Below, one piece after another: positions 1 through 64,000 of a DNA stretch of 64,000 bases (positions within the stretch are counted from its first letter, which is position 1; each line of letters starts with the position of its first letter). The translations under genes and the position numbers were made by a program. Under the pieces are notes generated by a model that saw nothing but the letters and a program-made list of their open reading frames with translations, made no database searches and was not told the origin of the DNA. The DNA comes from Pseudomonas vanderleydeniana (GTDB lineage: Bacteria; Pseudomonadota; Gammaproteobacteria; Pseudomonadales; Pseudomonadaceae), in the NCBI RefSeq assembly GCF_014268755.2, contig NZ_CP077093.1, forward strand, positions 2,592,001 through 2,656,000. The letters are read 5' to 3'.

Positions 1-1133
1 ATCAGGCGGTTGAGGTTTTCCGTGGAACTGACCCTGACCTGCAGGGGGAACTGCTGGCGCAAGGTTTCCAGCGGCAACGCGGCACGAGCCGCGACGACGA
101 AATCGGAGTCGACCAACAGGCGCTTGTCGAGGAGTGGGGCGTTCATCACGCCGAACGGCTGGCGTTCAATTGGCAACGACACCGCGCGGGCTCGCAACAC
201 CGTGCTCAGGGCTCGGCGCAGGGTATGCTCAAGGGCCATGAATGACTCGCGCAGATTGTCATGCTGGTAGGCTGGGTACACTTGGGGCAGGCGGCCCTCG
301 TCGGTGAAGGTCGCCAGTTCGCCGCACGCCTGGGCGAACGTGGTGTAGAGCTGCGCCGGGTGCACATGGTGCTGGCAGGCCAGGTGCTGGAACAGCGGGA
401 ACAGGCGGTTGAGGGTTTGCAGCAGGTTGAAGTCGGTGACGTCGGCCACTGCCGATTGCCCGGGCGAAGCGATACGTTCGGCCAGCAGGCCGGCCCGTGC
501 ACGCATCAGCCCGGTGACTTCGCCGAGGTAGCGTTGCAACGCCGGCACCGCCTGCAGTGACAGGCTGGTGGGGTAGAAGTTTTCATCCATCACCAGGCTG
601 CCGCCCGGGCGTTTGTCGAGGATCTTGCCCAGGGCGATATGGGTAAAGGCGCTGCGCTCGTTCGTGTCGAGCATCAGTTGCAGGTTCGGTAGCGCCAGGT
701 CGATCGACACCTGGTCGCCATCGATGCTCTGGGTGTCATGCACCGCCTGGCGGTGGGCGATGTAGCGGCTGTTGGCGTATTGCTCGGGCCAGCGCACTTC
801 CAACAGGCTGTCGCTGCCCAGCGGCAAGGCCAAGATGACCACCTTGCCGATTGCGCTGCTGTCGGCGATCTCCAGCGGCGCCGGTGGCGGCAGGTCATTG
901 GGAATATCGAAGACCGTGCCGTCGGGCATGATGCCTCGGGCCCGGATGATGGCGATCTTGCCGAAGCTCAGGAACTCGCTGTTCAGTTGCAGTTCGGTGA
1001 AGCCATACAGGCTGTCGTTGAGGCTGCTCAGGCGTTGCTGCACGGCGACTTCGGCGGCCCGGGCCTGTTGCTGGAAGTGCTGGGGCTTGACGAACAGGCC
1101 CTCGTGCCAGATGACGGGATGGGGTGAACTCAT
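1..1133 (-). CDS. tssK: TssK, T6SS baseplate-to-membrane-complex connector (partial, C-terminus beyond window)
   Basis: The protein begins MSSPHPVIWHEGLFVKPQHF, the classic TssK start in which the W-x-E-G-x-x-x-x-P-Q-H-F motif opens the N-terminal shoulder domain. About 377 residues are present of a family length near 445, so the C-terminal domain that touches TssL/TssM lies off the left edge. TssK trimers join the TssEFG baseplate wedges to the membrane complex. An AGGAAA Shine-Dalgarno sits 8 bp before the ATG. It follows tssJ by 37 bp and is the last visible gene of the minus-strand structural operon. No frame break is seen. The identification rests on the N-terminal motif and the operon context. 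Confidence 0.93.
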   Translation of the reverse strand, partial: MSSPHPVIWHEGLFVKPQHFQQQARAAEVAVQQRLSSLNDSLYGFTELQLNSEFLSFGKIAIIRARGIMPDGTVFDIPNDLPPPAPLEIADSSAIGKVVILALPLGSDSLLEVRWPEQYANSRYIAHRQAVHDTQSIDGDQVSIDLALPNLQLMLDTNERSAFTHIALGKILDKRPGGSLVMDENFYPTSLSLQAVPALQRYLGEVTGLMRARAGLLAERIASPGQSAVADVTDFNLLQTLNRLFPLFQHLACQHHVHPAQLYTTFAQACGELATFTDEGRLPQVYPAYQHDNLRESFMALEHTLRRALSTVLRARAVSLPIERQPFGVMNAPLLDKRLLVDSDFVVAARAALPLETLRQQFPLQVRVSSTENLNRL

Positions 1134-1170
1134 CGACGGATTTCCTGTGCAAGGAGGAGTGAAGGTGGAC

Positions 1171-1980
1171 TCATCGGGTTTCGCCCTTGAGCTCGACCTG
1201 CAGGTCGCCCAGGTGCACCAGCAGCGCGTATTGGCGGCCCTTGGGCTCGACGCGCAGCACCTGTTTCCACTGGCTGGCATCGCTGCTTTGGTAAACGGCG
1301 AACACCGCGACGAAATGGGCGCTTTCGTCGAGAGCCCGCAGGTCGATGAATTTGAATTGGCCGGGGTCGAGCTGGTAGTCGTCGGCGTGGATCAAGGTGC
1401 TGCCCAGGGCCTTTTTCGGGTCGGCGATCAAGGCCATGCGCTGGGCACCCTGCAGCATCGAGTCGTCGCGCAGTTGCAGCACCTTGAAGGCGATGGGGCT
1501 GGCGATCACCTGGGGGCCGGCCTGCTGGTCCGGCAGGGAGAGCTCGACACCCGGAGCGTCGTACTCGGCCAGTCGATAGGGTTCGACTGGCGACATGCCC
1601 GTGGCGGTCGCGTCCGTCAGCGGCGACTGCGCCGGAATGTCCTGATGGATGTGGGTCAGTAGCGACTGCAGCCTTTGCGTCAGGTCCTGTGGGCTGTCGG
1701 CTTGCACATTCAACGTATAGCTCGGGATCAGGGGCGTGCCAGAGGAGTCGAACTCCGGGACCACCAGGCGCGGATTGACGTTGCCGTCGGCATACAGGCT
1801 CAGGGAGTAGAGGCTGGGTTGGTCGCCGGGAGCACCGACCGGGATCGACGGTGTCCAGATCACCTGGCCAATCTTGCCCAGCATCGTGCAGCCTGCCAAA
1901 GGCAGGCACGCCAGCAGCAACAGGTTCAGTCGGGCATGACGGGCGGCCGTCAGCAGCCGATCTGGACGGAAGACCTTCAT
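1171..1980 (-). CDS. tssJ: TssJ, T6SS outer-membrane lipoprotein
   Basis: A 269-residue predicted lipoprotein. A basic N-region and a leucine-rich core end in the lipobox L-A-G-C with Cys31. The mature part has the beta-rich TssJ pattern (a Y-S-L-S-L-Y-A-D-G-N-V-N repeat near the start, then paired strands). TssJ anchors the TssLM complex at the outer membrane by binding the periplasmic end of TssM. The start was placed at the ATG at 1980, which overlaps the tssG stop by 4 bp (ATGA) and gives a proper signal peptide; a frame-open extension upstream lacks signal character. At 269 residues it is longer than many TssJ proteins (about 160-190), so a C-terminal extension is likely. Confidence 0.88.
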   Translation of the reverse strand: MKVFRPDRLLTAARHARLNLLLLACLPLAGCTMLGKIGQVIWTPSIPVGAPGDQPSLYSLSLYADGNVNPRLVVPEFDSSGTPLIPSYTLNVQADSPQDLTQRLQSLLTHIHQDIPAQSPLTDATATGMSPVEPYRLAEYDAPGVELSLPDQQAGPQVIASPIAFKVLQLRDDSMLQGAQRMALIADPKKALGSTLIHADDYQLDPGQFKFIDLRALDESAHFVAVFAVYQSSDASQWKQVLRVEPKGRQYALLVHLGDLQVELKGETR

Positions 1981-3005
1981 GCACGCCCCCGGATGCGCAC
2001 CTGCGCCGGGCGCCGGTGTGCCTGGCGCTCGATGAAGCTGGTCCAACCCAGGTGGGTACCGTCCTGGCGTTGCAGGTTGAACGGTGGCACGTCCTCTTCG
2101 CGCAGGCCCAGTTCAAGGTCATAGGCGGTGACGTCGCGTAGCAGGAAATCCATCAACTGGCGTAGCCGTCCGTACTGTTCGCCGCTGGGCAGGAACTGGC
2201 GAAAGCGCGGCTGGGTCAACCCGGCAATGACCAGAGTGAAGTGACTGGAACGGGTCCGGCTGCGTTCGCCCAGCACGAGGTCCGCGCCCAGGGTGCCGTT
2301 GGCGGTTCCCAGCAACAGCCGTTGAGCTTGCGGCAACCTGATGCTGCGTGCCTCGAACTCGCGGATATGGACATCGCCCAGGTCGAAGCAATGGGCGACG
2401 ATCCCGGACACCACCGAGGGCGAGCGGCTGCGGCTGGCGATCAGCCCGGTAAAACTGAGCAGGCGCGCCCAGGGCAGGGGTGTCGAGCCGCGCAGTTCGC
2501 TGTCGTTCAGGCCGATCAGGGAGAACACATAGCGGGAAAAACGGTCGCTGGCCTGAGCCTGGAAGCGGATGTGGTAGCGATACTTGCGCCAACTGAGGTG
2601 CAGCAGGGTAAGCAGGCGATGATTGAAAAAGTCCAGGAACGCGGGGCGAATACCCAGCCCCTGTGCCTGTTCGTATGCCAGGCGATCCAGGTAGTAGGCC
2701 GGCAGCGGTGAGTCGGGGCCGTGCAGGCCGAGAAAGCTGGTCAGGACCCTGTAGCGAGCTTCAGGTTCGGGAACCGTGCTGTCGTCCAGGTGTTCGGCGA
2801 GCAACACGTCGGCGGCTGGAAACCCCAGCCCGGCATGGCTTTGCAGGCGAATTCGACGGCTGGCCCGACTCGACGACCCAGCCTCCAGGTCGTCGGCGTG
2901 CAGGCCATGCAGGTGTTCCACCAGGCGGTGGAACGAGGTGTTACGCGCGTCGGCCAGCAGGAGGCCGGCTAGATCACGGGTTGTCTGCCGCTCAACAGTG
3001 GCCAT
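1977..3005 (-). CDS. tssG: TssG, T6SS baseplate wedge protein
   Basis: 342 residues, the normal size for TssG (VasB/ImpH). The start (MATVERQTTRDLAG...) and the mid-protein segment around F-L-G-L-H-G-P-D-S-P-L-P are typical of the family; the latter is a near-diagnostic TssG signature. TssG pairs with two TssF and one TssE in each wedge of the baseplate that docks the sheath on VgrG. The gene starts inside the 3' end of tssF (37-bp overlap) and its stop overlaps the tssJ start by 4 bp, so it is translationally coupled on both sides. Confidence 0.94.
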   Translation of the reverse strand: MATVERQTTRDLAGLLLADARNTSFHRLVEHLHGLHADDLEAGSSSRASRRIRLQSHAGLGFPAADVLLAEHLDDSTVPEPEARYRVLTSFLGLHGPDSPLPAYYLDRLAYEQAQGLGIRPAFLDFFNHRLLTLLHLSWRKYRYHIRFQAQASDRFSRYVFSLIGLNDSELRGSTPLPWARLLSFTGLIASRSRSPSVVSGIVAHCFDLGDVHIREFEARSIRLPQAQRLLLGTANGTLGADLVLGERSRTRSSHFTLVIAGLTQPRFRQFLPSGEQYGRLRQLMDFLLRDVTAYDLELGLREEDVPPFNLQRQDGTHLGWTSFIERQAHRRPAQVRIRGRA

Positions 3006-4735
3006 TCATAATGCTCGTTGTTGGTGGTATTGATCACTTCCAGGCGATGGAAGGAATTGATGCTGGCGTAGAGGGCGAAGAACCGCGACAGCACGCTGGC
3101 GAACAGGTACAGCTCGCCCTCGCAAAGAAAGGCTTGCTGGTCCAGTTTCAGGCGAGTGTGCATGCCGCGCACCGGCAGGCCCTTCATCAGCCAGTCGACC
3201 GGGATGGTGGTGGCTTCGCCGATGCCGTCCAGGCGCTTGCGTGTGGCGCGGGCCTGCTGCAGGTCGTGCAGCGCAGCGAAGTCGTAGGCGCGGATGACCG
3301 CCTTGAGCGGCTCGGCCGACAGCAATGACAGGTAGTTCAGTGACAGGTTGGAGATCAGTGTCCAGTGCAGGCTGCTGTCGAGTATCGGCCGATAGGTGCG
3401 GGTCGGGGCGGTCAGGTTGGTGTAGGTGGCAAAGGACGGGGTGTCCTCGTTGGACAGCGACAGGTCGCCGACACCGAGCAGTTGGGGCAGGTCGCCATTG
3501 CTGCAGGTCAGGTCGATCGATGCGGTTTCCATTTTGCCGACGTGCAGGCGTTCGTCATCGCGCATGAAAGCGATACGGTGTTGAAGCCCCGCGCGCCCAT
3601 GGCTGGCCTCGATATGGCTGCGAAAGTACAGCGCGGGGCGCCCCTGGGCCTGTTCCACCTCGTGTTGGAACGACTCGAACGGCCTGTACACCCGAACGGA
3701 ATCATCCGAGCCCTGCCTCTCGCAAGGCGGGTTGCCGAGCACCTGGTCGATGCTGAAAATTTCGTAGGCCTCGGCACGACCGCCGCTGGGCCGGACACGG
3801 TATTCCAGGCTTTTCCCGTCGAGCGTGATGGGTTCGGCATGATGTTGGAACAGATTGACGGCCGGGGTACAGAACAGGTGCAGGTCGCTGGTGCGCAGCC
3901 GGGTATTGGGCGGCATGGGCCGCGAAAACTGAAACTCGATGCGAAATTGTGTTGTGCAGAGGTCGGGCCAGATCCGCGACAGCCGCTCCAGGCTGAAGAA
4001 ATGGAAGCGCTGCGGGAAGACGAAATATTCCTGGAGGATCCGGTAACCATCGAAGGCATTGCGCGGGTACGGCAACAGCGCCTCCTCGGCGGTGAAACCG
4101 GGGAAACCCACATCCTGCGGGTTCATCTCGTATTGCTGGTCGGCCACATGCAGTGTCAATTTCTTCAGGTAGCGGGCGATCCACAGGTACAGGGTCTGCG
4201 CCGTGGCTTCGTCACCACCCAGGTAGAACTCCAGCCGATCGCAGCCCAACTGGTCGAGTGGCTGTTTCGTCAGGACGGCCAGGTCGACGCGCAGGGTCGA
4301 GGCCTCGCGGCTATGAGCGTCGCTGACCTCCAGCACGGCCAGGGGGTACAGGTTGATCTCGGTGCAGGTACGGAACTCGCAACTGACGCCTTTTAGCGGC
4401 TGGGTAAACAGCCGTGTGCCCTTGGGCAGGACCTGCTGCTGGCTGATCGTTTCGAGTAATGGGGTAAAGCGTACGATCGTGGTGCTGGGCAGGGGGCGCA
4501 GGTAATTGGGCCAGAGCATCTGCAGCAGCGAGTGGGTCAGCTCCGGCAGGTCATCGTCGATCTTCATGCGTAGTCGAGCGGTGAGAAAGGCAAAACCCTC
4601 CAGCAGCCGTTCCACATCCGGGTCGTTGGCCTGCTCGCCGAGAAACCGCGCCAGTTGCGGGTTGTCCTCGGCAAACTCCCGGCCCAGCTCGCGCAGGTAG
4701 ATCAGTTCTTCGCGAAAGCGTTCTTTCAAGTCCAT
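2969..4735 (-). CDS. tssF: TssF, T6SS baseplate wedge protein
   Basis: 588 residues, the usual TssF (VasA/ImpG) length. The N-terminus M-D-L-K-E-R-F-R-E-E-L-I-Y-L-R-E-L-G and the following D-P-D-V-E-R-L-L-E-G-F-A-F-L segment are strongly conserved in the family, as is the W-P-N-Y-L-R-P-L-P-S block about 95 residues in. It forms the dimeric part of the baseplate wedge. It lies 34 bp downstream of tssE and overlaps tssG by 37 bp. No irregularities are seen. Confidence 0.95.
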   Translation of the reverse strand: MDLKERFREELIYLRELGREFAEDNPQLARFLGEQANDPDVERLLEGFAFLTARLRMKIDDDLPELTHSLLQMLWPNYLRPLPSTTIVRFTPLLETISQQQVLPKGTRLFTQPLKGVSCEFRTCTEINLYPLAVLEVSDAHSREASTLRVDLAVLTKQPLDQLGCDRLEFYLGGDEATAQTLYLWIARYLKKLTLHVADQQYEMNPQDVGFPGFTAEEALLPYPRNAFDGYRILQEYFVFPQRFHFFSLERLSRIWPDLCTTQFRIEFQFSRPMPPNTRLRTSDLHLFCTPAVNLFQHHAEPITLDGKSLEYRVRPSGGRAEAYEIFSIDQVLGNPPCERQGSDDSVRVYRPFESFQHEVEQAQGRPALYFRSHIEASHGRAGLQHRIAFMRDDERLHVGKMETASIDLTCSNGDLPQLLGVGDLSLSNEDTPSFATYTNLTAPTRTYRPILDSSLHWTLISNLSLNYLSLLSAEPLKAVIRAYDFAALHDLQQARATRKRLDGIGEATTIPVDWLMKGLPVRGMHTRLKLDQQAFLCEGELYLFASVLSRFFALYASINSFHRLEVINTTNNEHYEWPLLSGRQPVI

Positions 4736-4769
4736 GCTGTTCTCACAGGCCTCAGGTCCATCACGGCGT

Positions 4770-5177
4770 TCAGGTGACGCGGGTGTATCGATCGCGGTTA
4801 TCCAGGGTCACGCCGATCTGGAGCGGGCCAACCCGGCCCGGCCCCAGGCACACCTGGCAGTCAAGTTGGAAATTCAGCACCAGCGGCTGCTCCCGGTCCG
4901 GTTGAAAACGCACCGCGACCACCTGGACCCGCGGCTCGAACGCTTCGATCGAACGGCGGATGTCGTCGCTGATGGCACGCGCCAGGTCGCCCCCTTCCGG
5001 GGCGGCTTCGTTGAGGTCGCGCAGTCCCAGTTCGGGGTTGCTTTGCGCAGAGCCGCGACGCACGTTGAACAACTGTTCCAGATGGCGCTTGATCGCACTG
5101 ATGCATTGACCGTAGGGTTGTTCACCCTCATGACGCGGGCCGGACTCCAGGCGCTCGAACAGGCTGAGGCCAACCAC
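4770..5177 (-). CDS. tssE: TssE, gp25-like baseplate protein
   Basis: 135 residues, with the gp25-like fold expected from S-L-F-E-R-L at the N-terminus and the R-x-x-I-x-x-F-E-P-R block (residues about 70-85) that forms the gp25 EPR motif used to nucleate sheath assembly. The start is a GTG at 5177 that directly abuts the tssC TAA stop (5178-5180). Translation is therefore probably coupled to tssC, which may keep TssE low relative to sheath protein. The order tssB-tssC-tssE-tssF-tssG is standard; the usual hcp between tssC and tssE is absent here. Confidence 0.92.
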   Translation of the reverse strand: MVGLSLFERLESGPRHEGEQPYGQCISAIKRHLEQLFNVRRGSAQSNPELGLRDLNEAAPEGGDLARAISDDIRRSIEAFEPRVQVVAVRFQPDREQPLVLNFQLDCQVCLGPGRVGPLQIGVTLDNRDRYTRVT

Positions 5178-6656
5178 TTACTGGGCATCCAGCCGGCCAA
5201 CCAGGGAGATTTCGAAATTGGCGCCCATGTACTTGAAGTGCGGGCGAACCGCGAGGGCGACCTGGTACCAGCCCGGGTTGCCGGCAACCTCCTGCACCTC
5301 GATCCGCGCGCTGCGCAGGGGGCGTCGGCTACGCACATCGGTGCTGGGGTTGTCCTGGTCGGCGATGTACTGCTTGAGCCACTTGCCCAGTTCGCGTTCC
5401 AGGTCCTGGCGTTCCTTCCAACTGCCGATCTGTTCGCGTTGCAGGACCTTGATGTAGTGGGCCAGGCGACTGACGATGAACAGGTAGGGCAATTGGGTGC
5501 CCAGCCGGTAGTTGGTCTGGGCTTCCTGGCCTTCGGCGGTCCTGGGGAAGAGCTTGGGTTTCTGTACCGAGTTGGCCGAGAAGAACGCGGCGTTGTCGCT
5601 GTTCTTGCGTAGCGTCAGTGGGATGAAGCCGGCTTCGGCCAGTTCATATTCCTTGCGGTCGGAAATCAGTGCTTCGGTGGGAATCTTGGCCTGCAACTGG
5701 CCCAGGGACTCATAGAGATGAACTGGCAGGTCGTCCACCGCACCGCCCGATTGCGGGCCGATGATGTTCGGGCACCATCGGTAGCGGGCGAAACTGTCGG
5801 TGATGCGACTCGCCATCAGGAAGGCCGTGTTGCCCCAGAGGTAGTTGTCGTGCTGACCCTCGATGGTCTCGTCGTAGCTGAAGCTGCGCACCGGGTTCTC
5901 GATATCGTGGTACGGGGCACGCAGCAGGAAGCGTGGCAATGTCGCGGCCAGGTACTTGGCGTCTTCCTGTTCGCGCAGGGCGCGCCACTTGGTGTGGCCA
6001 GGGCCCTCGAAGATGTCGTTGATTTCCTTGAGGCCGGGCAACTCCTGGAAACTCTTGATGTTGAAGAACTCGGGCCCTGCGGCCATCACGAACGGGGCAT
6101 GGGCCATGGCGCCCACCGAGGCGACGTAGCCGAGCAGGCGGATGTCCGGGGAGGAGGGGCCGAAGGTGTAGTTGCCAATCATCGCGGCGATCGGCTCGCC
6201 ACCGAACTGGCCATAACCGGCGCTATAGACGTGCTTGTAGAGGCCGCTGCGGGTGATGTCGGCGGCGTTGTCGAAGTCGTCGAGCAATTCCTCCTGGGTG
6301 ACGTGCAGCACCTCCAGCTTGATGTTCTCCCGAAAGTCGGTGCGATCGACCAGCAGTTTCAGGCCGCGCCAGGCCGACTCCAGTTGCTGGAACCGCGGTT
6401 GATGCAGGATCACGTCCATCTGCCGGCCGAGGACACGGTCGATCTCGCCGATCATCTGGTCCACCCGTTGCTTGTTGACCGGCTGCTGGTGATCGCCGCT
6501 TTGCAGGATACGGCTGATAAAGGCCGCCACACCCTGGCGGGCAATGGCATAACCTTCCTGGGCGGGGCGCAATGTGGTGTTGGCCAGCAACTGGTCGAGC
6601 AGTGACGGGGAATTATCGTTGGCCTGGGCCAATTCGGCAGCGTTTTCCATTTGCAT
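5178..6656 (-). CDS. tssC: TssC, T6SS contractile sheath large subunit
   Basis: 492 residues, the normal length for TssC (VipB). Conserved segments include the L-I-G-E-I-D-R-x-L region near residue 65, the Q-L-E-S-A-W-R-G-L-K stretch near residue 87, and the C-terminal F-E-I-S-L-V-G-R-L-D. TssC combines with TssB into the cytoplasmic sheath whose contraction drives the Hcp-VgrG spike. The chosen ATG (6656) precedes a second in-frame ATG two codons later. It follows tssB by 45 bp and runs without a gap into tssE. Confidence 0.96.
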   Translation of the reverse strand: MQMENAAELAQANDNSPSLLDQLLANTTLRPAQEGYAIARQGVAAFISRILQSGDHQQPVNKQRVDQMIGEIDRVLGRQMDVILHQPRFQQLESAWRGLKLLVDRTDFRENIKLEVLHVTQEELLDDFDNAADITRSGLYKHVYSAGYGQFGGEPIAAMIGNYTFGPSSPDIRLLGYVASVGAMAHAPFVMAAGPEFFNIKSFQELPGLKEINDIFEGPGHTKWRALREQEDAKYLAATLPRFLLRAPYHDIENPVRSFSYDETIEGQHDNYLWGNTAFLMASRITDSFARYRWCPNIIGPQSGGAVDDLPVHLYESLGQLQAKIPTEALISDRKEYELAEAGFIPLTLRKNSDNAAFFSANSVQKPKLFPRTAEGQEAQTNYRLGTQLPYLFIVSRLAHYIKVLQREQIGSWKERQDLERELGKWLKQYIADQDNPSTDVRSRRPLRSARIEVQEVAGNPGWYQVALAVRPHFKYMGANFEISLVGRLDAQ

Positions 6657-6701
6657 GAAGTGAAACTCCGTTGGAAAGACAAGTTGTACAGGGACGATTT
6701 C

Positions 6702-7205
6702 TCAGTTCCCGGGTGTGTCGAGTGCCAGTTGAAGTTCGTTGGTCAGTTGTTCGCGTGCTGTTTCGTCGCAAAGCAAGGTTTGCAGATGTTTACGAAAGGC
6801 CGGGACATTACCCATGGGCCCTTTTAATGCGACCAGCGCTTCGCGAAGTTCAAGCAGGGCGTTCAATTGTGGGATTTGGCGTGCAATTGAATCGGGGCCG
6901 AAGTCGTTGATCGAACTGAATTGCAGGTTGACCGTCAAGTCACTGTCCGCATCGCCGCCCAGCATCGAAGGCACTGCCATCTCCAGATTGACGTCGGCCA
7001 TGGCCAGTACCTCGTTGAAGGTGTCCTTGTCGATGCGCACGGGCTGCCGATCCTCCAGGGCAGTGGCGTCGTTGCGCCCCTTGAAGTCCCCGGTTATCAA
7101 TAACTTGAGTGGTAGTTCCACCTCCGCCTGCTGCCCTCCGGTGGCAGGAACGTACCTGATGTTGATACGTTCTTTGGGGGCGACGGAACCGTGAAAATTT
7201 GACAT
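6702..7205 (-). CDS. tssB: TssB, T6SS contractile sheath small subunit
   Basis: 167 residues, typical of TssB (VipA). The N-terminus with the R-I-N-I-R-Y segment, the following L-P-L-K-L-L-I-T-G-D-F block and the L-L-x-L-R-E-A-L motif near the C-terminus are family hallmarks. It is the first gene of the minus-strand structural operon (tssBCEFGJK) and is divergent from vasI/tssA, with about 350 bp of AT-rich DNA between. No strong Shine-Dalgarno is visible directly upstream of the ATG. Confidence 0.95.
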   Translation of the reverse strand: MSNFHGSVAPKERINIRYVPATGGQQAEVELPLKLLITGDFKGRNDATALEDRQPVRIDKDTFNEVLAMADVNLEMAVPSMLGGDADSDLTVNLQFSSINDFGPDSIARQIPQLNALLELREALVALKGPMGNVPAFRKHLQTLLCDETAREQLTNELQLALDTPGN

Positions 7206-7556
7206 GGGAAAAGCCCTTTTTGGCAGGTGTATTCATTAAGGCGTGTTAATCCTATTTCTGTCATGTCGGACTTTTCCTAGATTGGTGTACGCATTTTTGT
7301 CGTTTTGGTTTTCATTTGATTTTGGGACATTTCGCTCGCTTGCTTTCTCTTTTTCTGAAGTCCGCTTCTGTTATTTGTATTTCACGACTGTTTTCGTGTT
7401 TTTTCTCTTGATTATTTATCTGTCTCTGGGCGAATTTTAATGCTTGGGTTTTATCTGGATGTCGGCCGAAGTTTAAAGTCTGAGGCTTCGTGTCTTGTCG
7501 AGTTGAAGTATCGGTCTGTCAGGCACTCGCCTGGCGAGAACATCAGGAGGGCGTTC
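7206..7556. promoter_or_regulatory. AT-rich divergent intergenic region between tssB and vasI
   Basis: This gap of about 350 bp must hold the promoters for both T6SS arms. It is far richer in A/T than the flanking genes (long T and TTT/TTC runs around 7240-7440). Open frames crossing it encode only phenylalanine/leucine-rich runs expected from T-rich DNA, so I call no gene. A strong AGGAGG at 7545-7550 belongs to vasI. I could not find a convincing RpoN (TGGCAC-N5-TTGC) site or a clear -35/-10 pair. Such AT-rich islands are typical targets of MvaT-type silencers in Pseudomonas; that is inference. Confidence 0.6.
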
Positions 7557-8219
7557 ATGCGCACTGGCGGACAAGGATGGCCATGGGGAATGTTGCTGGT
7601 ATTGGCCGTTGCCGAGGTACAGGCCATGCCGGTGAGCCAGGACTGCCCCGCGATCGTCTCGTCGCTCAAGCGTCTTGAATGTTTCGATCGGGCGGCGGGT
7701 ACTCCGGCGCGGTTGCTACCGGTGCCGCCAGTTGCCTCCGGGCCGGTTCCGGCCATTGTCGAACTGGCACGGCAGAACGAGACCGGCCGTCAGCCCGGGG
7801 ATGGGCGTTTCCTCATCTCCAGCCAGCCCGAGCCCACCCACCCGCACCGCTTGCAGGTGGTGGCGTCGGCACCGGCCCTGGGCGTGGGGTTGCTCCGGCC
7901 ACTGTTGGTCATCAGTTGCGAAGCGCAGATCACCCGTTTGCAACTGGTGCTGGAGCAGGCACCAAAGCCCAACACGATCCGTATCCAGTTGTTCAACGAT
8001 GAACGACCGGTTGCCCCGGCCCATGCCTGGCGGGTGCTGGATTCGGGGCTGGTGGTGGACGCCGGGCGTGGTTTGCCGGCCATCGCCCTGTTGCGCCAGA
8101 TGGGCGGTGGCCAGCGTTTGCGATTGGCCAGCGACTACCCCGCACTGGATGGCCTGTTGTTCGACGCCGAGGGCCTGGGCGAACTGATCGAGCAGGAGCG
8201 CCAGGCATGTCGCTGGTAA
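7557..8219 (+). CDS. vasI: VasI/TagO-like T6SS-associated periplasmic protein
   Basis: 220 residues with an N-terminal signal peptide (basic start, hydrophobic core W-G-M-L-L-V-L-A-V-A-E-V-Q-A). It continues with the cysteine-containing segment D-C-P-A-I-V-S-S-L-K-R-L-E-C-F-D that marks the VasI/TagO family, in which a short-lived small molecule or peptidoglycan role has been suggested but not settled. The C-terminal beta-rich half matches the family layout. The start was set at the ATG at 7557 because AGGAGG stands 6 bp upstream and the signal peptide begins there; the open frame reaches further upstream without signal character. It overlaps tssA by 13 bp. Confidence 0.82.
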   Translation: MRTGGQGWPWGMLLVLAVAEVQAMPVSQDCPAIVSSLKRLECFDRAAGTPARLLPVPPVASGPVPAIVELARQNETGRQPGDGRFLISSQPEPTHPHRLQVVASAPALGVGLLRPLLVISCEAQITRLQLVLEQAPKPNTIRIQLFNDERPVAPAHAWRVLDSGLVVDAGRGLPAIALLRQMGGGQRLRLASDYPALDGLLFDAEGLGELIEQERQACRW

Positions 8220-9619
8220 TCGAGGGGCCGCCACAAGGCGTGCAGGCGCTGCTGCTGCCGATCGATCCACGACAGCCTGCCGGTCACTTCGACAGTGAGG
8301 ACGAAACCTACCAGGCCATCGACCTGGAGATGGTCAAGCTCGGTGGCCTGCACGAGGCGGGGATCGACTGGGCGTATGTCGATAGCGCGTCCTGCCTCTA
8401 CCTCGGCACCCAGTGCAAACACTTCCGGGTCGTCGGGCACCTCCAGGCGGTGTGGTTGCGCACCCGCCAGTGGACGCATTGGGTCGACGCGTTGCACCTG
8501 CTGGCCGGCATGGTCGGTCAGTTCTGGAGCAGCGCCCATCCGAAGCCGGGGCCGACCGGCTACCCGAACAAGCGCAAACAGGTACAGCGCTGGCTGGAAA
8601 ACCTGCAGCAGGCGCTGCCGCTCCTGGAACGCAGCAGCTTTTGCGAGATGCACCAGGCCAGCGCCCAGCAGGCTCTGGAGGCCCTGGCGCAGGCAGCCGG
8701 CGACGCGAAGCTGGAACAGGAGGCGATCCAGTCGCTGCAACAAAAACTGGAGCGCCAAGACGCGCAGGCGGCAGTGCCCGTGATCGAGCGCGTAGGCCCT
8801 GCGGCAGGGGCGGGCCTTTTCTCAAGCGTGCAGATCCTGCCACCGGCCAGGGAGCGCGAGCAGCGGCGTGCCTTGCTGGACATGGCCGAGCAGATCAATC
8901 GGCAAGACCCCTATGACCCGGCCGGCTATCAACTGCGCCGCTTCGGCCTATGGGCGCACCTGAGTACGGCGCCGGCGGTCACCCGTGAAGGGCGGACCGA
9001 ACTGACGGTGGTTCCCCGCGACATCGTCGAAGCCTACCAGCAGGCGCTGGCTGCCAACGCCCTGGAACCTGCCCTGCTGTTGCGCATAGAACGAAGCGTT
9101 TCGGCATCGCCCTATTGGCTGCGTGGCAGCTACCTGGCCGCCACTGTCGCCTCGCGCCTGGCGATGGAGGGGGTGGCCGCGGCGATCCGCCAGAGCTGCG
9201 AGCGTTTCGTCTGTCGGTTGCCGGTGTTGACCCAGTTGTGCTTCAGCGACGGCACCGCGTTTGTCGATGCGCAGACCCAGGCGTGGATCAGCGGTGGCGA
9301 CCAAGCCACTGCCAGCGACCAGACGGCTCGGGAATTGTCCGGGCTGCGCGACGAGTTGCACGACCAGCTCGCTCGCGAAGGGATCGAGGTGGTGCTGATG
9401 CGCCTGCAGCAGTTGCACAGCACTAGCGACGACCCGCGCCAACGCAACTACGCCACGGTGATTGCCGCCGACCTGCTGGCCTCGCGCGGGCTGTCGTGGC
9501 TGGCCGGCGATCTCTACGCCAGCGTCGCCCGACAGATGCGCGAGCTCACCGCCCAGGCGTGGGAGCCGGCGTTGTATCGCAAGGTCACGAACCTTGATAA
9601 CGGCAACAGGGAGGATTAA
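8207..9619 (+). CDS. tssA: TssA (VasJ-type), T6SS sheath-assembly cap protein
   Basis: 470 residues. The N-terminal third carries the ImpA_N-type region (Y-P-N-K-R-K-Q-V-Q-R-W-L-E-N-L near residue 120). The C-terminal half has the VasJ-type domain ending in A-A-D-L-L-A-S-R-G-L-S-W-L-A-G-D-L-Y. TssA proteins sit at the baseplate and then at the distal end of the growing sheath. The start overlaps vasI by 13 bp, and the stop is only 5 bp from vgrG, so vasI-tssA-vgrG are one transcript. The VasJ type of C-terminus separates it from the short TssA class. Confidence 0.88.
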   Translation: MSLVIEGPPQGVQALLLPIDPRQPAGHFDSEDETYQAIDLEMVKLGGLHEAGIDWAYVDSASCLYLGTQCKHFRVVGHLQAVWLRTRQWTHWVDALHLLAGMVGQFWSSAHPKPGPTGYPNKRKQVQRWLENLQQALPLLERSSFCEMHQASAQQALEALAQAAGDAKLEQEAIQSLQQKLERQDAQAAVPVIERVGPAAGAGLFSSVQILPPAREREQRRALLDMAEQINRQDPYDPAGYQLRRFGLWAHLSTAPAVTREGRTELTVVPRDIVEAYQQALAANALEPALLLRIERSVSASPYWLRGSYLAATVASRLAMEGVAAAIRQSCERFVCRLPVLTQLCFSDGTAFVDAQTQAWISGGDQATASDQTARELSGLRDELHDQLAREGIEVVLMRLQQLHSTSDDPRQRNYATVIAADLLASRGLSWLAGDLYASVARQMRELTAQAWEPALYRKVTNLDNGNRED

Positions 9620-9624
9620 CCGAC

Positions 9625-11676
9625 ATGCCTCGCCAGAGCGATTTGCGCTTCACTTTTGAACCCCTGCAAGGCGATGCCTTCGACGTGGTCTCCTTCACCC
9701 TGGACGAAGGCTTGTCCAAGCCGTTCAAGCTCCAGCTGGAGCTGGCCAGCGGCGATCCGGCGGTCGACTTCAACCGCCTGTTGGACCTGCCCGCGGTGTT
9801 CACCCTGTGGCGTGGCCAGACGCCGATCCGCCATGTCCACGGCCTGGTCAGCCGCTTGAGCCAGGGCGACACCGGCTTTCGCCGTACCCGCTACGAGGTC
9901 GAGCTCGAACCGCTGCTGGCGCGTGCCACGTTGAGTTCCAACTGGCGGATCTTCCAGCACAAGAGCGTGCCCGAAATCATCACCACGGTGCTCAAGGGGC
10001 TGCACCTGACCGATGTGCAACTGTTCCTGCGCTTTCCCCATCAGCCCCGCGAGTACTGCGTCCAGGCCGGGGAAACGGACTTCGACTTCATTGCCCGCCT
10101 CGCCGCCGAGGAGGGCCTGCTCTACACCTTCGAACATCGCCGCGACGGGCACCTGCTGTTCATCACCGATGATGTCACCGGCGTGGGCGCTATCGAGGGC
10201 GGGTCGGTCAACTATCAGCCCATGGCCGGTGGCGACGCCCACGAACCGGCCCTGCGCCGCTTTCACTACAGCGAGCAGGTGCGCACCGCCCGCCAGGTGC
10301 AACGCGACTACAGCTTCACCCACCCGCGCTACAACCAGCAGCACACCGCCGATGGCGGCCCGGCGCTGAAAAACCAGCACAAGGACTACGAACGCTACGA
10401 CTACCCCGGCCGCTACAAGCGCGATGCGGCTGGCAAACCCTTCACCCGGACCCGGCTGGCTGCCCTGCGCAGCGATGCGATCGGGGCCTGCCTGGTCGGC
10501 GACGATGCACGCCTGCAGCCGGGCATGACCTTTGATCTGCAAGAGCACCCACGGGCTGACCTCAACGATCGCTGGCGCAGCGTTCATCTGAAACACACTG
10601 GCAAACAGCACAGCAGCCTGCTGGAGGAAGCCTTCGGCAGCGACAGCGGCACTTCCTATGAGCTGGAGGGCACGGCCATACGCTGGAACGCCGAGTGGAA
10701 GGCCCCGCTGCACGCCAAGCCGCGCATCGACGGCCCGCAGGTCGCCACCGTGGTCGGACCGCCCGGCGAAGAGATCTATTGCGACGAGTGGGGACGGGTC
10801 AAGGTCTGCTTCCCCTGGGATCGCCGCGACCGCCAGGACGAATACAGCTCCTGCTGGATCCGGGTCGCCCAGGGTTGGGCCGGCACCCTGTGGGGCGCGA
10901 TGGCGGTGCCGCGGGTCGGCCAGGAACTGATCATCAGCTACCTGGACGGCGACCCCGACCAGCCGATCGCCACCGGGCGCACCTACCGCGCCACGCACCT
11001 GCCGCCCTACGAACTGCCCCGGCACAAGACGCGGATGACCATCAAGAGCCGGACCCACAAGGGCCAGGGTTTCAACGAACTGCGTTTCGAGGACGAGAAG
11101 GGCCAGGAGGAACTGTACCTGCATGCCGAGCGCGACCAGAACACCGAGGTCGGCCACGACCAGGGCCTCCAGGTCGGCCATGACCGAAGGCAGCGGGTCG
11201 GGCATGACGAGTACATCGAGACCGGCAACGACCGCCACCTGGCGATCCACGGCAACAGTCATTCGCAGGTCGACGGCGAACAGCAACACCGGGTGAAGGG
11301 CACGCGCACCACCGTGGTTGAAACCGATGACCACCTGGAGGTGGGCGGTAGCCGGAGCTTGAAGGTGTCGGGCCGTTTCGGCCTGGACAGCGGCCGGCAG
11401 ATTCACCTGCAGGCGGGCGATGAGATCGTTCTCGATGCAGGGGTCAGCCTGACCCTGCAGGCCGGCGGCCACTGCCTGCGGCTGGATCCGGCCGGGATTC
11501 ATTCCAGCGTGGCGCTGGACCTGGGGGCGGCGCCGAGCGTGCTTGCTTCCCTGGCTGCCGTCGAGGTCGCCATTCCCCTGACTTTCTTGCGTCAAGTGTC
11601 GCGAGAAGGCGCCTTGTTAATCAATTCCTGTGAGTTCGATACCCATGGAAACTGCAAGTTGCACCCTCATCACTAG
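9625..11676 (+). CDS. vgrG: VgrG spike protein (TssI)
   Basis: 683 residues. Residues 1-370 form the gp27-like hub (start R-F-T-F-E-P-L-Q-G-D, then F-x-L-x-L-E-L-A-S). Residues about 373-460 form the gp5-like OB fold with the signature E-W-G-R-V-K-V-x-F-P-W-D. A G-x-x-Q-E-V-like beta-prism needle follows (H-D-Q-G-L-Q-V-G-H-D-R-R-Q-R-V-G-H-D repeats near residue 510). The last about 60 residues leave the needle and end in a Cys/His-rich tail (C-E-F-D-T-H-G-N-C-K-L-H-P-H-H). No fused toxin domain is seen. The 3' end is overlapped by the DUF4123 adaptor gene, which fits cargo loading onto this VgrG. Confidence 0.95.
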   Translation: MPRQSDLRFTFEPLQGDAFDVVSFTLDEGLSKPFKLQLELASGDPAVDFNRLLDLPAVFTLWRGQTPIRHVHGLVSRLSQGDTGFRRTRYEVELEPLLARATLSSNWRIFQHKSVPEIITTVLKGLHLTDVQLFLRFPHQPREYCVQAGETDFDFIARLAAEEGLLYTFEHRRDGHLLFITDDVTGVGAIEGGSVNYQPMAGGDAHEPALRRFHYSEQVRTARQVQRDYSFTHPRYNQQHTADGGPALKNQHKDYERYDYPGRYKRDAAGKPFTRTRLAALRSDAIGACLVGDDARLQPGMTFDLQEHPRADLNDRWRSVHLKHTGKQHSSLLEEAFGSDSGTSYELEGTAIRWNAEWKAPLHAKPRIDGPQVATVVGPPGEEIYCDEWGRVKVCFPWDRRDRQDEYSSCWIRVAQGWAGTLWGAMAVPRVGQELIISYLDGDPDQPIATGRTYRATHLPPYELPRHKTRMTIKSRTHKGQGFNELRFEDEKGQEELYLHAERDQNTEVGHDQGLQVGHDRRQRVGHDEYIETGNDRHLAIHGNSHSQVDGEQQHRVKGTRTTVVETDDHLEVGGSRSLKVSGRFGLDSGRQIHLQAGDEIVLDAGVSLTLQAGGHCLRLDPAGIHSSVALDLGAAPSVLASLAAVEVAIPLTFLRQVSREGALLINSCEFDTHGNCKLHPHH

Positions 11677-12535
11677 GCGCCTGCCAGGGCTGAACTGCCC
11701 TGACCTCATGCCCCAGGATCTGGCTCTCGATGATCAGTATCTACTGCTGGACCTGATTCAGGATGAGTCGTTGTCGGTATTGCTTCACAGCGATCGCCTG
11801 TTGACGGGGTGGGCCGTCGAACCCCTGTTCAGCGGTACCGCGTACCGGCAAATGAGAGCCGTCGGCCCTCATCTGGTTGCGCTGCCACAAGACAGCGCGA
11901 GCCTGGCGAATATTTTGCCGCGTCTTGTAAACGAGCCCCTGGGTATCGTCTTTCAGCCTCGGGAAGGGATGGCCTGGGAGTCCCTTGTCGAGCACTGCCG
12001 TCAGCACCTGTGGGCTGAAGCTCCAGACGGTCGTCGCGCACTGTGCCGCTGGTACGATCCCAGAGGATTGAGGGCGTTGTTGATGGGGTTGTCCCCCACA
12101 CAACGCGAGGCGCTGACCGCTCCCTTTGCCTCGTTGACCTGGCACTCGGGGCATGGCTGGTATCAGTGGTCCCGGCCTGGCACTCCACTGTCGGGACATG
12201 AGCCGCCAGTGACATGGGCACTGGACCACGATGTGCTTGAGCGGGTGGCACAAGAGCGGCAGTGGGATCAGGTATTGGTTCTGGTTGAGCGCTATGCCGG
12301 GCACCTCCCGGTGCCGCTCGACAAGGCTGTCGCGAAAGTCTTCGATCTGCTCTCGGCGGCTCGCCGGTTCGGTTATGTCACTGCAAGCCAGCAGGAGCGT
12401 TGGCTACGCCAGTACCTGCGCCTGGGCGAGTTCTGGCTCGTGTCCGAGACCGAGGCATGGCTCACGACGGATGTCCCCTTGGAACAGAGATTGTGCCGGC
12501 TGGAGGCACAGCCATTACCTGGAGTAAAACCATGA
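11645..12535 (+). CDS. DUF4123 T6SS effector adaptor/chaperone (Tap/TEC-like)
   Basis: 296 residues from the ATG at 11645; a GTG at 11630 would add five residues, and neither start has a clear Shine-Dalgarno. The segment D-D-Q-Y-L-L-L-D-L-I-Q-D-E-S-L and the later R-A-L-C-R-W-Y-D-P-R-G-L-R-A-L-L are the two core DUF4123 motifs. Proteins of this family hold a cognate effector and load it on the partner VgrG tip. The gene begins inside vgrG (about 32-47 bp overlap, different frame), and its stop overlaps the effector ATG (ATGA at 12532-12535). VgrG, adaptor and cargo are thus locked into one translational unit. Confidence 0.87.
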   Translation: METASCTLITRRLPGLNCPDLMPQDLALDDQYLLLDLIQDESLSVLLHSDRLLTGWAVEPLFSGTAYRQMRAVGPHLVALPQDSASLANILPRLVNEPLGIVFQPREGMAWESLVEHCRQHLWAEAPDGRRALCRWYDPRGLRALLMGLSPTQREALTAPFASLTWHSGHGWYQWSRPGTPLSGHEPPVTWALDHDVLERVAQERQWDQVLVLVERYAGHLPVPLDKAVAKVFDLLSAARRFGYVTASQQERWLRQYLRLGEFWLVSETEAWLTTDVPLEQRLCRLEAQPLPGVKP

Positions 12536-14862
12536 CCGCTTCCGAACTCCTTGACCTGCCGCCGCCTTTGTTCGCGGATAGCACCTACAGCTGCAACCCG
12601 GTCAGCACGCCGCCCTGCCAGGAGCCCCGGGTGGACGCCGTGCACATCACCGGTGAGGGCAGCACTTTTTATGTGCTGTCCGCTCCCGAGCAACGGCGCC
12701 TGCTTGAAGCGATCCAGGTCGTCGAATCGCTGATGAAGGAGTTCCAGAAAATCATCCAGAGCCCACCCCAGCAGGCACGATCCTGTAGCGCAGGGGGGTG
12801 TTGGCCCGGCGAGGAAACCTGTGACTGCGAGGCCTGCCAGAAGCAGGCGTGGGCTCGCAAGGCTGAAAAAGCGGGCCTGCTCAGCCTGCACCAGGCACGG
12901 GTGCAGGCTGAAGAAGTGGGACTGACAGCCAACGACGATATACAGGGGCGGATCAGTGAACTCACTCAACGGCGTAAGCAGTTCCTGGAACTGTGCGGTG
13001 TGTTCAGCAGCAAGACCACTTGCACCATCAGTGAAAAAATCATCGAGACCATCGACACCGAGCGGGCTGCGCTCAAGTCGCAACTGGATGCCGCTCAAAA
13101 GAGCGCCAGCCTGATCGCCACCGACACGCTGCCGGACCCTGCCTTGGGCGCGAAAGTCATTTCAGGGAAGAGTGTCACCCGGGTCCACGGCAACAATGGG
13201 GTGACGGAAGTCATTGTGTTGAGCAAGCCGGATCGTCGCTATTACATATCCCGATCGGCGGCTGATGGGTTGCGTGAATCCATGAGCGTGGAGGTCGGAC
13301 GTCAACCGGTATCCAAGCCTCTCGATAGCGCCGGACTCAAGGCCCGTGCCGGGACGCTGGTCGGTGACATCAAGAAAGAAATCGGCAAGCGGATCAAGGC
13401 CGACCTGGCCAAACCGCTGGGCAATCTGGAAGGCCGGCTCAAGAGCTGGGTGTTCCCCAAGGACAGCGCCATCAATGCCTTGCACGAGGAGTTCGACTGG
13501 ACTTCCGACGACAGCGATGAGGCACGTTATGCCGTTAGTACCGAAGCCCATTTTCTGCGTTTCGCGGCCCAGGCCAGCGTGGGATTTTCCGGTTTCGATC
13601 CCAAGCAGGGAACGGTCTCGCTGGGCCTCAAGGGGCAGGCCAGCTTCTCCCTGGCGGAAGGCAAGATCACGTTCTCCCACTTCATGCCCAGCCAGGGTGG
13701 TCGCGATCTGTTCATTGCCTACAAGAATGCCGCTGGCAAGCGGGACTATCTGCGTTGCGGAGCCTTGCGCCTGCGCGGCTCGGTGGAGCTGAGCTGCTTT
13801 TCCGGAATCACGGCGGCGGGTTCGGCCACTACCGAGGTCAAGTGGAAGGAGGCGCCCTCGGGGGCCAGCGCCTTGTTGCTGAGCCCTGAGCTGGAATCAC
13901 GGGGCGGCAAGGTGCAAATAAGGGGGAGCGGGTTGTTGGGGGGGCAGTTCGGTGGGTCGCTGACCGGGGCATTGGAGTGGATGATGCCGGAGCTGCAGCA
14001 TCGGCCAGATGCTCCGTGGGCGCCTTTGGTGGAGGTGCGGGCGGAGGGGAATATGGCTTATGGAGTGGGAGGAGAGAGGGATTTTCAGGTGGTGCTCGAT
14101 AAGCAGCGTCTGTATCTGCATTTCAAAGGACAGGTGGTATTTGGTCCGGGCGCCGGCGGTGGGTTTGGCACGTTGGTGGATTTTGAGAAAGCCGCTGAGC
14201 TGGTTGGGGTGATTTATCAAGCGTTGAGTGAGGTGGATTTTCGGTATCTGTTTGGAATTGATGGGGATGCGTTCGAGCTTTTCTATCAGGGTGTCTCAAG
14301 GTTGTTGAGTGAGCCGAGGAGGACTCTCAGTGACCTGATAGGGCAAGGACCGACAGTGTTGAAGGATTGGTGGACGGGGCGATTAAAGAACATTGCCTCA
14401 GTTGGTCAACTGGCCGACCGCATACTGAACGACGAACCACTTTTACTCGGAACTCAGCGTATCCCTCTGTCCCGCCTGCCGCCCGAGGTGCTGGGGCCGG
14501 CTCTGTACATGCTTAGCGAGTACTATCTTCTAAGTCCCAGGGACAATACGGAAAAAGCCATTATCCATCTGCTCAGGCAGGTCAGCAGTTGGCGCCAGTT
14601 TTACTTGGTGCTGGAACGTATGCATCCGACTGCCAACGTTGTCAAAGCGGTGGATAGCATCGACCGTATCCGCAGTTATTTGAGTGGGCAGCAGCAGGAA
14701 GAATTCTCCGATTTCATCAAGCACCTGGGCGAACATGCCGACGAGGCACAGCCCGGCCAGCCCTTGCCAAAGTGGCAGCCTTGGCAGCCGTTGTACGTCA
14801 ACGGAAAATTCGAAGAACTGATGGCGGCACGGGAATACTGGGAGGCGAATCGCTATGTTTGA
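12532..14862 (+). CDS. Predicted T6SS effector, 776 aa, cysteine-rich N-terminus, no recognised toxin family
   Basis: The ATG at 12532 has GGAG upstream and overlaps the adaptor stop. Residues 1-80 are poorly structured. Residues 85, 90, 97, 99 and 102 are cysteines (C-x4-C-x6-C-x-C-x2-C), a compact cluster able to bind metal or form disulfides. Residues 105-215 are charged and helical. Residues about 370-560 are Gly/Ser/aromatic beta-rich with alternating polarity, and the last about 180 residues are helical. There is no signal peptide, PAAR, Rhs, lipase GxSxG or colicin-like double TM hairpin that I can identify. From about residue 456 (nt 13900) codon choice shifts away from the strong G/C third positions, suggesting a separately acquired C-terminal module. 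Position after vgrG and DUF4123, and before a lipoprotein array, argues for an effector acting in the periplasm or envelope; the activity is unknown. Confidence 0.75.
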   Translation: MTASELLDLPPPLFADSTYSCNPVSTPPCQEPRVDAVHITGEGSTFYVLSAPEQRRLLEAIQVVESLMKEFQKIIQSPPQQARSCSAGGCWPGEETCDCEACQKQAWARKAEKAGLLSLHQARVQAEEVGLTANDDIQGRISELTQRRKQFLELCGVFSSKTTCTISEKIIETIDTERAALKSQLDAAQKSASLIATDTLPDPALGAKVISGKSVTRVHGNNGVTEVIVLSKPDRRYYISRSAADGLRESMSVEVGRQPVSKPLDSAGLKARAGTLVGDIKKEIGKRIKADLAKPLGNLEGRLKSWVFPKDSAINALHEEFDWTSDDSDEARYAVSTEAHFLRFAAQASVGFSGFDPKQGTVSLGLKGQASFSLAEGKITFSHFMPSQGGRDLFIAYKNAAGKRDYLRCGALRLRGSVELSCFSGITAAGSATTEVKWKEAPSGASALLLSPELESRGGKVQIRGSGLLGGQFGGSLTGALEWMMPELQHRPDAPWAPLVEVRAEGNMAYGVGGERDFQVVLDKQRLYLHFKGQVVFGPGAGGGFGTLVDFEKAAELVGVIYQALSEVDFRYLFGIDGDAFELFYQGVSRLLSEPRRTLSDLIGQGPTVLKDWWTGRLKNIASVGQLADRILNDEPLLLGTQRIPLSRLPPEVLGPALYMLSEYYLLSPRDNTEKAIIHLLRQVSSWRQFYLVLERMHPTANVVKAVDSIDRIRSYLSGQQQEEFSDFIKHLGEHADEAQPGQPLPKWQPWQPLYVNGKFEELMAAREYWEANRYV

Positions 14863-15886
14863 GCGAAAGGAGCGATGCAGGAATCGATTGTTTCCTGTTG
14901 CACTACTGCTGGTCTTGGCCGGCTGTAACCAGACCAGTCCGGTCCTCAGTCAGTCATTGGCACCGCAGCACGTCAGAGAGATTGCCGAACGTATCGACCA
15001 GCGCTATCCGCAGCAGCCGGCCGCCAAGCGGAAAGCGTTGCTACAACAAGTGATAACGGCTATCGACAACATGGTGTTTGTCGAAGGTGGGACATTCGAG
15101 ATGGGCGACTTCGGCTGGATTGGTGAGTACGATCCGGAAAATATGTGTGAATGGCCATGCGGAGTATCTAGGGATGAGTTGTGGTTTTTAGTACCGGACT
15201 CGGATTCCAGGCCGCTACATACCGTGCGCCTCGATAGTTTTTATATGGCCAAGTACCATACTACTGTAGCGGAAGATGACTTGTTTCGCTATTTTACAGG
15301 GTTGCCTCAATACCGAATGGAACTCACCGACGAGGACCGAAGAGATAACCTGACTCAGTCGTACCGAATTCGAGTTCCAGAGATGTTTAAACCGGATTAT
15401 CCCGCCCGTAGCAAGTTATGGCAGGAAGCGAAGGATTACTGCCTGTGGCTGGGTGAACTGAGTGGGTTACTGGTGGATCTTCCCACCGAGGCCCAATACG
15501 AATATGCGGCACGTTCTGGTGGGCGTTATGTTGTATACTCCACCGATACGGGCAGCGTGATTAGAGGGAAAAATGTTCATGCTAAAGGAGATATCTATCC
15601 TGTTGGGCACTTTCCTCCAAATCCGCTCGGTTTATATGAAATGGGTGAAAATGCAGTCTCCTGGGTCGACGATTGGTATGCCGCAGATTACTATGAGAAT
15701 TCCCCGGTAGAAAATCCCCGCGGACCAGAGACAGGCACTGAAAAAGTTCAGCGTGGAGGTACTGCGCTCTGGACTCCCAGCGCCTCCATGACCATGCGCC
15801 GCATAAACAGCCCAATGGTTCTTCTGGACTACTACGCTCAAAATAGCTATCGCTGCTCTATTCAAAAAAGCGGGCCATTGAAATGA
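14855..15886 (+). CDS. SUMF1/FGE-fold lipoprotein, copy 1, candidate immunity protein
   Basis: 343 residues. It starts 8 bp inside the effector gene with GGAGG upstream. The signal peptide ends in the lipobox L-A-G-C with Cys24 followed by N-Q-T. The mature protein has the formylglycine-generating-enzyme (C-type-lectin-like) fold: the G-G-T-F-E-M-G entry, the H-T-V-R-L-D-S-F-Y-M-A-K-Y block, L-P-T-E-A-Q-Y-E-Y-A-A-R-S-G-G, then N-P-L-G-L-Y-E-M-G-E-N-A-V-S-W-V. The C-terminus has Y-R-C-S where true FGE has G-F-R-C, and the upstream C-x4-C copper-binding catalytic pair is missing, so enzyme activity is unlikely. The T6SS regulator TagR is a known precedent for a FGE-like protein in T6SS. Immunity to the adjacent effector is inferred from order and localisation. 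Confidence 0.8.
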   Translation: MFERKERCRNRLFPVALLLVLAGCNQTSPVLSQSLAPQHVREIAERIDQRYPQQPAAKRKALLQQVITAIDNMVFVEGGTFEMGDFGWIGEYDPENMCEWPCGVSRDELWFLVPDSDSRPLHTVRLDSFYMAKYHTTVAEDDLFRYFTGLPQYRMELTDEDRRDNLTQSYRIRVPEMFKPDYPARSKLWQEAKDYCLWLGELSGLLVDLPTEAQYEYAARSGGRYVVYSTDTGSVIRGKNVHAKGDIYPVGHFPPNPLGLYEMGENAVSWVDDWYAADYYENSPVENPRGPETGTEKVQRGGTALWTPSASMTMRRINSPMVLLDYYAQNSYRCSIQKSGPLK

Positions 15887-15984
15887 ATGCCCGTCGCCTG
15901 ATACATAGCTTCCGGTTTATATCTGCGTGCGCTTTTCGGAAAACGGTGCAGTGGAACGTTGTGTCTGGACGAAAGGCGCGGAAC

Positions 15985-16992
15985 ATGTACCGGCTGCCAT
16001 TTGTTGCACTACTGCTGGTATTGGCCGGCTGCAATAAGACCAGCCCGGTCCTCAGTCAGTCGCTGACACCGCAGCACGTCAGGGAGATAGCGGAACGTAT
16101 CGATCAGCGCTATCCGCAGCAGCCCGTCTCCGAACGCCAGGCGTTGCTGCAACAGGTGGTGACCGCTATCGACAACATGGTGTTCGTCGAAGGCGGAACG
16201 TTCGAGATGGGGGATTTTGGCTGGGTAGGTCAATACGATCCCGCCCACATGTGTGAATGGCCGTGCGGCGTGCCTCGGGATGAGCTGTGGTTTCTGGTCC
16301 CCAAGTCGGATTCGAGACCGTTGCACACCGTACGGCTCGATAGTTTTTATATGGCCAAGTACCACACCACTATCGCGGAAGATGATCGGTTTCGGTATTC
16401 CACGGGGCTTCCTCAGTATCGAATGGAGCTAACTGAAAGGGACCTGGAAAATGGATTGACTATTCCCCATCGACTTAGAAATCCCGATTCGTTCAAGCCT
16501 GAGTTTCCAGCCCGCAGCAAGTTATGGCAGGAGGCGAAGGATTATTGCCTTTGGCTAGGAGAGTTGAGCGGGTTGCCTGTGGATCTACCCACCGAAGCCC
16601 AGTACGAATATGCCGCTCGTTCTGGTGGTCGCTATGTGGTTTATGCTACTGATAATGGAAGCATCAATAAAGAAAGAAATGTAAGTGGGGATACTGACGT
16701 ATATTCCGTGGGTGCTTATCCACCAAATCCACTGGGGCTCTATGATATGGCGGGCAATGCAGTGTCTTGGGTCAATGACTGGTACGCCGCCGACTACTAC
16801 CAAACTTCCCCGGTCGATAATCCTCGAGGTCCAGAAACAGGGACCGAAAAAGTCAGGCGAGGGAGTGATTCCATTTCTGCACCAGAGCTTGCAATGACCA
16901 TGTGGCGCCGAAGTGATAAGCCGGTGAGGAAAGACTATTACGCCCAAAGTAGTTTTCGCTGTTCCATCCAGCAAAGCGGGCCATTGAAATGA
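15985..16992 (+). CDS. SUMF1/FGE-fold lipoprotein, copy 2
   Basis: 335 residues from the ATG at 15985, which gives a compact lipoprotein signal (M-Y-R-L-P-F-V-A-L-L-L-V-L-A-G-C) with Cys16 and then N-K-T; an AAAGG stands a few bases upstream. The frame is also open from an ATG at 15883 that overlaps the copy 1 stop (ATGA). That start would add exactly 34 residues before the signal peptide and remains a real alternative by translational coupling. Fold and motifs are as in copy 1, with D-M-A-G-N-A-V-S-W-V instead of E-M-G-E-N-A-V-S-W-V, closer to canonical FGE. Differences from the other copies cluster in three patches (after the F-R-Y-x-T-G-L-P strand, around the T-D-N-G-S loop and before the C-terminal C-S). 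Confidence 0.78.
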   Translation: MYRLPFVALLLVLAGCNKTSPVLSQSLTPQHVREIAERIDQRYPQQPVSERQALLQQVVTAIDNMVFVEGGTFEMGDFGWVGQYDPAHMCEWPCGVPRDELWFLVPKSDSRPLHTVRLDSFYMAKYHTTIAEDDRFRYSTGLPQYRMELTERDLENGLTIPHRLRNPDSFKPEFPARSKLWQEAKDYCLWLGELSGLPVDLPTEAQYEYAARSGGRYVVYATDNGSINKERNVSGDTDVYSVGAYPPNPLGLYDMAGNAVSWVNDWYAADYYQTSPVDNPRGPETGTEKVRRGSDSISAPELAMTMWRRSDKPVRKDYYAQSSFRCSIQQSGPLK

Positions 16993-17090
16993 TTGCTTCC
17001 AGCGCTATGCAGAACTTCGGTTTTGCAAATTCGCACGCGGATCGAAAGTTGAGACAGTGGGACTTTGTGCCTGAACAAAAGAAATGGAAT

Positions 17091-18098
17091 ATGCGTTGGT
17101 TGTTCTCTATTGCGCTATTGCCGGTATTGGCCGGCTGTGACCAGACCAGCCCGGTCCCCAGTCAGTCGCTGGCACCGCAGCACGTCAGGGAGATAGCGGA
17201 ACGTATCGATCAGCATTATCCGCAGCAGCCCGTCTCCGAACGCCAGGCGTTGCTGCAACAGGCGGTGACCGCTATCGACAACATGGTGTTCGTTGAAGGC
17301 GGAACGTTCGAGATGGGGGATTTTGGCTGGGTAGGTCAATACGATCCCACCGACATGTGTGAATGGCCATGTGGCGTGCCTCGGGATGAGCTGTGGTTTC
17401 TGGTCCCAAAATCGGATTCGAGACCGTTGCACACCGTACGGCTCGATAGTTTTTATATGGCCAAATACCACACTACCATCGCGGAAGATGATCGGTTTCG
17501 GTATTTCACTGGGCTTCCTGTTTATCGAATGGAACTGACAGAGGAAGATCTCAGGGACGGTTTGACAAAGCCATCGAGGGAAAGAAGTCCAGAGCTGTAC
17601 CTGCCAGATTACCCCGCTCGCAGTAAGTTGTGGCAGGAAGCCAAGGACTACTGTTTGTGGCTGGGCGAGCTGAGTGGACTTTCCGTAGATTTACCTACTG
17701 AAGCTCAGTATGAATATGCTGCTCGTTCCAAAGGACGTTATGTCGTGTACTCCACCGATACTGGTAGTATCGCTAGAGGGGAAAATGTTCATGATGGTCA
17801 GTTCATATATCCTGTTGGCTATTTTCCTCCTAACCCACTAGGTCTTTATGAGATGGGGGAGAACGCTGTGTCGTGGGTGAATGATTGGTACGCCGCCGAC
17901 TACTACCAAAATTCACCAATAGACAATCCTCGGGGGCCGGAAACAGGAACGGAGAAAGTCAGGCGAGGCAGTGATTCGCTGTCTTCTCCACAGCTTGCTA
18001 TGACCATGTGGCGCCGCAGTGATAAACCGGTAAGGAGGGACTATTACGCCCAAAGTAGTTTTCGCTGTTCCATCCAGCAAAGCGGGCCATTGAAATGA
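17091..18098 (+). CDS. SUMF1/FGE-fold lipoprotein, copy 3
   Basis: 335 residues from the ATG at 17091 (signal M-R-W-L-F-S-I-A-L-L-P-V-L-A-G-C, Cys16, then D-Q-T). A longer in-frame start at 16989 overlaps the copy 2 stop and again adds exactly 34 residues. No strong Shine-Dalgarno precedes the inner ATG. The Asp at +2 after the lipidated Cys is unique in the array; Asp+2 is an inner-membrane retention signal in Enterobacteria, while Pseudomonas sorting depends more on +3/+4, so the meaning is open. The first about 140 nt of the repeat unit is nearly identical to copy 4, so these two are the youngest duplicates or have undergone gene conversion. Confidence 0.78.
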   Translation: MRWLFSIALLPVLAGCDQTSPVPSQSLAPQHVREIAERIDQHYPQQPVSERQALLQQAVTAIDNMVFVEGGTFEMGDFGWVGQYDPTDMCEWPCGVPRDELWFLVPKSDSRPLHTVRLDSFYMAKYHTTIAEDDRFRYFTGLPVYRMELTEEDLRDGLTKPSRERSPELYLPDYPARSKLWQEAKDYCLWLGELSGLSVDLPTEAQYEYAARSKGRYVVYSTDTGSIARGENVHDGQFIYPVGYFPPNPLGLYEMGENAVSWVNDWYAADYYQNSPIDNPRGPETGTEKVRRGSDSLSSPQLAMTMWRRSDKPVRRDYYAQSSFRCSIQQSGPLK

Positions 18099-18196
18099 TT
18101 GTTTCCAGCGCTATGCAGAACTTCGGTTTTGCAAATTCGCACGCGGATCGAAAGTTGAGACAGTGGGACTTTGTGCCTGAACAAAAGAAATGGAAT

Positions 18197-19204
18197 ATGC
18201 GTTGGTTGTTCTCTATTGCGCTATTGCCGGTATTGTCTGGTTGCAACCAGGCCAACCCGGTCCTCAGTCAGTCGCTGGCCCCGCAGCACATCAAGGAAAT
18301 TGCCGAACGTATCGATCAGCGCTATCCGCAGCAGCCCGTCTCCGAACGCCAGGCGTTGCTGCAACAGGTGGTGACCGCTATCGACAACATGGTGTTCGTC
18401 GAAGGCGGAACGTTCGAGATGGGGGATTTTGGCTGGGTAGGTCAATACGATCCCGCCGACATGTGTGAATGGCCATGTGGCATGCCTCGGGATGAACTTT
18501 GGTTTCTGGTCCCCAAGTCGGATTCGAGACCGTTGCACACCGTACGGCTCGATAGCTTCTACATGGCCAAGTACCACACCACCATCGCGGAAGATGATCG
18601 GTTTCGATATTTCACTGGGCTTCCTTTGTATCTAATGGACCTTACAGAAGAGGATGTCAGGGACGGTTTGACAAGGCCGTACCGGGAAAGAAATCCGGAT
18701 ATGTTCAATAAAGATTTTCCTGCTTATAGCAAAGTTTGGCAGGAAGCCAAGGACTACTGTTTGTGGCTGGGTGAGCTGAGTGGACTTTCCGTAGATTTAC
18801 CTACTGAAGCTCAGTATGAGTATGCCGCTCGTTCCAGAGGGCGATATGTCGTATATCCCACAGATACTGGAAGTATCGCCATAGGGAGAAACGTTCACGA
18901 TGATAGGAGGATAAAGCCTGTTGGTTCCTTTCCTCCTAATCCGTTGGGTCTATATGAAATGGGGGAGAACGCTATATCGTGGGTGAATGATTGGTACGCC
19001 GCCGACTACTACCAAACTTCCCCCGTCGATAATCCTCGGGGCCCGGAAACAGGAACGGAGAAAGTCAGACGAGGGAGTGATTCGCTATCTTCTCCACAGC
19101 TTGCTATGACTATGTGGCGGCGCAATGAAAAACCGATAATGCAAGAATATTACGCCCAAGATAGCTATCGCTGCTCCATCCAACAAAGCGGGCCATTGAA
19201 GTAA
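18197..19204 (+). CDS. SUMF1/FGE-fold lipoprotein, copy 4
   Basis: 335 residues from the ATG at 18197 (lipobox L-S-G-C, Cys16, then N-Q-A); the alternative start at 18095 overlaps the copy 3 stop and adds 34 residues. The body matches the other copies, with a distinct central patch (charged to K-D-F-P-A-Y-S-K-V-W) and a distinct loop after the T-D-T-G-S turn. The C-terminus Q-Q-S-G-P-L-K is shared by copies 2-4. It is the last of the array. Beyond its stop there is a 204-bp spacer and then the DUF3592 gene. Confidence 0.78.
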   Translation: MRWLFSIALLPVLSGCNQANPVLSQSLAPQHIKEIAERIDQRYPQQPVSERQALLQQVVTAIDNMVFVEGGTFEMGDFGWVGQYDPADMCEWPCGMPRDELWFLVPKSDSRPLHTVRLDSFYMAKYHTTIAEDDRFRYFTGLPLYLMDLTEEDVRDGLTRPYRERNPDMFNKDFPAYSKVWQEAKDYCLWLGELSGLSVDLPTEAQYEYAARSRGRYVVYPTDTGSIAIGRNVHDDRRIKPVGSFPPNPLGLYEMGENAISWVNDWYAADYYQTSPVDNPRGPETGTEKVRRGSDSLSSPQLAMTMWRRNEKPIMQEYYAQDSYRCSIQQSGPLK

Positions 19205-19408
19205 GGGCAGCGGAGCATGAACGATTCCAGGATGGCCGTGGTGTGCTTTTGGTAAGTTATTGGGCCATGCCAGTGAGATCGTGCTCTAAGAGCTAAGAAA
19301 GTAGTTGCTGTCGTTGACAGTTTTAAAAAACAGGATTGATGTTGAAGTGAAAACGACAATATCAACCCTGGTGGATCGCATCATCCTGAATAAAGCCAAG
19401 GAGAAGTT
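19205..19408 (+). promoter_or_regulatory. Spacer with possible promoter for DUF3592-tssM
   Basis: A 204-bp gap without a gene. TTGACA at 19314-19319 is followed after 17 bp by TGATGT (19337-19342), a good -35 with a weak -10, and then AGGAG before the ATG at 19409. If functional it would give tssM its own promoter, independent of the effector/lipoprotein array. No terminator hairpin is evident after copy 4. Confidence 0.3.
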
Positions 19409-20095
19409 ATGAAAAAGACAAAAGCAGCACTGTGGATGTTTGTCATAGTGGGCGTCCTGCTCTTGGTCTCGGCGGTTGTTGTCTACAGCCAGCGTGTTAC
19501 GGAACTGTCCACGATGATTCCTGCAGATGGCACGGTCGTGGCCATGAGTGATAAGGGCTGTCTTACCGTTCAGTTCAAGACGTTCGAGAATCGGCCCGTG
19601 CAATTCGGCGGCAATGTCTGCCAGCGGCCACCGGCATACGACCTGGAGGAGAGAGTCCCCGTTCTCTATTCGCCGCAGAACCCCAACAACGCCTATATCG
19701 ATGACATCACGCACAAATGGTTCTTCAGCATTGCGATGGGGGGGATGGCCCTTGGCTTTCTGGGAATAGGTGGTGTTTTTGTGTGGGTGGTGACCTTGAA
19801 TGGTTGGCGTGCTGAACGCCGTATGAACAGGCTCAAGATGACCGGCAGGCAACTGAACGCGCTCCTGATGGGGGCGGAGCGCGATGAGACGATTAACCTC
19901 AACGGTCAGAATCCATGGCGAATCGTTGCCCAATGGCTCGATCCCAACACCAACCAGGTCCGACTGTTTTACAGCAAGCACTTCTGGTTCGACCCCTCTC
20001 CCTACCTGACGGGTAAGCACATCCAGGTCTGGATCGACCCGCAACGCCCGCAGCACTACTGCATCGACACCGACATCCTGCCAAAACTGGCCTGA
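19409..20095 (+). CDS. DUF3592-like two-TM membrane protein
   Basis: 228 residues with AGGAG before the ATG. TM1 is at residues about 7-27 (after K-K-T-K). A beta-rich extracytoplasmic stretch of about 80 residues follows, holding two Cys and the phrase V-P-V-L-Y-S-P-Q-N-P-N-N-A that is the hallmark of DUF3592 proteins. TM2 is at about 108-132, then a cytosolic domain repeating the family pattern (V-W-I-D-P-Q-R-P). It lies 30 bp before tssM and probably shares its mRNA. No T6SS function is established for the family. Position between an effector/lipoprotein array and tssM suggests either an extra immunity factor or a passenger. Confidence 0.7.
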   Translation: MKKTKAALWMFVIVGVLLLVSAVVVYSQRVTELSTMIPADGTVVAMSDKGCLTVQFKTFENRPVQFGGNVCQRPPAYDLEERVPVLYSPQNPNNAYIDDITHKWFFSIAMGGMALGFLGIGGVFVWVVTLNGWRAERRMNRLKMTGRQLNALLMGAERDETINLNGQNPWRIVAQWLDPNTNQVRLFYSKHFWFDPSPYLTGKHIQVWIDPQRPQHYCIDTDILPKLA

Positions 20096-20124
20096 GCCGC
20101 CGTGCCGCCGCTAGGAGCAAGCCC

Positions 20125-23100
20125 ATGCTGAATCTCTGGAAAACTCTCGGGACGGCGGTCACTGCCGCTCGACATCAACTCCACCTGGCCATGCCGGTCA
20201 TGGTCGCGCTCGGCGTGCTGTTCATCCTGGCGGCCATCTGGTGGCTGGGGCCGGGATGGCACTGGCGGGAGTACCAGCCACTGGGCACGTTGTCCCTGCG
20301 GATAACCGCCAGCGCCGTGGTGGTACTGCTACCGCTGCTGCTTTGGGCATGGCGCGTGCAACGGCGTTATCGGCAATGGCAGGCCGAGCAGCGTCGGCTT
20401 GCAGCCGTTGCGCAGGATGCCTGCCTGCGTGACCTCGAATGCCAGCAGCAGAGCCTGGATGCCAGCCTGGCCGCCTTGCGCAAGCAACTGCTGCACGATG
20501 ACATCTACCGTTTGCCCTGGTACCTGGTGCTGGGCAGCAAGAGCTCGGGCAAGAGTAGCCTGGTCGCCCAGCTCGAAGACCCTGTCCCGCTGACCCTCGC
20601 CGACGATGGGCAGCCTGGCGGGGCTCAGGATCAGGTGCTGTGCTGGCTGGGACATGAGGCCGTGCTGATCGATACCCCTGGCGCCTTCGTCAGTCGCCAG
20701 GAGACGGCCGAAGACGGCAGCCCTTCGATCCATGCCCGGCGTTGGCAGCATCTGCTGGGCTGGCTGGGCGAAAACCGCAGTCGTCGGCCGCTCAATGGCG
20801 TCGTGCTGACGGTCGACCTGGGGCAGCTGATGACCCAGTCACCGCAAGAGCGCAAGCAGGTGCAGGCCTCGATACGCTCGCGTCTGGAAGAAATGACCCG
20901 CCAGTTGGGGACGCGCCTGCCCGTGTACGTGGTGCTCAGCAAGATCGACCTGCTGGAAGGCTTCGAGCAGTTCTTCGGGCGGCTGCCGGCCAAGGTGCGG
21001 GACGAGGTAATGGGGTTCACCTTTTCCTTGCCGGCGGCGCACAGCCATGACGCCTGGCTGGAGGAGTTCGACCACAACTATGCCCGTTTCGTCACCCGCT
21101 TCGGCGAGCACCTGCTCGATGCCTTGTGCGAGCCGAGCCTGTCCAGGCAACGTCACAGCCTGTTCGCCGTTTCACGCCAGCTGGCGGGCATGCGCAACCT
21201 GCTGAGCGCCTTTCTGCTCAATGCCCTGAGCGGTGGCCAGCATGCCTCGTCGGTGCTGATGCGCGGTGTGTACTTTTCCTCGATACATCAGCAGGGTGTG
21301 TTGCTCAACAGCTTCGTCGAAGCGGCTGCCGAGGCGCAGGGGGTGGACATGCCGATTGCCACTGCCCGGGCAACCGGAGGGAACAGGGTGTATTTCACCG
21401 GGAAACTCTTTACACAGGTCATCTACCCCGAGGCTGGCCTGGCGGGTGACAACCTCAAGATCGCCCGGCGCAAGCGGCGCCTGCTGGCCACCGGTTTCGG
21501 CGTCGCGGCGCTGGGCTGCCTGCTGGCGGCGGGGCTGTGGCAGATTTACTTCCAGATCAACCGCGACAAGGCCAGCGACGTTCTGGCCAGGAGCCAGGAG
21601 TTCAGTGCCTGGGATATCGCTACCACGCTGGATACCACCGGGCGCAACCTGTTGGAGCCGCTGGACAAGATCCGCGATGCATTGTCGATCTATGGCGATT
21701 ATCGCCAAGCCTGGCCGTTGCTGGCGGACATGGGCCTGTACCAGGGCTCGGCGATCGGCCCGACGGTGGATGAAGCCTACCTGAACCTGCTGTCCAAGCG
21801 CTTTCTGCCGGCCATCGCCAGCGGTGTACTGGAGGCGATCAACACCGCCCCCGAGGGCAGCAACCAGCAGTTGGCCGCCCTGCGGATCTACCGGATGCTG
21901 GAGGACCGCAGCAATCGCCGGCCAGCAATGGTTCGCGAGTGGGTCGCCCGGCAATGGCAAAGGGCCTATCCCGGCCAGGGGCAGTTGCAGGCTGCGCTGT
22001 TGCGCCACCTGGACTATGCCTTGAAATACGCCGATACCGATCTCTCGTCGCAGCGCGAACGTATTGCCCAGGTACAACGGCAGTTGCGTCAGCAACCCAT
22101 GGCGGAGCGGGTCTACCTGACCCTGAAACAGGATGCCGAGGGCCATTTTTCGCATGCACTGGACCTGCGCAACGAGATCGGCCCGGCGTTCGATATCGTC
22201 TACCGTCCGCTGTCTTCCGATCCGACCGACAGCGGGCTGCTGCTGGCGCCGCTGCTTACCGCGAAAGGCTTCAGGGACTACTTCGAACCGAGTGCGCAGG
22301 ACATCATCGAACTGGCGGTGATCGACCAGTGGGTGCTCGGTGAGCGGCAGAAACTGGACTACTCCCAGGAGGACCGCAAGGTATTGACCCAGCGGATCCG
22401 CACGCTTTACAGCGCCGACTACGTCGACAGCTGGCGGCGGGCGCTGAATCAGTTCGCGGTCACCGACTTTCGCGACCTGGGTCACGGCGTGAGCGTGTTG
22501 GAGCAGATCACCGGCCCATCGGCACCGTTGCGGCGCCTGCTGGAAACCCTGCGTGACAATACGCTGATTCATCCGGCGACGCTGGTGTTGGAGGGGCAGG
22601 CCCCGGTCGAAACGGCCAGGCTTTCCGATGATCAACAACAGGCCATGGCGATTCGGCGGGCGTTTTCCAGCTTGTCGGAGCTGATCGCCGCCCGAGGTGA
22701 GCGCCCCTCCCATTACGAGGAAGCCCTGCGCTCGATCAGTGCGGTGTACGACCATACCAAGACCGTGCACGACCATCCCGACCCCGGCAAGGCGGCCCTC
22801 AAGGTCGTACTGGAGCGTTTTGCGCTGGGCGGCACGGACCCGATCGGCAACCTGCAACGCATTGCCACCGGTCTGCCCGAGCCACTCAACCAGCAGGTGA
22901 GAAAACTGGCCGAGCAGACCTCCCAGGTGTTGCTGGTCGCTGCGTTACGCGAGCTGGAAAAACGTTGGAACACCGAGATCTACAGCTTCTACCGTGAACG
23001 CCTGGCCAACCGCTATCCCTTCAGACCCAGTGGCGAGGATGCTTCCCTGGAAGACTTCGAGGCGTTCTTCGGGCCACAGGGGCGACTGCAAAAATTCCAT

Positions 23101-23685
23101 GAGCAGTACCTCGATGTGTTCCTCAAGGACAACCTCGATGCGTTGTACTCCGAAAGCCGTGGCAGCTACCTGGTGCGTGGCGATGTACTGGAGCAATTGA
23201 AGAAGGCCGAGCGTATTCGCGAAACGTTCTTCAACCACCGGGGCGCCTTGGCGGTACAGCTCAGCATCGAACCCCTGGCGCTCGACGTGAAGCGACGTAG
23301 CAGCCTGCTCAGGGTTGATGGCCAGTTGATTCCCTTTGAGCATGGCGTGGCACAGCGCGTCGGGCTGGTCTGGCCGAATGGCCTGGGCGATGTCAGCGGC
23401 AGCCAACTGACACTGGTGCACAGCACTGGCAACACGGCGTCCCTGGGGTATCGCGGGCCCTGGTCGTTGTTCCGCCTGCTCAGTCGCGGACAGCTCAATG
23501 CCCGTACCACCACCAGCGTCGATCTGACCTTCGCCGTTGCCGATGGACGGATGCGCTACCGGGTCTGGGCGGAAAAAGCCAACAATCCGATCACCCAGCG
23601 CAGTTTCGATGGTTTCGCCTTGCCCAGGACCCTGCTGCAGGAGGGACGCCAGGGCACGCTCCCGGTCAAGCGGAGCAGGAGCTGA
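20125..23685 (+). CDS. tssM: TssM (IcmF), T6SS inner-membrane channel ATPase-like protein
   Basis: 1186 residues, the usual TssM size. Two N-terminal TM segments (about 22-42 and 60-75) precede a cytoplasmic domain with a full Walker A, G-S-K-S-S-G-K-S-S at residues 137-145, and the V-L-S-K-I-D-L-L-E-G-F GTPase-type motif near 270. A third TM is at about 454-473, then the long periplasmic domain whose C-terminal beta region contacts TssJ. The start has AGGAG upstream. tssM is usually beside tssK/tssL; here it is about 19 kb from tssK, at the far end of the plus arm, separated by the vgrG-effector-lipoprotein block. A hairpin terminator follows at 23761. Confidence 0.95.
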   Translation: MLNLWKTLGTAVTAARHQLHLAMPVMVALGVLFILAAIWWLGPGWHWREYQPLGTLSLRITASAVVVLLPLLLWAWRVQRRYRQWQAEQRRLAAVAQDACLRDLECQQQSLDASLAALRKQLLHDDIYRLPWYLVLGSKSSGKSSLVAQLEDPVPLTLADDGQPGGAQDQVLCWLGHEAVLIDTPGAFVSRQETAEDGSPSIHARRWQHLLGWLGENRSRRPLNGVVLTVDLGQLMTQSPQERKQVQASIRSRLEEMTRQLGTRLPVYVVLSKIDLLEGFEQFFGRLPAKVRDEVMGFTFSLPAAHSHDAWLEEFDHNYARFVTRFGEHLLDALCEPSLSRQRHSLFAVSRQLAGMRNLLSAFLLNALSGGQHASSVLMRGVYFSSIHQQGVLLNSFVEAAAEAQGVDMPIATARATGGNRVYFTGKLFTQVIYPEAGLAGDNLKIARRKRRLLATGFGVAALGCLLAAGLWQIYFQINRDKASDVLARSQEFSAWDIATTLDTTGRNLLEPLDKIRDALSIYGDYRQAWPLLADMGLYQGSAIGPTVDEAYLNLLSKRFLPAIASGVLEAINTAPEGSNQQLAALRIYRMLEDRSNRRPAMVREWVARQWQRAYPGQGQLQAALLRHLDYALKYADTDLSSQRERIAQVQRQLRQQPMAERVYLTLKQDAEGHFSHALDLRNEIGPAFDIVYRPLSSDPTDSGLLLAPLLTAKGFRDYFEPSAQDIIELAVIDQWVLGERQKLDYSQEDRKVLTQRIRTLYSADYVDSWRRALNQFAVTDFRDLGHGVSVLEQITGPSAPLRRLLETLRDNTLIHPATLVLEGQAPVETARLSDDQQQAMAIRRAFSSLSELIAARGERPSHYEEALRSISAVYDHTKTVHDHPDPGKAALKVVLERFALGGTDPIGNLQRIATGLPEPLNQQVRKLAEQTSQVLLVAALRELEKRWNTEIYSFYRERLANRYPFRPSGEDASLEDFEAFFGPQGRLQKFHEQYLDVFLKDNLDALYSESRGSYLVRGDVLEQLKKAERIRETFFNHRGALAVQLSIEPLALDVKRRSSLLRVDGQLIPFEHGVAQRVGLVWPNGLGDVSGSQLTLVHSTGNTASLGYRGPWSLFRLLSRGQLNARTTTSVDLTFAVADGRMRYRVWAEKANNPITQRSFDGFALPRTLLQEGRQGTLPVKRSRS

Positions 23686-23760
23686 TCGGTGGACCGCCGT
23701 GCTGCCTGGCGCCCGCCCGCCGGCAGGACTTCACCCGGAACGCGTTCCTGCCAGGCCCTG

Positions 23761-23805
23761 GAACGAAAACGCCCCGAACCACAACGGCCGGGGCGTTTCT
23801 CGTTC
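23761..23805. terminator. Bidirectional hairpin terminator between tssM and the polyamine pair
   Basis: AACGCCCCG (from 23769) pairs with CGGGGCGTT (to 23797), with outer GAACGA/TCGTTC arms extending the stem. T-runs flank the stem on both strands. It lies between convergent genes, so it can end both transcripts. Confidence 0.8.
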
Positions 23806-23839
23806 ACGCGGGCCTCGTCGAGGCCCGGCAGGGGAGCTA

Positions 23840-25093
23840 TCAGGCGATAGCGTCCCAGGCGCGATCGCCGCGCTCGTCCTTGATGCGGGTCGGCAGGCCC
23901 ATCACGTCCAGCGCCTTGAGGAACGGCTCGGCTGGCAGTTCCTCGACATTGGCCATGCGCTGCACGTCCCACTCGCCACGGGCGACCAGCAGGGCGGCGG
24001 CCACGGGCGGTACGCCGGCAGTGTAGGAGATACCCTGGCTGTCGGTCTCGGCGTAGGCGTCCTCATGGTCGGCCACGTTGTAGATGAACAGCTCGCGCGG
24101 CTGGCCATCCTTGGTGCCCTTGACCAGGTCGCCGATGCAGGTCTTGCCGGTGTAGCCCGGAGCCAGCGAGGCAGGGTCGGGCAGTACGGCCTTGACCACT
24201 TTCAGTGGCACCACTTCCAGGCCTTCAGCGGTCTTGACCGGTTTCTCGGAGAGCAGGCCAAGGTTCTTCAGCACGGTGAAGACGTTGATGTAGTGCTCGC
24301 CGAAGCTCATCCAGAAGCGCACGTTGGGCACGTCGAGGTTCTTCGACAGCGAGTGCACTTCATCGTGGCCGGTCAGGTACAGGTTCTGCGAGCCCACGAC
24401 CGGCAGGTCGTCGGTGCGCTTGACTTCGAACATGGTGTTGCTGGTCCACTGGCTGTCCTGCCAGCTCCACACCTGCCCGGTGAACTCCCGGAAGTTGATC
24501 TCGGGATCGAAATTGGTGGCGAAGTATTTGCCATGGGAACCGGCGTTGACGTCGAGAATATCGATCGAGTCAATGCGGTCGAAATGCTTTTGCTGTGCCA
24601 GTGCCGCATAGGCATTGACCACACCCGGGTCGAAGCCTACGCCAAGGATGGCGGTGATGTTCTTCTGCTGGCATTCCTCGAGGTGCTTCCACTCGTAGTT
24701 GCCATACCATGGCGGGGTCTCGCAGACCTTGCCCGGTTCTTCGTGGATGGCGGTGTCGAGGTAGGCCACGCCGGTGTCGATGCAGGCGCGCAGGACCGAC
24801 ATGTTGAGGAACGCGGAGCCGACGTTGATGACGATCTGCGATTCGGTCTCGCGGATCAGCGCCTTGGTCGCTTCGACGTCCAGGGCGTTCAGTGCAAAAG
24901 CCTTGATGTCGGCGGGCTGCTTGAGGCTGCCCTTGGCTTTGACGCTGTCGATGATGGCCTGGCATTTGGAGATGTTGCGCGACGCGATAGCAATACGACC
25001 GAGTTCATCGTTGTGCTGCGCGCACTTGTGGGCCACCACCTTGGCGACACCTCCTGCACCAATGATAAGTACGTTCTTCTTCAATTTGCTCAT
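23840..25093 (-). CDS. Carboxynorspermidine synthase (saccharopine dehydrogenase family)
   Basis: 417 residues. The NAD(P)-binding Rossmann motif G-A-G-G-V-A-K is at 12-18. The protein resembles the saccharopine-dehydrogenase-like carboxy(nor)spermidine dehydrogenase, which condenses aspartate semialdehyde with a diamine and reduces the imine. The key support is the next gene upstream on the same strand, the matching decarboxylase, 20 bp away. AAGGAG lies 2-3 bp before the ATG as counted from the last G, a tight but usable spacing. Whether the product is carboxyspermidine or carboxynorspermidine depends on the diamine available; Pseudomonas is rich in putrescine, so spermidine is the likely end product. 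Confidence 0.85.
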   Translation of the reverse strand: MSKLKKNVLIIGAGGVAKVVAHKCAQHNDELGRIAIASRNISKCQAIIDSVKAKGSLKQPADIKAFALNALDVEATKALIRETESQIVINVGSAFLNMSVLRACIDTGVAYLDTAIHEEPGKVCETPPWYGNYEWKHLEECQQKNITAILGVGFDPGVVNAYAALAQQKHFDRIDSIDILDVNAGSHGKYFATNFDPEINFREFTGQVWSWQDSQWTSNTMFEVKRTDDLPVVGSQNLYLTGHDEVHSLSKNLDVPNVRFWMSFGEHYINVFTVLKNLGLLSEKPVKTAEGLEVVPLKVVKAVLPDPASLAPGYTGKTCIGDLVKGTKDGQPRELFIYNVADHEDAYAETDSQGISYTAGVPPVAAALLVARGEWDVQRMANVEELPAEPFLKALDVMGLPTRIKDERGDRAWDAIA

Positions 25094-25113
25094 TTCTCCT
25101 TGGAACGGCCAGC

Positions 25114-26211
25114 TTACGAGAGGCTGGACAGGTAGTCGTCGTAGCTGAACTCACGAACGGTCTCGACGCTACCGTCGAGTTGTTTCACTACGATGGACGG
25201 CATTTTCAGGCCGTTGAACCAGTTTTTCTTGACCATGGTGTAGCCTGCCGCATCGATGAACGACAGTCGATCGCCGATGGCCAGCGGCCGATCGAAGGTG
25301 TATTCGCCGAAGATGTCGCCAGCCAGGCAGGATTTGCCGCAGACCATGTAGGTGTGGCTGCCGTCGTTCGGTTCCATCTTGGCGTTGAGGCGATAGATCA
25401 GCAGGTCGAGCATGTGCGCTTCGATGGAGCTGTCGACCACGGCCAGGTTCTTGCCGTTGTACAGGGTGTCGAGCACGGTGACTTCCAGCGAGGCACTCTG
25501 GGTGATCGCCGCTTCGCCCGGCTCCAGGTAAACCTGCACGCCGTACTTCTGCGAGAAGGCCTTGAGGCGGGCACAGAACGCATCCAGGGCATAGCCTTCG
25601 CCGGTGAAATGGATACCGCCGCCGAGGCTGACCCATTCGACCTTGTGCAGCAGGTGGCCGAAGCGTTCCTCGATGGTGCACAGCATCTTGTCGAACAGGC
25701 CGAAGTCGCCGTTCTCGCAGTTGTTGTGGAACATGAAGCCGGAGATCTGCTCGATGACCTGCTCGATCTTCGCCGGGTCCCATTCGCCGAGGCGGCTGAA
25801 CGGCCGCGCCGGGTCGGCCAGCAGGTAGTCGGAGCTGCTCACCTGGGGGTTGACCCGCAGGCCACGGGTCTTGCCCGCCGAGGCTTCGGCAAAGCGCTGC
25901 AGTTGGCCGATGGAGTTGAAGATGATCTTGTCGCAGTTCTCCAGCATCTCGCCGATTTCGTCGTCGGCCCAGGCCACGCTGTAGGCGTGGGTCTCGCCGG
26001 CGAACTTCTGGCGGCCGAGCTTGAGCTCGTAGAGCGACGAGGACGTCGTGCCATCCATGTATTGCTGCATCAGGTCGAACACCGACCAGGTGGCGAAGCA
26101 CTTGAGTGCCAGGAGCGCCTTGGCTCCGGATTGTTCGCGCACGTAGGCGATCTTCTGCAGGTTGACCAGCAGCTTCTGCTTGTCGATGAGGTAGTACGGC
26201 GTCTTGATCAT
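25114..26211 (-). CDS. nspC: Carboxynorspermidine/carboxyspermidine decarboxylase
   Basis: 365 residues, fold-III PLP decarboxylase. The likely PLP lysine is Lys37 in L-L-A-L-K-C-F-A-T-W-S-V-F. The segment G-G-G-I-H-F-T-G-E-G-Y-A-L-D near 205 and C-G-K-S-C-L-A-G-D near 290 (substrate-side Cys) are NspC-like. The ATG at 26211 was chosen because GGAGG stands 8 bp upstream and homologues start M-I-K-T-P-Y-Y-L-I-D; an open frame continues upstream to 26343 without support. It is the first gene of a two-gene operon making spermidine by the carboxy-intermediate route rather than via decarboxylated SAM. Confidence 0.9.
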   Translation of the reverse strand: MIKTPYYLIDKQKLLVNLQKIAYVREQSGAKALLALKCFATWSVFDLMQQYMDGTTSSSLYELKLGRQKFAGETHAYSVAWADDEIGEMLENCDKIIFNSIGQLQRFAEASAGKTRGLRVNPQVSSSDYLLADPARPFSRLGEWDPAKIEQVIEQISGFMFHNNCENGDFGLFDKMLCTIEERFGHLLHKVEWVSLGGGIHFTGEGYALDAFCARLKAFSQKYGVQVYLEPGEAAITQSASLEVTVLDTLYNGKNLAVVDSSIEAHMLDLLIYRLNAKMEPNDGSHTYMVCGKSCLAGDIFGEYTFDRPLAIGDRLSFIDAAGYTMVKKNWFNGLKMPSIVVKQLDGSVETVREFSYDDYLSSLS

Positions 26212-26562
26212 TTCGAGGCCTCCGGCAGGGCTAGCCAAAAAAAGGACGCGCATTGTGCCCTTAGTTGGCTCATATCGAAAGGTTAGTGGGCGCATTTCGC
26301 CCATTGAGCGATCCAGCGTACCTGTCGAAAGGTCCGGGAACATCCTGACGCAGCCCTGTTACACCTTGAGTTTCACTCGCGTGAAGAAGGCTGGGCTGGC
26401 TGCAATTCGGCTCTGCCCAAAGGCTTTGGCGTTGCATGGGCGCAGAAAGCAAAAAGCCCGCTGGTTCAAGAGCGGGCTTTCGACAGATGGGTCAAATCCT
26501 TTTGACTGTATGAAGTCTGCCTGATGAATATGACGCTATCGTGATGGTGTGCCCAAATGGTT
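26212..26562. other. Gene-free spacer upstream of nspC
   Basis: Holds a small inverted repeat (GTGGGCG...CGCCCAT, about 26286-26303) that would lie in the nspC 5' leader, and the rho-independent terminator at 26452-26480. No tRNA, other RNA gene or plausible short gene is seen. The nspC promoter must be here, but I cannot place -35/-10 with confidence. Confidence 0.5.
26452..26480. terminator. Rho-independent terminator
   Basis: AAAAGCCCGCT at 26452-26462 pairs with AGCGGGCTTT at 26471-26480 across an 8-nt loop, with an A-run 5' and T-run 3', so it can act in either direction. On the minus strand it would have ended transcription of the ligase gene of which only a fragment remains at 26563-26998. 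Confidence 0.8.
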
Positions 26563-26998
26563 TCAATTGGCGCGGAGTGTCATCGCTCTCGACGGCTGCG
26601 CTGGCTGTACGGTGGCGCAGTGGGCAACAGCGACGACCGATCCTGCGGCCAGCTCGCGGCGGCCCGCTGGCAGTTGGTCGGGAGCCAGGCATTGACCGTC
26701 GTCGCTGAACACCAGGCTTGCCTGGGCATCCGTGGCGATCCAGGCGGCCTCCGTCGGGTGCAGCTTGGCGTTGATTGGTACCGCAACAGCACCGACCCAC
26801 CAGATTGCGTAGAGCAGTTCCAGATAGTCGCCACTGTTCTTCATGAACAGAGCGACTCTATCGCCGGGCACGAGGGCATGCTGTCGTTGCAATGCGCCGG
26901 CACGACGGCGGACACGGGCCGTCAGCTCGCGGTAGTCGGCCACCAGCCGTAGACCCTGGAACAGTGCCGGGCGCGGAGTGGAGGTTCGCCTGCGTCAT
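26563..26998 (-). pseudogene. Acyl-CoA/AMP-dependent ligase N-terminal remnant
   Basis: The frame ending at 26563 encodes Y-R-E-L-T-A-R-V, then G-D-R-V-A-L-F-M-K-N-S-G-D-Y-L-E-L-L-Y-A, then G-A-V-A-V-P-I-N-A-K-L-H-P-T-E. This is the unmistakable start of the adenylation domain of acyl-CoA synthetases. It stops after about 126 codons where the family needs about 500, and lacks the A3 (SGTTG-like) and later motifs. Upstream, an ATG at 26998 opens a different frame (M-T-Q-A-N-L-H-S) while the homologous R-P-A-L-F-x-G-L-R-L continues in the ligase frame, so there is also a frameshift near the start. Both signs point to decay, not to a short functional gene. Confidence 0.8.
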
Positions 26999-27101
26999 CT
27001 CATCCGGGACTGTCAGACCGGTCCCCGTGGCGAGTGGCCGGTGCCCCGTGCGGCGGGCGATTGTGTGAGTCCGATTCTCCGTGGTTGAAGAGACACAAGT
27101 A

Positions 27102-27896
27102 CTAGGCGCCGGCCATCCAGCGTGCCAGCCCGTGACGGCCGCTGACCCCGAGCTTGGCGGCCGCGCGCTTGAGGTAGGTCTCGATGGAGCTGTTCTTGAC
27201 GCTCAGCTTCTGGGCCATCTGCGGTACTGTGCCGCCAACCAGCAGTCCGAGGCAGACCTCCCTTTCCCGGGCCGAAAGGATAATGTCGTCCAGGGCCAGC
27301 CGTTCAGTAAAGGCCTGCTGCAGGGGCAACTGTTCGAGCTCTGGCTGTGGGCCTGGCTGGCTGCCAATGACTTTTTTCAGTGGCCTCTGGCGGTTTACCT
27401 GGGCATGACGCTCGATAAGTGGCAGCAGGGTATCCGAAAAGCTTTTGAGAAAGGACAGCTCGGAGAGGGAGAAGCTTCTCTGGGTATGCAGGCGGTAAAG
27501 CGATATGAGGCAGCGTCGATTGGATTTGCGTGATACCAGGTTGCACTGGTGGGCGGCTTCGCGTCCCTTGGCCTGGGTGCTCATCTGAATCAGCAGGGAG
27601 TCGCTCATTTCTGTCACCTGCTTGAGCAACGGATGATCATCTTCAGGAAGCAGTGATTCGGGAGGCGGGCAGCCCTTGAGGCTGGCGCTGCCCAAGGGCG
27701 TGATGTCGACCACGCGGGCCTGGTGTTCATCCAGCGTCCACTCGCTCAGGACAATCCATTCGATGGGTACCAGCTTGTCCACGAGACCGAGCAGGTTCGC
27801 TGCAAATCGATCGTTACCGGCGCTTGAGATCAGTTCTCCCAATTCAAGATAGAAAGCCGGGCCTTCTATGTCTCGAATGCTACTGGTCAGGTTCAT
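27102..27896 (-). CDS. LuxR-type transcriptional regulator
   Basis: 264 residues from the ATG at 27896 (an AAGGA lies about 10 bp upstream; a frame-open extension to 27986 is not matched in the paralogue). The C-terminal about 60 residues are a GerE/LuxR helix-turn-helix: L-S-A-R-E-R-E-V-C-L-G-L-L, then S-V-K-N-S-S-I-E-T-Y-L-K-R-A-A-A-K-L-G-V. The N-terminal about 190 residues are helical/mixed with no autoinducer-domain or receiver motifs I recognise. It is paralogous to the gene at 28207 and lies next to the ligase remnant, which may once have been its target. Confidence 0.82.
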   Translation of the reverse strand: MNLTSSIRDIEGPAFYLELGELISSAGNDRFAANLLGLVDKLVPIEWIVLSEWTLDEHQARVVDITPLGSASLKGCPPPESLLPEDDHPLLKQVTEMSDSLLIQMSTQAKGREAAHQCNLVSRKSNRRCLISLYRLHTQRSFSLSELSFLKSFSDTLLPLIERHAQVNRQRPLKKVIGSQPGPQPELEQLPLQQAFTERLALDDIILSAREREVCLGLLVGGTVPQMAQKLSVKNSSIETYLKRAAAKLGVSGRHGLARWMAGA

Positions 27897-28206
27897 GTCC
27901 TTGTCATCCTTGAAGTAAAGCTGTTGCCAAACACTGTGCCGCATGCCCCTACGAGCGATCACTTCTCCCTGAACATGATTTCGCACGAGATTTAAGCCTA
28001 TGGATACATCCTACGTCTGTAGTGGAAAGCGGGGACAAAAAATTACATGGAAGGGGCGCGGCCTATTGTGTGGTTATTGGGACAAGAGCGTCGTTCATGG
28101 TGTGGCAGGTTGATCTAAGTTAAATCTCAAGCTTGTTCTCTCGCAGCGGTATCTTTTGAACTACCGCAGTAGCGTTTTTATCTGCTGGCTCCTGTCAGGG
28201 CTGGAA
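27897..28206. other. Spacer between the two LuxR-type genes
   Basis: 310 bp without a gene on either strand; somewhat AT-richer than the flanks. It should hold the promoter of the downstream regulator (27102-27896). No clear palindromic lux-box or hairpin was found by eye. Confidence 0.4.
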
Positions 28207-28929
28207 TCACAAGGGAGATGGCGCTATTTGGATTTCCTCGGCGGCGTACATCCAGCGCATCAGCGAGTGGCGCCCGCTGATGCCCATCTTGATGGCGGCG
28301 CGCTTGAGGTAGCTCTCCACGGTATTGACCTTTAACTGCAACTGTTCGGCCAGTTCCGGCGCGGTGCGTCCGGACAGCAGGCCGATACAGACTTCCATCT
28401 CCCGATTCGACAGCGCCAGCCCCGATTGCGACAGGCGCTCGTTGAAGCGCAGGCGCAGGGTCTGCAAACCCAGGTTTTCCACGCCGTCGGCGCTGCCCGC
28501 CGGGCTGGCGGCTACCGCCGGCTGCGGTTGCAGGGCGGTGATGTGCTTTTCCACCATCGGCAGCAGCAGCGGGGAGAAGTCCTGCAGGATGCTCTGTTCC
28601 TGTGCGGAAAATCGCTGTGACTGGTTCGAGCGGTACACCGAGATGGTGTAGCTGCAGTCGTCCTTGCGCCGGGTCAGGTGCAGGGCCGACTCCTTGGCGT
28701 TGGAGGCCGAGGTGATCAGGTCGATGTGGCCGATCATCTGGTTGTCGGTACTGGCCGACGTTGGCGAACTCTCCGAATCCATCGGCAACTTGCGGATGTG
28801 GGTGGCGTCGACGGCCAGCTGGGTCAGGATCAGGTCGTGCAACATCCGTGGGAAACTGCGACTGCCAGTGCTGGCGATGACCTTGCCAATATGTGGGAAC
28901 AGCAGTTGTGAGTTCATCGTTTCATCCAT
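28207..28929 (-). CDS. LuxR-type transcriptional regulator (paralogue)
   Basis: 240 residues from the ATG at 28929 (TTG at 28938 and ATG at 28917 are alternatives). The C-terminus has the same HTH layout as its neighbour (L-S-N-R-E-M-E-V-C-I-G-L-L-S-G-R-T-A-P-E-L, then V-N-T-V-E-S-Y-L-K-R-A-A-I-K-M-G-I-S-G-R-H). The N-terminal domain shares the G-K-V-I-A-S-T-G opening. A 310-bp spacer separates the two regulators, so each may have its own promoter. It is divergent from yfcF. Confidence 0.82.
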   Translation of the reverse strand: MDETMNSQLLFPHIGKVIASTGSRSFPRMLHDLILTQLAVDATHIRKLPMDSESSPTSASTDNQMIGHIDLITSASNAKESALHLTRRKDDCSYTISVYRSNQSQRFSAQEQSILQDFSPLLLPMVEKHITALQPQPAVAASPAGSADGVENLGLQTLRLRFNERLSQSGLALSNREMEVCIGLLSGRTAPELAEQLQLKVNTVESYLKRAAIKMGISGRHSLMRWMYAAEEIQIAPSPL

Positions 28930-29100
28930 GAGTTTCAAAGTCCGAACATGCGCTTCTCAAGAGACGAGCCTGGAGCAGCGGCCTTTAACCATAGCCGAAT
29001 TCCCAGTATTCCGCTCGGGAATGCGTCCATGAAAATCCGTGATTTTATTTGTGCCGGTGGATCCCGTAGCGTGTGGCACTCATCCCAAGGAGAGTGTGCC

Positions 29101-29736
29101 GTGAACAATGCCCGTCTGCGTTTGTATGTCGATGCCCAGTACACCAGCCCGTATGCCCTGTCGGTATTCGTCGCGCTACGGGAGAAGGCGCTCGAATTCG
29201 ACCTGCAGCCACTGGACCTGGATGCCCATGAGCAGCAGGCGCAGGGTTATGCCGGATTGTCCCTGACCCAGCGGGTGCCGACCCTGGAGCAGGGCGGTTT
29301 TGCGTTGTCCGAGTCCTCGGCGATCACCGAGTACCTGGAGGAACAGTTCGCGCAGGCGCCGATCTACCCGCGCGATGCCCGGCAACGGGCGCGGGTGCGC
29401 CAGGTCCAGGCCTGGCTGCGCAGCGACCTGCAGGCGCTGCGCCAGGAACGTTCGACCCTGGTGATTTTCTATGGGCAAAAGGCCGGTCCGCTATCGGCCG
29501 CCGGCGAAGCGGCGGCGCGCAAGCTGATCGAGGCGGCGCAGCTGTTGTTGGGCGATGGCCGCGAGTACCTGTGCGGCCAGTGGTCGATTGCCGATATCGA
29601 CCTGGCGTTGATGCTCAACCGGCTGATCCTCAATGGTGATCCGGTACCGGCCGGGCTGGTCGATTATGCCCGGCGCCAATGGCAGCATCCGGCGGTGCAG
29701 GAGTGGCTGGCGCTGTCGCGTCCGGCACTGGGCTGA
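29101..29736 (+). CDS. yfcF: YfcF-like glutathione transferase
   Basis: 211 residues from the GTG at 29101, chosen because AAGGAG stands 7 bp upstream and the thioredoxin-like domain starts at once (L-R-L-Y-V-D-A-Q-Y-T-S-P-Y-A). The glutathione-binding R-V-P-T-L and E-S-S-A-I-T-E-Y-L-E motifs are at residues about 58-62 and 70-79. The all-helical C-terminal domain has the Y-L-C-G-Q-W-S-I-A-D-I-D-L-A N-capping box. YfcF enzymes have low GST/peroxidase activity linked to oxidative stress. It is a single gene, convergent with the peptidase gene at 29756. Confidence 0.88.
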   Translation: MNNARLRLYVDAQYTSPYALSVFVALREKALEFDLQPLDLDAHEQQAQGYAGLSLTQRVPTLEQGGFALSESSAITEYLEEQFAQAPIYPRDARQRARVRQVQAWLRSDLQALRQERSTLVIFYGQKAGPLSAAGEAAARKLIEAAQLLLGDGREYLCGQWSIADIDLALMLNRLILNGDPVPAGLVDYARRQWQHPAVQEWLALSRPALG

Positions 29737-29742
29737 GTACCC

Positions 29743-29774
29743 GGGCCCGTCCGGCTCAACGGCTGGACGGGCCC
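29743..29774. terminator. Convergent-gene hairpin after yfcF
   Basis: GGGCCCGTCC (29743-29752) pairs with GGACGGGCCC (29765-29774). It overlaps the 3' end of the convergent C39-like gene. There is no T-run, so it may be a weak or factor-assisted terminator. Confidence 0.4.
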
Positions 29775-30400
29775 AGCAGGGTCCTGACCACCTCGGTCTC
29801 TGGGGCCACCTGGCGGCTGCCCGGAAGCGCCAGCAGGGGCGCCCCGGCGCGGCTGGCGCCGGTACGGCCGACGATCAGTGTTTCTCCCCGCCATTGCCTG
29901 AACAGCTCGAACAGTGGCATGCGCAGGTGACCGCGCGCCGGGTCTGCGAGAAAGGCATGGCCCTGGCTGATGCCCTTGAGCACCACGAAATGATTGAGCC
30001 GTTGCCGGCGCAGCAGGATGATCACCGGAACGTCCAACTGGTGTGCCGCCTCTGGTGGCAGCAGCACGCCGGAGGCTTCGTAGCCCAAGTGCTCGGCGGC
30101 CCCCTTGAGGTCCAGCATCGAGAATCCTTGCAGAATCCGCTCGTGCATCTCGGCTTCCGACAGGCGCAGCACGATATCCGCCAGGACATGTTCTTCGCTG
30201 ACCGGTTCGCCGAGGTAGTGTTCCAGCAGTATGGTCAGGGCCGCAGCACCGCAGGAGTAATCGAGGGTCTGGCGTTGGATGCCGTGCAGGCGCAGTTGGC
30301 TTATCGACTGCAACCGTGGCCCGGCTGTCGCGACGACCGGGCTGCTGGGCAGCCCGAGCAGGAGCAGCACCAGCACGCCCAGCAGCCATGGGGCGTTCAA
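29756..30400 (-). CDS. Periplasmic C39-like cysteine peptidase (FapD-like)
   Basis: 214 residues with a signal peptide (core L-L-G-V-L-V-L-L-L-L-G-L). The mature protein is a stand-alone C39 domain with a complete predicted triad: Cys50 in D-Y-S-C-G-A-A-A-L, His137 in R-L-N-H-F-V-V-L-K-G, and Asp153 in F-L-A-D-P-A-R-G. Peptidase C39 normally removes double-glycine leaders; free-standing periplasmic versions such as FapD serve functional-amyloid export. The start overlaps the stop of the outer-membrane barrel gene (ATGA), so the two are translated together. No fapA/B/C amyloid genes are nearby. Confidence 0.88.
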   Translation of the reverse strand: MNAPWLLGVLVLLLLGLPSSPVVATAGPRLQSISQLRLHGIQRQTLDYSCGAAALTILLEHYLGEPVSEEHVLADIVLRLSEAEMHERILQGFSMLDLKGAAEHLGYEASGVLLPPEAAHQLDVPVIILLRRQRLNHFVVLKGISQGHAFLADPARGHLRMPLFELFRQWRGETLIVGRTGASRAGAPLLALPGSRQVAPETEVVRTLLGPSSR

Positions 30401-31668
30401 TTGAAGCGCCGCTTGAAATGGGTCGACAGGGCGGCGGGTCCGGCCTCGTCGTTCAGGCCGAGGCTGATTTCCGGGGAGACCACCCAGTCCTCGCTGAGCC
30501 GATAGGCGGCACTGAAGGACAGTTCAAGCGGATCCGCATCGGAGCCGTGGATGGTCTGGTGGTCGGCCCGCAGGTTGGCGCTGTAGGCATAGGACAACCG
30601 GCCGCCGAGAGACAGTCGTTCGTTGAGGGCGAAGCCGACCCCGGCATAGCCCTTGAGTACCCAGCCGGGCTTTATGTGATAACCGTCGAGGGTTCTGGCG
30701 AAGGAGTACTGGTAGCCGACTCCGCCGAAGAGGATGGCCGGGTCGGTGCTACGCACGAAGGCTATCCCGGGCGTCAGGCTCCAGTGCCCGGAGCCGTTGT
30801 TCAGCGGGTCTTTCCAACTGTTGAAAACATCGTTGTAGCGCTTCTGCCCGGTCGGGATGTTGATATCCAGGCTGAGGGCGATCGCCGGCGTGTCGGCGTC
30901 CTCCTCGACGATCTGGTACTGGACCCCGAGGGCGATATCGGCCAGGCGCCAGGCATCGGCCTTGCGCACGAACTCGTTGCCGGAGATGTCCTGGACATGA
31001 CTGTAGGTCAGCGGCAGGCTGAGATAGGCCTCGAGGTGACGCTGGAGTCCGGTGCGCAAGGTCGGACGCAGCTCCAGCTGGCGTGCCGAATAGGACGAGC
31101 GCTGAAAGTGACCGGCCTGGGGCAGGCCGTACTGGATCCGGCTCTGCTTGTAGGCGAGGCCGAGGTCCAGTTCATGTTCGCCGGGGGGGAGCAGCACGGT
31201 GGAACCCGTAAGGAAATCGAGCGGAGGTTGGGCCGGTTGGTCCTCGCCGTAGCGATGATCCGAAGCCCCGGCCTTGGTGTTTTCCTGCATGAGGGGACCG
31301 CTGGGACGGAAGCGAGCCAGGCTTACGATCTGGGAGACATCGACAGGCGTGGTGCCGAATGTCGCTGATTCCAGCAGCGTTCGGTTGTCCGTGGTGGCCT
31401 TCAGTTGCCCGGTGGCCTTTTCGCCGCTGGCAAACAGCAGGGTATAGGGGGTATTGCTGCCGATCGCGAGGATATCCGTTGTCGGTACCCTGACGGCCGA
31501 GCCGTAGTGAGTATCGAAGATGCATAGCCCGTCACTGAACGAGATGATGCTACCGGACAACCGGTCGCCGTTCTTCAGCAGCAGGTTGTCGGCCAATGCC
31601 GGCGGGGTGTCGTAGAGATAGAAAAAGATCACGCTGATACTGCCGAGCAACTTCAAGGGGCTGAGCAT
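30397..31668 (-). CDS. Outer-membrane beta-barrel protein coupled to C39 peptidase
   Basis: 423 residues with a signal peptide ending ...P-P-A-L-A. An N-terminal about 100-residue beta module (L-L-L-K-N-G-D-R-L-S-G-S-I) is followed by a barrel of alternating aromatic strands (e.g. G-L-A-Y-K-Q-S-R-I-Q-Y, A-L-S-L-D-I-N-I-P-T-G, G-G-R-L-S-Y-A-Y-S-A-N), ending in the terminal R-R-F-N with a penultimate aromatic. Length matches FapF, the amyloid secretion barrel, but I cannot see FapF's N-terminal coiled coil. Coupling to the peptidase suggests a secretion or display role for the two small proteins encoded upstream. Confidence 0.75.
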   Translation of the reverse strand: MLSPLKLLGSISVIFFYLYDTPPALADNLLLKNGDRLSGSIISFSDGLCIFDTHYGSAVRVPTTDILAIGSNTPYTLLFASGEKATGQLKATTDNRTLLESATFGTTPVDVSQIVSLARFRPSGPLMQENTKAGASDHRYGEDQPAQPPLDFLTGSTVLLPPGEHELDLGLAYKQSRIQYGLPQAGHFQRSSYSARQLELRPTLRTGLQRHLEAYLSLPLTYSHVQDISGNEFVRKADAWRLADIALGVQYQIVEEDADTPAIALSLDINIPTGQKRYNDVFNSWKDPLNNGSGHWSLTPGIAFVRSTDPAILFGGVGYQYSFARTLDGYHIKPGWVLKGYAGVGFALNERLSLGGRLSYAYSANLRADHQTIHGSDADPLELSFSAAYRLSEDWVVSPEISLGLNDEAGPAALSTHFKRRFN

Positions 31669-31745
31669 TGTTGCGTCCTTGCCTCATGCCGAGGCAGTAG
31701 CCAGCCACGCCGAGAGAGCGTGGCCTGGTGGGTTGCTGCGGGGAG

Positions 31746-32246
31746 TCAGGACAGTGCGATGCCGAGCCGGCTGACATACTCGGCCATCTTCGGATCGTTT
31801 CTTATGCCTTCGAGGAACTCCTGATGGAGCTTTTCGTTCATGGAACGAGAGTTGAGGGCGGCGTATTTCGAATCGTCGTCGATGAGACCGTTTCGTTCGT
31901 ACAGCGCTTTCATGTGAGATTGCAGCAGATTGAAGTAGTCATCTAATTCCCCGGACGAAAGACTCGAAAATTTTGCATCGCCAATGGCTGATGTTCCATC
32001 TGGTAGAATGATGATTTCGATCACGAACTCACTCCACCAGCTTGGTATCGTCCCTACTGGAACAGGCGGGTCCATAACATCGGATGTCTCGGCGGCAGCG
32101 GCGCTGATGCTGACTTGGTCAGAGCGATTTTTCGTGCTTTCAGGGGGGGCTATTGAAAAATGCTCCTGGTCTTTTTTTTGAGGCGTTATTGTTTTCTGGG
32201 TGGACGAGTTATATGTGTATGGTGATAGGCTGCTGTTGATATTCAT
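31746..32246 (-). CDS. Small Ser/Asn-rich protein of unknown function
   Basis: 166 residues, no signal peptide. The N-terminal 60 residues are disordered (rich in S, T, N, Q, K, P) and end in D-Q-V-S-I-S-A-A-A, a pattern common at the N-termini of Pseudomonas flagellar-export-like hypotheticals. The remainder is helical with acidic patches (G-L-I-D-D-D-S-K-Y). An AAAGG lies ahead of the ATG. It is 77 bp upstream of the barrel gene on the same strand and reads as part of that operon. Base composition is lower in G/C than flanking genes. Function is not recognised. Confidence 0.65.
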   Translation of the reverse strand: MNINSSLSPYTYNSSTQKTITPQKKDQEHFSIAPPESTKNRSDQVSISAAAAETSDVMDPPVPVGTIPSWWSEFVIEIIILPDGTSAIGDAKFSSLSSGELDDYFNLLQSHMKALYERNGLIDDDSKYAALNSRSMNEKLHQEFLEGIRNDPKMAEYVSRLGIALS

Positions 32247-32298
32247 GAGGGTGCCTTTCGTGGGAGGATGTTTTTTGGGAGCGGTTGTTAAGACTGGG

Positions 32299-32790
32299 TC
32301 ACCAAGAGAAAGTCGAGATTGGTCGATTCCAGCTGGTTTCTCTCCAGCCGAAATTTAATGGCGTACCATTGTCGCTGAGCGCCTGATAATGATGGTCGAC
32401 CTCTACTGCATTGCTTGCATTCCAGTTTCCTCCGGGGGCGTCCGATTTATCTGCAAGCCAACGGTCTCCGGCAGCCAGATATTCTTTTCCGTTTTCTATG
32501 TATTTATGGTTTTTATGAGGATTCCACTCGCTACCTACCGAGTAGTAAGATCTGTAGTCGTGCTCATTGCCAAAACGCTTCAGTCGGATGTTGTATGTCT
32601 TCAGGCCTTGCTTAACGCTGGGGTAGGGATGGCCAGTAATTCTTGCAGTGCCTTTGATCTTGCTGAGGCTTTCGTCATCAAGGACAGTTACTTTGATGCC
32701 TTTGGCTTCAAGCGATGAAATGATGGGTGACTGCGCGAAGCTGACGGCTGGCAGGAAGAATATGGCTAGCAGTATGTGGCTGATTTTCAT
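32299..32790 (-). CDS. Secreted protein with bacteriocin-leader-like motif (candidate C39 substrate)
   Basis: 163 residues. The signal peptide is cut after V-S-F-A (19). Shortly after the cut comes L-D-D-E-S-L-S-K-I-K-G (37-47), close to the double-glycine leader consensus (E-L-S-x-I-x-G-G) that C39 peptidases recognise, with K-G in place of G-G. The remaining about 115 residues are rich in aromatic and charged residues (Y-R-S-Y-Y-S-V-G-S-E-W-N-P-H, then V-D-H-H-Y-Q-A) and have no recognised fold. GGAG precedes the ATG. It is the first gene of the strand-matched run toward the barrel and peptidase. Confidence 0.7.
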   Translation of the reverse strand: MKISHILLAIFFLPAVSFAQSPIISSLEAKGIKVTVLDDESLSKIKGTARITGHPYPSVKQGLKTYNIRLKRFGNEHDYRSYYSVGSEWNPHKNHKYIENGKEYLAAGDRWLADKSDAPGGNWNASNAVEVDHHYQALSDNGTPLNFGWRETSWNRPISTFSW

Positions 32791-33102
32791 TTTTAACTCC
32801 AGATTCGATTTTCAATCAAAATAGATGGTCCCATGTCTTGTCTTTCGATCAGGCAGGCGGCGGTATTGATCTCTTGGCTGTGGGAAGGCCAGTGTTTATT
32901 TTTGTAAGCGGATATTTGATATTTTTTGAATTTGTTTGATAACTACCCGAACGGATAGTTTTTTTGTTATTTGGAAATAAGAAGTATTGTTTTAGGGTTG
33001 TGCGTGAATATATGTGGGAAGTGGCTGTGGCTTAAGGACTACAAAAATAGTTTGATTGTTGAGGAAGGGAAGGATTATTGGTTCTGTGTTGTCTGGGCTC
33101 AC
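32791..33102. promoter_or_regulatory. AT-rich upstream region of the C39 operon
   Basis: About 310 bp of AT-rich DNA (TTTTTTG/GATATTTG runs near 32900-33000). It should carry the promoter for the leftward operon. The short frames present are unlike Pseudomonas coding sequence and I call no gene. Confidence 0.5.
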
Positions 33103-33133
33103 GCTATCGCCAGCAAGCCGGTTCCTACAGGGG
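33103..33133. repeat. REP element (single)
   Basis: GCTATCGCCAGCAAGCCGG followed by TTCCTACAGGGG is the standard fluorescent-Pseudomonas REP core. The same core occurs as an inverted pair at 54018-54123. Confidence 0.85.
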
Positions 33134-33229
33134 GTGGTGGTGCCTGGAATATCCAGAACACCTCAACGTTCTGCTTCTGCTTTGGCTTTTGATCTACCGG
33201 CCCTGTTCCCAGCCGGCTGAGTGGAGGTT

Positions 33230-33416
33230 CTGTTTCGAGAGTCGCCCGGCAGGGAGGCCGGGCGAGCCGTGTTGGGCCATGGATGGCCCGTCACGGCGTG
33301 CTCTCGAAACAGGACCGCAGCGAAGGAACCCTCGCGTAGCGAGGGCCAATGGAGGGGCTAGACCTTTTGGTTCCTTTTGGGGCGTTTGCCAAAAGGAACT
33401 CGCCCGTAAAGGGCGA
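33230..33416. repeat. Multi-hairpin dispersed repeat of Pseudomonas
   Basis: Six nested or consecutive inverted repeats: CTGTTTCGAGAG/CTCTCGAAACAG (33230-33241 / 33301-33312) enclosing CGCCCGGC/GCCGGGCG (33243-33264) and GCCGTG..GGGCCAT/ATGGCCC..CACGGC (33266-33297); then CCCTCGC/GCGAGGG (33329-33345), TTCCTTTTGG/CCAAAAGGAA (33371-33398) and CGCCC/GGGCG (33401-33415). I recall near-identical intergenic sequence from many Pseudomonas genomes, often mis-annotated as short proteins. No transposase is present. Confidence 0.75.
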
Positions 33417-33497
33417 AACAGAGACATCAGCCAAACGCGCAAACGGATATGTCCCCACTCTCTACAAACACACAAACCATCGATTCAACAACCGAGG

Positions 33498-34394
33498 CTA
33501 CCGAGAAAACCTCCTGGCCCCCGCCACACAAAAAATCACCGCCACCGTCACCCCCAGCATCCCCAGGCTCACCTGCTCATGCAGCAACGTCGCCGCCAGC
33601 GCCAGCCCGAAGAAAGGCTGCAACAACTGCAACTGCCCCACCGCCGCAATCCCCCCCTGGGCCAACCCCCGATACCAGAACACAAACCCGATCAACATAC
33701 TGAACAACGACACATACCCCAGACAAATCCAGGCCGCCGAACTGATGCCCGAAAAGCTCGCCGGCCTACAGAACCCGCTCAACACCAGCATCACCGGCAA
33801 CGACAACACCAGCGCCCAGCAGATCACCTGCCAACCGCCAAGTGTGCGCGACAGCCTGGCCCCCTCGGCATAGCCCAACCCGCAGACCAGAATCGCCAGC
33901 AGCATCAGCAGGTCCCCCAGGGGCGCGGCACTGAGCCCCTGGGCCAGTGCATACCCCACCACCAGCAGGCTGCCCAGTATTGAAAAACACCAGAACGCCG
34001 CCCGTGGCCGCTCACCACCACGCAGCACACCAAAGACCGCCGTCGCCAGCGGCAGCAGGCCGACGAACACGATCGAGTGCGCCGACGTCACATACTGCAA
34101 CGCCAGCGCCGTCAGCAACGGAAAGCCGACGACAACGCCCAGGGCCACCACCAGCAGCGGCAGCAACTGCTCCCGGGCCGGGCGCCGCGCCCTGAACAGC
34201 CACAGCAGGGCCAGAGCCAGCAAGCCGGCGATGCTCGCCCGGGCCACCGTGAGGAACACCGGGTCGAACTCCAGCACCGCCAACCGCGTGGTGGGCAGGG
34301 ACCCGCTGAAGATCACCACGCCGATCAGGCCGTTGAGCCAGCCACTCGTGCGCTGGCGGGTCGTCGATTGTTGTACGTTCGATAGCTGTTCCAT
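33498..34394 (-). CDS. EamA/DMT-family exporter
   Basis: 298 residues with ten predicted TM helices in two EamA repeats. The first repeat opens G-L-I-G-V-V-I-F-S-G-S-L-P; the second opens G-L-G-Y-A-E-G-A-R-L. A basic C-terminus follows. Members export amino acids or related metabolites. AGGAG lies 12 bp before the ATG. It is divergent from a MocR-type regulator, with a palindrome between them, the common exporter/regulator arrangement. The substrate cannot be told from sequence. Confidence 0.88.
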   Translation of the reverse strand: MEQLSNVQQSTTRQRTSGWLNGLIGVVIFSGSLPTTRLAVLEFDPVFLTVARASIAGLLALALLWLFRARRPAREQLLPLLVVALGVVVGFPLLTALALQYVTSAHSIVFVGLLPLATAVFGVLRGGERPRAAFWCFSILGSLLVVGYALAQGLSAAPLGDLLMLLAILVCGLGYAEGARLSRTLGGWQVICWALVLSLPVMLVLSGFCRPASFSGISSAAWICLGYVSLFSMLIGFVFWYRGLAQGGIAAVGQLQLLQPFFGLALAATLLHEQVSLGMLGVTVAVIFCVAGARRFSR

Positions 34395-34469
34395 CCGGCA
34401 GCAGTCTCCTGGGCAGGGGGCGCGTCCCCAGATCGGGGTTGCATGAAAGGCATGCTAGGATCGACTATG

Positions 34470-34491
34470 ATGACAATCAAAAAATTGTCAT
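34470..34491. promoter_or_regulatory. Candidate operator between DMT exporter and MocR
   Basis: ATGACAAT (34470-34477) and ATTGTCAT (34484-34491) form a perfect 8-bp inverted repeat with an A-rich 6-bp spacer, in the divergent intergenic region. A plausible site for the MocR protein itself. It overlaps the first possible ATG (34490) of the regulator gene. Confidence 0.5.
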
Positions 34492-34504
34492 GGATACACT
34501 TTGC

Positions 34505-35836
34505 ATGCCTCGCCTGCGCTACAAGACCCTGGTCGACACCCTGGCCGCGGATATCCGTTCGGGCCGGCTGTCGCCCGGCAGCCGCCTGCCGACCCATCGC
34601 CAGTTGGCCGAAACCCACGGTGTGGCGCTGGTGACGGCGACCAGGGTCTATGGCGAGCTGGAAAACATGGGCCTGGTCAGCGGCGAAACCGGTCGCGGCA
34701 CGTTCGTCCGGGAAACCACCCTGCCGCCGGGGCAGGGCATCGACCAGCCGGAGATTGCCGTGGGCGTGGCTGACCTCAACTTCAACTACCCCTCGTTGCC
34801 CGGCCAGTCGGAATTGCTGCGCAACGGCCTGCGGCAACTGGCACTGTCAGGTGACCTGGAATCGCTGCTGCGCTACCAGCCCCATGCGGGCCGCCAGCAC
34901 GAGCGCGCTATCGTGGCACGTCACCTGCGGGTTCGTGGGGTCAAGGTCGGTGCCGAGCAGGTACTGATCGTCGACGGTGCCCAGCATGGCCTGGCGGTGA
35001 CGATGATGGCCTTGCTGCAACCCGGCGACGTCATCGCCGCCGATGCGTTGACCTATTCCGGCTTCAAGGTCATCGCCGAGGCCCTGCACCTGGAAATCCT
35101 GCCGATCCCGGTGCTCGACCACGGCCCCGACCTGCAGGCGCTGGACCAGCTCTGCCGAACCCGCCGAGTCCGTGCGCTCTACAGCATCCCGACGCTGCAC
35201 AATCCACTGGGCTGGGTACTGGACCTCGACCAGCGCGAGCAACTGGTGGCGCTGGCCCGTCGGCACGATCTGTTGCTGATCGAGGATGGCGCCTATGCCT
35301 TCCTGGCCGAAGACCCGCCGGCACCGCTGATCGAGCTGGCACCGGAGCGGACGATCTATGTTTCGGGGCTGTCGAAGAATGTCGCCACCGGCCTGCGGGT
35401 CGGTTTCGTCGCCGCGCCATTGGCCAAGGTGCCGTTGTTGCAGCGGGCAATCAGGGCCACCACCTGGAATACCCCGGGGGTGATGACGGCCCTGGCCTGC
35501 GCCTGGCTCGAGGACGGCACGGTGGCGCGCCTGGAAACCGAGAAGCGCCGCGACGCCCGCGTCCGCCAGGCGCTGGCTGCCGAAGTACTGGCGGGATTGC
35601 CGTGCATCACCCATCCGGCTTCCTACTTCCTATGGCTGCCGCTGGCCGAAGAGGCGCGGGCGGACCGGATCACCAAGGCGTTGCTCGACCTGGATGTCTC
35701 GGTCTCGACCGCCGAGCCGTTTGCGGTCGGCGCCCATGTACCGCATGCGCTGCGCCTGGCGCTAGGTTCGGTGGACCTGGCGGTGTTGCGCGAGGCGCTG
35801 CGCAAGGTCCGGTGGGTGGTCGAGGCCGCCTCCTGA
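34505..35836 (+). CDS. MocR-type GntR/aminotransferase regulator
   Basis: 443 residues from the ATG at 34505, where the winged-helix domain begins (P-R-L-R-Y-K-T-L-V-D-T-L-A-A-D-I-R-S-G). An ATG at 34490 lies inside the palindrome and a GTG/ATG further up is also open; none has a clear Shine-Dalgarno. The DNA-binding part covers residues 1-75 (R-L-P-T-H-R-Q-L-A-E). The fold-I aminotransferase-like domain follows, with the PLP lysine in Y-V-S-G-L-S-K-N-V-A-T-G-L-R-V. MocR proteins sense PLP or an amino-acid aldimine. The likely target is the divergent DMT exporter. Confidence 0.88.
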   Translation: MPRLRYKTLVDTLAADIRSGRLSPGSRLPTHRQLAETHGVALVTATRVYGELENMGLVSGETGRGTFVRETTLPPGQGIDQPEIAVGVADLNFNYPSLPGQSELLRNGLRQLALSGDLESLLRYQPHAGRQHERAIVARHLRVRGVKVGAEQVLIVDGAQHGLAVTMMALLQPGDVIAADALTYSGFKVIAEALHLEILPIPVLDHGPDLQALDQLCRTRRVRALYSIPTLHNPLGWVLDLDQREQLVALARRHDLLLIEDGAYAFLAEDPPAPLIELAPERTIYVSGLSKNVATGLRVGFVAAPLAKVPLLQRAIRATTWNTPGVMTALACAWLEDGTVARLETEKRRDARVRQALAAEVLAGLPCITHPASYFLWLPLAEEARADRITKALLDLDVSVSTAEPFAVGAHVPHALRLALGSVDLAVLREALRKVRWVVEAAS

Positions 35837-35911
35837 TCACGGTTGCCCGCCAGGCCTGTGTTACCGTGAAGGCTGGCTCGAACCCCGCCAAGACCAGGAT
35901 TGCCAGGCACC

Positions 35912-36811
35912 ATGGCCGACACTGACTACGAACGCTACGCCCGGTTCCACACGCCGGACCCGCGCATCGCCGAACGCGAGCGGGCCGCGATGTCCCCGGA
36001 AGAAAAGGCCTGGGCGCTGGACAAGGGCAGTGGACACCGCAGTGGCTGGCTGAACTGGGTGATCCTGCCGGTGGTGATCGGTCTGTGGGCGCCGATGGTG
36101 TGCATCATCCTGGTGTTGCTGGCCTATCAGGCGTTGTTCGCGCCCGGGTTCGATCCGCAGCAGCATAGGGAGGCCATCCTCACGGCCATACAGGCGAGCA
36201 CCCTGTTGCTTTTCATCGTGTGGGTGGCCTGGAACCGCCACCGTGCGCGCCACGATCCACGACTGCTCTATTGGCGGGACCTGCCCGAGGTGGCCGAGGT
36301 CGAGCTGGAGCGGCACACCCTGGTGTCGGCGTTCAGCCTGTGGTCGAGCAATTACGACCCGGATAATCCGCAAGTCGCGCGGTGGGCCGATGGGCGAATT
36401 CAGCAGGTCGCCGACAGTGGGGTGGTGCAGTGGCTGTTGGCGCAGACCGCCGAGGGCCGCTGGCTGGTGCTGTGCGAGCGGGTTGCCGGGGTGTTTCGCG
36501 GCCATGGCACGCAAGTGCGCCCAGCAGCGGCCAGCCAGTGGCCGTTGAGCGAGGAGCTGGCGATCGCCTTCGCTCCCCGGACCAACATCCCCCTCGGGCT
36601 GCGTTTTTCCGGAGCAGCGCTGGCGCTGGCTGAAACCGGCCATTGGTTGAGCCGCGGCGATCTCGACAGGCTGGCCCGCATCGCCCATCACTGGACGTTC
36701 TTCGCACCGGAGCGTTATGCGCTGATCAACCCCTCGGACGTTCCCTGGCTCGAGGCGCTGTTGCGCCGGGCGCAGTCCGCTGTCGTCGACAGCCTGCCAT
36801 CCACCGTCTGA
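35912..36811 (+). CDS. Unknown membrane protein with two TM helices
   Basis: 299 residues from the ATG at 35912. A soluble N-terminus of about 45 residues has several Glu/Arg pairs. TM1 (about 51-75) and TM2 (about 90-108) are followed by a soluble about 190-residue domain with W-S-S-N-Y-D-P-D-N-P and a C-terminal F-F-A-P-E-R-Y-A-L. The layout resembles DUF6708-like hypotheticals often near polymorphic-toxin or T6SS loci, but I cannot assign it firmly. It is a single gene. Confidence 0.65.
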   Translation: MADTDYERYARFHTPDPRIAERERAAMSPEEKAWALDKGSGHRSGWLNWVILPVVIGLWAPMVCIILVLLAYQALFAPGFDPQQHREAILTAIQASTLLLFIVWVAWNRHRARHDPRLLYWRDLPEVAEVELERHTLVSAFSLWSSNYDPDNPQVARWADGRIQQVADSGVVQWLLAQTAEGRWLVLCERVAGVFRGHGTQVRPAAASQWPLSEELAIAFAPRTNIPLGLRFSGAALALAETGHWLSRGDLDRLARIAHHWTFFAPERYALINPSDVPWLEALLRRAQSAVVDSLPSTV

Positions 36812-37193
36812 GAAAGGTTCTCGAAAGGCTGTTGCTCAGACGCAAAAACCTGGATTTCAGGCTCGATAGTCCAGCGGGTTATAGCTCTGGCCCGGGGCTT
36901 GTGGATTATTGAACGCAGGCTGTCCAAAGCGTCAGAAAAACCCTACATCGGTGCTAGCGCTCTGCTAGGCTAGAGCCTGTATCTGCAGCATCTGTGTGGC
37001 GGTTGCGTAAGCAGTAGCTCGGCCTACTGCCAGGGAAGGAGGTTCGAGGTCGGCGCACATGTCAGCCCTTGCAGCTCGCTACCTTTCATCATTCGTTCGG
37101 TTGATAGTGACCATCAAAAAACGCAAGTTCTGTTTTTTGGGCGAAAGAGGAAGATAGCGTCATACCGAACCTGCTTTTGAAGGAACCCAAGCG
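36812..37193. other. Gene-free spacer of about 380 bp
   Basis: Contains AAGGA before the next gene and a short imperfect palindrome near 36976 (GCTCTGCTAGGCTAGAGC). No credible ORF, tRNA or terminator. The promoter of the secreted protein at 37194 must lie here. Confidence 0.4.
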
Positions 37194-37874
37194 ATGAAAA
37201 TTTCAACCCTGCTGGCTTTTGTCGCCGTCCTCACCACAGGTATCGCCACCGTTCCCGCCCAGGCTGCCGAAAGCACCAAGGGCGACCAGTCCTGCCACTT
37301 CCTGCCGGTGGCCGACAGCAGCTTCAGCCTGAAGCAGGCGCGTTCGGTCGGGGTGCTCTACAGCGAAAACACCGTCAACACCCTCGAGTACCTGGAGCGC
37401 TACCACAGCGTGGCGCTGAACGGGGCGAAGAACGATGCCCTCGACTCGCGCATCAGCAGCGCCTTCGTCAGCAGCTCCGACCCGAAACTGGCGATCGACT
37501 GGCTCAAGGCTTCGCTACAGCAGCAGTTCGCTTCGGTGACCGTCTACGACAACCTCGATGCCGTGGTGAAGGCCCGTCCCGACGTGGTGGTGATGCTCGA
37601 TACCTACAGCCGCCTGGTGACCAAGCGCAACAACCAGTTCGAGGCCCGTTTCATCGCCAAGTTCTATGACTCGAACCTGCAGTACATCGGCCAGGCCGAA
37701 GGCTCCACCGGCAAGCAACTGTCTTCCGTGTGGGTCAAGGGCAAGGCTGCACCGGAAATCGCCGCGCAGATCAACCAGCAGCGTGACCTGCAGGTCGATG
37801 CGCTGAAACAGTTCGATGCTTCGCTCAAGGCCCTGGTGACTTCGGGCGGTGTCGACCGGGTGGCGACTAACTGA
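37194..37874 (+). CDS. Secreted/periplasmic protein of unknown function
   Basis: 226 residues. The signal peptide (M-K-I-S-T-L-L-A-F-V-A-V-L-T-T-G) is cut after P-A-Q-A. The body has alternating beta/alpha segments with V-V-V-M-L-D-T-Y-S-R-L and F-I-A-K-F-Y-D, in layout recalling YajG-like envelope proteins, but I would not assign the family. AAGGA precedes the ATG. It is convergent with the small secreted gene at 37888, 13 bp away. Confidence 0.75.
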   Translation: MKISTLLAFVAVLTTGIATVPAQAAESTKGDQSCHFLPVADSSFSLKQARSVGVLYSENTVNTLEYLERYHSVALNGAKNDALDSRISSAFVSSSDPKLAIDWLKASLQQQFASVTVYDNLDAVVKARPDVVVMLDTYSRLVTKRNNQFEARFIAKFYDSNLQYIGQAEGSTGKQLSSVWVKGKAAPEIAAQINQQRDLQVDALKQFDASLKALVTSGGVDRVATN

Positions 37875-37887
37875 GCACGCGCCGCGA

Positions 37888-38217
37888 TCAGCGGCGTGCC
37901 AGCTTGTACTTGACGCAATCCTCGTAGAAACCGCGGCGAATGGCCTCAGGCTTGAGCCGCGACTTGCTGTCATAGGTCTGTTCGGTGATGCCCAGGGCCA
38001 TCATGCGCATCCAGCCCTTGCTGAACTTGTAGGCCTGGATCTTCTGCCGCGCGGCGTACAGCGACACCCCCGACAGTTTCAGTTCCTGTGCCCGTGCCGC
38101 GGTGCCGGCGCCCCAACTGCACATGTAGCGATCATTGGCCTTCAGTTCCCTGCCGTCAGCGCACAGCGCAACGCCTGCCAGGGAAAACGAGATCAGCGTG
38201 GTCCATAGGGTTCGCAT
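37888..38217 (-). CDS. Small secreted protein of unknown function
   Basis: 109 residues. A signal peptide of about 19 residues (core L-W-T-T-L-I-S-F-S-L-A-G-V-A-L) is followed by a basic domain with two Cys (M-C-S-W-G and D-C-V-K-Y) that could form one disulfide. The pattern is that of small periplasmic helical hypotheticals in Pseudomonas. It is convergent with 37194. Confidence 0.7.
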   Translation of the reverse strand: MRTLWTTLISFSLAGVALCADGRELKANDRYMCSWGAGTAARAQELKLSGVSLYAARQKIQAYKFSKGWMRMMALGITEQTYDSKSRLKPEAIRRGFYEDCVKYKLARR

Positions 38218-38310
38218 TTAAACTCAACCTAACTGCCTGAAAATAAAGTGATTCTGGCTGTTGCTGAGTCATCGCGGGGCCATCAATGTGCCTGCTGCTG
38301 GGCCTTGGGA

Positions 38311-39675
38311 TCAAGTGTCGCCTGGCGTCGGCAGGTTCAGTTCCACGCACAATCCTCCTTGGGCCCGATTGCTGAACGCCAGGCTGCCCCCCAGGCGCCG
38401 GGCGATCACCTCGACGATCGACAGGCCGAGCCCCGCACCCTGCGGGTTGCCGGCGCTGTAGAACCGGTCGCACAAGCGGCCGAGCAATTCGTCGCTCACG
38501 CCTGGCCCTTGGTCCATGATCCGCAGCCGCGTGTCCGGGCCGCTGCGTTCAAGCACGATCTGTATTTCGCTTTGCGCCGGGGCGAAGTTCAGCGCATTGC
38601 CTACCAGGTTCTGCAGCAGGATGGAGAGGGCAGTGGGGTCGGCGAGCAGCGGAACGTCATCATCGCTGTCCAGTATCAGTTCGACCTGGCGCCCCCACGC
38701 CAGGGGCGTCAGCTCGGCCAGTTCCTCGCGCACCAACGCGGCCAGGTTCAACAGCTGCCGTGGCTGGTCTTCCGGTTGCAGGCGGGCCATGGTCAGCAGT
38801 TGGCTGACGATTCGGGTCGCCCGGCTGACGCCCTGGCGCAGGAAGGCCAGGGCCTCGTCGCGCTCTTCGGCGGTGGTTGCGGCCTGGGCGTTCCGGGCAT
38901 GGATGTCGAGCACTGCCAATGGCGTGCGCAGTTCGTGGGCGGCGTCGGCAATGAAACGTCTTTCGCGTTCCAGCAGCCTGCCCAGTTGTTCCAACAGGCG
39001 GTCCAGGGTAGCGCGCATGGGTTGCAGTTCCGGTGGCAACGGGCCGGCCTGCAGTGGCTCGAGGCTGTCCACTGCCCGGTTGCGCAGGTGGCGATGCAGG
39101 CGCTGCAACGGCCTGAGGCCCCAGCCCAGCAGCGCCCAGATCACCACGACCAGCAGTGGCAGGCCGATCAGCGTCGGCCAGAGGGTGTGCTGGACGATAC
39201 GCTGGATCAGGTCCTGGCGCAGGTCGTCGCGTTCGCCGACCCAGATCTGCAGGCCCTGTTGCTCGTCCCTGAGCAGGAATCCGCACCATTGCCGGTCGCC
39301 GTCGCTGAAGTCATGGGCGCCGGCGGGTGGCGGTGTGGCCAGCGCCGGGGCATCCAGGGAGCGCGATAGCAGCCGGCCCTGGTCATCCCAGATCTGGAAA
39401 GTCAGCAGGGTTTCGTAGGGGTGCATGTGCCCCTCGTTGCCGATCCGTGACATGGCCCGGCCGAAGGCCGCCTGCAAGCGGCCCCAGTCGGTGTCCCGGG
39501 TGGGCTGCTGTTCGAGCAGGCCCTGCAGCAGGCGAGCCGACTGCACCATCTGCGCATCGTAGATTTCCTCGATTTCCCGGTGACTGTCGCGCAGCGCCAG
39601 CCAGGCCAGGGTCAGACTGCCGACGATCACCAGCAGCAGGGTCGGGGCGAGGATCCGGGTGCGGATGGACATCAT
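38311..39675 (-). CDS. Sensor histidine kinase (PmrB/QseC-like)
   Basis: 454 residues. TM1 is at about 9-26, a periplasmic sensor of about 140 residues, TM2 at about 168-188, a short HAMP, then the HisKA H-box F-I-A-D-A-A-H-E-L-R-T-P-L-A-V-L. The N-box (N-L-V-G-N-A-L-N-F-A) and G-boxes (D-Q-G-P-G-V and G-A-G-L-G-L-S-I-V) are intact. The ATG overlaps the regulator stop by 4 bp. PmrB/QseC kinases sense cationic peptides, Fe3+ or polyamines; which signal applies here is open, though the neighbouring EptA-like gene favours envelope stress. Confidence 0.9.
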   Translation of the reverse strand: MMSIRTRILAPTLLLVIVGSLTLAWLALRDSHREIEEIYDAQMVQSARLLQGLLEQQPTRDTDWGRLQAAFGRAMSRIGNEGHMHPYETLLTFQIWDDQGRLLSRSLDAPALATPPPAGAHDFSDGDRQWCGFLLRDEQQGLQIWVGERDDLRQDLIQRIVQHTLWPTLIGLPLLVVVIWALLGWGLRPLQRLHRHLRNRAVDSLEPLQAGPLPPELQPMRATLDRLLEQLGRLLERERRFIADAAHELRTPLAVLDIHARNAQAATTAEERDEALAFLRQGVSRATRIVSQLLTMARLQPEDQPRQLLNLAALVREELAELTPLAWGRQVELILDSDDDVPLLADPTALSILLQNLVGNALNFAPAQSEIQIVLERSGPDTRLRIMDQGPGVSDELLGRLCDRFYSAGNPQGAGLGLSIVEVIARRLGGSLAFSNRAQGGLCVELNLPTPGDT

Positions 39676-40337
39676 GGCTGCGCGGCCAGCAGGTAGCCGA
39701 CCCCGCGCACCGTGCGGATCAGGCTGCTGTCGAGTTTCTTGCGCAGGTTGTGGATCAGCACCTCAAGGGTGTTGCCCGGTCCGCTGTCCTGCCAGCCATA
39801 CAGCGCGGCGCTGAGGCGTTCGCGGGTGATGACGGCGCCCGGACGGCTGAGCAACTGGTGCAGCAGTTGATACTCCATGGGAGTCATCAGCGTTGGCCGG
39901 CCCAGGTAATGCACCTGTTGCGTCGCCGGGTTCAGGCGGATGCCGGCGTGTTCCAGCCATGGCTGGGCACGCCCCTGGCTGCGCCGTAGCAGGGCGCGGA
40001 TGCGCGCCTTGAGTTCGTCCAGGTCGAAGGGCTTGACCAGGTAGTCGTCGGCGCCGGCGTCCAGGCCCAGCACCCGGTCGGCCTTGGCGTCGCGGGCGGT
40101 CAGCACCAGCACCGGGACGTCGCCGTGGGGCAGGGCACGGGTCTCGCGCAACAGGCTCAGCCCGTCCAGCTGTGGCAGGCCGAGGTCCAGCAGGACCAGG
40201 TCGAAACGCTCGCAGCGCAAGGCATGGGCGGCCTGGCGACCGTCGGCCAGCCAGTCCAGTGCGTAGCCTTCGCCGCGCAGGGCCACCTGGATCCCGCGCG
40301 CCAGTGCCTCATCGTCTTCCACCAGTAATACCCGCAC
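39672..40337 (-). CDS. OmpR-family response regulator (PmrA/QseB-like)
   Basis: 221 residues from the GTG at 40337, chosen since the receiver starts at once with R-V-L-L-V-E-D-D and AGGA lies upstream; a longer open frame to 40412 is unsupported. The acceptor Asp is in L-V-L-L-D-L-G-L-P, the switch lysine in Y-L-V-K-P-F-D. The C-terminal winged helix ends T-V-R-G-V-G-Y-L-L. A PmrA-type direct repeat stands upstream at 40423, shared with the divergent EptA-like gene, pointing to auto-regulation. Confidence 0.92.
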   Translation of the reverse strand: MRVLLVEDDEALARGIQVALRGEGYALDWLADGRQAAHALRCERFDLVLLDLGLPQLDGLSLLRETRALPHGDVPVLVLTARDAKADRVLGLDAGADDYLVKPFDLDELKARIRALLRRSQGRAQPWLEHAGIRLNPATQQVHYLGRPTLMTPMEYQLLHQLLSRPGAVITRERLSAALYGWQDSGPGNTLEVLIHNLRKKLDSSLIRTVRGVGYLLAAQP

Positions 40338-40422
40338 AGCCCGGTCCTCATGCCCGTCAAAGGCGCCATCATCGCTATCGCGGAGCATTCGGACAGGGTT
40401 CAAATGTAACAACCCGTTGCCC

Positions 40423-40439
40423 GCTAAGACTGGATTAAG
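40423..40439 (-). promoter_or_regulatory. PmrA/QseB-type response-regulator box
   Basis: Minus strand reads CTTAAT-CCAGT-CTTAGC, matching the PmrA box YTTAAK-N5-YTTAAK at 11 of 12 half-site positions allowing one change. A TACATT -10-like hexamer follows about 14 bp downstream toward the regulator gene. It sits between the regulator and the divergent EptA-like gene. Confidence 0.6.
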
Positions 40440-40487
40440 CTTCGGCCCCGATCTTGGGTCGTGCTCGATTCACTTGCGGACCTGCCC

Positions 40488-42161
40488 ATGTCGATCTCCC
40501 TGTTGTCCTCCCGTCCCTCTGGCCGCTCGCGCGCCTGGCTCAACCTGCTGGGGCTGACCTCCCTCAGTTGCCTGTTGTTGCTGCTCGATGATTTCCTGCA
40601 ACAGTTGTTCACCGCGAACAACCGTGCCGAGCTGGAACTGGCCTATGTGGTGACCCTGTGGCTGTTCAGCGCCGCGCTCTGGCTGTGCAACCTGCGTTAC
40701 GTGGTGCTGGCGATCCTGCTGCTGTTTGCCGGCATGCAGTTGCTGCAACTGGGCAATATCAGCTTTTTCGGGGAGCCGCTGAGCGCCATCGATCTCAAGG
40801 CCATGAGCGGTGACCTGGGCGAAGTGCGCGCCGGAGCCTGGTACGGGCTGGCCGGGCACTGGCCGGTGCTGCTGTGCGTCGCCTTTCCCTATGGTGCGCT
40901 GATCTACCTGCATCTGCGCCTGCCGGGGCGGATCGAGTTGCCGGCCAGCCGTTGGGCGTTGCTGCTGATTGCCGTGGTACTGTTGTCCAAACCCTACCGG
41001 GCCACCTACCGCAACCTCGACGCCTTCGTTCCGAGTGCCAGCCGTAGTGCGCTGCACAACAGCCTCAACAGCTTCTCGGCCTGGTCGGTGCGCCTGGCCT
41101 TCCGACCCGAGACGGTGTTGCCGGTGGCGCCGTTCAAGCCCTATGAGTTGACCTCCATTCCCAGCAGTGCCAGGCATGTCTGGCTGGTGGTGGCCGACTC
41201 GTTGCGCAGTGATCGCCTCGGAGTGTTCGGTTATGAGCGCGATACCACGCCGCGACTCGCCGAGTATCTGGCGCGGCATCCGAGCGCGCTGGTGCGCCCG
41301 GGGATTGCCGCCGGGGTCGCCACCGATGTCAGCCTGCCGTATCTGCTCAACCCGATCCGCGAGCCGGGCCAGGACCACCGGCTGCGCAGCGGCGACACCA
41401 GCCTGTTCCGCCTGGCCCAGGCGGCAGGCTTTCGTACCTACTGGCTGTCGTCCCAGGAATCCAAGCTGCTGGCGAACCTGGGCAGCCGCTACATGGATGT
41501 GTCGATCACCCGCGAGGACCATCCGCTGCGTTTCCTGCAGAGTCAGGACGGGGCCCTGCTGGACGTGCTCGACCAGCAGCGCTGGGGACCGCGCAATTTC
41601 GTCGTGCTGAACCTGCGCACCGCGCACCTGCCCTACGCGAACAACTACCGCCACGAGCGCCGGCCGATGCCTTGGCCGGACACCGGCAGCGGTGGCCAGG
41701 CCAATGCCTACGACAACTCGATCCACTACCTGGACTCGCTGCTGGCGCAGATCGTCGAGGACTTCGACAAACTGGAAGGCGAGCGCTACCTGATCATCAC
41801 CGGCGACCACGGCCAGCGCCTGGGCGAGGACGGCCAGTGGGGGCATAACGACCTGGTGCCGCAGGTCAGCGATGTGCCGGTGATCGTGGTATCGCGCGAT
41901 GCCCCGAGTGGTGCGCTGGAGGAAATGGCCGCCGAGCGCTGGGTCAGCCATTACGAGGCCGGGCGTTGGCTGGCGGCACGGCTGGGCACGCGCATCGACA
42001 ATCCCAACCAGCGCGCCAACGAGTATTTCGTGCATGGCAAGCTGCTGTTCGGCGACAACTTCATCCAGCGGGTCTGCGAGTCCCCCACCGGACTGGTTCA
42101 CCAGCCGCCGCAGCAGCTCAGTCAACTGCTGCCGAACCTGCCGGAAACACCCTGCGGCTGA
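40488..42161 (+). CDS. EptA-like phosphoethanolamine transferase (sulfatase superfamily)
   Basis: 557 residues from the ATG at 40488 (GTG at 40461 is an alternative). Five hydrophobic N-terminal helices (to about residue 190) anchor a periplasmic alkaline-phosphatase-fold domain. The nucleophile is predicted to be Thr279 in G-V-A-T-D-V-S-L-P, where EptA has its catalytic Thr; the metal-site motifs are A-D-S-L-R-S-D-R near 231 and G-D-H-G-Q-R-L-G-E-D-G near 435. It would transfer phosphoethanolamine to lipid A or another envelope glycan. The divergent PmrAB-like pair with a shared box makes lipid A modification under that system the best guess. Confidence 0.78.
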   Translation: MSISLLSSRPSGRSRAWLNLLGLTSLSCLLLLLDDFLQQLFTANNRAELELAYVVTLWLFSAALWLCNLRYVVLAILLLFAGMQLLQLGNISFFGEPLSAIDLKAMSGDLGEVRAGAWYGLAGHWPVLLCVAFPYGALIYLHLRLPGRIELPASRWALLLIAVVLLSKPYRATYRNLDAFVPSASRSALHNSLNSFSAWSVRLAFRPETVLPVAPFKPYELTSIPSSARHVWLVVADSLRSDRLGVFGYERDTTPRLAEYLARHPSALVRPGIAAGVATDVSLPYLLNPIREPGQDHRLRSGDTSLFRLAQAAGFRTYWLSSQESKLLANLGSRYMDVSITREDHPLRFLQSQDGALLDVLDQQRWGPRNFVVLNLRTAHLPYANNYRHERRPMPWPDTGSGGQANAYDNSIHYLDSLLAQIVEDFDKLEGERYLIITGDHGQRLGEDGQWGHNDLVPQVSDVPVIVVSRDAPSGALEEMAAERWVSHYEAGRWLAARLGTRIDNPNQRANEYFVHGKLLFGDNFIQRVCESPTGLVHQPPQQLSQLLPNLPETPCG

Positions 42162-42167
42162 GGGCGG

Positions 42168-42827
42168 TCAGTCTTCCAGCGGCTCCCAGTGCAGGGTGCC
42201 GAACAGATAGTCCATCAGCGGCAGGACGATATTGAAGTTGCGCTCCTGCATCAGCTCGCGCCGGTGGTGCAGCTCATGCAGCCGGCGCATCTGGCGGATC
42301 CACGGCAGGCGTGCCAGCGGATGGCTCGCCGGCAGGTGCTCGCAGGCATGGAACACCTCGTAGGCCAGGTAGCCGAGCAGGGTGCCGCTGGCGAACAGCG
42401 CCGCGACATTGGCGTTGAATGGCAGGATCAGCAGCCACAGCGGCAGGGCGAATGCCAGACTGTGGAGCATGATGAGCCAGGCGGGGAACAGCACCACCCG
42501 CCAATCCCGGGCCTGATCGCAAGTCATGTAGCCGGGGCCGAAGAAACTGTGGTGGTCACCGGTATGGCGGGCGTAGAACAGCCGGGCGAAAGCCTGCCGG
42601 TGGTGGCCCAGCCAGCGGTGCACGACGTAGATGCACAGGTTGAAGAACAACAACGACAGCGGCAGGGCCAGCCACTCCAGCCCCTGCACCTGGTGCAGCG
42701 AGCTCCAGAGCAGGGCGATGCAGGACACGCCGTAGGCCAGGACGAAGCCACCGTGCAGCCAGGGGTTGTAGCGGGGGTGAATCGCGGCGCGGTAACGCGC
42801 GCGGAAGTCCGGGATGGGGTTGCGCAT
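42168..42827 (-). CDS. Fatty-acid hydroxylase/sterol-desaturase-family membrane protein
   Basis: 219 residues from the ATG at 42827 (GGAG 7 bp upstream). Four or five TM helices carry the eight-histidine di-iron pattern: H-R-W-L-G-H-H, H-T-G-D-H-H, H-A-C-E-H and H-E-L-H-H. The family hydroxylates or desaturates lipids such as hydroxy fatty acids, carotenoids or hopanoids. It is convergent with the EptA-like gene (6 bp between stops). The substrate is unknown. Confidence 0.82.
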   Translation of the reverse strand: MRNPIPDFRARYRAAIHPRYNPWLHGGFVLAYGVSCIALLWSSLHQVQGLEWLALPLSLLFFNLCIYVVHRWLGHHRQAFARLFYARHTGDHHSFFGPGYMTCDQARDWRVVLFPAWLIMLHSLAFALPLWLLILPFNANVAALFASGTLLGYLAYEVFHACEHLPASHPLARLPWIRQMRRLHELHHRRELMQERNFNIVLPLMDYLFGTLHWEPLED

Positions 42828-42990
42828 GGTGCGGCTCCAGCTGTTGTTATTATTCATCGCAGCTTAGCAGCCCTGGTTTATCCGCGAACGGGGTGCTAAA
42901 TCCAGCGCTAAACGGTGCCAAATCCGGGGCGTGCCGACATCGGAGTGCGAGTGTTTTGTACGAAAAGACTTGGTTTGTGGATGGAACACT

Positions 42991-43010
42991 AATTAGAATC
43001 AGTCTCATTT
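42991..43010 (+). promoter_or_regulatory. Fur box
   Basis: AATTAGAATCAGTCTCATTT is a good match in reverse to the Fur consensus (AATGAGA-x-TGATTCTAAT on the minus strand), 24 bp before the sigma-factor ATG. Iron repression of the following three-gene operon is predicted. Confidence 0.75.
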
Positions 43011-43034
43011 AACACCTCGCCCAGGTCCTCTCCC

Positions 43035-43544
43035 ATGACTGATGCCGTGACGCCAACGGAGCAAACCCTGCACACGCTGTACCGTGATCACGGCAGTTGG
43101 CTGGAGGGCTGGTTGCGGCGGCGCATGGGCAATGCCTGGGATGCCGCCGACCTGAGTCATGACACCTTCCTGCGGGTGCTGTCCAGCGCGCAGCCGCTGG
43201 TCGACCTGCGTGAGCCGCGGGCGTTCCTGCTGACGGTCGGCAAGCGCCTGCTGAGCAATTTCTACACCCGGCGCAGCCTGGAGCAGGCCTATCTGGAGGC
43301 CCTGGCGCAGTTGCCCGAGGCCTGCGTACCGTCGCCGGAGCAGCGCTGGCTGCTGCTCGAAACCCTGCAGGCGCTGGACGAACTGCTCGATGGCATGCCC
43401 GCCGTGGTCCGGCGCGCCTTTCTCTGGAGCCAGCTCGAAGGGCTGGGCTATCGCGAGATCGCCGAGCGCTTGCAGGTCTCGGAGCGCACGGTCAAGCGCT
43501 ACATGGCCCAGGCCTACGAGCACTGCCTGTTGGTGGAGCTCTGA
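43035..43544 (+). CDS. ECF sigma factor, FecI type
   Basis: 169 residues. Region 2 spans about 15-85 (L-Y-R-D-H-G-S-W-L, D-L-S-H-D-T-F-L-R-V-L, F-L-L-T-V-G-K-R-L). Region 4 spans about 110-165 (L-E-G-L-G-Y-R-E-I-A-E-R-L-Q-V-S-E-R-T-V-K-R-Y). FecI-type sigmas drive a cell-surface-signalled TonB receptor. The stop overlaps the FecR start by 1 nt (TGATG). A Fur box is upstream. Confidence 0.93.
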   Translation: MTDAVTPTEQTLHTLYRDHGSWLEGWLRRRMGNAWDAADLSHDTFLRVLSSAQPLVDLREPRAFLLTVGKRLLSNFYTRRSLEQAYLEALAQLPEACVPSPEQRWLLLETLQALDELLDGMPAVVRRAFLWSQLEGLGYREIAERLQVSERTVKRYMAQAYEHCLLVEL

Positions 43545-44506
43545 TGCCGTCCGCCGTTACGCCCGAAGCCCGGGCTGTCGCACGCGCCGCAGGACAATGG
43601 CTGGCACTGATGGAGTCGGGCGCGGCCAACGATGACGATCGCCGCCAGTTGCAGCACTGGCGTGACAGCAGCAGTGCCCACGAATCCGCCTGGCAGAAGG
43701 CCCAGCTGTTGCGCCAGCGCTTCTGCGGCCTGCCCACGGCGTTGGCCATGGCTACCCTGGACCGTCCGGACCCGGGCCGGCGCGCCGTGCTCAAGCGTGC
43801 CCTCGGCGTGGCGGCGCTGGTACCGGCCGCCTGGCTGATCAGCCGGCAACTGCCGCTGGATGCCTGGCAGGCCGACCTGCAGACCGCGACGGGCGAGCGC
43901 AAGCGCTTCCCGCTGGCCGATGGCAGCACCCTGCAACTCAACACCGCCAGTGCGGTGAATGTCGACCTGCAGGCGCGGTTGCTGACCCTGGTGCGTGGCG
44001 AAATGGCCCTCAAGGTTCCGGGCAGCACCGCCCTGACCATCCAGGCACCGTACGGCCGCATTGCCGTCAGCCACGGCGAAGTCTGCGTACGCCTTGATAC
44101 ACAGGCGTGCCGGGTATCGGTGGTCAGTGGCGCGGTGCAGGTGCAGCCGCTGCAGGGGCCGCCGATATCGCTGGGCGAGGGCCAGGAGGTCATCCTGGGT
44201 GCTTCCGGTGCGGGAGTGCCGAAGGCATTCGACGGACAGCTGCCGGGTTGGCGCGAGGGTGTGCTGATGGCACAGAACCAGCCATTGGGCGACTTCCTGC
44301 GCGAGCTGGGTCGCTATCGCAGCGGCCTGTTGCGCTGGGATCCGGTGCTCGAAACGCTACGCCTGACCGGCAGCTTCCGCCTCGACAATACCGACCGCAT
44401 CCTCGAACTGCTGACCGCCAGCCTGCCGGTGGACGTACACATGCGCACCCGCTACTGGGTCACCCTGGCGCCGCGCAAAAAAACCGCAGGAAAAAACAGT
44501 GCCTGA
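43544..44506 (+). CDS. FecR-type anti-sigma/signal transducer
   Basis: 320 residues. The N-terminal DUF4880-like domain (Q-W-L-A-L-M-E-S-G, L-Q-H-W-R-D-S-S-S-A-H-E-S-A-W) binds the sigma factor; a TM segment is at about 87-102 (A-L-G-V-A-A-L-V-P-A-A-W-L-I). The FecR periplasmic domain begins T-A-T-G-E-R-K-R-F-P-L-A-D-G-S-T-L. The C-terminal STN-like part (L-G-D-F-L-R-E-L-G-R-Y-R) contacts the receptor. It sits between its sigma factor and receptor as usual. Confidence 0.92.
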   Translation: MPSAVTPEARAVARAAGQWLALMESGAANDDDRRQLQHWRDSSSAHESAWQKAQLLRQRFCGLPTALAMATLDRPDPGRRAVLKRALGVAALVPAAWLISRQLPLDAWQADLQTATGERKRFPLADGSTLQLNTASAVNVDLQARLLTLVRGEMALKVPGSTALTIQAPYGRIAVSHGEVCVRLDTQACRVSVVSGAVQVQPLQGPPISLGEGQEVILGASGAGVPKAFDGQLPGWREGVLMAQNQPLGDFLRELGRYRSGLLRWDPVLETLRLTGSFRLDNTDRILELLTASLPVDVHMRTRYWVTLAPRKKTAGKNSA

Positions 44507-44574
44507 AGGCTGTCCCTTTTTTTCACCTCACCGGTCATTCCAGGTAAGTGAACAAAATACGAGAGCTTTCTCCC

Positions 44575-46980
44575 ATGCCGGCAGTCCCCCCTTTGCGTTT
44601 GCGTCCGTTGTTGCGTTTCGGCCTTGTGCTGAGCCTCAGTTCCACACCGTTGCTGGTTGCATCCGCCTGGGCGGAAAACGGTGCCCGCCGTAGCTACGAG
44701 GTCCCGGCCGGCAGCCTCGGCGCGGCCCTGACCCGGTTCGCCGGGCTGGCGGGGGTCAACCTCTCGGTCGATCCGGCGCTGGTCAGTGGGCACGCCAGCA
44801 GCGGCCTGTCCGGTGAATACGGGGTCGAAGAGGGCTTCGCTCGTCTGTTGCAGGGCTCGGGCCTGCAACTGGTGCCGGTGGGCAACCAGGCCTACACCCT
44901 GGTTCCTGCCCCGCAGGGCAGTGGCAGCCTGCAGTTGCCGGCCACCTCGATTCTCGGTGCCGATGGGACGACGGCTGGCCAGGCGTATGCCGGTGGCCAG
45001 GTCGCGCGGCGGGGCTCGCAGGGCCTGCTGGGCTCGCGGGACTTCATGGAGACCCCGTTCAGCATGACCACCTACACCAGCGAGGCGGTGAAGAACCAGC
45101 AGGCGCGGACTCTTGGCGACTTGATCGCCAGCGATCCTTCGGTGCGGGCGACCAATCCGGCGGGCGGGCGCTACGAGCAGTTCACCATCCGCGGATTCAG
45201 CCTGTTCAACAGCGATGTGTCTTACAACGGCCTGTATGGCGTACTGCCGACCTACACCATCGACATGGAAATGGCCGACCGTGTGGACATCCTCAAGGGC
45301 CCGAGCCAGCTGATCAACGGCATCTCGCCGCGCGGCAGCGTCGGCGGTGGCATCAACGTGGTGCCCAAGCGCGCCACCGACAAGCCGATCACCGAGTTCA
45401 CCGGCAGCTATGCCTCTGACAGCCAGACCGGCGGCGCTGTGGATATCGGGCGACGTTTCGGTGACGAGAACCAGTTCGGTGTCCGCTTCAACGGGGTGAA
45501 GCAGTCCGGCGACACCACCTGGGATCACCAGAGCGTCGACCGTCAAATGGCGGTGCTGGGCCTGGACTTCCGTGGTGAACGCCTGCGCCTGTCGACGGAC
45601 ATCGGCCACACCGAGCGTGACACCGATGCGCCGCAGGAGCGGGTACAGATTGGCGCCAATGCGAAGGTGCCGAACCCCAACGATGTACACCGCAACTATG
45701 CGCAGGCCTGGAGCTGGGCGCACACCAAGGACACCTTCGGCACGCTCAATGGCGAGTACGACCTCAGCGACTCGGTGATGGTCTATGGCGGTGTCGGCCT
45801 GCGCAAGAGCAACCACGACTTTCTGCGCCATGCCGTCTCGATCACCAACAATGCTGGCGATTTCAGCGTGCCGCCGCGCGACTTCACCCGTGACGAGAAC
45901 GTCCGCACCGCGACGATGGGCGTACGCAGCTGGTTCCACACCGGCGCCGTCAGCCATGAGCTGAACCTGGCGGCCAGCGATTTCTACATGGACTTCACCA
46001 ACGGCGGTGCCCGTTACGCGGCGGGCAGCAGCAACCTCTACAACCCGGTACAGACACCGGAGCCGGTCACGCCCACCCGCTACGACGACAAGGTCTATAC
46101 CGAGAACCGCTTCACTGGCCTGGCACTGTCCGATACGCTGGGTTTTTTCGATGACCGCCTGTTGCTGACGCTGGGTGCCCGCTGGCAGCGGGTCAAGGTC
46201 GATGACTGGACCAACGGCATCAAGGGCGAAACTTCCTACGACGAAGAAAAGATCTCGCCATCGGGCGGCATTCTGTTCAAGGCCACCGACGAGCTGTCGT
46301 TGTACGCCAACTACATGGAGGGCCTGAGCCAGGGCAAGATCGCCCCGTCGACCTCACGCAACGAGGACGAGATCTTCCCGCCATTCATCAGTCGCCAGGT
46401 CGAGGTCGGTGCCAAGTATGACTTCGGTTCCTTCGCCTTGACTGCCGCGGCGTTCCAGATCCGCCAGCCGGCCTACGAGACCAACGCCACCTCGCGGCTC
46501 TTCGGTCCGAACGGCAAGCGCCAGAACCGCGGCGTGGAGCTGAGCGCGTTCGGCGAGCCGCTCAAGGGCTTCCGCCTGCTCGGTGGGGTGATGTACATCG
46601 ACAGCAAGCTGACCAACACCACCAACGGTACCTATGACGGCAACCGTGCCCCGGCCACGCCCGAGTACAACGTCAACCTCGGTGCCGAATGGGATGTTCC
46701 CGGTGTCGAGGGGTTGACCCTGACCGGCCGCGGCATCTACTCCAGCTCGCAGTACCTGGACCAGGCCAACAGCAAGGAAATCGACAGTTGGGAGCGATTC
46801 GACGTCGGTGCCCGCTACGCCTTCAAGTTCGACGACAAGGCCATCACCCTGCGTGCCAGCGTCGAGAACGTCATGGACAAGCGCTACTGGAGCTCGGCCG
46901 GCGCCTCGGATGACAGCGAGCCCGGGCTGACCCTGTCGACGCCAAGGACCTATCTGCTGTCGGCGACCGTCGGCTTCTGA
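44575..46980 (+). CDS. TonB-dependent siderophore receptor with STN signalling domain
   Basis: 801 residues from the ATG at 44575 (GAGAG upstream; a GTG at 44548 is possible). The signal peptide ends S-A-W-A. The STN domain is at about residues 35-105 (Y-E-V-P-A-G-S-L-G-A-A-L-T-R-F-A-G). The plug runs about 135-245 (I-R-G-F-S-L-F-N-S-D-V and V-D-I-L-K-G-P-S-Q-L). The 22-strand barrel ends in a terminal Phe (S-A-T-V-G-F). The STN domain fits signalling through the upstream FecR. Resemblance to ferrioxamine/ferrichrome/pyoverdine-type receptors is general, so the siderophore is not assigned. Confidence 0.93.
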   Translation: MPAVPPLRLRPLLRFGLVLSLSSTPLLVASAWAENGARRSYEVPAGSLGAALTRFAGLAGVNLSVDPALVSGHASSGLSGEYGVEEGFARLLQGSGLQLVPVGNQAYTLVPAPQGSGSLQLPATSILGADGTTAGQAYAGGQVARRGSQGLLGSRDFMETPFSMTTYTSEAVKNQQARTLGDLIASDPSVRATNPAGGRYEQFTIRGFSLFNSDVSYNGLYGVLPTYTIDMEMADRVDILKGPSQLINGISPRGSVGGGINVVPKRATDKPITEFTGSYASDSQTGGAVDIGRRFGDENQFGVRFNGVKQSGDTTWDHQSVDRQMAVLGLDFRGERLRLSTDIGHTERDTDAPQERVQIGANAKVPNPNDVHRNYAQAWSWAHTKDTFGTLNGEYDLSDSVMVYGGVGLRKSNHDFLRHAVSITNNAGDFSVPPRDFTRDENVRTATMGVRSWFHTGAVSHELNLAASDFYMDFTNGGARYAAGSSNLYNPVQTPEPVTPTRYDDKVYTENRFTGLALSDTLGFFDDRLLLTLGARWQRVKVDDWTNGIKGETSYDEEKISPSGGILFKATDELSLYANYMEGLSQGKIAPSTSRNEDEIFPPFISRQVEVGAKYDFGSFALTAAAFQIRQPAYETNATSRLFGPNGKRQNRGVELSAFGEPLKGFRLLGGVMYIDSKLTNTTNGTYDGNRAPATPEYNVNLGAEWDVPGVEGLTLTGRGIYSSSQYLDQANSKEIDSWERFDVGARYAFKFDDKAITLRASVENVMDKRYWSSAGASDDSEPGLTLSTPRTYLLSATVGF

Positions 46981-47031
46981 TCCAGGTGTGATGATGCTTG
47001 AGCGTGTCTGGACAGGCACGTTCGTGTGCTG

Positions 47032-47394
47032 TTAAACGACATGGAGGACGATGTTCAGGGCGCCGTTTTTCATGTCGTGGAGAAAGTCGATCTGCGATCT
47101 GCTGATAAAGAACATTGATCCTGCCTGGGTTTCAGCCGGCATCGAGAAACAGGGGGAGAGCTGGTTGCGCAGCCTTTCGGGAAATGCGATGAGCAGATCA
47201 ACGCCCTGGTATTCAATGGAGCCGCCAGTTCCCGTACAGATGAGGTTCAATGTCGCAGGGCCAGCCTGGCTCTGTTCGATGGGCAAACGAGTAGTTGTCC
47301 CGACTCTGCATTTGCGAATGGCCCGCGAGATGGTATTGAAGTCTTTCGGAGCACCGAAGAGGTGAGCTTCGTCGCCGTCTATTTTCAAACGCAC
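47032..47394 (-). CDS. Small protein of unknown function
   Basis: 120 residues from the GTG at 47394 (AGGGAAG upstream). No signal peptide or TM. It contains R-A-I-R-K-C-R-V-G-T-T-T-R and a C-terminal half rich in aliphatics (I-S-R-S-Q-I-D-F-L-H). It is 9 bp downstream of the next gene on the same strand, so the two are coupled. Composition is lower in G/C than neighbours. I recognise no family; a toxin/immunity-like pair is one option. Confidence 0.55.
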   Translation of the reverse strand: MRLKIDGDEAHLFGAPKDFNTISRAIRKCRVGTTTRLPIEQSQAGPATLNLICTGTGGSIEYQGVDLLIAFPERLRNQLSPCFSMPAETQAGSMFFISRSQIDFLHDMKNGALNIVLHVV

Positions 47395-47403
47395 ACTGCT
47401 TCC

Positions 47404-47895
47404 CTATGCCTGAGAGGCCTTCTCGGCCCATGCCTCGTTACTGCGATAGCGGCCCAGCCCCAGTGCGTCGAATTCGTCCTGGCCCGTTTGCACCGTGACG
47501 CCGATATGGCGCAATGCCCGACTGATCGGAGAGTCGGGCCAGGCGCTCATGTGGTCCTCGTCGTCGCCCAGATTCAGGATGACCTCGCCCTTGTGCCAGA
47601 TAACGGCGTCCTGTCCGCCAGTGCCTCCGTGAATGTAGGTAGCTGCATAGAGGATAGGCCCCTGGTCGGAAAGCCTTGACGCCAGCTCGGTGATTCCCAC
47701 GGCCAGCTCGCCCGAATGAGGCACTGCTGCCGTCGTGTGAGCCGTTGCCTGACTCTGCAATTGCACTTCGACCGTGTGGGTGACAGGAATCAGGGCCAGT
47801 CCCTGGGGAAGGGGACATATCGCTGCTGCCGGGAGCAGGCTGCGGGCTTTTGTCAGCGTTTCGAGCGGTCCGATGAGAACCTGAATCCAATGCAC
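47404..47895 (-). CDS. Small protein of unknown function, paired with 47032
   Basis: 163 residues from the GTG at 47895, chosen for the AGGGAG 9-10 bp upstream and absence of support for a start at 47976. The sequence is beta/alpha with H-W-I-Q-V-L-I-G-P-L-E-T-L, A-T-Y-I-H-G-G-T-G-G-Q-D-A-V-I-W and N-L-G-D-D-E-D-H-M. No signal peptide. The gene starts the two-gene unit. The D-D-E-D-H acidic segment and small size resemble immunity proteins, but that is a guess. Confidence 0.55.
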   Translation of the reverse strand: MHWIQVLIGPLETLTKARSLLPAAAICPLPQGLALIPVTHTVEVQLQSQATAHTTAAVPHSGELAVGITELASRLSDQGPILYAATYIHGGTGGQDAVIWHKGEVILNLGDDEDHMSAWPDSPISRALRHIGVTVQTGQDEFDALGLGRYRSNEAWAEKASQA

Positions 47896-48055
47896 GCAAT
47901 CTCTCTCCCTTCGATAATTGGCAACTGTCGGTTCTGTAACCAGGCCTGTCGTGTTGAGAATCATTAAACCGATCACAGCAGACGACAGACAACTCTGGTA
48001 AAGTTCGTTAGCTTACTACATATCAAGTTGCCTACCTGTAATCGAGACACCCGCA

Positions 48056-48382
48056 ATGAGCAATGACCTGAGCGAAGAGGAGATGCGCCTGGCGCTGTTC
48101 GGCTCTTCGCGTCCGAGTGCCGAACCGATCGCCCCGCCAGCCCCTGAACCCGAGGTGGTTGTCACACCTGCCGCTCCACCCAAGCGCCGGCCGGTGGCCA
48201 AGGCGCTGTCGCCCAAGCTGCGGGTGATCCTGCATGCGACCAGGGAGTTCGAAGGCGAGATCGAGGAGTTGGTGTATGACGCCAATACCCTCAGCACCTT
48301 CACCGCCGAGCAGGAAGCCAAGGCTGCGGCGAAAAAGAAGAAGTTCCGCTATTTCGACGTGGTTTCGATCAAGCCGATCTAG
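48056..48382 (+). CDS. Small conserved Pseudomonas hypothetical protein
   Basis: 108 residues. An acidic start (S-N-D-L-S-E-E-E-M-R-L-A-L-F-G) is followed by a Pro/Ala-rich linker, then L-R-V-I-L-H-A-T-R-E-F-E-G-E and a terminal Lys run (A-A-A-K-K-K-K-F-R-Y-F-D-V). The pattern is familiar from uncharacterised Pseudomonas proteins. It is divergent from the 47895 gene and convergent with the chemoreceptor. No function is assigned. Confidence 0.7.
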   Translation: MSNDLSEEEMRLALFGSSRPSAEPIAPPAPEPEVVVTPAAPPKRRPVAKALSPKLRVILHATREFEGEIEELVYDANTLSTFTAEQEAKAAAKKKKFRYFDVVSIKPI

Positions 48383-48426
48383 TGCCCTCCGGCTCGGGCG
48401 CCGGGTGCAGATCGATATGCTGACTT

Positions 48427-48455
48427 GGGTGCAACGGCCTTGCACCGTTGCACCC
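48427..48455. terminator. Strong hairpin between convergent genes
   Basis: GGGTGCAACGG (48427-48437) pairs perfectly with CCGTTGCACCC (48445-48455) over a 7-nt loop, midway between the stops of the hypothetical gene and the chemoreceptor. No long T-run, but position and stem make a terminator likely. Confidence 0.55.
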
Positions 48456-48487
48456 GGGGCTTGCCGGTCAGGCGCCGGGCCCAGGCC

Positions 48488-50161
48488 TCACAACGAGAAC
48501 CGCGCCAGCATTCCATCCAGTTCCACCGCCAGGCGGCCCAGTTCCTGACTGGCGCTGCTGGTCTGTGCCGCGCCGCTGGCCGTTTGCATCGACAGGTCGC
48601 GGATGCGCACCAGGTTGCGGTCCACTTCACGGGCCACCTGGGCCTGCTGCTCGGCGGCGGTGGCAATCACCAGGTTGCGCTGGTCGATGCCGGCCACCGA
48701 GCTGGAAATGCTCCCCAGCACGTCCTTGGCCACCTGCGCGCGCTGGCGCGTATGGCCGGCCTGGGTGGCGCTCTCGGCCAGGGCCTGGACCGTCTGGTCG
48801 GTACCCTGGTGAATGCCTTCCATCATCTGTTCGATTTCCCGGGTCGAGGCGTCGGTGCGATGCGCCAGCCCGCGCACCTCGTCGGCCACCACGGCGAAGC
48901 CGCGGCCGGCTTCCCCCGCCCGGGCCGCCTCGATGGCCGCGTTGAGCGCGAGCAGGTTGGTCTGGGCGGCGACGCTGCGAATCACTTCCAGCACCTTGCT
49001 GATGCCCTGGGTTTCGTTCGCCAGGGCCTGGGCCCGCAGGCTCGCCTGTTCGACCTGGTCGGCCAGGACACTGATATCGGCCATGGTCTCGTCCAGTTGC
49101 GCCTGGCCCTCGCGCACGGCGCTGCTGGAACTGCGCGATTCGCTGGAGGTTTCCACCGCATTGCGGGCGACTTCCTCCACCACCTGGCTCATCTGGGTCA
49201 CGGCAGTGGCGGCGTGTTCGATCTCGCCGTACTGCTGGTGCAGGTCCTGGGCACTGTCGTGCATGATCGCGCCCATTTCCTGGGTGGCCGCGTTCAGGCG
49301 GCCGACGGCACCACCGATCTGCTGGATCACCCCGTGCAACTGGTCGCGCATGTGCCCGAGCATCTGCAGCAGTTGCGCGACTTCGTCGCGGCCATGGTCG
49401 ACCACTTGCTGGCTGAGGTCGCCGGCGGCCACGGTCTTGGCCACCTGCAGGGCCTGCTGCAGCGGCCGGGTGATGCTCACGCCCAGGCGCCAGGCCTGCA
49501 ACAGCATCAGCGCCAGTGCCACGGCGATGACGATCGGCAGCAGCAGGCGCACCTGCTGGAAGGTGCTGGCGGCGTTTTCCAGGGATTGCGCGCTGGTCTG
49601 CTTGTTCAGTTCGCGCAGCAGTTGCACTTGCATGTCCATCAACGCGCCCTGGTTGGCCAGGCCGTTGCCGGACAGGTTGCTGGCCTCGCTCAGTCGCTTC
49701 TGCTCGACCAGCTCGATGGCCTGCCTGAACAGGTCGACGAACTGCTGCGCGGCATCCTGCAGCAACTTGATCGAGTCGCGCTCGGTGCCTTCCGGCACCT
49801 TCGCCAGGTAGTCGGTGAAGCCCTGGTCCACCTCGGCACTGAGCTGCTGCAGGTTGATCTTGCGGTTGGTCAGTTCGGCCGGATCGTTGGCATACACCAG
49901 CAACAGGGCGGCCTCGGTACGCATCTTGCCCAGGTCGATGGCAATGGCGTCGGCCTGGGCGATACTCGACAGCGGTCCTTGCTCGATCAATTCGCCTTCG
50001 TGGCGAATGTGCTGCAGGGCCGTCAGGCACAGCCCACCCAGGGCAACCAGCAGCAGGGCGCACAGGCCGAAACTGGCCAGCAGGCGCTTGCCGATGCTCA
50101 GGCGGCGTAGCAGGGCGGGGCGGTGGGACGGCTTGCGGAGAAAGGCAAAACGGAATTTCAC
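48488..50161 (-). CDS. Methyl-accepting chemotaxis protein
   Basis: 557 residues. TM1 is at about 28-50, a four-helix-bundle-type ligand domain of about 150 residues (51-205), and TM2 at about 206-226. A HAMP follows ([18 protein letters not shown]), then the signalling domain with the hairpin tip [20 protein letters not shown]. Residues flanking the tip match the usual methylation helices. The ligand is unknown. A palindrome lies 35 bp upstream of the start. Confidence 0.92.
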
Positions 50162-50195
50162 GACGGCGGGCTCTCTTGGACGCTACGTCATGATT

Positions 50196-50210
50196 TGTAA
50201 CAGTATTACA
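50196..50210. promoter_or_regulatory. Palindrome upstream of the chemoreceptor
   Basis: TGTAA-CAGTA-TTACA is a perfect inverted repeat in the AT-rich 50160-50285 spacer. It could be a repressor or activator site for the chemoreceptor; the AraC gene ends at 50285 beyond it. Confidence 0.35.
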
Positions 50211-50284
50211 TGATGGCTTTATGTCATTAATGTGAAAACGGCCAAAAGCTGACTTTCTGGCGCCGGGATCACGGCAGGAAGGGG

Positions 50285-51100
50285 TCAACGGCGCTCCAGG
50301 TAGTCCCGGGGCGACTCGCCCAGCAGGCGCCTGAACATCGCCGAGAAGGCGCTGGGGCTGGCAAAGCCCAGGCTGTCGGCAATGCGATTGATCGGTTCGC
50401 CCGCTTCGAGCAGGGTCAGGGCCCGGGCCACCCGGACCTGCTGTACCCACTGCCGGTAGGTGATGCCGGTTTCCCTGATGAATAGCCGGATCAGGGTCCG
50501 GGTGCTGGCACCGACCACCTCGGACCACTGCTCGATGGTCCGCGACTCGGCCGGTTCCTCCAGGATCTGCTGGCAGATCGCGGCCAGGCGACGGTCCTGC
50601 GGCCAGGGAATCTCCAGCGGTACCGTCCGCGAGTGTTCGAGCTTGTGCAGGATCAGCGCGACGATGCTGCGGTTGGGCAGGTCGTCCGGGTACAGCATCG
50701 GCTGTTCGGCCAGGGCCAGGATCAGTTCGCGCAGCAGCGTGTCGACCTCGATCACCTTGACCCGCTCGCCAAATCGTTCGGCCTGGCTGCGCTCGACGTA
50801 GATCGTGCGCATCCGTGTGTCGCTGAGCATGACCTGGTCATGCACCACTCCCGCCGGAATCCATAACCCGCGCTGGGGCGGGATGTACCAGATGCCATTT
50901 TCACTGGCGACCCGCATCAGGCCCTTGCTGGCGTAGAGGAACTGCCCCCGTGGGTGGCTGTGCGGCGCGTTGTAGCTGCCCGCCGCCTGATCGCGGGAGA
51001 AGGCGGTGATCACCCGGGGCAGGTCCTGGTAGTCGTGATAGTCGTCGCTGTGCCCCTCGGATTTGAGGCTGTCACTTTGGCGACGAATGTTGGCATTCAT
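50285..51100 (-). CDS. nimR: AraC-family regulator, NimR-like
   Basis: 271 residues. The N-terminal cupin-type domain (H-S-H-P-R-G-Q-F-L-Y-A-S-K-G and P-P-Q-R-G-L-W-I-P-A-G-V-V-H) is characteristic of the NimR (YeaM) subgroup, and the C-terminal AraC domain ends A-D-S-L-G-F-A-S-P-S-A-F. In E. coli NimR represses the divergent nimT. The same layout is present here with a 78-bp divergent spacer. The assignment by homology is good; the ligand in Pseudomonas is not known. Confidence 0.85.
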   Translation of the reverse strand: MNANIRRQSDSLKSEGHSDDYHDYQDLPRVITAFSRDQAAGSYNAPHSHPRGQFLYASKGLMRVASENGIWYIPPQRGLWIPAGVVHDQVMLSDTRMRTIYVERSQAERFGERVKVIEVDTLLRELILALAEQPMLYPDDLPNRSIVALILHKLEHSRTVPLEIPWPQDRRLAAICQQILEEPAESRTIEQWSEVVGASTRTLIRLFIRETGITYRQWVQQVRVARALTLLEAGEPINRIADSLGFASPSAFSAMFRRLLGESPRDYLERR

Positions 51101-51178
51101 GCAAAACCGTCCAGGTCGATGGCGAAATTAGTATTTGCCACAGAAATCAGTTCAGCGATAGAGATCTGGAGGCAGCGC

Positions 51179-52378
51179 ATGTCAATCGCAGTGGTACAGA
51201 GAACACGAGCAATCGAATTCATGGCGGGCCTCGGCCTGTTTATCCTGGCGCTTTCCCTGCGCCCGGGCATCGTCTCGGTCGGGCCGCTGGTCGGCGCGAT
51301 ACAGGCCGAGTTCGGCCTGCGGCACGCCCAGGCGGCGTTGCTGACAGCGATACCGGACGTGTGCATGGGCCTGTTCGCCATCTTCATCCCGCGCATCGGC
51401 CGCCGTTTCGGCAATGATCGGGTGGTGCTGTTTTCCCTGGCCCTGCTCGGGGCCGCGATGGTCCTGCGGGCCTACGCCGGGTCGTCGGCCAGCCTGCTGT
51501 TTTCGACCTTCCTGGTGGGTGTCGGTGTCGCCATTTCGGGGCCGTTGATCGGCGGCTGGATCAAGAGCCACTTCGCCAGCCATGCGGCCATGCTCATGGG
51601 CATCTACGCCGCCGGGCTGGGCATCGGTGCCACCCTGGCGGCGGTGGGCAGCGAGTACGTGGCGCTGGCCGAAGGTGGCTGGCGCCTGGCGGCGGGGATC
51701 TGGGCGGTGCTTTGCGTGTTCGCCATGATCAGCTGGCAGCGCCTGGCGACTGTGTTCCCGTCCCGGCCGCAGGCCGTGCAAGGCGCCAGCAGCCCGGTCA
51801 GCCAGCCGGCATTTCGCCGTGGCCGGGCCTGGCTGATCGCGGTGTACTTCGGCCTGGGCCAGTTCGTCTGCTACGCCTGCTTCGCCTGGGTGGGCGAGAG
51901 CAGTCGTGAGCTGGCGATCAACAGCTTGGGTTCAGGGCTCAACCTGGGCCTGTTCGCGGCCATCATCGCGATCAGCAGTTTCGTTTCCGGGGTCATGACC
52001 CGTTCCACGCCTGATCGCCGTGCCTGGCTGGGCGGGTCGGCCATGCTCTCGGCCGCCGGGGCTGCAGCACTCTGGCTGGCCCCGGGCCTGCTCGGTGCGT
52101 TGCCGATCGTCGCCATCGCCCTGGGCCAGGGCACCTGTTTCGCCCTGGCGATGACCTTGCCGCTGGACAACACCCACACCCATGAACAAGCAGGGCAGTG
52201 GACTGCCTTCATGTTGTTCATCGGCTACCTGGTGGCGGCGCTGGGGCCATTCGCCTTCGGCTTCCTGCGTGACCACACCGGCACCTTCGAGGCCTCCTAC
52301 GGCCTGCTGGTCGCGGCCTCGCTGGCGATGCTGGTGCTGACGCCGTTGCTCAAGCCGCACAGGCATCAGCAGGCTTGA
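51179..52378 (+). CDS. nimT: MFS transporter, CynX/NimT family
   Basis: 399 residues from the ATG at 51179 (GGAG 8 bp upstream; the open frame further upstream overlaps the regulator gene and is rejected). Twelve TM helices. The start L-G-L-F-I-L-A-L-S-L-R-P-G-I-V-S-V-G-P-L and the I-P-R-I-G-R-R-F-G loop are typical of the CynX/NimT group, which includes cyanate and 2-nitroimidazole transporters. It is divergent from nimR and overlaps the convergent SRPBCC gene by 13 bp. Confidence 0.87.
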   Translation: MSIAVVQRTRAIEFMAGLGLFILALSLRPGIVSVGPLVGAIQAEFGLRHAQAALLTAIPDVCMGLFAIFIPRIGRRFGNDRVVLFSLALLGAAMVLRAYAGSSASLLFSTFLVGVGVAISGPLIGGWIKSHFASHAAMLMGIYAAGLGIGATLAAVGSEYVALAEGGWRLAAGIWAVLCVFAMISWQRLATVFPSRPQAVQGASSPVSQPAFRRGRAWLIAVYFGLGQFVCYACFAWVGESSRELAINSLGSGLNLGLFAAIIAISSFVSGVMTRSTPDRRAWLGGSAMLSAAGAAALWLAPGLLGALPIVAIALGQGTCFALAMTLPLDNTHTHEQAGQWTAFMLFIGYLVAALGPFAFGFLRDHTGTFEASYGLLVAASLAMLVLTPLLKPHRHQQA

Positions 52379-52839
52379 TTGTCCTTCCTGTTACGCAGAT
52401 ACCCGGCCATCGCAGCAAAGCGTTGCCGGGTTTCATGTTCGAAAATCCGGTTGACCAGCGGGTCCAGCAGCCAGCCGAGCCAGCGTGGTCGCAGTTGCAC
52501 GTTGAAGGTGTAGATCAGCTCCGAGGTGTCGTTACCCAGGTCACGGTGGCGCATCGACGCGGCCCATCCGTGAAACCAGCCGGCCGGTTCGACCAGCACC
52601 GCAGCCGCGACCTTGGATGGCACGTAGTTGACGAAGCGGGTACGCAGGGAAAAGTGGCGCTTCCAGCCGCGCCCCTGGTTGAAGGTGATGGCGCCGATGT
52701 AGGGATGGCTGCCACCACCTTCAACCCCGGCGGCGGAGAGCAGAGTGTCCCACTGCCGGCGTACCTCATGGTTGTGGAACGCCTCGAAGGCGTCGGCTGC
52801 GCTGGCGGGCATGACCAGCGTGATTCGACGTTGTGTCAC
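52366..52839 (-). CDS. SRPBCC-family (polyketide-cyclase-like) protein
   Basis: 157 residues. The helix-grip layout begins R-I-T-L-V-M-P-A-S-A-A-D-A-F-E-A-F, with the long C-terminal helix W-L-L-D-P-L-V-N-R-I-F-E-H-E-T. Such proteins bind small hydrophobic ligands. The ATG overlaps the stop of the saccharopine-dehydrogenase-like gene by 4 bp, so the pair is one operon; the 3' end overlaps nimT by 13 bp on the opposite strand. Confidence 0.78.
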   Translation of the reverse strand: MTQRRITLVMPASAADAFEAFHNHEVRRQWDTLLSAAGVEGGGSHPYIGAITFNQGRGWKRHFSLRTRFVNYVPSKVAAAVLVEPAGWFHGWAASMRHRDLGNDTSELIYTFNVQLRPRWLGWLLDPLVNRIFEHETRQRFAAMAGYLRNRKDNQAC

Positions 52840-53945
52840 TGAGCGCCCTCGACAATCGCCGAGGTGAAATTCCAGCGCTGGAATTCCGGTTCGAACTCTT
52901 CCAGTTGCAACAGGCCCATGCAGGGCATCGCACCACGCTGGTCGATATGCCCCTTCGCCAGTTTGCAGGCCAGCAGTACGGTAGCCATGCAGGGAATCTC
53001 CGGGCCATGGCCGCCGGGCGCGGTCAGTTGCCAGGTCAGGCTGCCGGGCGTGCCGTCCTGGCGCAGGCCGCGCAGGTGGACACGCATGGCGCCCAGGTCG
53101 CTACCGAAGCGGTCCAGGGCCTTTCTCGACAAGGCATCCAGCTGTGCGGCGAACCGGCTGATCGGCAGTGGTATGCCCAGGCGCCGCAAGCCTGCCGCCA
53201 GCCACAGGCCAGCATGCTCCAGGCGCAGTTCCAGTGCGGCATGGAACTCGACGTCGCGTACTCCAGGGTAGCGGCTCGGGAACAGCGCCAGGTCCGGCAC
53301 GTCGCAGGCCGCGCCCCAGCGCCGGCCCATGCCGGTGAAGTGGAAGTTGCGGATGTCCTGCCAGCCATGGCGCTTGACCCAGGCACCGTCATTCCAGCGG
53401 TCGAAGGCCTGGCCGGCATAGCCGAATACCGCCTGGATGGTCGCCACGCCCCGGGGTGCCTGCTGGCCCGGGGCGATGGCGATGCTGATGCCATCCAGGC
53501 GGGAAAACGAGCTGGCGAGGTGGTCGACTACCGCAGAGGAGAGACCCGGTACGCTGCTGGCACCGGAGACGGCCAGGACACCGGCCGCCTGTGCCTGCGC
53601 ATCGACATTGGCGGCGAAACGGTCGACGAAGTCGCGGCCGTCGGCCAGGTCGATGTAGTGTGCGCCGGCGGCACATGCCGCCAGGGCAACCCGATAGTCC
53701 TGGCCCTGGAAGGGCCCGGCGCAGTGGATGACCAGGTCCGGCCTGGCTTCGACAAGGCGTTGCTCGAAATCGCTGGCCTCGATATCAAGGCGCAAGGTGG
53801 CGACGGTCTGCCCATTGTCGAATGGGTGCCGGCCCGCGCTGGCGCTGCGACTGGCGGCAATCGGTTCCAGGCCGGGCTCCAGCGCCAGGCGCCGGCAGAT
53901 ACGCGCGCCGAAATTGCCCAGGCCGCCGATGACGATGATACGCAC
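52836..53945 (-). CDS. Saccharopine dehydrogenase-like NAD(P) oxidoreductase
   Basis: 369 residues with the Rossmann motif G-G-L-G-N-F-G-A-R at 8-16 and a mid-segment C-A-G-P-F-Q-G-Q-D-Y typical of the saccharopine-dehydrogenase/enoyl-reductase-like superfamily. It differs from the carboxynorspermidine synthase at 23840 and lacks that enzyme's other motifs. Coupled to the SRPBCC gene; the substrate is unknown. Confidence 0.8.
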   Translation of the reverse strand: MRIIVIGGLGNFGARICRRLALEPGLEPIAASRSASAGRHPFDNGQTVATLRLDIEASDFEQRLVEARPDLVIHCAGPFQGQDYRVALAACAAGAHYIDLADGRDFVDRFAANVDAQAQAAGVLAVSGASSVPGLSSAVVDHLASSFSRLDGISIAIAPGQQAPRGVATIQAVFGYAGQAFDRWNDGAWVKRHGWQDIRNFHFTGMGRRWGAACDVPDLALFPSRYPGVRDVEFHAALELRLEHAGLWLAAGLRRLGIPLPISRFAAQLDALSRKALDRFGSDLGAMRVHLRGLRQDGTPGSLTWQLTAPGGHGPEIPCMATVLLACKLAKGHIDQRGAMPCMGLLQLEEFEPEFQRWNFTSAIVEGAQ

Positions 53946-54017
53946 GATTCATCCTTGAATGAGGGGAGAGGGCGGCAGTATACGGGGTCACGGGGTGGAC
54001 AAGGAAAGAGGGGCAAC

Positions 54018-54123
54018 GCGGTCCCTGTAGGCGCCGGCTTGCTGGCGATAGCGGTGCATCAGTTGGCGAAGTTCTCGCCTGACAGTTCACTATCGCCAGC
54101 AAGCCGGCTCCCACAGGGACCGC
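54018..54123. repeat. REPIN (inverted REP pair)
   Basis: The arm at 54018-54051 (GCGGTCCCTGTAGGCGCC then GGCTTGCTGGCGATAG) and the arm at 54090-54123 (CTATCGCCAGCAAGCC then GGCTCCCACAGGGACCGC) form a near-perfect 34-bp inverted repeat around a 38-bp loop. It is intergenic, and no RAYT transposase gene lies in the window. Confidence 0.9.
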
Positions 54124-54131
54124 GTACCGTA

Positions 54132-54491
54132 CTATGGCTGCTGGTCGCTCCAGACCGCCAGCTCGTAGCCATCCGGGTCGATGAAGTGGAAGCGGCTGCC
54201 ACCGGGGAACGAGAACCGTGCCCGGCTGATGGTCGCGCCCGCGGCTTCGAGCTTCCGCTGGATCGCCTCGAGGTCCTGCCCATAGAGAATCACCAGCGGC
54301 CCACCCGGCCGCACCGGCTCTCCGGTGGTGAAGCCGCCGGTCAGGCGGCCGTCGCTGAACTCGGTGTAGTTGGGGCCATAGTCGACGAAGCTCCAGCCGA
54401 ACACCTCGCCATAGAAGGCCTTGCTGCGTGCGATGTCGCTGACGTTGAACTCGATGTTGTCGATCTGCCGATCCTTGCCTCGAACACTCAT
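54132..54491 (-). CDS. VOC-family (glyoxalase/bleomycin-resistance fold) protein
   Basis: 119 residues. The first beta-alpha unit starts R-Q-I-D-N-I-E-F-N-V-S-D and continues A-F-Y-G-E-V-F-G-W-S-F; the second ends R-F-H-F-I-D-P-D-G-Y-E-L-A-V-W. A single small VOC domain pair; it may bind a metal, with the substrate unknown. It is next to the REPIN. Confidence 0.85.
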   Translation of the reverse strand: MSVRGKDRQIDNIEFNVSDIARSKAFYGEVFGWSFVDYGPNYTEFSDGRLTGGFTTGEPVRPGGPLVILYGQDLEAIQRKLEAAGATISRARFSFPGGSRFHFIDPDGYELAVWSDQQP

Positions 54492-54577
54492 GTTGACTTC
54501 CCTGTTGTCGAATGTGGGCGGCGAGTCTAACCGATGACGGCGTCGTTGTGCGCCTGCCGGTGGCCGCCCGCTCCCCC

Positions 54578-55873
54578 CTAGCCGGTGGTCACCGTCCGCT
54601 GGCTGGGCATTTCATTGCGCTCGCGGACGAACAAGCCGACCGCCAGCGCCCCGGCCACGCCCAGCACGCCGGTGACGACGAACGCCGCGCTGTAGGTACC
54701 GGTCATCTGGATGATGAACCCGGTCAGGGTTGGTGCGAACAGCCCGGCGCAGTTGCCCATGCCGTGCATCAGCCCACCGGCGGTGCCGACGTAGCAGCTG
54801 GGCACGGTGTCCTGGATCAGCGCCCAGTAGGCCGAGGCGGTGAGCATCAGGAAGCCGATCGCGATGGACATGAAGAACACCACCAGGTGCGTGGACTCGG
54901 AGCGGCCGCTCAGGCCGATGCAGGCTGCGGCGATGGTCAGGCAACTGACCAGCACCACCTTGCGCGAGAACAGCTGGCGCCCGGTTTTCTGGTAGATGCG
55001 ATCGATCAGGAAGCCACCTGCTGCCATGCCGCAGGCCCCGACCAGCCAGGGAAAGGCGGTGATCCAGCTCATCTGCTGCAGGCTGACGCCCTTGGTGTCC
55101 ACCAGGTAGCTGGGGAACCAGGTCATGAAGAAGTACAGCGTGTAGTTGTAGCAGAACAGCGAGAACCCGGTGCACAGCACGGCCGGGCGCAGCAGCACGC
55201 AGAGCAGGCTCGGCTTGTCGGTGGCGTCATCGGTCGTCGTGGCGCTGTCACGCCCGGCCTGGATATCGGCCAGTTCATCGGCACTCACCCGTGGGTGCTG
55301 GGCCGGATGGTCGGTGGCGATCAGTTTCCAGGCGATCGCCCAGACCACGCCGATGGCCCCGACGATGACGAAGGACCATTGCCAGCCCAGCGACAGTGCG
55401 AGTACGCCGATTACCGGCCCGGCCAGCGCACCGCCCAGCGGCCCCCCGGCCTGGTTGATACCGACCGCCCGTGCCCGCTCGCGGATCGGGAACCAGTTGT
55501 TGACCACCTTGTTCGCCGTGGTCGGCACAGGGCCCTCGCCGATGCCGAACAGCGCGCGCACGATCAGCAGCGACCAGAAGCTGTAGGCCGTGGCGGTGAG
55601 CGCACACAGCGCGGACCAGATGCACATTGCCCAGAGGAACACGCGCTTGGGCCCGTAGCGATCGGCCAGGTAGCCGCCGATGAAGTTGAAGGCGGCGTAG
55701 CCGATGAAGAAACCGCTGAACACCATGCCCTTTTCGCTGGGCGTGAGTTCGAAACTCTTGGTGATGAAGGGCATGGCGACCGACAGCGCTGCGCGATCCA
55801 TGTAGTTGATGACCATGGCGATGAACAGCAGGGTCACGATGAACCAACGGTATTGGCTTTTGTTCTTGTTCAT
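54578..55873 (-). CDS. MFS transporter, anion:cation symporter type (arm A)
   Basis: 431 residues from the ATG at 55873. The start R-W-F-I-V-T-L-L-F-I-A-M-V-I-N-Y-M-D-R-A and the loop A-D-R-Y-G-P-K-R-V identify the ACS group that carries hexuronates, glucarate/galactarate and galactonate. Twelve TM. It is paralogous to the plus-arm MFS at 61275 (shared I-G-E-G-P-V-x-T-T-A-N-K). AGG precedes the start weakly. Probably co-transcribed with the dehydrogenase at 55943 and the esterase at 57101. Confidence 0.86.
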   Translation of the reverse strand: MNKNKSQYRWFIVTLLFIAMVINYMDRAALSVAMPFITKSFELTPSEKGMVFSGFFIGYAAFNFIGGYLADRYGPKRVFLWAMCIWSALCALTATAYSFWSLLIVRALFGIGEGPVPTTANKVVNNWFPIRERARAVGINQAGGPLGGALAGPVIGVLALSLGWQWSFVIVGAIGVVWAIAWKLIATDHPAQHPRVSADELADIQAGRDSATTTDDATDKPSLLCVLLRPAVLCTGFSLFCYNYTLYFFMTWFPSYLVDTKGVSLQQMSWITAFPWLVGACGMAAGGFLIDRIYQKTGRQLFSRKVVLVSCLTIAAACIGLSGRSESTHLVVFFMSIAIGFLMLTASAYWALIQDTVPSCYVGTAGGLMHGMGNCAGLFAPTLTGFIIQMTGTYSAAFVVTGVLGVAGALAVGLFVRERNEMPSQRTVTTG

Positions 55874-55942
55874 GAAGGTTCGCCTGTGCAGGCACACGCA
55901 GGCCGGGGCGACCTGCGTGAGGGTGTTGGGGAAGAGAGGGCG

Positions 55943-56968
55943 TCAGCGCTGCTGCAGGTCCACGGCTTCGTCGACCATGTCGAACAGGCTGTAGCGCGGT
56001 GACCAGCCCAGCAGGGCGCGCGCCTTGGCGGCGGTGCTGTGCGGCTGGCCGAGCTCGGCCGGCAGGTTGGCCTCGACATAGCGCCGGCCGGTGGCCTTGG
56101 CCAGGTAAGGGATGAAGGTATCCAGCCCGACCAGGCTCGGTGGCGCCAGGTTGAAGGTTTCGCCGATGGCCGCCGGTTTGTCGAGCATCAGCAGCAGTGC
56201 GTCGACGATGTCGCGCACGTCGGTCAGCTCCTGGGTATGGGCATTGCCGTTGGCATCGCGGGCGAGCAGCAGCGGGTCGTCATCAGCGGCCAGCGGTTCG
56301 AGGATATCCAGCAGGCGCTGCACGTCACTGGCTGCCGAGTTGGCGTTGTGGCTGCTGGCGGCGCGCAGGCTGTCGATGCGCCCTTGCAGGGAGAACGCCG
56401 GGCGCGAGTATTCGCCATTGGGGTCGACCACTTCGGCTGCCGCCTCGATGTGCGAGAACACTGCGGTGGTGACTTTCAGGTTGGGGTGGGTGCGGGCGAA
56501 GAAGTCCAGCAGGTCCTGGCCGAGCAGCTTGGTCATGCCGTAGAAGCTGTAGGGCTCGCGCGGGTGGTGTTCGTCCACCGGACGATAGCGGGCGAAGCGC
56601 GTCGGGTAGACCTGGTCGCTGGAGGCGAACACCAGCCGCACCGGCCGTTCGGCCGACTGCTGTGCCGCACAGTCGAAGACGTTGTAGCTGCCGGTGACGT
56701 TCGCCTGCCACAGGCGATCTCGATCCTCGGTCCTGAAGGAGATCAGTGCCGCCAGGTGGAACACCGCCTCGGCGCCCTCCATGGCCTGGCGGACGCAGTT
56801 GCGGTCGGCCAGGTCGCCAGTGATGCACTCGATGCCGGCGGCCTGGGTCGTGGCGAGATTGCGGTCGCCCGGCAGCACCACGGTGCTGATCGTGTGGCCG
56901 CGCTGCATCAGCGCCTTGGCGACCTGGCTGCCGACGCGCCCGCTGGCGCCGGTGATGAAGACTTTCAT
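55943..56968 (-). CDS. NAD-dependent epimerase/dehydrogenase (extended SDR)
   Basis: 341 residues. The NAD motif is G-A-S-G-R-V-G-S-Q at 7-15 and the catalytic Y-G-M-T-K is near residue 143. It has the size and layout of extended SDR sugar epimerases/dehydrogenases. It lies 69 bp upstream of the MFS gene and about 130 bp downstream of the esterase on the same strand. The substrate is unknown; a sugar acid or lactone fits the neighbourhood. Confidence 0.82.
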   Translation of the reverse strand: MKVFITGASGRVGSQVAKALMQRGHTISTVVLPGDRNLATTQAAGIECITGDLADRNCVRQAMEGAEAVFHLAALISFRTEDRDRLWQANVTGSYNVFDCAAQQSAERPVRLVFASSDQVYPTRFARYRPVDEHHPREPYSFYGMTKLLGQDLLDFFARTHPNLKVTTAVFSHIEAAAEVVDPNGEYSRPAFSLQGRIDSLRAASSHNANSAASDVQRLLDILEPLAADDDPLLLARDANGNAHTQELTDVRDIVDALLLMLDKPAAIGETFNLAPPSLVGLDTFIPYLAKATGRRYVEANLPAELGQPHSTAAKARALLGWSPRYSLFDMVDEAVDLQQR

Positions 56969-57100
56969 GCTGCATTCCCCTGATTGTTTTTGGATGAAGT
57001 GGAATGCGGTGCAGCGTGTGAAAAAGGGCGGCGGGCCGCAATCGTTCCGGCCTGGCCGAGCGGTGTTGCGTCCCGCACTGTGGGAATCTCGGCGATGTCG

Positions 57101-58027
57101 TTAGGGAGCCAGCGCCTTGCCCAGGGCCTCGGCCAGGGCATCGTAGAACTGTTCCACCGCCGCCACCCCGGCCGCTCGCAGGCTGGCATGCACCAGGCCT
57201 TGGCCGATGTGCAGGTGGACGGGGACGTCGGCGCGTTGCAGCACCTGTGCGTACTGCCGGCCGTGGTCGAACAGCGGATCGTATTCGGCGACACCGATGA
57301 AGGCCGGCGCCAGGCCGGCGGCGTTATTGATCGTCAGGGCCAGTGCGCGAGGGTCGGTCCGGTGCCCGGCATCCGGTAGATGACCGGCCAGCGATGCCCG
57401 CAGCCCGGCGGCGGTCAGCATCGGCGCATGGGCATGGGCCTGCATCGACTCCAGTGTCTCGTCTGCCGTCAGTACCGGGTAGACCAGCGCCTGCAGCAGC
57501 GGCTGCGGCAAGTCGAGCTGGCGCAGGGCAACGCACAGGCCGGCGGCGATCGAACCGCCGGCGCTGTCGCCCGCGACCAGTAACTGCTCCGAGTCCAATC
57601 GTGGCCAATGCCCGCGGCGCAGGGCGTGCCAGACTGTCAGCACATCCTCCAGCGGGGCCGGGAACGGATGCTCTGGCGCCAGGCGGTAGTCCACCGCGAC
57701 GATGGCCACGGCAAGTCGCTTGAGCAGCGCGAAGGCGAACCAGTCATGGGTGGTGTGGCTGCCCATGTTCCAACCGCCGCCATGCAGGTAGAGCAGCGTT
57801 GGCCAGCCGTTTGCCGGTGCCGGCTGTAGGGGCGTGTAGAGGCGCACGGCCAGGCCGTCGAGGTGTTCGTCCTCGACCCGAACGCGGGCCGGCCGTTCCG
57901 GGGTGAAATGCCGGCAGGCCCTGGCAAAGGCCGCGCGACGAGCTGCCAGGCTGTCGTTCTCCGGGGTGAAGGTCGCGCTGTGCGCCACATACGCGGCGAG
58001 GTTGGGATCGAGTGGGTAGGCGGACAT
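57101..58027 (-). CDS. Alpha/beta-hydrolase, HSL/esterase family
   Basis: 308 residues from the ATG at 58027 (GGAG 9 bp upstream). The oxyanion motif L-H-G-G-G-W-N-M-G and the nucleophile elbow V-A-G-D-S-A-G-G-S place it in the HSL/bHSL family; the acid is in the A-E-Y-D-P-L-F-D segment and the His in H-I-G-Q-G-L-V-H-A. It could open a lactone or ester of the sugar acid handled by the cluster. It is the first gene of the minus arm, divergent from the RraA-like gene. Confidence 0.84.
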   Translation of the reverse strand: MSAYPLDPNLAAYVAHSATFTPENDSLAARRAAFARACRHFTPERPARVRVEDEHLDGLAVRLYTPLQPAPANGWPTLLYLHGGGWNMGSHTTHDWFAFALLKRLAVAIVAVDYRLAPEHPFPAPLEDVLTVWHALRRGHWPRLDSEQLLVAGDSAGGSIAAGLCVALRQLDLPQPLLQALVYPVLTADETLESMQAHAHAPMLTAAGLRASLAGHLPDAGHRTDPRALALTINNAAGLAPAFIGVAEYDPLFDHGRQYAQVLQRADVPVHLHIGQGLVHASLRAAGVAAVEQFYDALAEALGKALAP

Positions 58028-58126
58028 GCCGAAGGCTCCGGTGGAAAGTCCCGCGCAGCCTAGCGCCACCTGCCTTCGCGAGGTTTTTTTCCGCCAGTGT
58101 CGCCAGGGGCGATTCTCGCCATGTGG

Positions 58127-58145
58127 GACAAGCGGCCCGGTTGTC
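58127..58145. promoter_or_regulatory. Candidate operator in the divergent promoter
   Basis: GACAA (58127-58131) and TTGTC (58141-58145) with a 9-bp spacer, in the 216-bp region between the two divergent arms. A further TTTTGTC lies downstream. It could be bound by a LysR/GntR/IclR regulator, but none is in the window. Confidence 0.3.
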
Positions 58146-58243
58146 GGGTGATGACGTTTTGTCGCAGCCGGGCTTGCCCCTAGGATCGGTCTCCAGTTGC
58201 CGGCTCGACGAGCCCGCCGTCCCATTCAGCCTGGAGAACAATA

Positions 58244-59041
58244 ATGGCGATTCACCAATACGCCGAAGACTACGACAACAGCGCCAATCGCAAGGTGTCG
58301 GTCAGCGATGCGACTCTCGAAAAACTCTCGCGTTGCTCCAGTGGTTCGCTGACCACGCAACTGTTCAAGCGCGGTTTTCGCCAGCCGGCGTTCGTCGGGC
58401 TGAAAGCCATGAGTCGCAACGCCAAGCCATTCGCCGGGCGTGCCTTCACCATGCGTTTCATCCCGGCCCGTGAAGACATCGACACCTACGGCACCATGAC
58501 CACCCGGCCCAATGGCGACAACCTGCAATGGCAGGGCGTCGAGCAGATCCAGCCGGGCGACGTGCTGGTGATCGACAGCCGCAACGACCCGGCCGCCGCT
58601 TCCGCCGGCAACATCCTGGTGACCCGCCTGCTGGCCCGTGGTGCCCGGGCCATCGTCACGGACGGTGCGTTGCGCGATGGCAGCGAGATCGCCGAAATGA
58701 GCCTGCCGGCCTATGCCCGCGAAATCACCGCGACCACGCGCATCTCCTACCACCACGTGGCTGACCTGCAAGTGCCGATCGGGTGCGCCGGCATCGCCGT
58801 CTACCCGGGCGACGTCATCGTCGGTGACGCCGATGGCCTGACCTTGGTCCCCGCGCACCTGGCCGAGGAATTGGCCGAGGTCTGCCTGGAACAGGACGAC
58901 ATCGAGAACTACCTGGCCATGCGCATCGCCGCGGGCGAGCCGCTGTGGGGTGTCTACCCGCCGAGCCCCGAGGCCATCGCCGCCTACCAGGACTGGGTCG
59001 CCTCCGGCCGCCCGGCCATCCCTTCGATCATCGCCCGATAA
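58244..59041 (+). CDS. RraA-like aldolase/decarboxylase
   Basis: 265 residues, longer than RraA (about 160) and in the range of HMG/CHA-type aldolases and related sugar-acid lyases. The core G-N-I-L-V-T-R-L-L-A-R-G-A-R-A-I and V-T-D-G-A-L-R-D-G-S-E-I holds the family's metal-binding D-G and R-D motifs. It is the first gene of the plus arm. It probably cleaves or decarboxylates a keto acid intermediate. Confidence 0.82.
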   Translation: MAIHQYAEDYDNSANRKVSVSDATLEKLSRCSSGSLTTQLFKRGFRQPAFVGLKAMSRNAKPFAGRAFTMRFIPAREDIDTYGTMTTRPNGDNLQWQGVEQIQPGDVLVIDSRNDPAAASAGNILVTRLLARGARAIVTDGALRDGSEIAEMSLPAYAREITATTRISYHHVADLQVPIGCAGIAVYPGDVIVGDADGLTLVPAHLAEELAEVCLEQDDIENYLAMRIAAGEPLWGVYPPSPEAIAAYQDWVASGRPAIPSIIAR

Positions 59042-59052
59042 GGACCCCGATC

Positions 59053-59511
59053 ATGGCAGAGCATAAACACGCGCAGACCATTCGCCGCTACTTCGCCGCC
59101 TGCAACGAAGGCGACTACGACAAGCTGGTGTCCTGCTTCACCCCCGATGCCGTGCACTACTTCCCGGCCGGCCTGCCGGATGTCCCATGGCGCAGTGCCG
59201 ACACCATCGCCCGCAAATGGGTCTGGTGCGTCGAGAACCTGGGCTCGCAATGGACCATCGACAAGATCCTGGTCAGCCACGACAGCGATGAGGCGGTGAT
59301 CGAGTGGACCCACTGGAAAAGCAAGCTGGGAACCGCCCTGCGTGGTGACGAGTGGTACATCTTCGACAGGGACAGCGGCCTGATCAGCGAAATCCGCGCG
59401 TTCTACGCCTCGCCTGCGGACAAGAATGTCGCCATCAACGAGCTGGTCGATTTCGACTATGCCGGCCGTGGTTATCACCTTGAGCCGCAATCACGTGGAG
59501 ACCAGGCATGA
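59053..59511 (+). CDS. NTF2/SnoaL-like protein
   Basis: 152 residues from the ATG at 59053 (AAGGA upstream), 11 bp after the RraA stop. The cone fold starts Q-T-I-R-R-Y-F-A-A-C-N-E-G-D-Y-D-K-L and continues F-T-P-D-A-V-H-Y-F-P-A-G. Possible isomerase or ligand-binding role. Its stop overlaps the next start (ATGA). Confidence 0.78.
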   Translation: MAEHKHAQTIRRYFAACNEGDYDKLVSCFTPDAVHYFPAGLPDVPWRSADTIARKWVWCVENLGSQWTIDKILVSHDSDEAVIEWTHWKSKLGTALRGDEWYIFDRDSGLISEIRAFYASPADKNVAINELVDFDYAGRGYHLEPQSRGDQA

Positions 59512-60902
59512 CCGGGAACAACGCGCATCAACCGATCGACCAGGCGGTCAATCTGGCGGTACAGGCCGCTCCGGCCTGGGCCGAGGCCAGTGTGACCGTA
59601 CGTGCCGGCTTGCTCCGCGGCCTGGCGGCGGCGCTGGAAGCGCACCAGGCCGACCTGGTCGCGATCGCCGATGAAGAGAGCCATCTCGGTACCGTACGCC
59701 TGAATGGCGAAGTGGCACGCACCGCGTTCCAACTGCGTGGCTTTGCCGAACAACTGGAAGCCGGTGCCATCCGTCGCGTAGTGGATGAAGCGGTTGCCGG
59801 CGCACCGCCGGCCGGGCGTCCGCGCCTGGTGCGCGTCCTGCGCCCGGTGGGGCCGGTGGCGATGTTCTCGGCGAGCAACTTCCCGTTTGCCTTCTCCGTG
59901 CTTGGCGGCGATACCGCGTCGGCGCTCGCCGCTGGCTGTCCGGTGGTGGTCAAGGCTCACTCCGGTCATCCGCGCCTGTCCCGGGCGGTGTTCGACCTGG
60001 CGCGCCAGGTGGTGTTGGCCCTGGGCCTGCCGGAAGGTGTGCTGACCCTGGTCGAGGGCGCCTCCCGTGGTGCCGGTGGTTATCTGGTGCAGCACCCGGG
60101 GATCGCCGCCGTGGCCTTCACCGGTTCGTACCAGGGCGGCACCGCGCTGTGGCGGCTGGCCAACGAGCGGCCGCGACCGATTCCGTTCTTCGGCGAGCTG
60201 GGCTCGATCAACCCGCTGGTGGCCCTGCCGGCCGCGCTGGCAGCGGATAGCCAGGGCCTGGCCAACACCCTGGCCGGTTCCATCACCCTGGGTTGCGGTC
60301 AGTTCTGTACCAGTCCGGGGGTGATCGTGCTGCTCAAGGGCGAGGCCAGCGAGCGTTTCGTCGCACAACTGGGCGCGGCGCTTGAACCGGTACGTACCCA
60401 TGCGATGCTGACGCCGTCCATGCGCGAAGGATTCGAGCACGCCAGTTCGGTGGTGGCCGGGCACGCCGCGACGCTGTTCGCCGGGACCGCTGCGGCGGGC
60501 CCGGCACCACGGCTGTATCGCACCGATGCGGCGGCGTTCATCGCCAATCCGGCCTTGCGCGAGGAGATGTTCGGTCCGGCTGCGCTGGTCGTGGTCGCCG
60601 ATGATCTGGCCCAGGTCGAGCAGGTGCTGGCGGCGATCGGCGGGACCTTGACCACCACCCTCTGGGGGGCCAGCGACGACACGCCGGCCAACCGTTCCCT
60701 GGCGCGAGTCGCCGGGCAGGTTTCCGGTCGCGTGCTGTTCCAGGGCGTGCCGACCGGCGTCGCGGTCTGTGCGGCGCAGCAACACGGCGGGCCATGGCCA
60801 TCGTCCACTGCGCCACAGACCACCTCGGTCGGTTATGCCGCGCTGGAGCGTTTCCTGCGTCCGGTCGCGCTGCAGGATGCGCCGGCCTGGGCCCAGGGAT
60901 GA
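59508..60902 (+). CDS. Aldehyde dehydrogenase, alpha-ketoglutarate-semialdehyde type
   Basis: 464 residues. The catalytic Cys is in C-G-Q-F-C-T-S-P-G and the general-base Glu in F-F-G-E-L-G-S-I-N-P, a context typical of ketoglutarate semialdehyde dehydrogenases, which use NADP or NAD and end pentose/uronate/aldarate pathways at 2-oxoglutarate. The N-terminus is shorter than most, as expected of this subfamily. Coupled to the NTF2-like gene by an ATGA overlap. Confidence 0.87.
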   Translation: MTGNNAHQPIDQAVNLAVQAAPAWAEASVTVRAGLLRGLAAALEAHQADLVAIADEESHLGTVRLNGEVARTAFQLRGFAEQLEAGAIRRVVDEAVAGAPPAGRPRLVRVLRPVGPVAMFSASNFPFAFSVLGGDTASALAAGCPVVVKAHSGHPRLSRAVFDLARQVVLALGLPEGVLTLVEGASRGAGGYLVQHPGIAAVAFTGSYQGGTALWRLANERPRPIPFFGELGSINPLVALPAALAADSQGLANTLAGSITLGCGQFCTSPGVIVLLKGEASERFVAQLGAALEPVRTHAMLTPSMREGFEHASSVVAGHAATLFAGTAAAGPAPRLYRTDAAAFIANPALREEMFGPAALVVVADDLAQVEQVLAAIGGTLTTTLWGASDDTPANRSLARVAGQVSGRVLFQGVPTGVAVCAAQQHGGPWPSSTAPQTTSVGYAALERFLRPVALQDAPAWAQG

Positions 60903-60917
60903 GGGGAGGGTGAAAGC

Positions 60918-61211
60918 ATGATGCGTCATCTCGTGATGTTTCGCCGCCTGCCGGATGTGCCCGCCCAGCCTGAACTCGAGGCTGAGCTGGTCGAACGCAT
61001 GCGCCTGCTGCCACAGCGCATCGACTTCATTCGTGGCTGGCATGTGGCGGCCAACGAACTGGATCGTCCGATCTGCTGGGATTACCTGCTTGATTCCAGC
61101 TTCGACGATGCCGAGTCGGTAGCGCGCTACCTGCCTCACCCGGCCCACCAGGCATTGGTCCAGGACCTGAAGCAGTACTTCGAGTGGGTGGCGGTCGACT
61201 ACACCGCCTGA
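60918..61211 (+). CDS. Dabb-family (dimeric A/B barrel) protein
   Basis: 97 residues, with the Dabb start R-H-L-V-M-F-R-R-L-P and the D-S-S-F-D-D-A-E-S-V-A-R-Y-L-P-H-P-A-H-Q segment that marks the stress-response A/B barrel. 15 bp after the aldehyde dehydrogenase, so in the same transcript. Such proteins may be small catalytic or binding partners in sugar-acid clusters. Confidence 0.8.
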   Translation: MMRHLVMFRRLPDVPAQPELEAELVERMRLLPQRIDFIRGWHVAANELDRPICWDYLLDSSFDDAESVARYLPHPAHQALVQDLKQYFEWVAVDYTA

Positions 61212-61274
61212 TCGCTCGCCGCAATAACCGTAATAACAACAGACGCGCCCCAACGAGGGCGCGCGGAGACACCG

Positions 61275-62561
61275 ATGAAGAACAAGAAGTCCTTTCGCTG
61301 GACCATCCTGGCGATGCTGTTCATCGCCATGGTGATCAACTACGTCGATCGTGCGGCGTTGTCCATTGCCATGCCGTTCATTACCCAGGATTACCACCTC
61401 ACGCCGGCCGAGAAGGGACTGATTTTCAGCAGCTTCTTCTTCGGCTACGCGCTGTTCTGTTTCGTTGGCGGTTACTTCGCCGACCGCTTCGGCCCCAAGC
61501 GGGTACTGACCTGGTCGATGTCGTTCTGGTCGGTGCTGTGCGGCTCCACCGCGCTGGCCTTCAACTTCTGGTCGCTGCTGGTCGTACGGGCGCTGTTCGG
61601 CATTGGCGAGGGCCCGGTCAGCACCACCGCGAACAAGGCCATCAACAGCTGGTTCCCGATCACCGAGCGTGCCCGTGCCATCGGTATCGCCCAGGCCGGT
61701 GGCCCGCTGGGTGGCGCGCTGGCGGGGCCGATCGTCGGCTTCCTGGCGATCTGGCTGGGCTGGCGCGTGGCGTTCGTGGTGATTTCGCTGGTCGGTATTC
61801 TCTGGGCCATCGCCTGGTGGCGCCTGGCGACCTCGACCCCCCAGGAGCACCCTGAGGTGAGCCAGGAGGAACTGGCACTGATCAATGCCGATCGCGAGAC
61901 GCCGGTGCAGGTTGCCAGTGACCTGCCGGCCACGCCGGTGATCGAGGTCATCCGCCAGCGCGCGGTGTTGATCTCGGGGCTGTCGTTGTTCTGCTACAAC
62001 TACATCCTCTATTTCTTCATGACCTGGTTTCCCAGCTACCTGATCGATGCCAAGGGCGTCGACCTCAAGTCCATGAGCATGGTCACCGCGTTGCCCTGGC
62101 TGGTCGGTACCTTCGGCTTCATCGGCGGTGGCCTGCTGATCGACTGGGTGTTCAAGCGCACCGGGCGGCGGTTGTTCTCGCGCAAGGTGGTGCTGGTCTG
62201 CTGCCTGCTGGTCGCCGCCAGTTGCGTCGGCCTGACCGGGCAGCTGGAGAGCATCACCGGCGCGGTGGCGGTGATGACCATCGCCGTCGGTTTCCTGATG
62301 CTGTCCGCCCCGGCGTACTGGTCGATGATTCAGGACGCGGTGCCGGACCACCAGGTCGGTACCGCCGGCGGCTTCATGCACGGCCTGGCCAACCTGTCCG
62401 GTATCGTCGCCCCGACCGTGACCGGGCTGATCATCCAGTACACCGGCACCTTCGCCAGTGGTTTCGCCCTCGCCGGATTGCTGGGCATCATCGGTGCACT
62501 GATCGTGGCGATCTTCGTCACCGAAAGGACCGTGGCCAACCCCGCCCTGATCGCGGCCTGA
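61275..62561 (+). CDS. MFS transporter, anion:cation symporter type (arm B)
   Basis: 428 residues. Twelve TM, with the same ACS signatures as the arm A transporter (F-I-A-M-V-I-N-Y-V-D-R-A, A-D-R-F-G-P-K-R-V) but clearly diverged. It is in the middle of the plus-arm genes. A GCGCCC/GGGCGC hairpin (61245-61262) stands just before its Shine-Dalgarno region. Sugar-acid uptake is predicted. Confidence 0.86.
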   Translation: MKNKKSFRWTILAMLFIAMVINYVDRAALSIAMPFITQDYHLTPAEKGLIFSSFFFGYALFCFVGGYFADRFGPKRVLTWSMSFWSVLCGSTALAFNFWSLLVVRALFGIGEGPVSTTANKAINSWFPITERARAIGIAQAGGPLGGALAGPIVGFLAIWLGWRVAFVVISLVGILWAIAWWRLATSTPQEHPEVSQEELALINADRETPVQVASDLPATPVIEVIRQRAVLISGLSLFCYNYILYFFMTWFPSYLIDAKGVDLKSMSMVTALPWLVGTFGFIGGGLLIDWVFKRTGRRLFSRKVVLVCCLLVAASCVGLTGQLESITGAVAVMTIAVGFLMLSAPAYWSMIQDAVPDHQVGTAGGFMHGLANLSGIVAPTVTGLIIQYTGTFASGFALAGLLGIIGALIVAIFVTERTVANPALIAA

Positions 62562-62570
62562 TCATTCAAC

Positions 62571-62596
62571 GGCCGTGCCGGCCCACCGGCACGGCC
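62571..62596 (+). promoter_or_regulatory. Intercistronic hairpin between MFS and dehydrogenase genes
   Basis: GGCCGTGCCGG (62571-62581) pairs perfectly with CCGGCACGGCC (62586-62596) over a 4-nt loop, 26 bp before the next start. No T-run. It could trim downstream expression or protect the upstream mRNA 3' end. Confidence 0.5.
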
Positions 62597-62622
62597 GACT
62601 GTAGAACGAGGATATCCATTTC

Positions 62623-63435
62623 ATGCAAACCCTGTTGATCACCGGCGCGGCCGGCATCGTCGGCACCGCCCTGCGGCCCCTGCTGCGCGAACACTATCAA
62701 CTGCGCCTGCTCGATCGCCGTCCGGTCGGCGACCTGCAGCCGGGCGAGAGCGAAATCGTCGGTGACCTGACCGATCCGGCGCTGGTCGAGCGCGCGGTCG
62801 AGGGGGTCTTCGGCATCCTGCACCTGGCCTGTGCCCACGGTACCGACATCGCTTTCCAGAGCACCGTGGAGCCGAACTACCACGCCACCCTGTACCTGCT
62901 CGAAGCCGCGCAGCGCCAGGGCGCCCGGCGCTTCCTGTTCACCAGCAGCCACCATGTGGTCGGGCAGTACCGTACCGACGTCGCCGAGACTTTCGATGAC
63001 GTGCCCGCCGCACCGGACAGCTACTATGCGATGAGCAAGGTGTTCGGCGAAGCGGCCTGTGCCGCCTTCAGCCTGCGTTACGATCTGGCGACGTTCATCA
63101 TCCGTATCGGTAACGCCGACCCGCAGGTGGCCGATGCCCGCCGGTTGCGGATGTGGACCAGTGCCCGCGACCTGGCGCAACTGGTGCGCATTGGCCTTGA
63201 GCACCCGCAGGTGCGCCATGAGGTGGTCTATGGGGTTTCCGAAAGCCCCCATCCGCTGTTCCACAACCGGCGCGCTCGGGAGCTGGGCTATCAGCCGCAG
63301 GACAATGCCGAGGATCATCTTGCGCCGGGCTACCTGCCTTACGAGGCCATGGATCCGATGACCTCCGGTCGCGACCATGTCGGTGGCGCCTACGCCGGAG
63401 CCACGCTGGTCAGCCTGCTGGGTGCCCGTCCATGA
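62623..63435 (+). CDS. Uronate dehydrogenase-like NAD-dependent SDR
   Basis: 270 residues, equal to known uronate dehydrogenases. The NAD site is G-A-A-G-I-V-G-T-A and the catalytic motif is Y-Y-A-M-S-K at about 131-136. The R-I-G-N-A-D-P block resembles the uronate dehydrogenase R-I-G-S-x-x-P block. It would oxidise a uronic acid to its aldaro-lactone. Its stop overlaps the next gene (ATGA). Confidence 0.83.
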   Translation: MQTLLITGAAGIVGTALRPLLREHYQLRLLDRRPVGDLQPGESEIVGDLTDPALVERAVEGVFGILHLACAHGTDIAFQSTVEPNYHATLYLLEAAQRQGARRFLFTSSHHVVGQYRTDVAETFDDVPAAPDSYYAMSKVFGEAACAAFSLRYDLATFIIRIGNADPQVADARRLRMWTSARDLAQLVRIGLEHPQVRHEVVYGVSESPHPLFHNRRARELGYQPQDNAEDHLAPGYLPYEAMDPMTSGRDHVGGAYAGATLVSLLGARP

Positions 63436-64000
63436 AAATCGCCAGCGTCCAAACGTTCATCGTCGAGATCCCGTTTCACGATGGCGGCCCGGCCAAGGCT
63501 ATCACGCCGATGACCTGGCACACCCTGGAGAACGTCCTGGTCCGTGTCGAGGACGAACAGGGCAACGTCGGCTGGGGCGAGGCGTTCGGTTACTTCGTGG
63601 CGGATTCGGTGCGTTCGATGATTGACCGGCTGATCACGCCGCTGACCGTCGGCCAGACGATCACCGACATCACGGCCTGGAACCTCAACGCCCAGTTGCG
63701 CCTGCACATCTTCGGTCGCTACGGGGTGACGATGTTCGGCCTCTCCGGGGTCGACATGGCGCTGTGGGACCTGCAGGCCAAGCGCGAAGGGCTGCCGTTG
63801 CACCGCCTGCTCGGCCAGGCCACCCGCGAGGCCATTCCCGCCTATGCAAGCCTGGTTCGCTACGGCGACAACGGCCTCGCCCCGGCGATGTGCGAGCGGG
63901 CGCTGCGTGAAGGTTTCAGGCACATCAAGCTGCACGAGAACACGGTGTCGGAGGTGGCTGCCTGCCGCCGTGCGGTTGGCCGCGACATTCCGCTGGCGAC
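63432..64000 (+). CDS. Mandelate racemase/muconate lactonising-family enzyme (partial, continues past window)
   Basis: 189 residues are present of about 380-400. The capping domain starts K-I-A-S-V-Q-T-F-I-V-E-I-P-F. The barrel begins at about 125 and shows the first catalytic motif I-K-L-H (Lys166-Leu-His168), a K-x-H rather than the K-x-K of mandelate racemase. The metal ligands lie past the edge. An acid-sugar dehydratase or cycloisomerase is likely from context. Confidence 0.87.
   Translation, partial: MKIASVQTFIVEIPFHDGGPAKAITPMTWHTLENVLVRVEDEQGNVGWGEAFGYFVADSVRSMIDRLITPLTVGQTITDITAWNLNAQLRLHIFGRYGVTMFGLSGVDMALWDLQAKREGLPLHRLLGQATREAIPAYASLVRYGDNGLAPAMCERALREGFRHIKLHENTVSEVAACRRAVGRDIPLA

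What the first reader, a model, noticed from the sequence alone, without database searches (positions are those of the whole stretch)
14855..19204. Expanded array of four FGE-fold lipoproteins beside a T6SS effector
One effector gene is followed by four paralogous lipoproteins with a formylglycine-generating-enzyme fold. The catalytic C-x4-C pair of FGE is not found; the remaining C-terminal Cys sits in a Y/F-R-C-S motif. The protected site would be the periplasm or outer envelope. Multi-copy immunity exists (tandem lipoproteins after PldB), but a pseudo-FGE fold array in this role is, as far as I know, not described. The fold has T6SS precedent in TagR.
Basis: partly seen in the sequence, partly recalled or inferred. 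Interest (0 to 1): 0.8.

Follow-up and report, generated by a model that had tools for sequence, protein, structure and literature searches.

The report
Tandem T6SS immunity lipoproteins, FGE fold
A Pseudomonas-type bacterium carries four side-by-side copies of a gene for an enzyme-shaped but probably inactive lipoprotein that most likely protects it from the toxin encoded just upstream; this kind of protection is already known, and what is of interest is where the copies differ from one another.

Summary
Four intact paralogous lipoprotein genes (14855-19204) with a formylglycine-generating-enzyme (FGE) fold follow a VgrG-DUF4123-effector unit inside a T6SS cluster; the catalytic Cys pair is missing. 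Best explanation: immunity to the upstream effector. In a 298-genome draw, all 13 genomes with a full-length effector relative encode the FGE protein (6 of the other 285 do); window aside, it is adjacent at 13 of 13 fetched full-length loci, and copies without a detected effector exist. The novelty claim fails: a 2021 paper (Lopez et al., title seen in reference lists only) describes FGE-like proteins as a widespread T6SS immunity family, and immunity arrays are described for Vibrio cholerae. Two to five FGE copies occur at 12 of 24 related named loci. The puzzling C-terminal Cys is an ordinary FGE-fold cysteine. Less expected: the copies are constrained (dN/dS 0.08-0.19 in four of six pairs) but differ mainly in three patches. 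One is the former catalytic loop, a region that varies in diversity-generating-retroelement proteins of this fold. Five of seven inspected effectors sharing only the C-terminal half are instead followed by tandem genes of an unrelated family. Binding and protection were not tested.

The parts
9625..11676 (+). VgrG (TssI) tip protein
   Evidence: Pfam/NCBIfam, (TIGR03361, 592.8 bits)
11630..12535 (+). DUF4123 adaptor/chaperone (start uncertain, ORF overlaps VgrG)
   Evidence: PF13503 60.9 bits; sub-cutoff match to Tla1
12532..14862 (+). T6SS effector, 776 aa (start chosen by me); lacks the N-terminal LysM of most aligned relatives; long beta-strand region about aa 361-550 and helical C-terminus in a poor model
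   Evidence: 26 related loci in named genomes
14855..15886 (+). F1, FGE-fold lipoprotein copy 1; overlaps the last 8 bases of the effector gene
15883..16992 (+). F2, FGE-fold lipoprotein copy 2 (translation may start at Met 35, just before the signal peptide)
16989..18098 (+). F3, FGE-fold lipoprotein copy 3 (modelled)
18095..19204 (+). F4, FGE-fold lipoprotein copy 4
17136..17138 (+). lipobox Cys codon of F3 (equivalents at 14924, 16030, 18242)
   Evidence: aligned Cys in 46 of 46 family members
17520..17612 (+). variable patch 1 (mature aa 129-159 of F3): 21 of 31 positions differ among the four copies
17751..17825 (+). variable patch 2 (mature aa 206-230): 17 of 25 positions differ
17961..18041 (+). 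variable patch 3 (mature aa 276-302), the loop that carries the Cys pair in true FGE: 20 of 27 positions differ

Best explanation
The four genes encode lipid-anchored periplasmic immunity proteins on an inactive FGE scaffold. They protect the producer and its kin from the effector encoded immediately upstream, which the cluster's VgrG/DUF4123 unit loads and the T6SS delivers to a neighbour's periplasm. Shown here: fold, lipobox motif, loss of the catalytic pair, systematic effector-FGE pairing, copies without a detected effector, and constraint on the copies. Supported but not firm: local expansion of the array. Inferred: that protection works by direct binding of the effector; that the three variable patches are the contact surface; and that the extra copies recognise variants of the effector carried by competitors. 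The effector's mode of killing is unresolved; membrane damage by its long beta-strand region is my guess.
For: All 13 genomes with a full-length effector relative (window's genome included; full-length meaning E of about 1e-126 or better) also encode the FGE protein at E <= 1e-20, against 6 of the other 285 in the 298-genome draw of the genus (Fisher 1.5e-18; species are related, so this overstates it, and I assume both calls drew the same 298). Window aside, FGE genes lie beside the effector at 13 of 13 fetched full-length loci, from 12 genomes, at both plasmid loci inspected of the three found, and at 24 of 26 named loci (the other two are short contigs). FGE genes with no effector in the 17-18 kb fetched: L090, L091, L092, L093. 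Effector pieces lie between FGE genes in three of 25 regions searched. Catalytic pair 0 of 46, lipobox Cys 46 of 46. Effector and FGE distances correlate, Mantel r 0.73-0.94.
Against: No binding or protection data. In all three subsets tested the Mantel correlation is slightly higher for the most distant FGE copy than for the one next to the effector (0.94 and 0.93 over 22 loci; 0.79 and 0.73 over 16; 0.88 and 0.81 over 10), so it does not single out a cognate copy and partly reflects common descent. No effector remnant was found in the window's own array. The effector lacks the LysM domain that aids loading in other systems (PMC10673891, passages). Synonymous as well as amino-acid differences rise in the patches and pooled pN/pS never exceeds 0.48 in 20-codon windows, so positive selection is not shown. 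The effector search missed a diverged effector in G050 (found in L095), so 'no effector' in the orphan genomes is not certain.
Confidence: 0.88

Rival explanations
1. The four lipoproteins are TagR-type regulators that control T6SS firing through a kinase, not immunity.
For: TagR has the same fold and a T6SS role (recalled); the genome has a TagR-like FGE protein beside a kinase-like ORF (both identities recognised by me from memory).
Against: That gene is at another locus and scores 20 bits with the array's family profile, against 485-499 for the array. The array family follows the effector also on two plasmids where no kinase is listed in the 14-kb stretches shown (that gene table is incomplete).
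Confidence: 0.03
2. They are accessory or maturation factors for the effector (chaperone, co-effector or modifying enzyme).
For: Tight synteny and co-occurrence with the effector are equally expected. In 22 of 24 named loci the FGE genes are on the opposite strand, so they could be separately regulated.
Against: Lipobox, the lost Cys pair, copies without a detected effector and multi-copy arrays fit immunity better.
Confidence: 0.05
3. Immunity is real, but only one copy (probably F1, which overlaps the effector gene) is cognate; F2-F4 are dosage or neutral duplicates with no role against other effectors. (A sub-case of the best explanation, not an alternative to immunity.)
For: The four copies form one group (92/99, not starred) in the tree. 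Much of the first 120 mature residues is near-identical among F2-F4, as after gene conversion or recent duplication.
Against: All four are intact, with dN/dS 0.08-0.19 for four of six pairs; the other two are saturated and F1-F2 is close to it. Differences concentrate in three patches (58 of 83 positions, 41 of 237 elsewhere; patches chosen after seeing the data).
Confidence: 0.4
4. Array growth by displacement: each copy is a relic of a former effector-immunity pair, as proposed for Vibrio cholerae. (Concerns origin; compatible with immunity.)
For: Effector pieces between FGE genes in L043, L048 and L080; the abstract of PMC5361080.
Against: In the window there is no remnant and the four copies group together rather than with those of other strains (support not starred).
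Confidence: 0.12

Closest known systems
FGE-like T6SS immunity family (Lopez et al. 2021, J Bacteriol 203:e00281-21; Tsi3 of Acinetobacter baumannii, recalled)
   Same: FGE-domain protein in the role of T6SS immunity protein (title); as I recall the abstract, judged unlikely to be functional enzymes and dependent on effector binding
   Different: Here four tandem copies behind one effector. Whether the window effector is kin to that paper's effector, or whether that paper reports tandem copies, was not checked. Paper not held
Immunity gene arrays of Vibrio cholerae (Kirchberger et al. 2017, PMC5361080; abstract seen)
   Same: Several immunity genes 3' of one effector; effector pieces in three related arrays
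   Different: The window's copies look locally duplicated, not acquired one by one
Stenotrophomonas rhizophila Tse3/tsi3 cluster (PMC13340143, passages)
   Same: Long run of immunity homologues after one effector, with an FGE-fold protein in the cluster
   Different: There 12 tsi3 homologues are reported and one protein of the cluster is named as FGE-fold
Sulfatase-modifying FGE (PDB 2q17, 6muj, 1y1e)
   Same: Fold; equivalents of C173 (in human FGE) and C311
   Different: Catalytic Cys pair absent in 46 of 46
DGR variable proteins of the FGE-type C-type-lectin fold (TvpA, PDB 2y3c)
   Same: Same fold class (E 5e-10); variation in the equivalent region (human FGE 322-369, PMC5006420 passages)
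   Different: No template copy found: the variable C-terminal DNA has matches in the genome only in the four copies

Membership tests
FGE-sulfatase domain family (PF03781) | Profile match above the curated cut-off | tested here: met
   100-110 bits against 23.3 for all four; model of F3 matches FGE structures
Catalytically active FGE | Cys pair in the C-terminal loop | tested here: not met
   0 of 46 Cys at either aligned position, none in mature aa 274-300
FGE-like T6SS immunity proteins | FGE-domain gene adjacent to a T6SS effector | tested here: met
   Window; 13 of 13 and 24 of 26 related loci
FGE-like T6SS immunity proteins | Protects against the cognate effector by binding it | not testable with these tools
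   Needs bench work
FGE-like T6SS immunity proteins | Exported, lipid-anchored (expected for a periplasmic target; not known to me to define the published family) | tested here: met
   Lipobox motif in four copies, aligned Cys in 46 of 46; sequence motif only, no localisation data
TagR | Groups with TagR and sits in a kinase/TagQRST locus | tested here: not met
   The TagR-like gene lies at G000:C1:55850 and scores 20 bits with the array's family profile; no tree with TagR was built
Displacement-type immunity array | Remnants of former effectors between copies, copies closest to those of other strains | tested here: not met
   None in the window; copies group together, support not starred. Pieces seen in L043, L048, L080
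DGR variable protein | Template repeat copy of the variable region | tested here: not met
   No further copy of window 17780-18098 in the genome
DGR variable protein | Neighbouring reverse transcriptase | not tested
   Not searched for

The most novel reading that the evidence does not exclude
The FGE/C-type-lectin scaffold is used here as a diversifiable recognition module: the enzyme's old active-site loop has become the effector-binding surface, and tandem duplication plus gene conversion of the constant part maintains a small bank of variants that neutralise different versions of the same effector family.
Probability: 0.3. Interest if true: 0.5.

Novelty: new member of a known kind. Interest (0 to 1): 0.3.

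Why it matters
It adds a set of named loci for a known immunity family and makes one question testable: whether tandem immunity copies are a repertoire against effector variants. One variable patch coincides with the enzyme's former active-site loop. Effectors sharing a C-terminal half are paired with two unrelated gene families, often in tandem arrays, which points to the effector class rather than the immunity fold as the reason for array formation.

Tried and rejected
Active FGE enzyme: rejected, no Cys pair. TagR-type regulator: disfavoured. DGR diversification: disfavoured, no template copy in the genome (reverse transcriptase not searched). Positive selection by pN/pS: not shown. Displacement origin for the window array: no remnant. 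Effector toxin class: Pfam and NCBIfam over 24 relatives gave LysM (and other LysM-protein models) plus single weak matches, among them Ntox25 (E 0.0024) and VPA1263_T6SS_effector (E 0.001), each in one member. The effector model is poor (pLDDT 58.5, pTM 0.36); 0 of its 778 PDB matches reach E <= 0.001. No transmembrane helix by my hydropathy test. Alternating-hydrophobicity windows are enriched at aa 400-552 (49 of 134, against 42 of 604 elsewhere), but VgrG, a soluble beta protein, also scores high, and the effector's total (91) lies within the shuffled range (mean 78, max 154), so this is only suggestive. A first scan of genome contigs with the single effector found nothing; the alignment-based one worked.

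Rows dropped: from alignment A3 (46 rows) I left out two odd FGE ORFs of L065, the broken FGE ORFs of L076 and L081, and the cut one of L079; from A2 (24 rows) the truncated L075, the broken effectors of L076 and L081, the distant L082, the second effector piece of L080 and the plasmid relatives L006 and L007. The Mantel test used 22 loci (L079 has no FGE row; the second, distant effector of L074 was left out).
Full report
What is there. The window lies at 2592001-2656000 of a 7.03-Mb single-contig genome. A T6SS cluster fills its first 23.7 kb: TssA, VasI, VgrG, DUF4123 and TssM were matched; the other core genes I recognised only by eye. The effector gene (12532-14862) starts within the end of the DUF4123 gene, and the first FGE gene overlaps the effector's last 8 bases. 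Four paralogues follow. Third-position GC is 0.53-0.56 in the array, against 0.80-0.84 for TssA, VgrG and TssM; in the effector it is 0.72-0.78 up to codon 460 and 0.63-0.65 in the last 316 codons, which suggests an acquired effector-tail/immunity segment.

Fold and activity. All four match PF03781. The model of F3 is confident and matches FGE, PvdO, PorK and TvpA structures. Across 46 relatives, the aligned catalytic positions hold no Cys, while C173, R310, C311 and the lipobox Cys are invariant. C311 aligns with the 'fRCA' end of solved FGEs, and C173 with the 'yC.W' Cys of human FGE (the Streptomyces enzyme has no Cys there); that these two pair in human FGE is recalled.

Association. In a 298-genome draw of the genus, 40 genomes had an effector match and 13, window's included, a full-length one. 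The FGE protein was found in 19 genomes, including all 13. Of the six others, G050 has a diverged effector with two FGE genes (L095); G061, G272 and G293 have a single gene with no effector in 18 kb; G106 has two genes at a contig end, so undecided; and G087 has a decayed gene. G074 has an extra copy without effector besides its effector locus (L093). Since one search missed the effector of G050, diverged effectors elsewhere in the orphan genomes are not excluded. Window aside, at 13 of 13 fetched full-length loci FGE genes are adjacent, 1-5 copies. Of 26 named loci, 24 have adjacent FGE ORFs; L075 ends 90 bases after the effector and L082 is a 3.3-kb fragment with a distant relative. In L076 and L081 effector and FGE frames are broken and in L079 the FGE is cut. 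Twelve of the 24 hold two or more full ORFs and two hold four or more (L070 Pseudomonas putida 31303 with five, L073 with four). In L057 and L058, as in the window, the FGE genes run with the effector; in the other 22 they face it. Two Vibrionaceae plasmids have the same unit with one FGE gene; a third plasmid hit was not inspected. Four tandem copies are thus at the upper end of a common pattern.

How the array grew. In a 46-protein tree the window's four copies group together (92/99) and L057's three group together (90/91); neither reaches the tool's star, and the tool warned of long branches meeting between the Vibrio rows and the window's group. No effector remnant lies in the window array, whereas L043, L048 and L080 carry effector pieces between FGE genes (25 regions searched; matches in L063 and L074 are mainly to the distant second effector of L074 and are not counted). 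So the window fits local duplication, while some relatives fit displacement as described in PMC5361080 (abstract).

Variation. Nei-Gojobori dN/dS is 0.08-0.19 in four pairs; two pairs are saturated and F1-F2 nearly so (dS 2.0): the copies are constrained. Of 99 variable positions, 58 fall in three patches of 83 residues, the other 41 in 237; patches were picked from these data. Family-wide entropy is highest in the same places. A region fixed beforehand by PMC5006420 (human FGE 322-369, equivalent to DGR variable regions; passages), which I placed at about mature 269-315, holds 23 variable of 47, against 76 of 273 elsewhere (p 0.006, positions not independent). Synonymous differences are also lower in the first 60 codons than in the patches, so gene conversion or recent duplication of the first part explains some of the contrast.

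Effector. Pfam finds LysM in 20 of 24 aligned effectors. Window and L057 begin after it; L058 is cut by the contig end there, so it cannot be judged. PMC10673891 reports LysM aiding interaction of effector and VgrG (passages). No toxin domain was found and the model is poor. Seven loci with only partial effector matches were inspected. L053 and L055 carry FGE genes. L050, L051, L052, L054 and L056 share profile positions about 396-797 or parts of that but are followed by 2-4 tandem ORFs of another family, 16 in all. One of the 16 matched all 15 others by BLAST (listing cut). Of four scanned, three had Sel1 or TPR matches, all below the Pfam cut-off, and one none. The FGE profile finds none of the 16. 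So one effector half is paired with two unrelated immunity candidates, both often in arrays.

Precedent. Lopez et al. 2021 is known to me here by title from reference lists and from memory of its abstract (Tsi3 of Acinetobacter baumannii); the paper is not held. PMC13340143 cites it as showing the FGE fold as widespread T6SS immunity (passage). Paper searches listed no title on this particular four-copy array; of the listed papers I saw passages of eleven and the abstract of one, none in full, and most subscription papers are not in the library.

Verdict. Real, most likely immunity, and a new member of a known kind with an interesting pattern of variation.

Noticed in passing
L050, L051, L052, L054, L056 (downstream of the partial effector matches): Effectors sharing the C-terminal half with the window effector are followed by 2-4 tandem genes of one family with weak, sub-cutoff Sel1/TPR matches in three of four scanned, instead of FGE genes.
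   Followed up: partly
window 19409-20095: DUF3592-family protein with two hydrophobic, membrane-spanning-like stretches between the array and TssM; role in the T6SS locus unknown.
   Followed up: no
window 12532-14862: The effector lacks the N-terminal LysM found in 20 of 24 aligned relatives; L057, at 65% identity, also starts after it and also has its FGE genes on the effector's strand.
   Followed up: partly
L093 8150-9169 and L094 7705-8565: An FGE gene without effector in one genome and a decayed one in another have neighbouring ORFs with similar starts; L094 also has a VgrG-type fragment beside it, as if an effector unit once sat there.
   Followed up: partly
window 31746-33000: GC dip (0.526 for 32001-34000) with small reverse-strand ORFs, one with a signal-peptide-like start (32299-32790).
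   Followed up: no
G000:C1:5234313 (L097) and G000:C1:55850 (L098): The genome's two other PF03781 genes: one PvdO-like, one TagR-like beside a kinase-like ORF (identities recognised from memory of their neighbours).
   Followed up: partly
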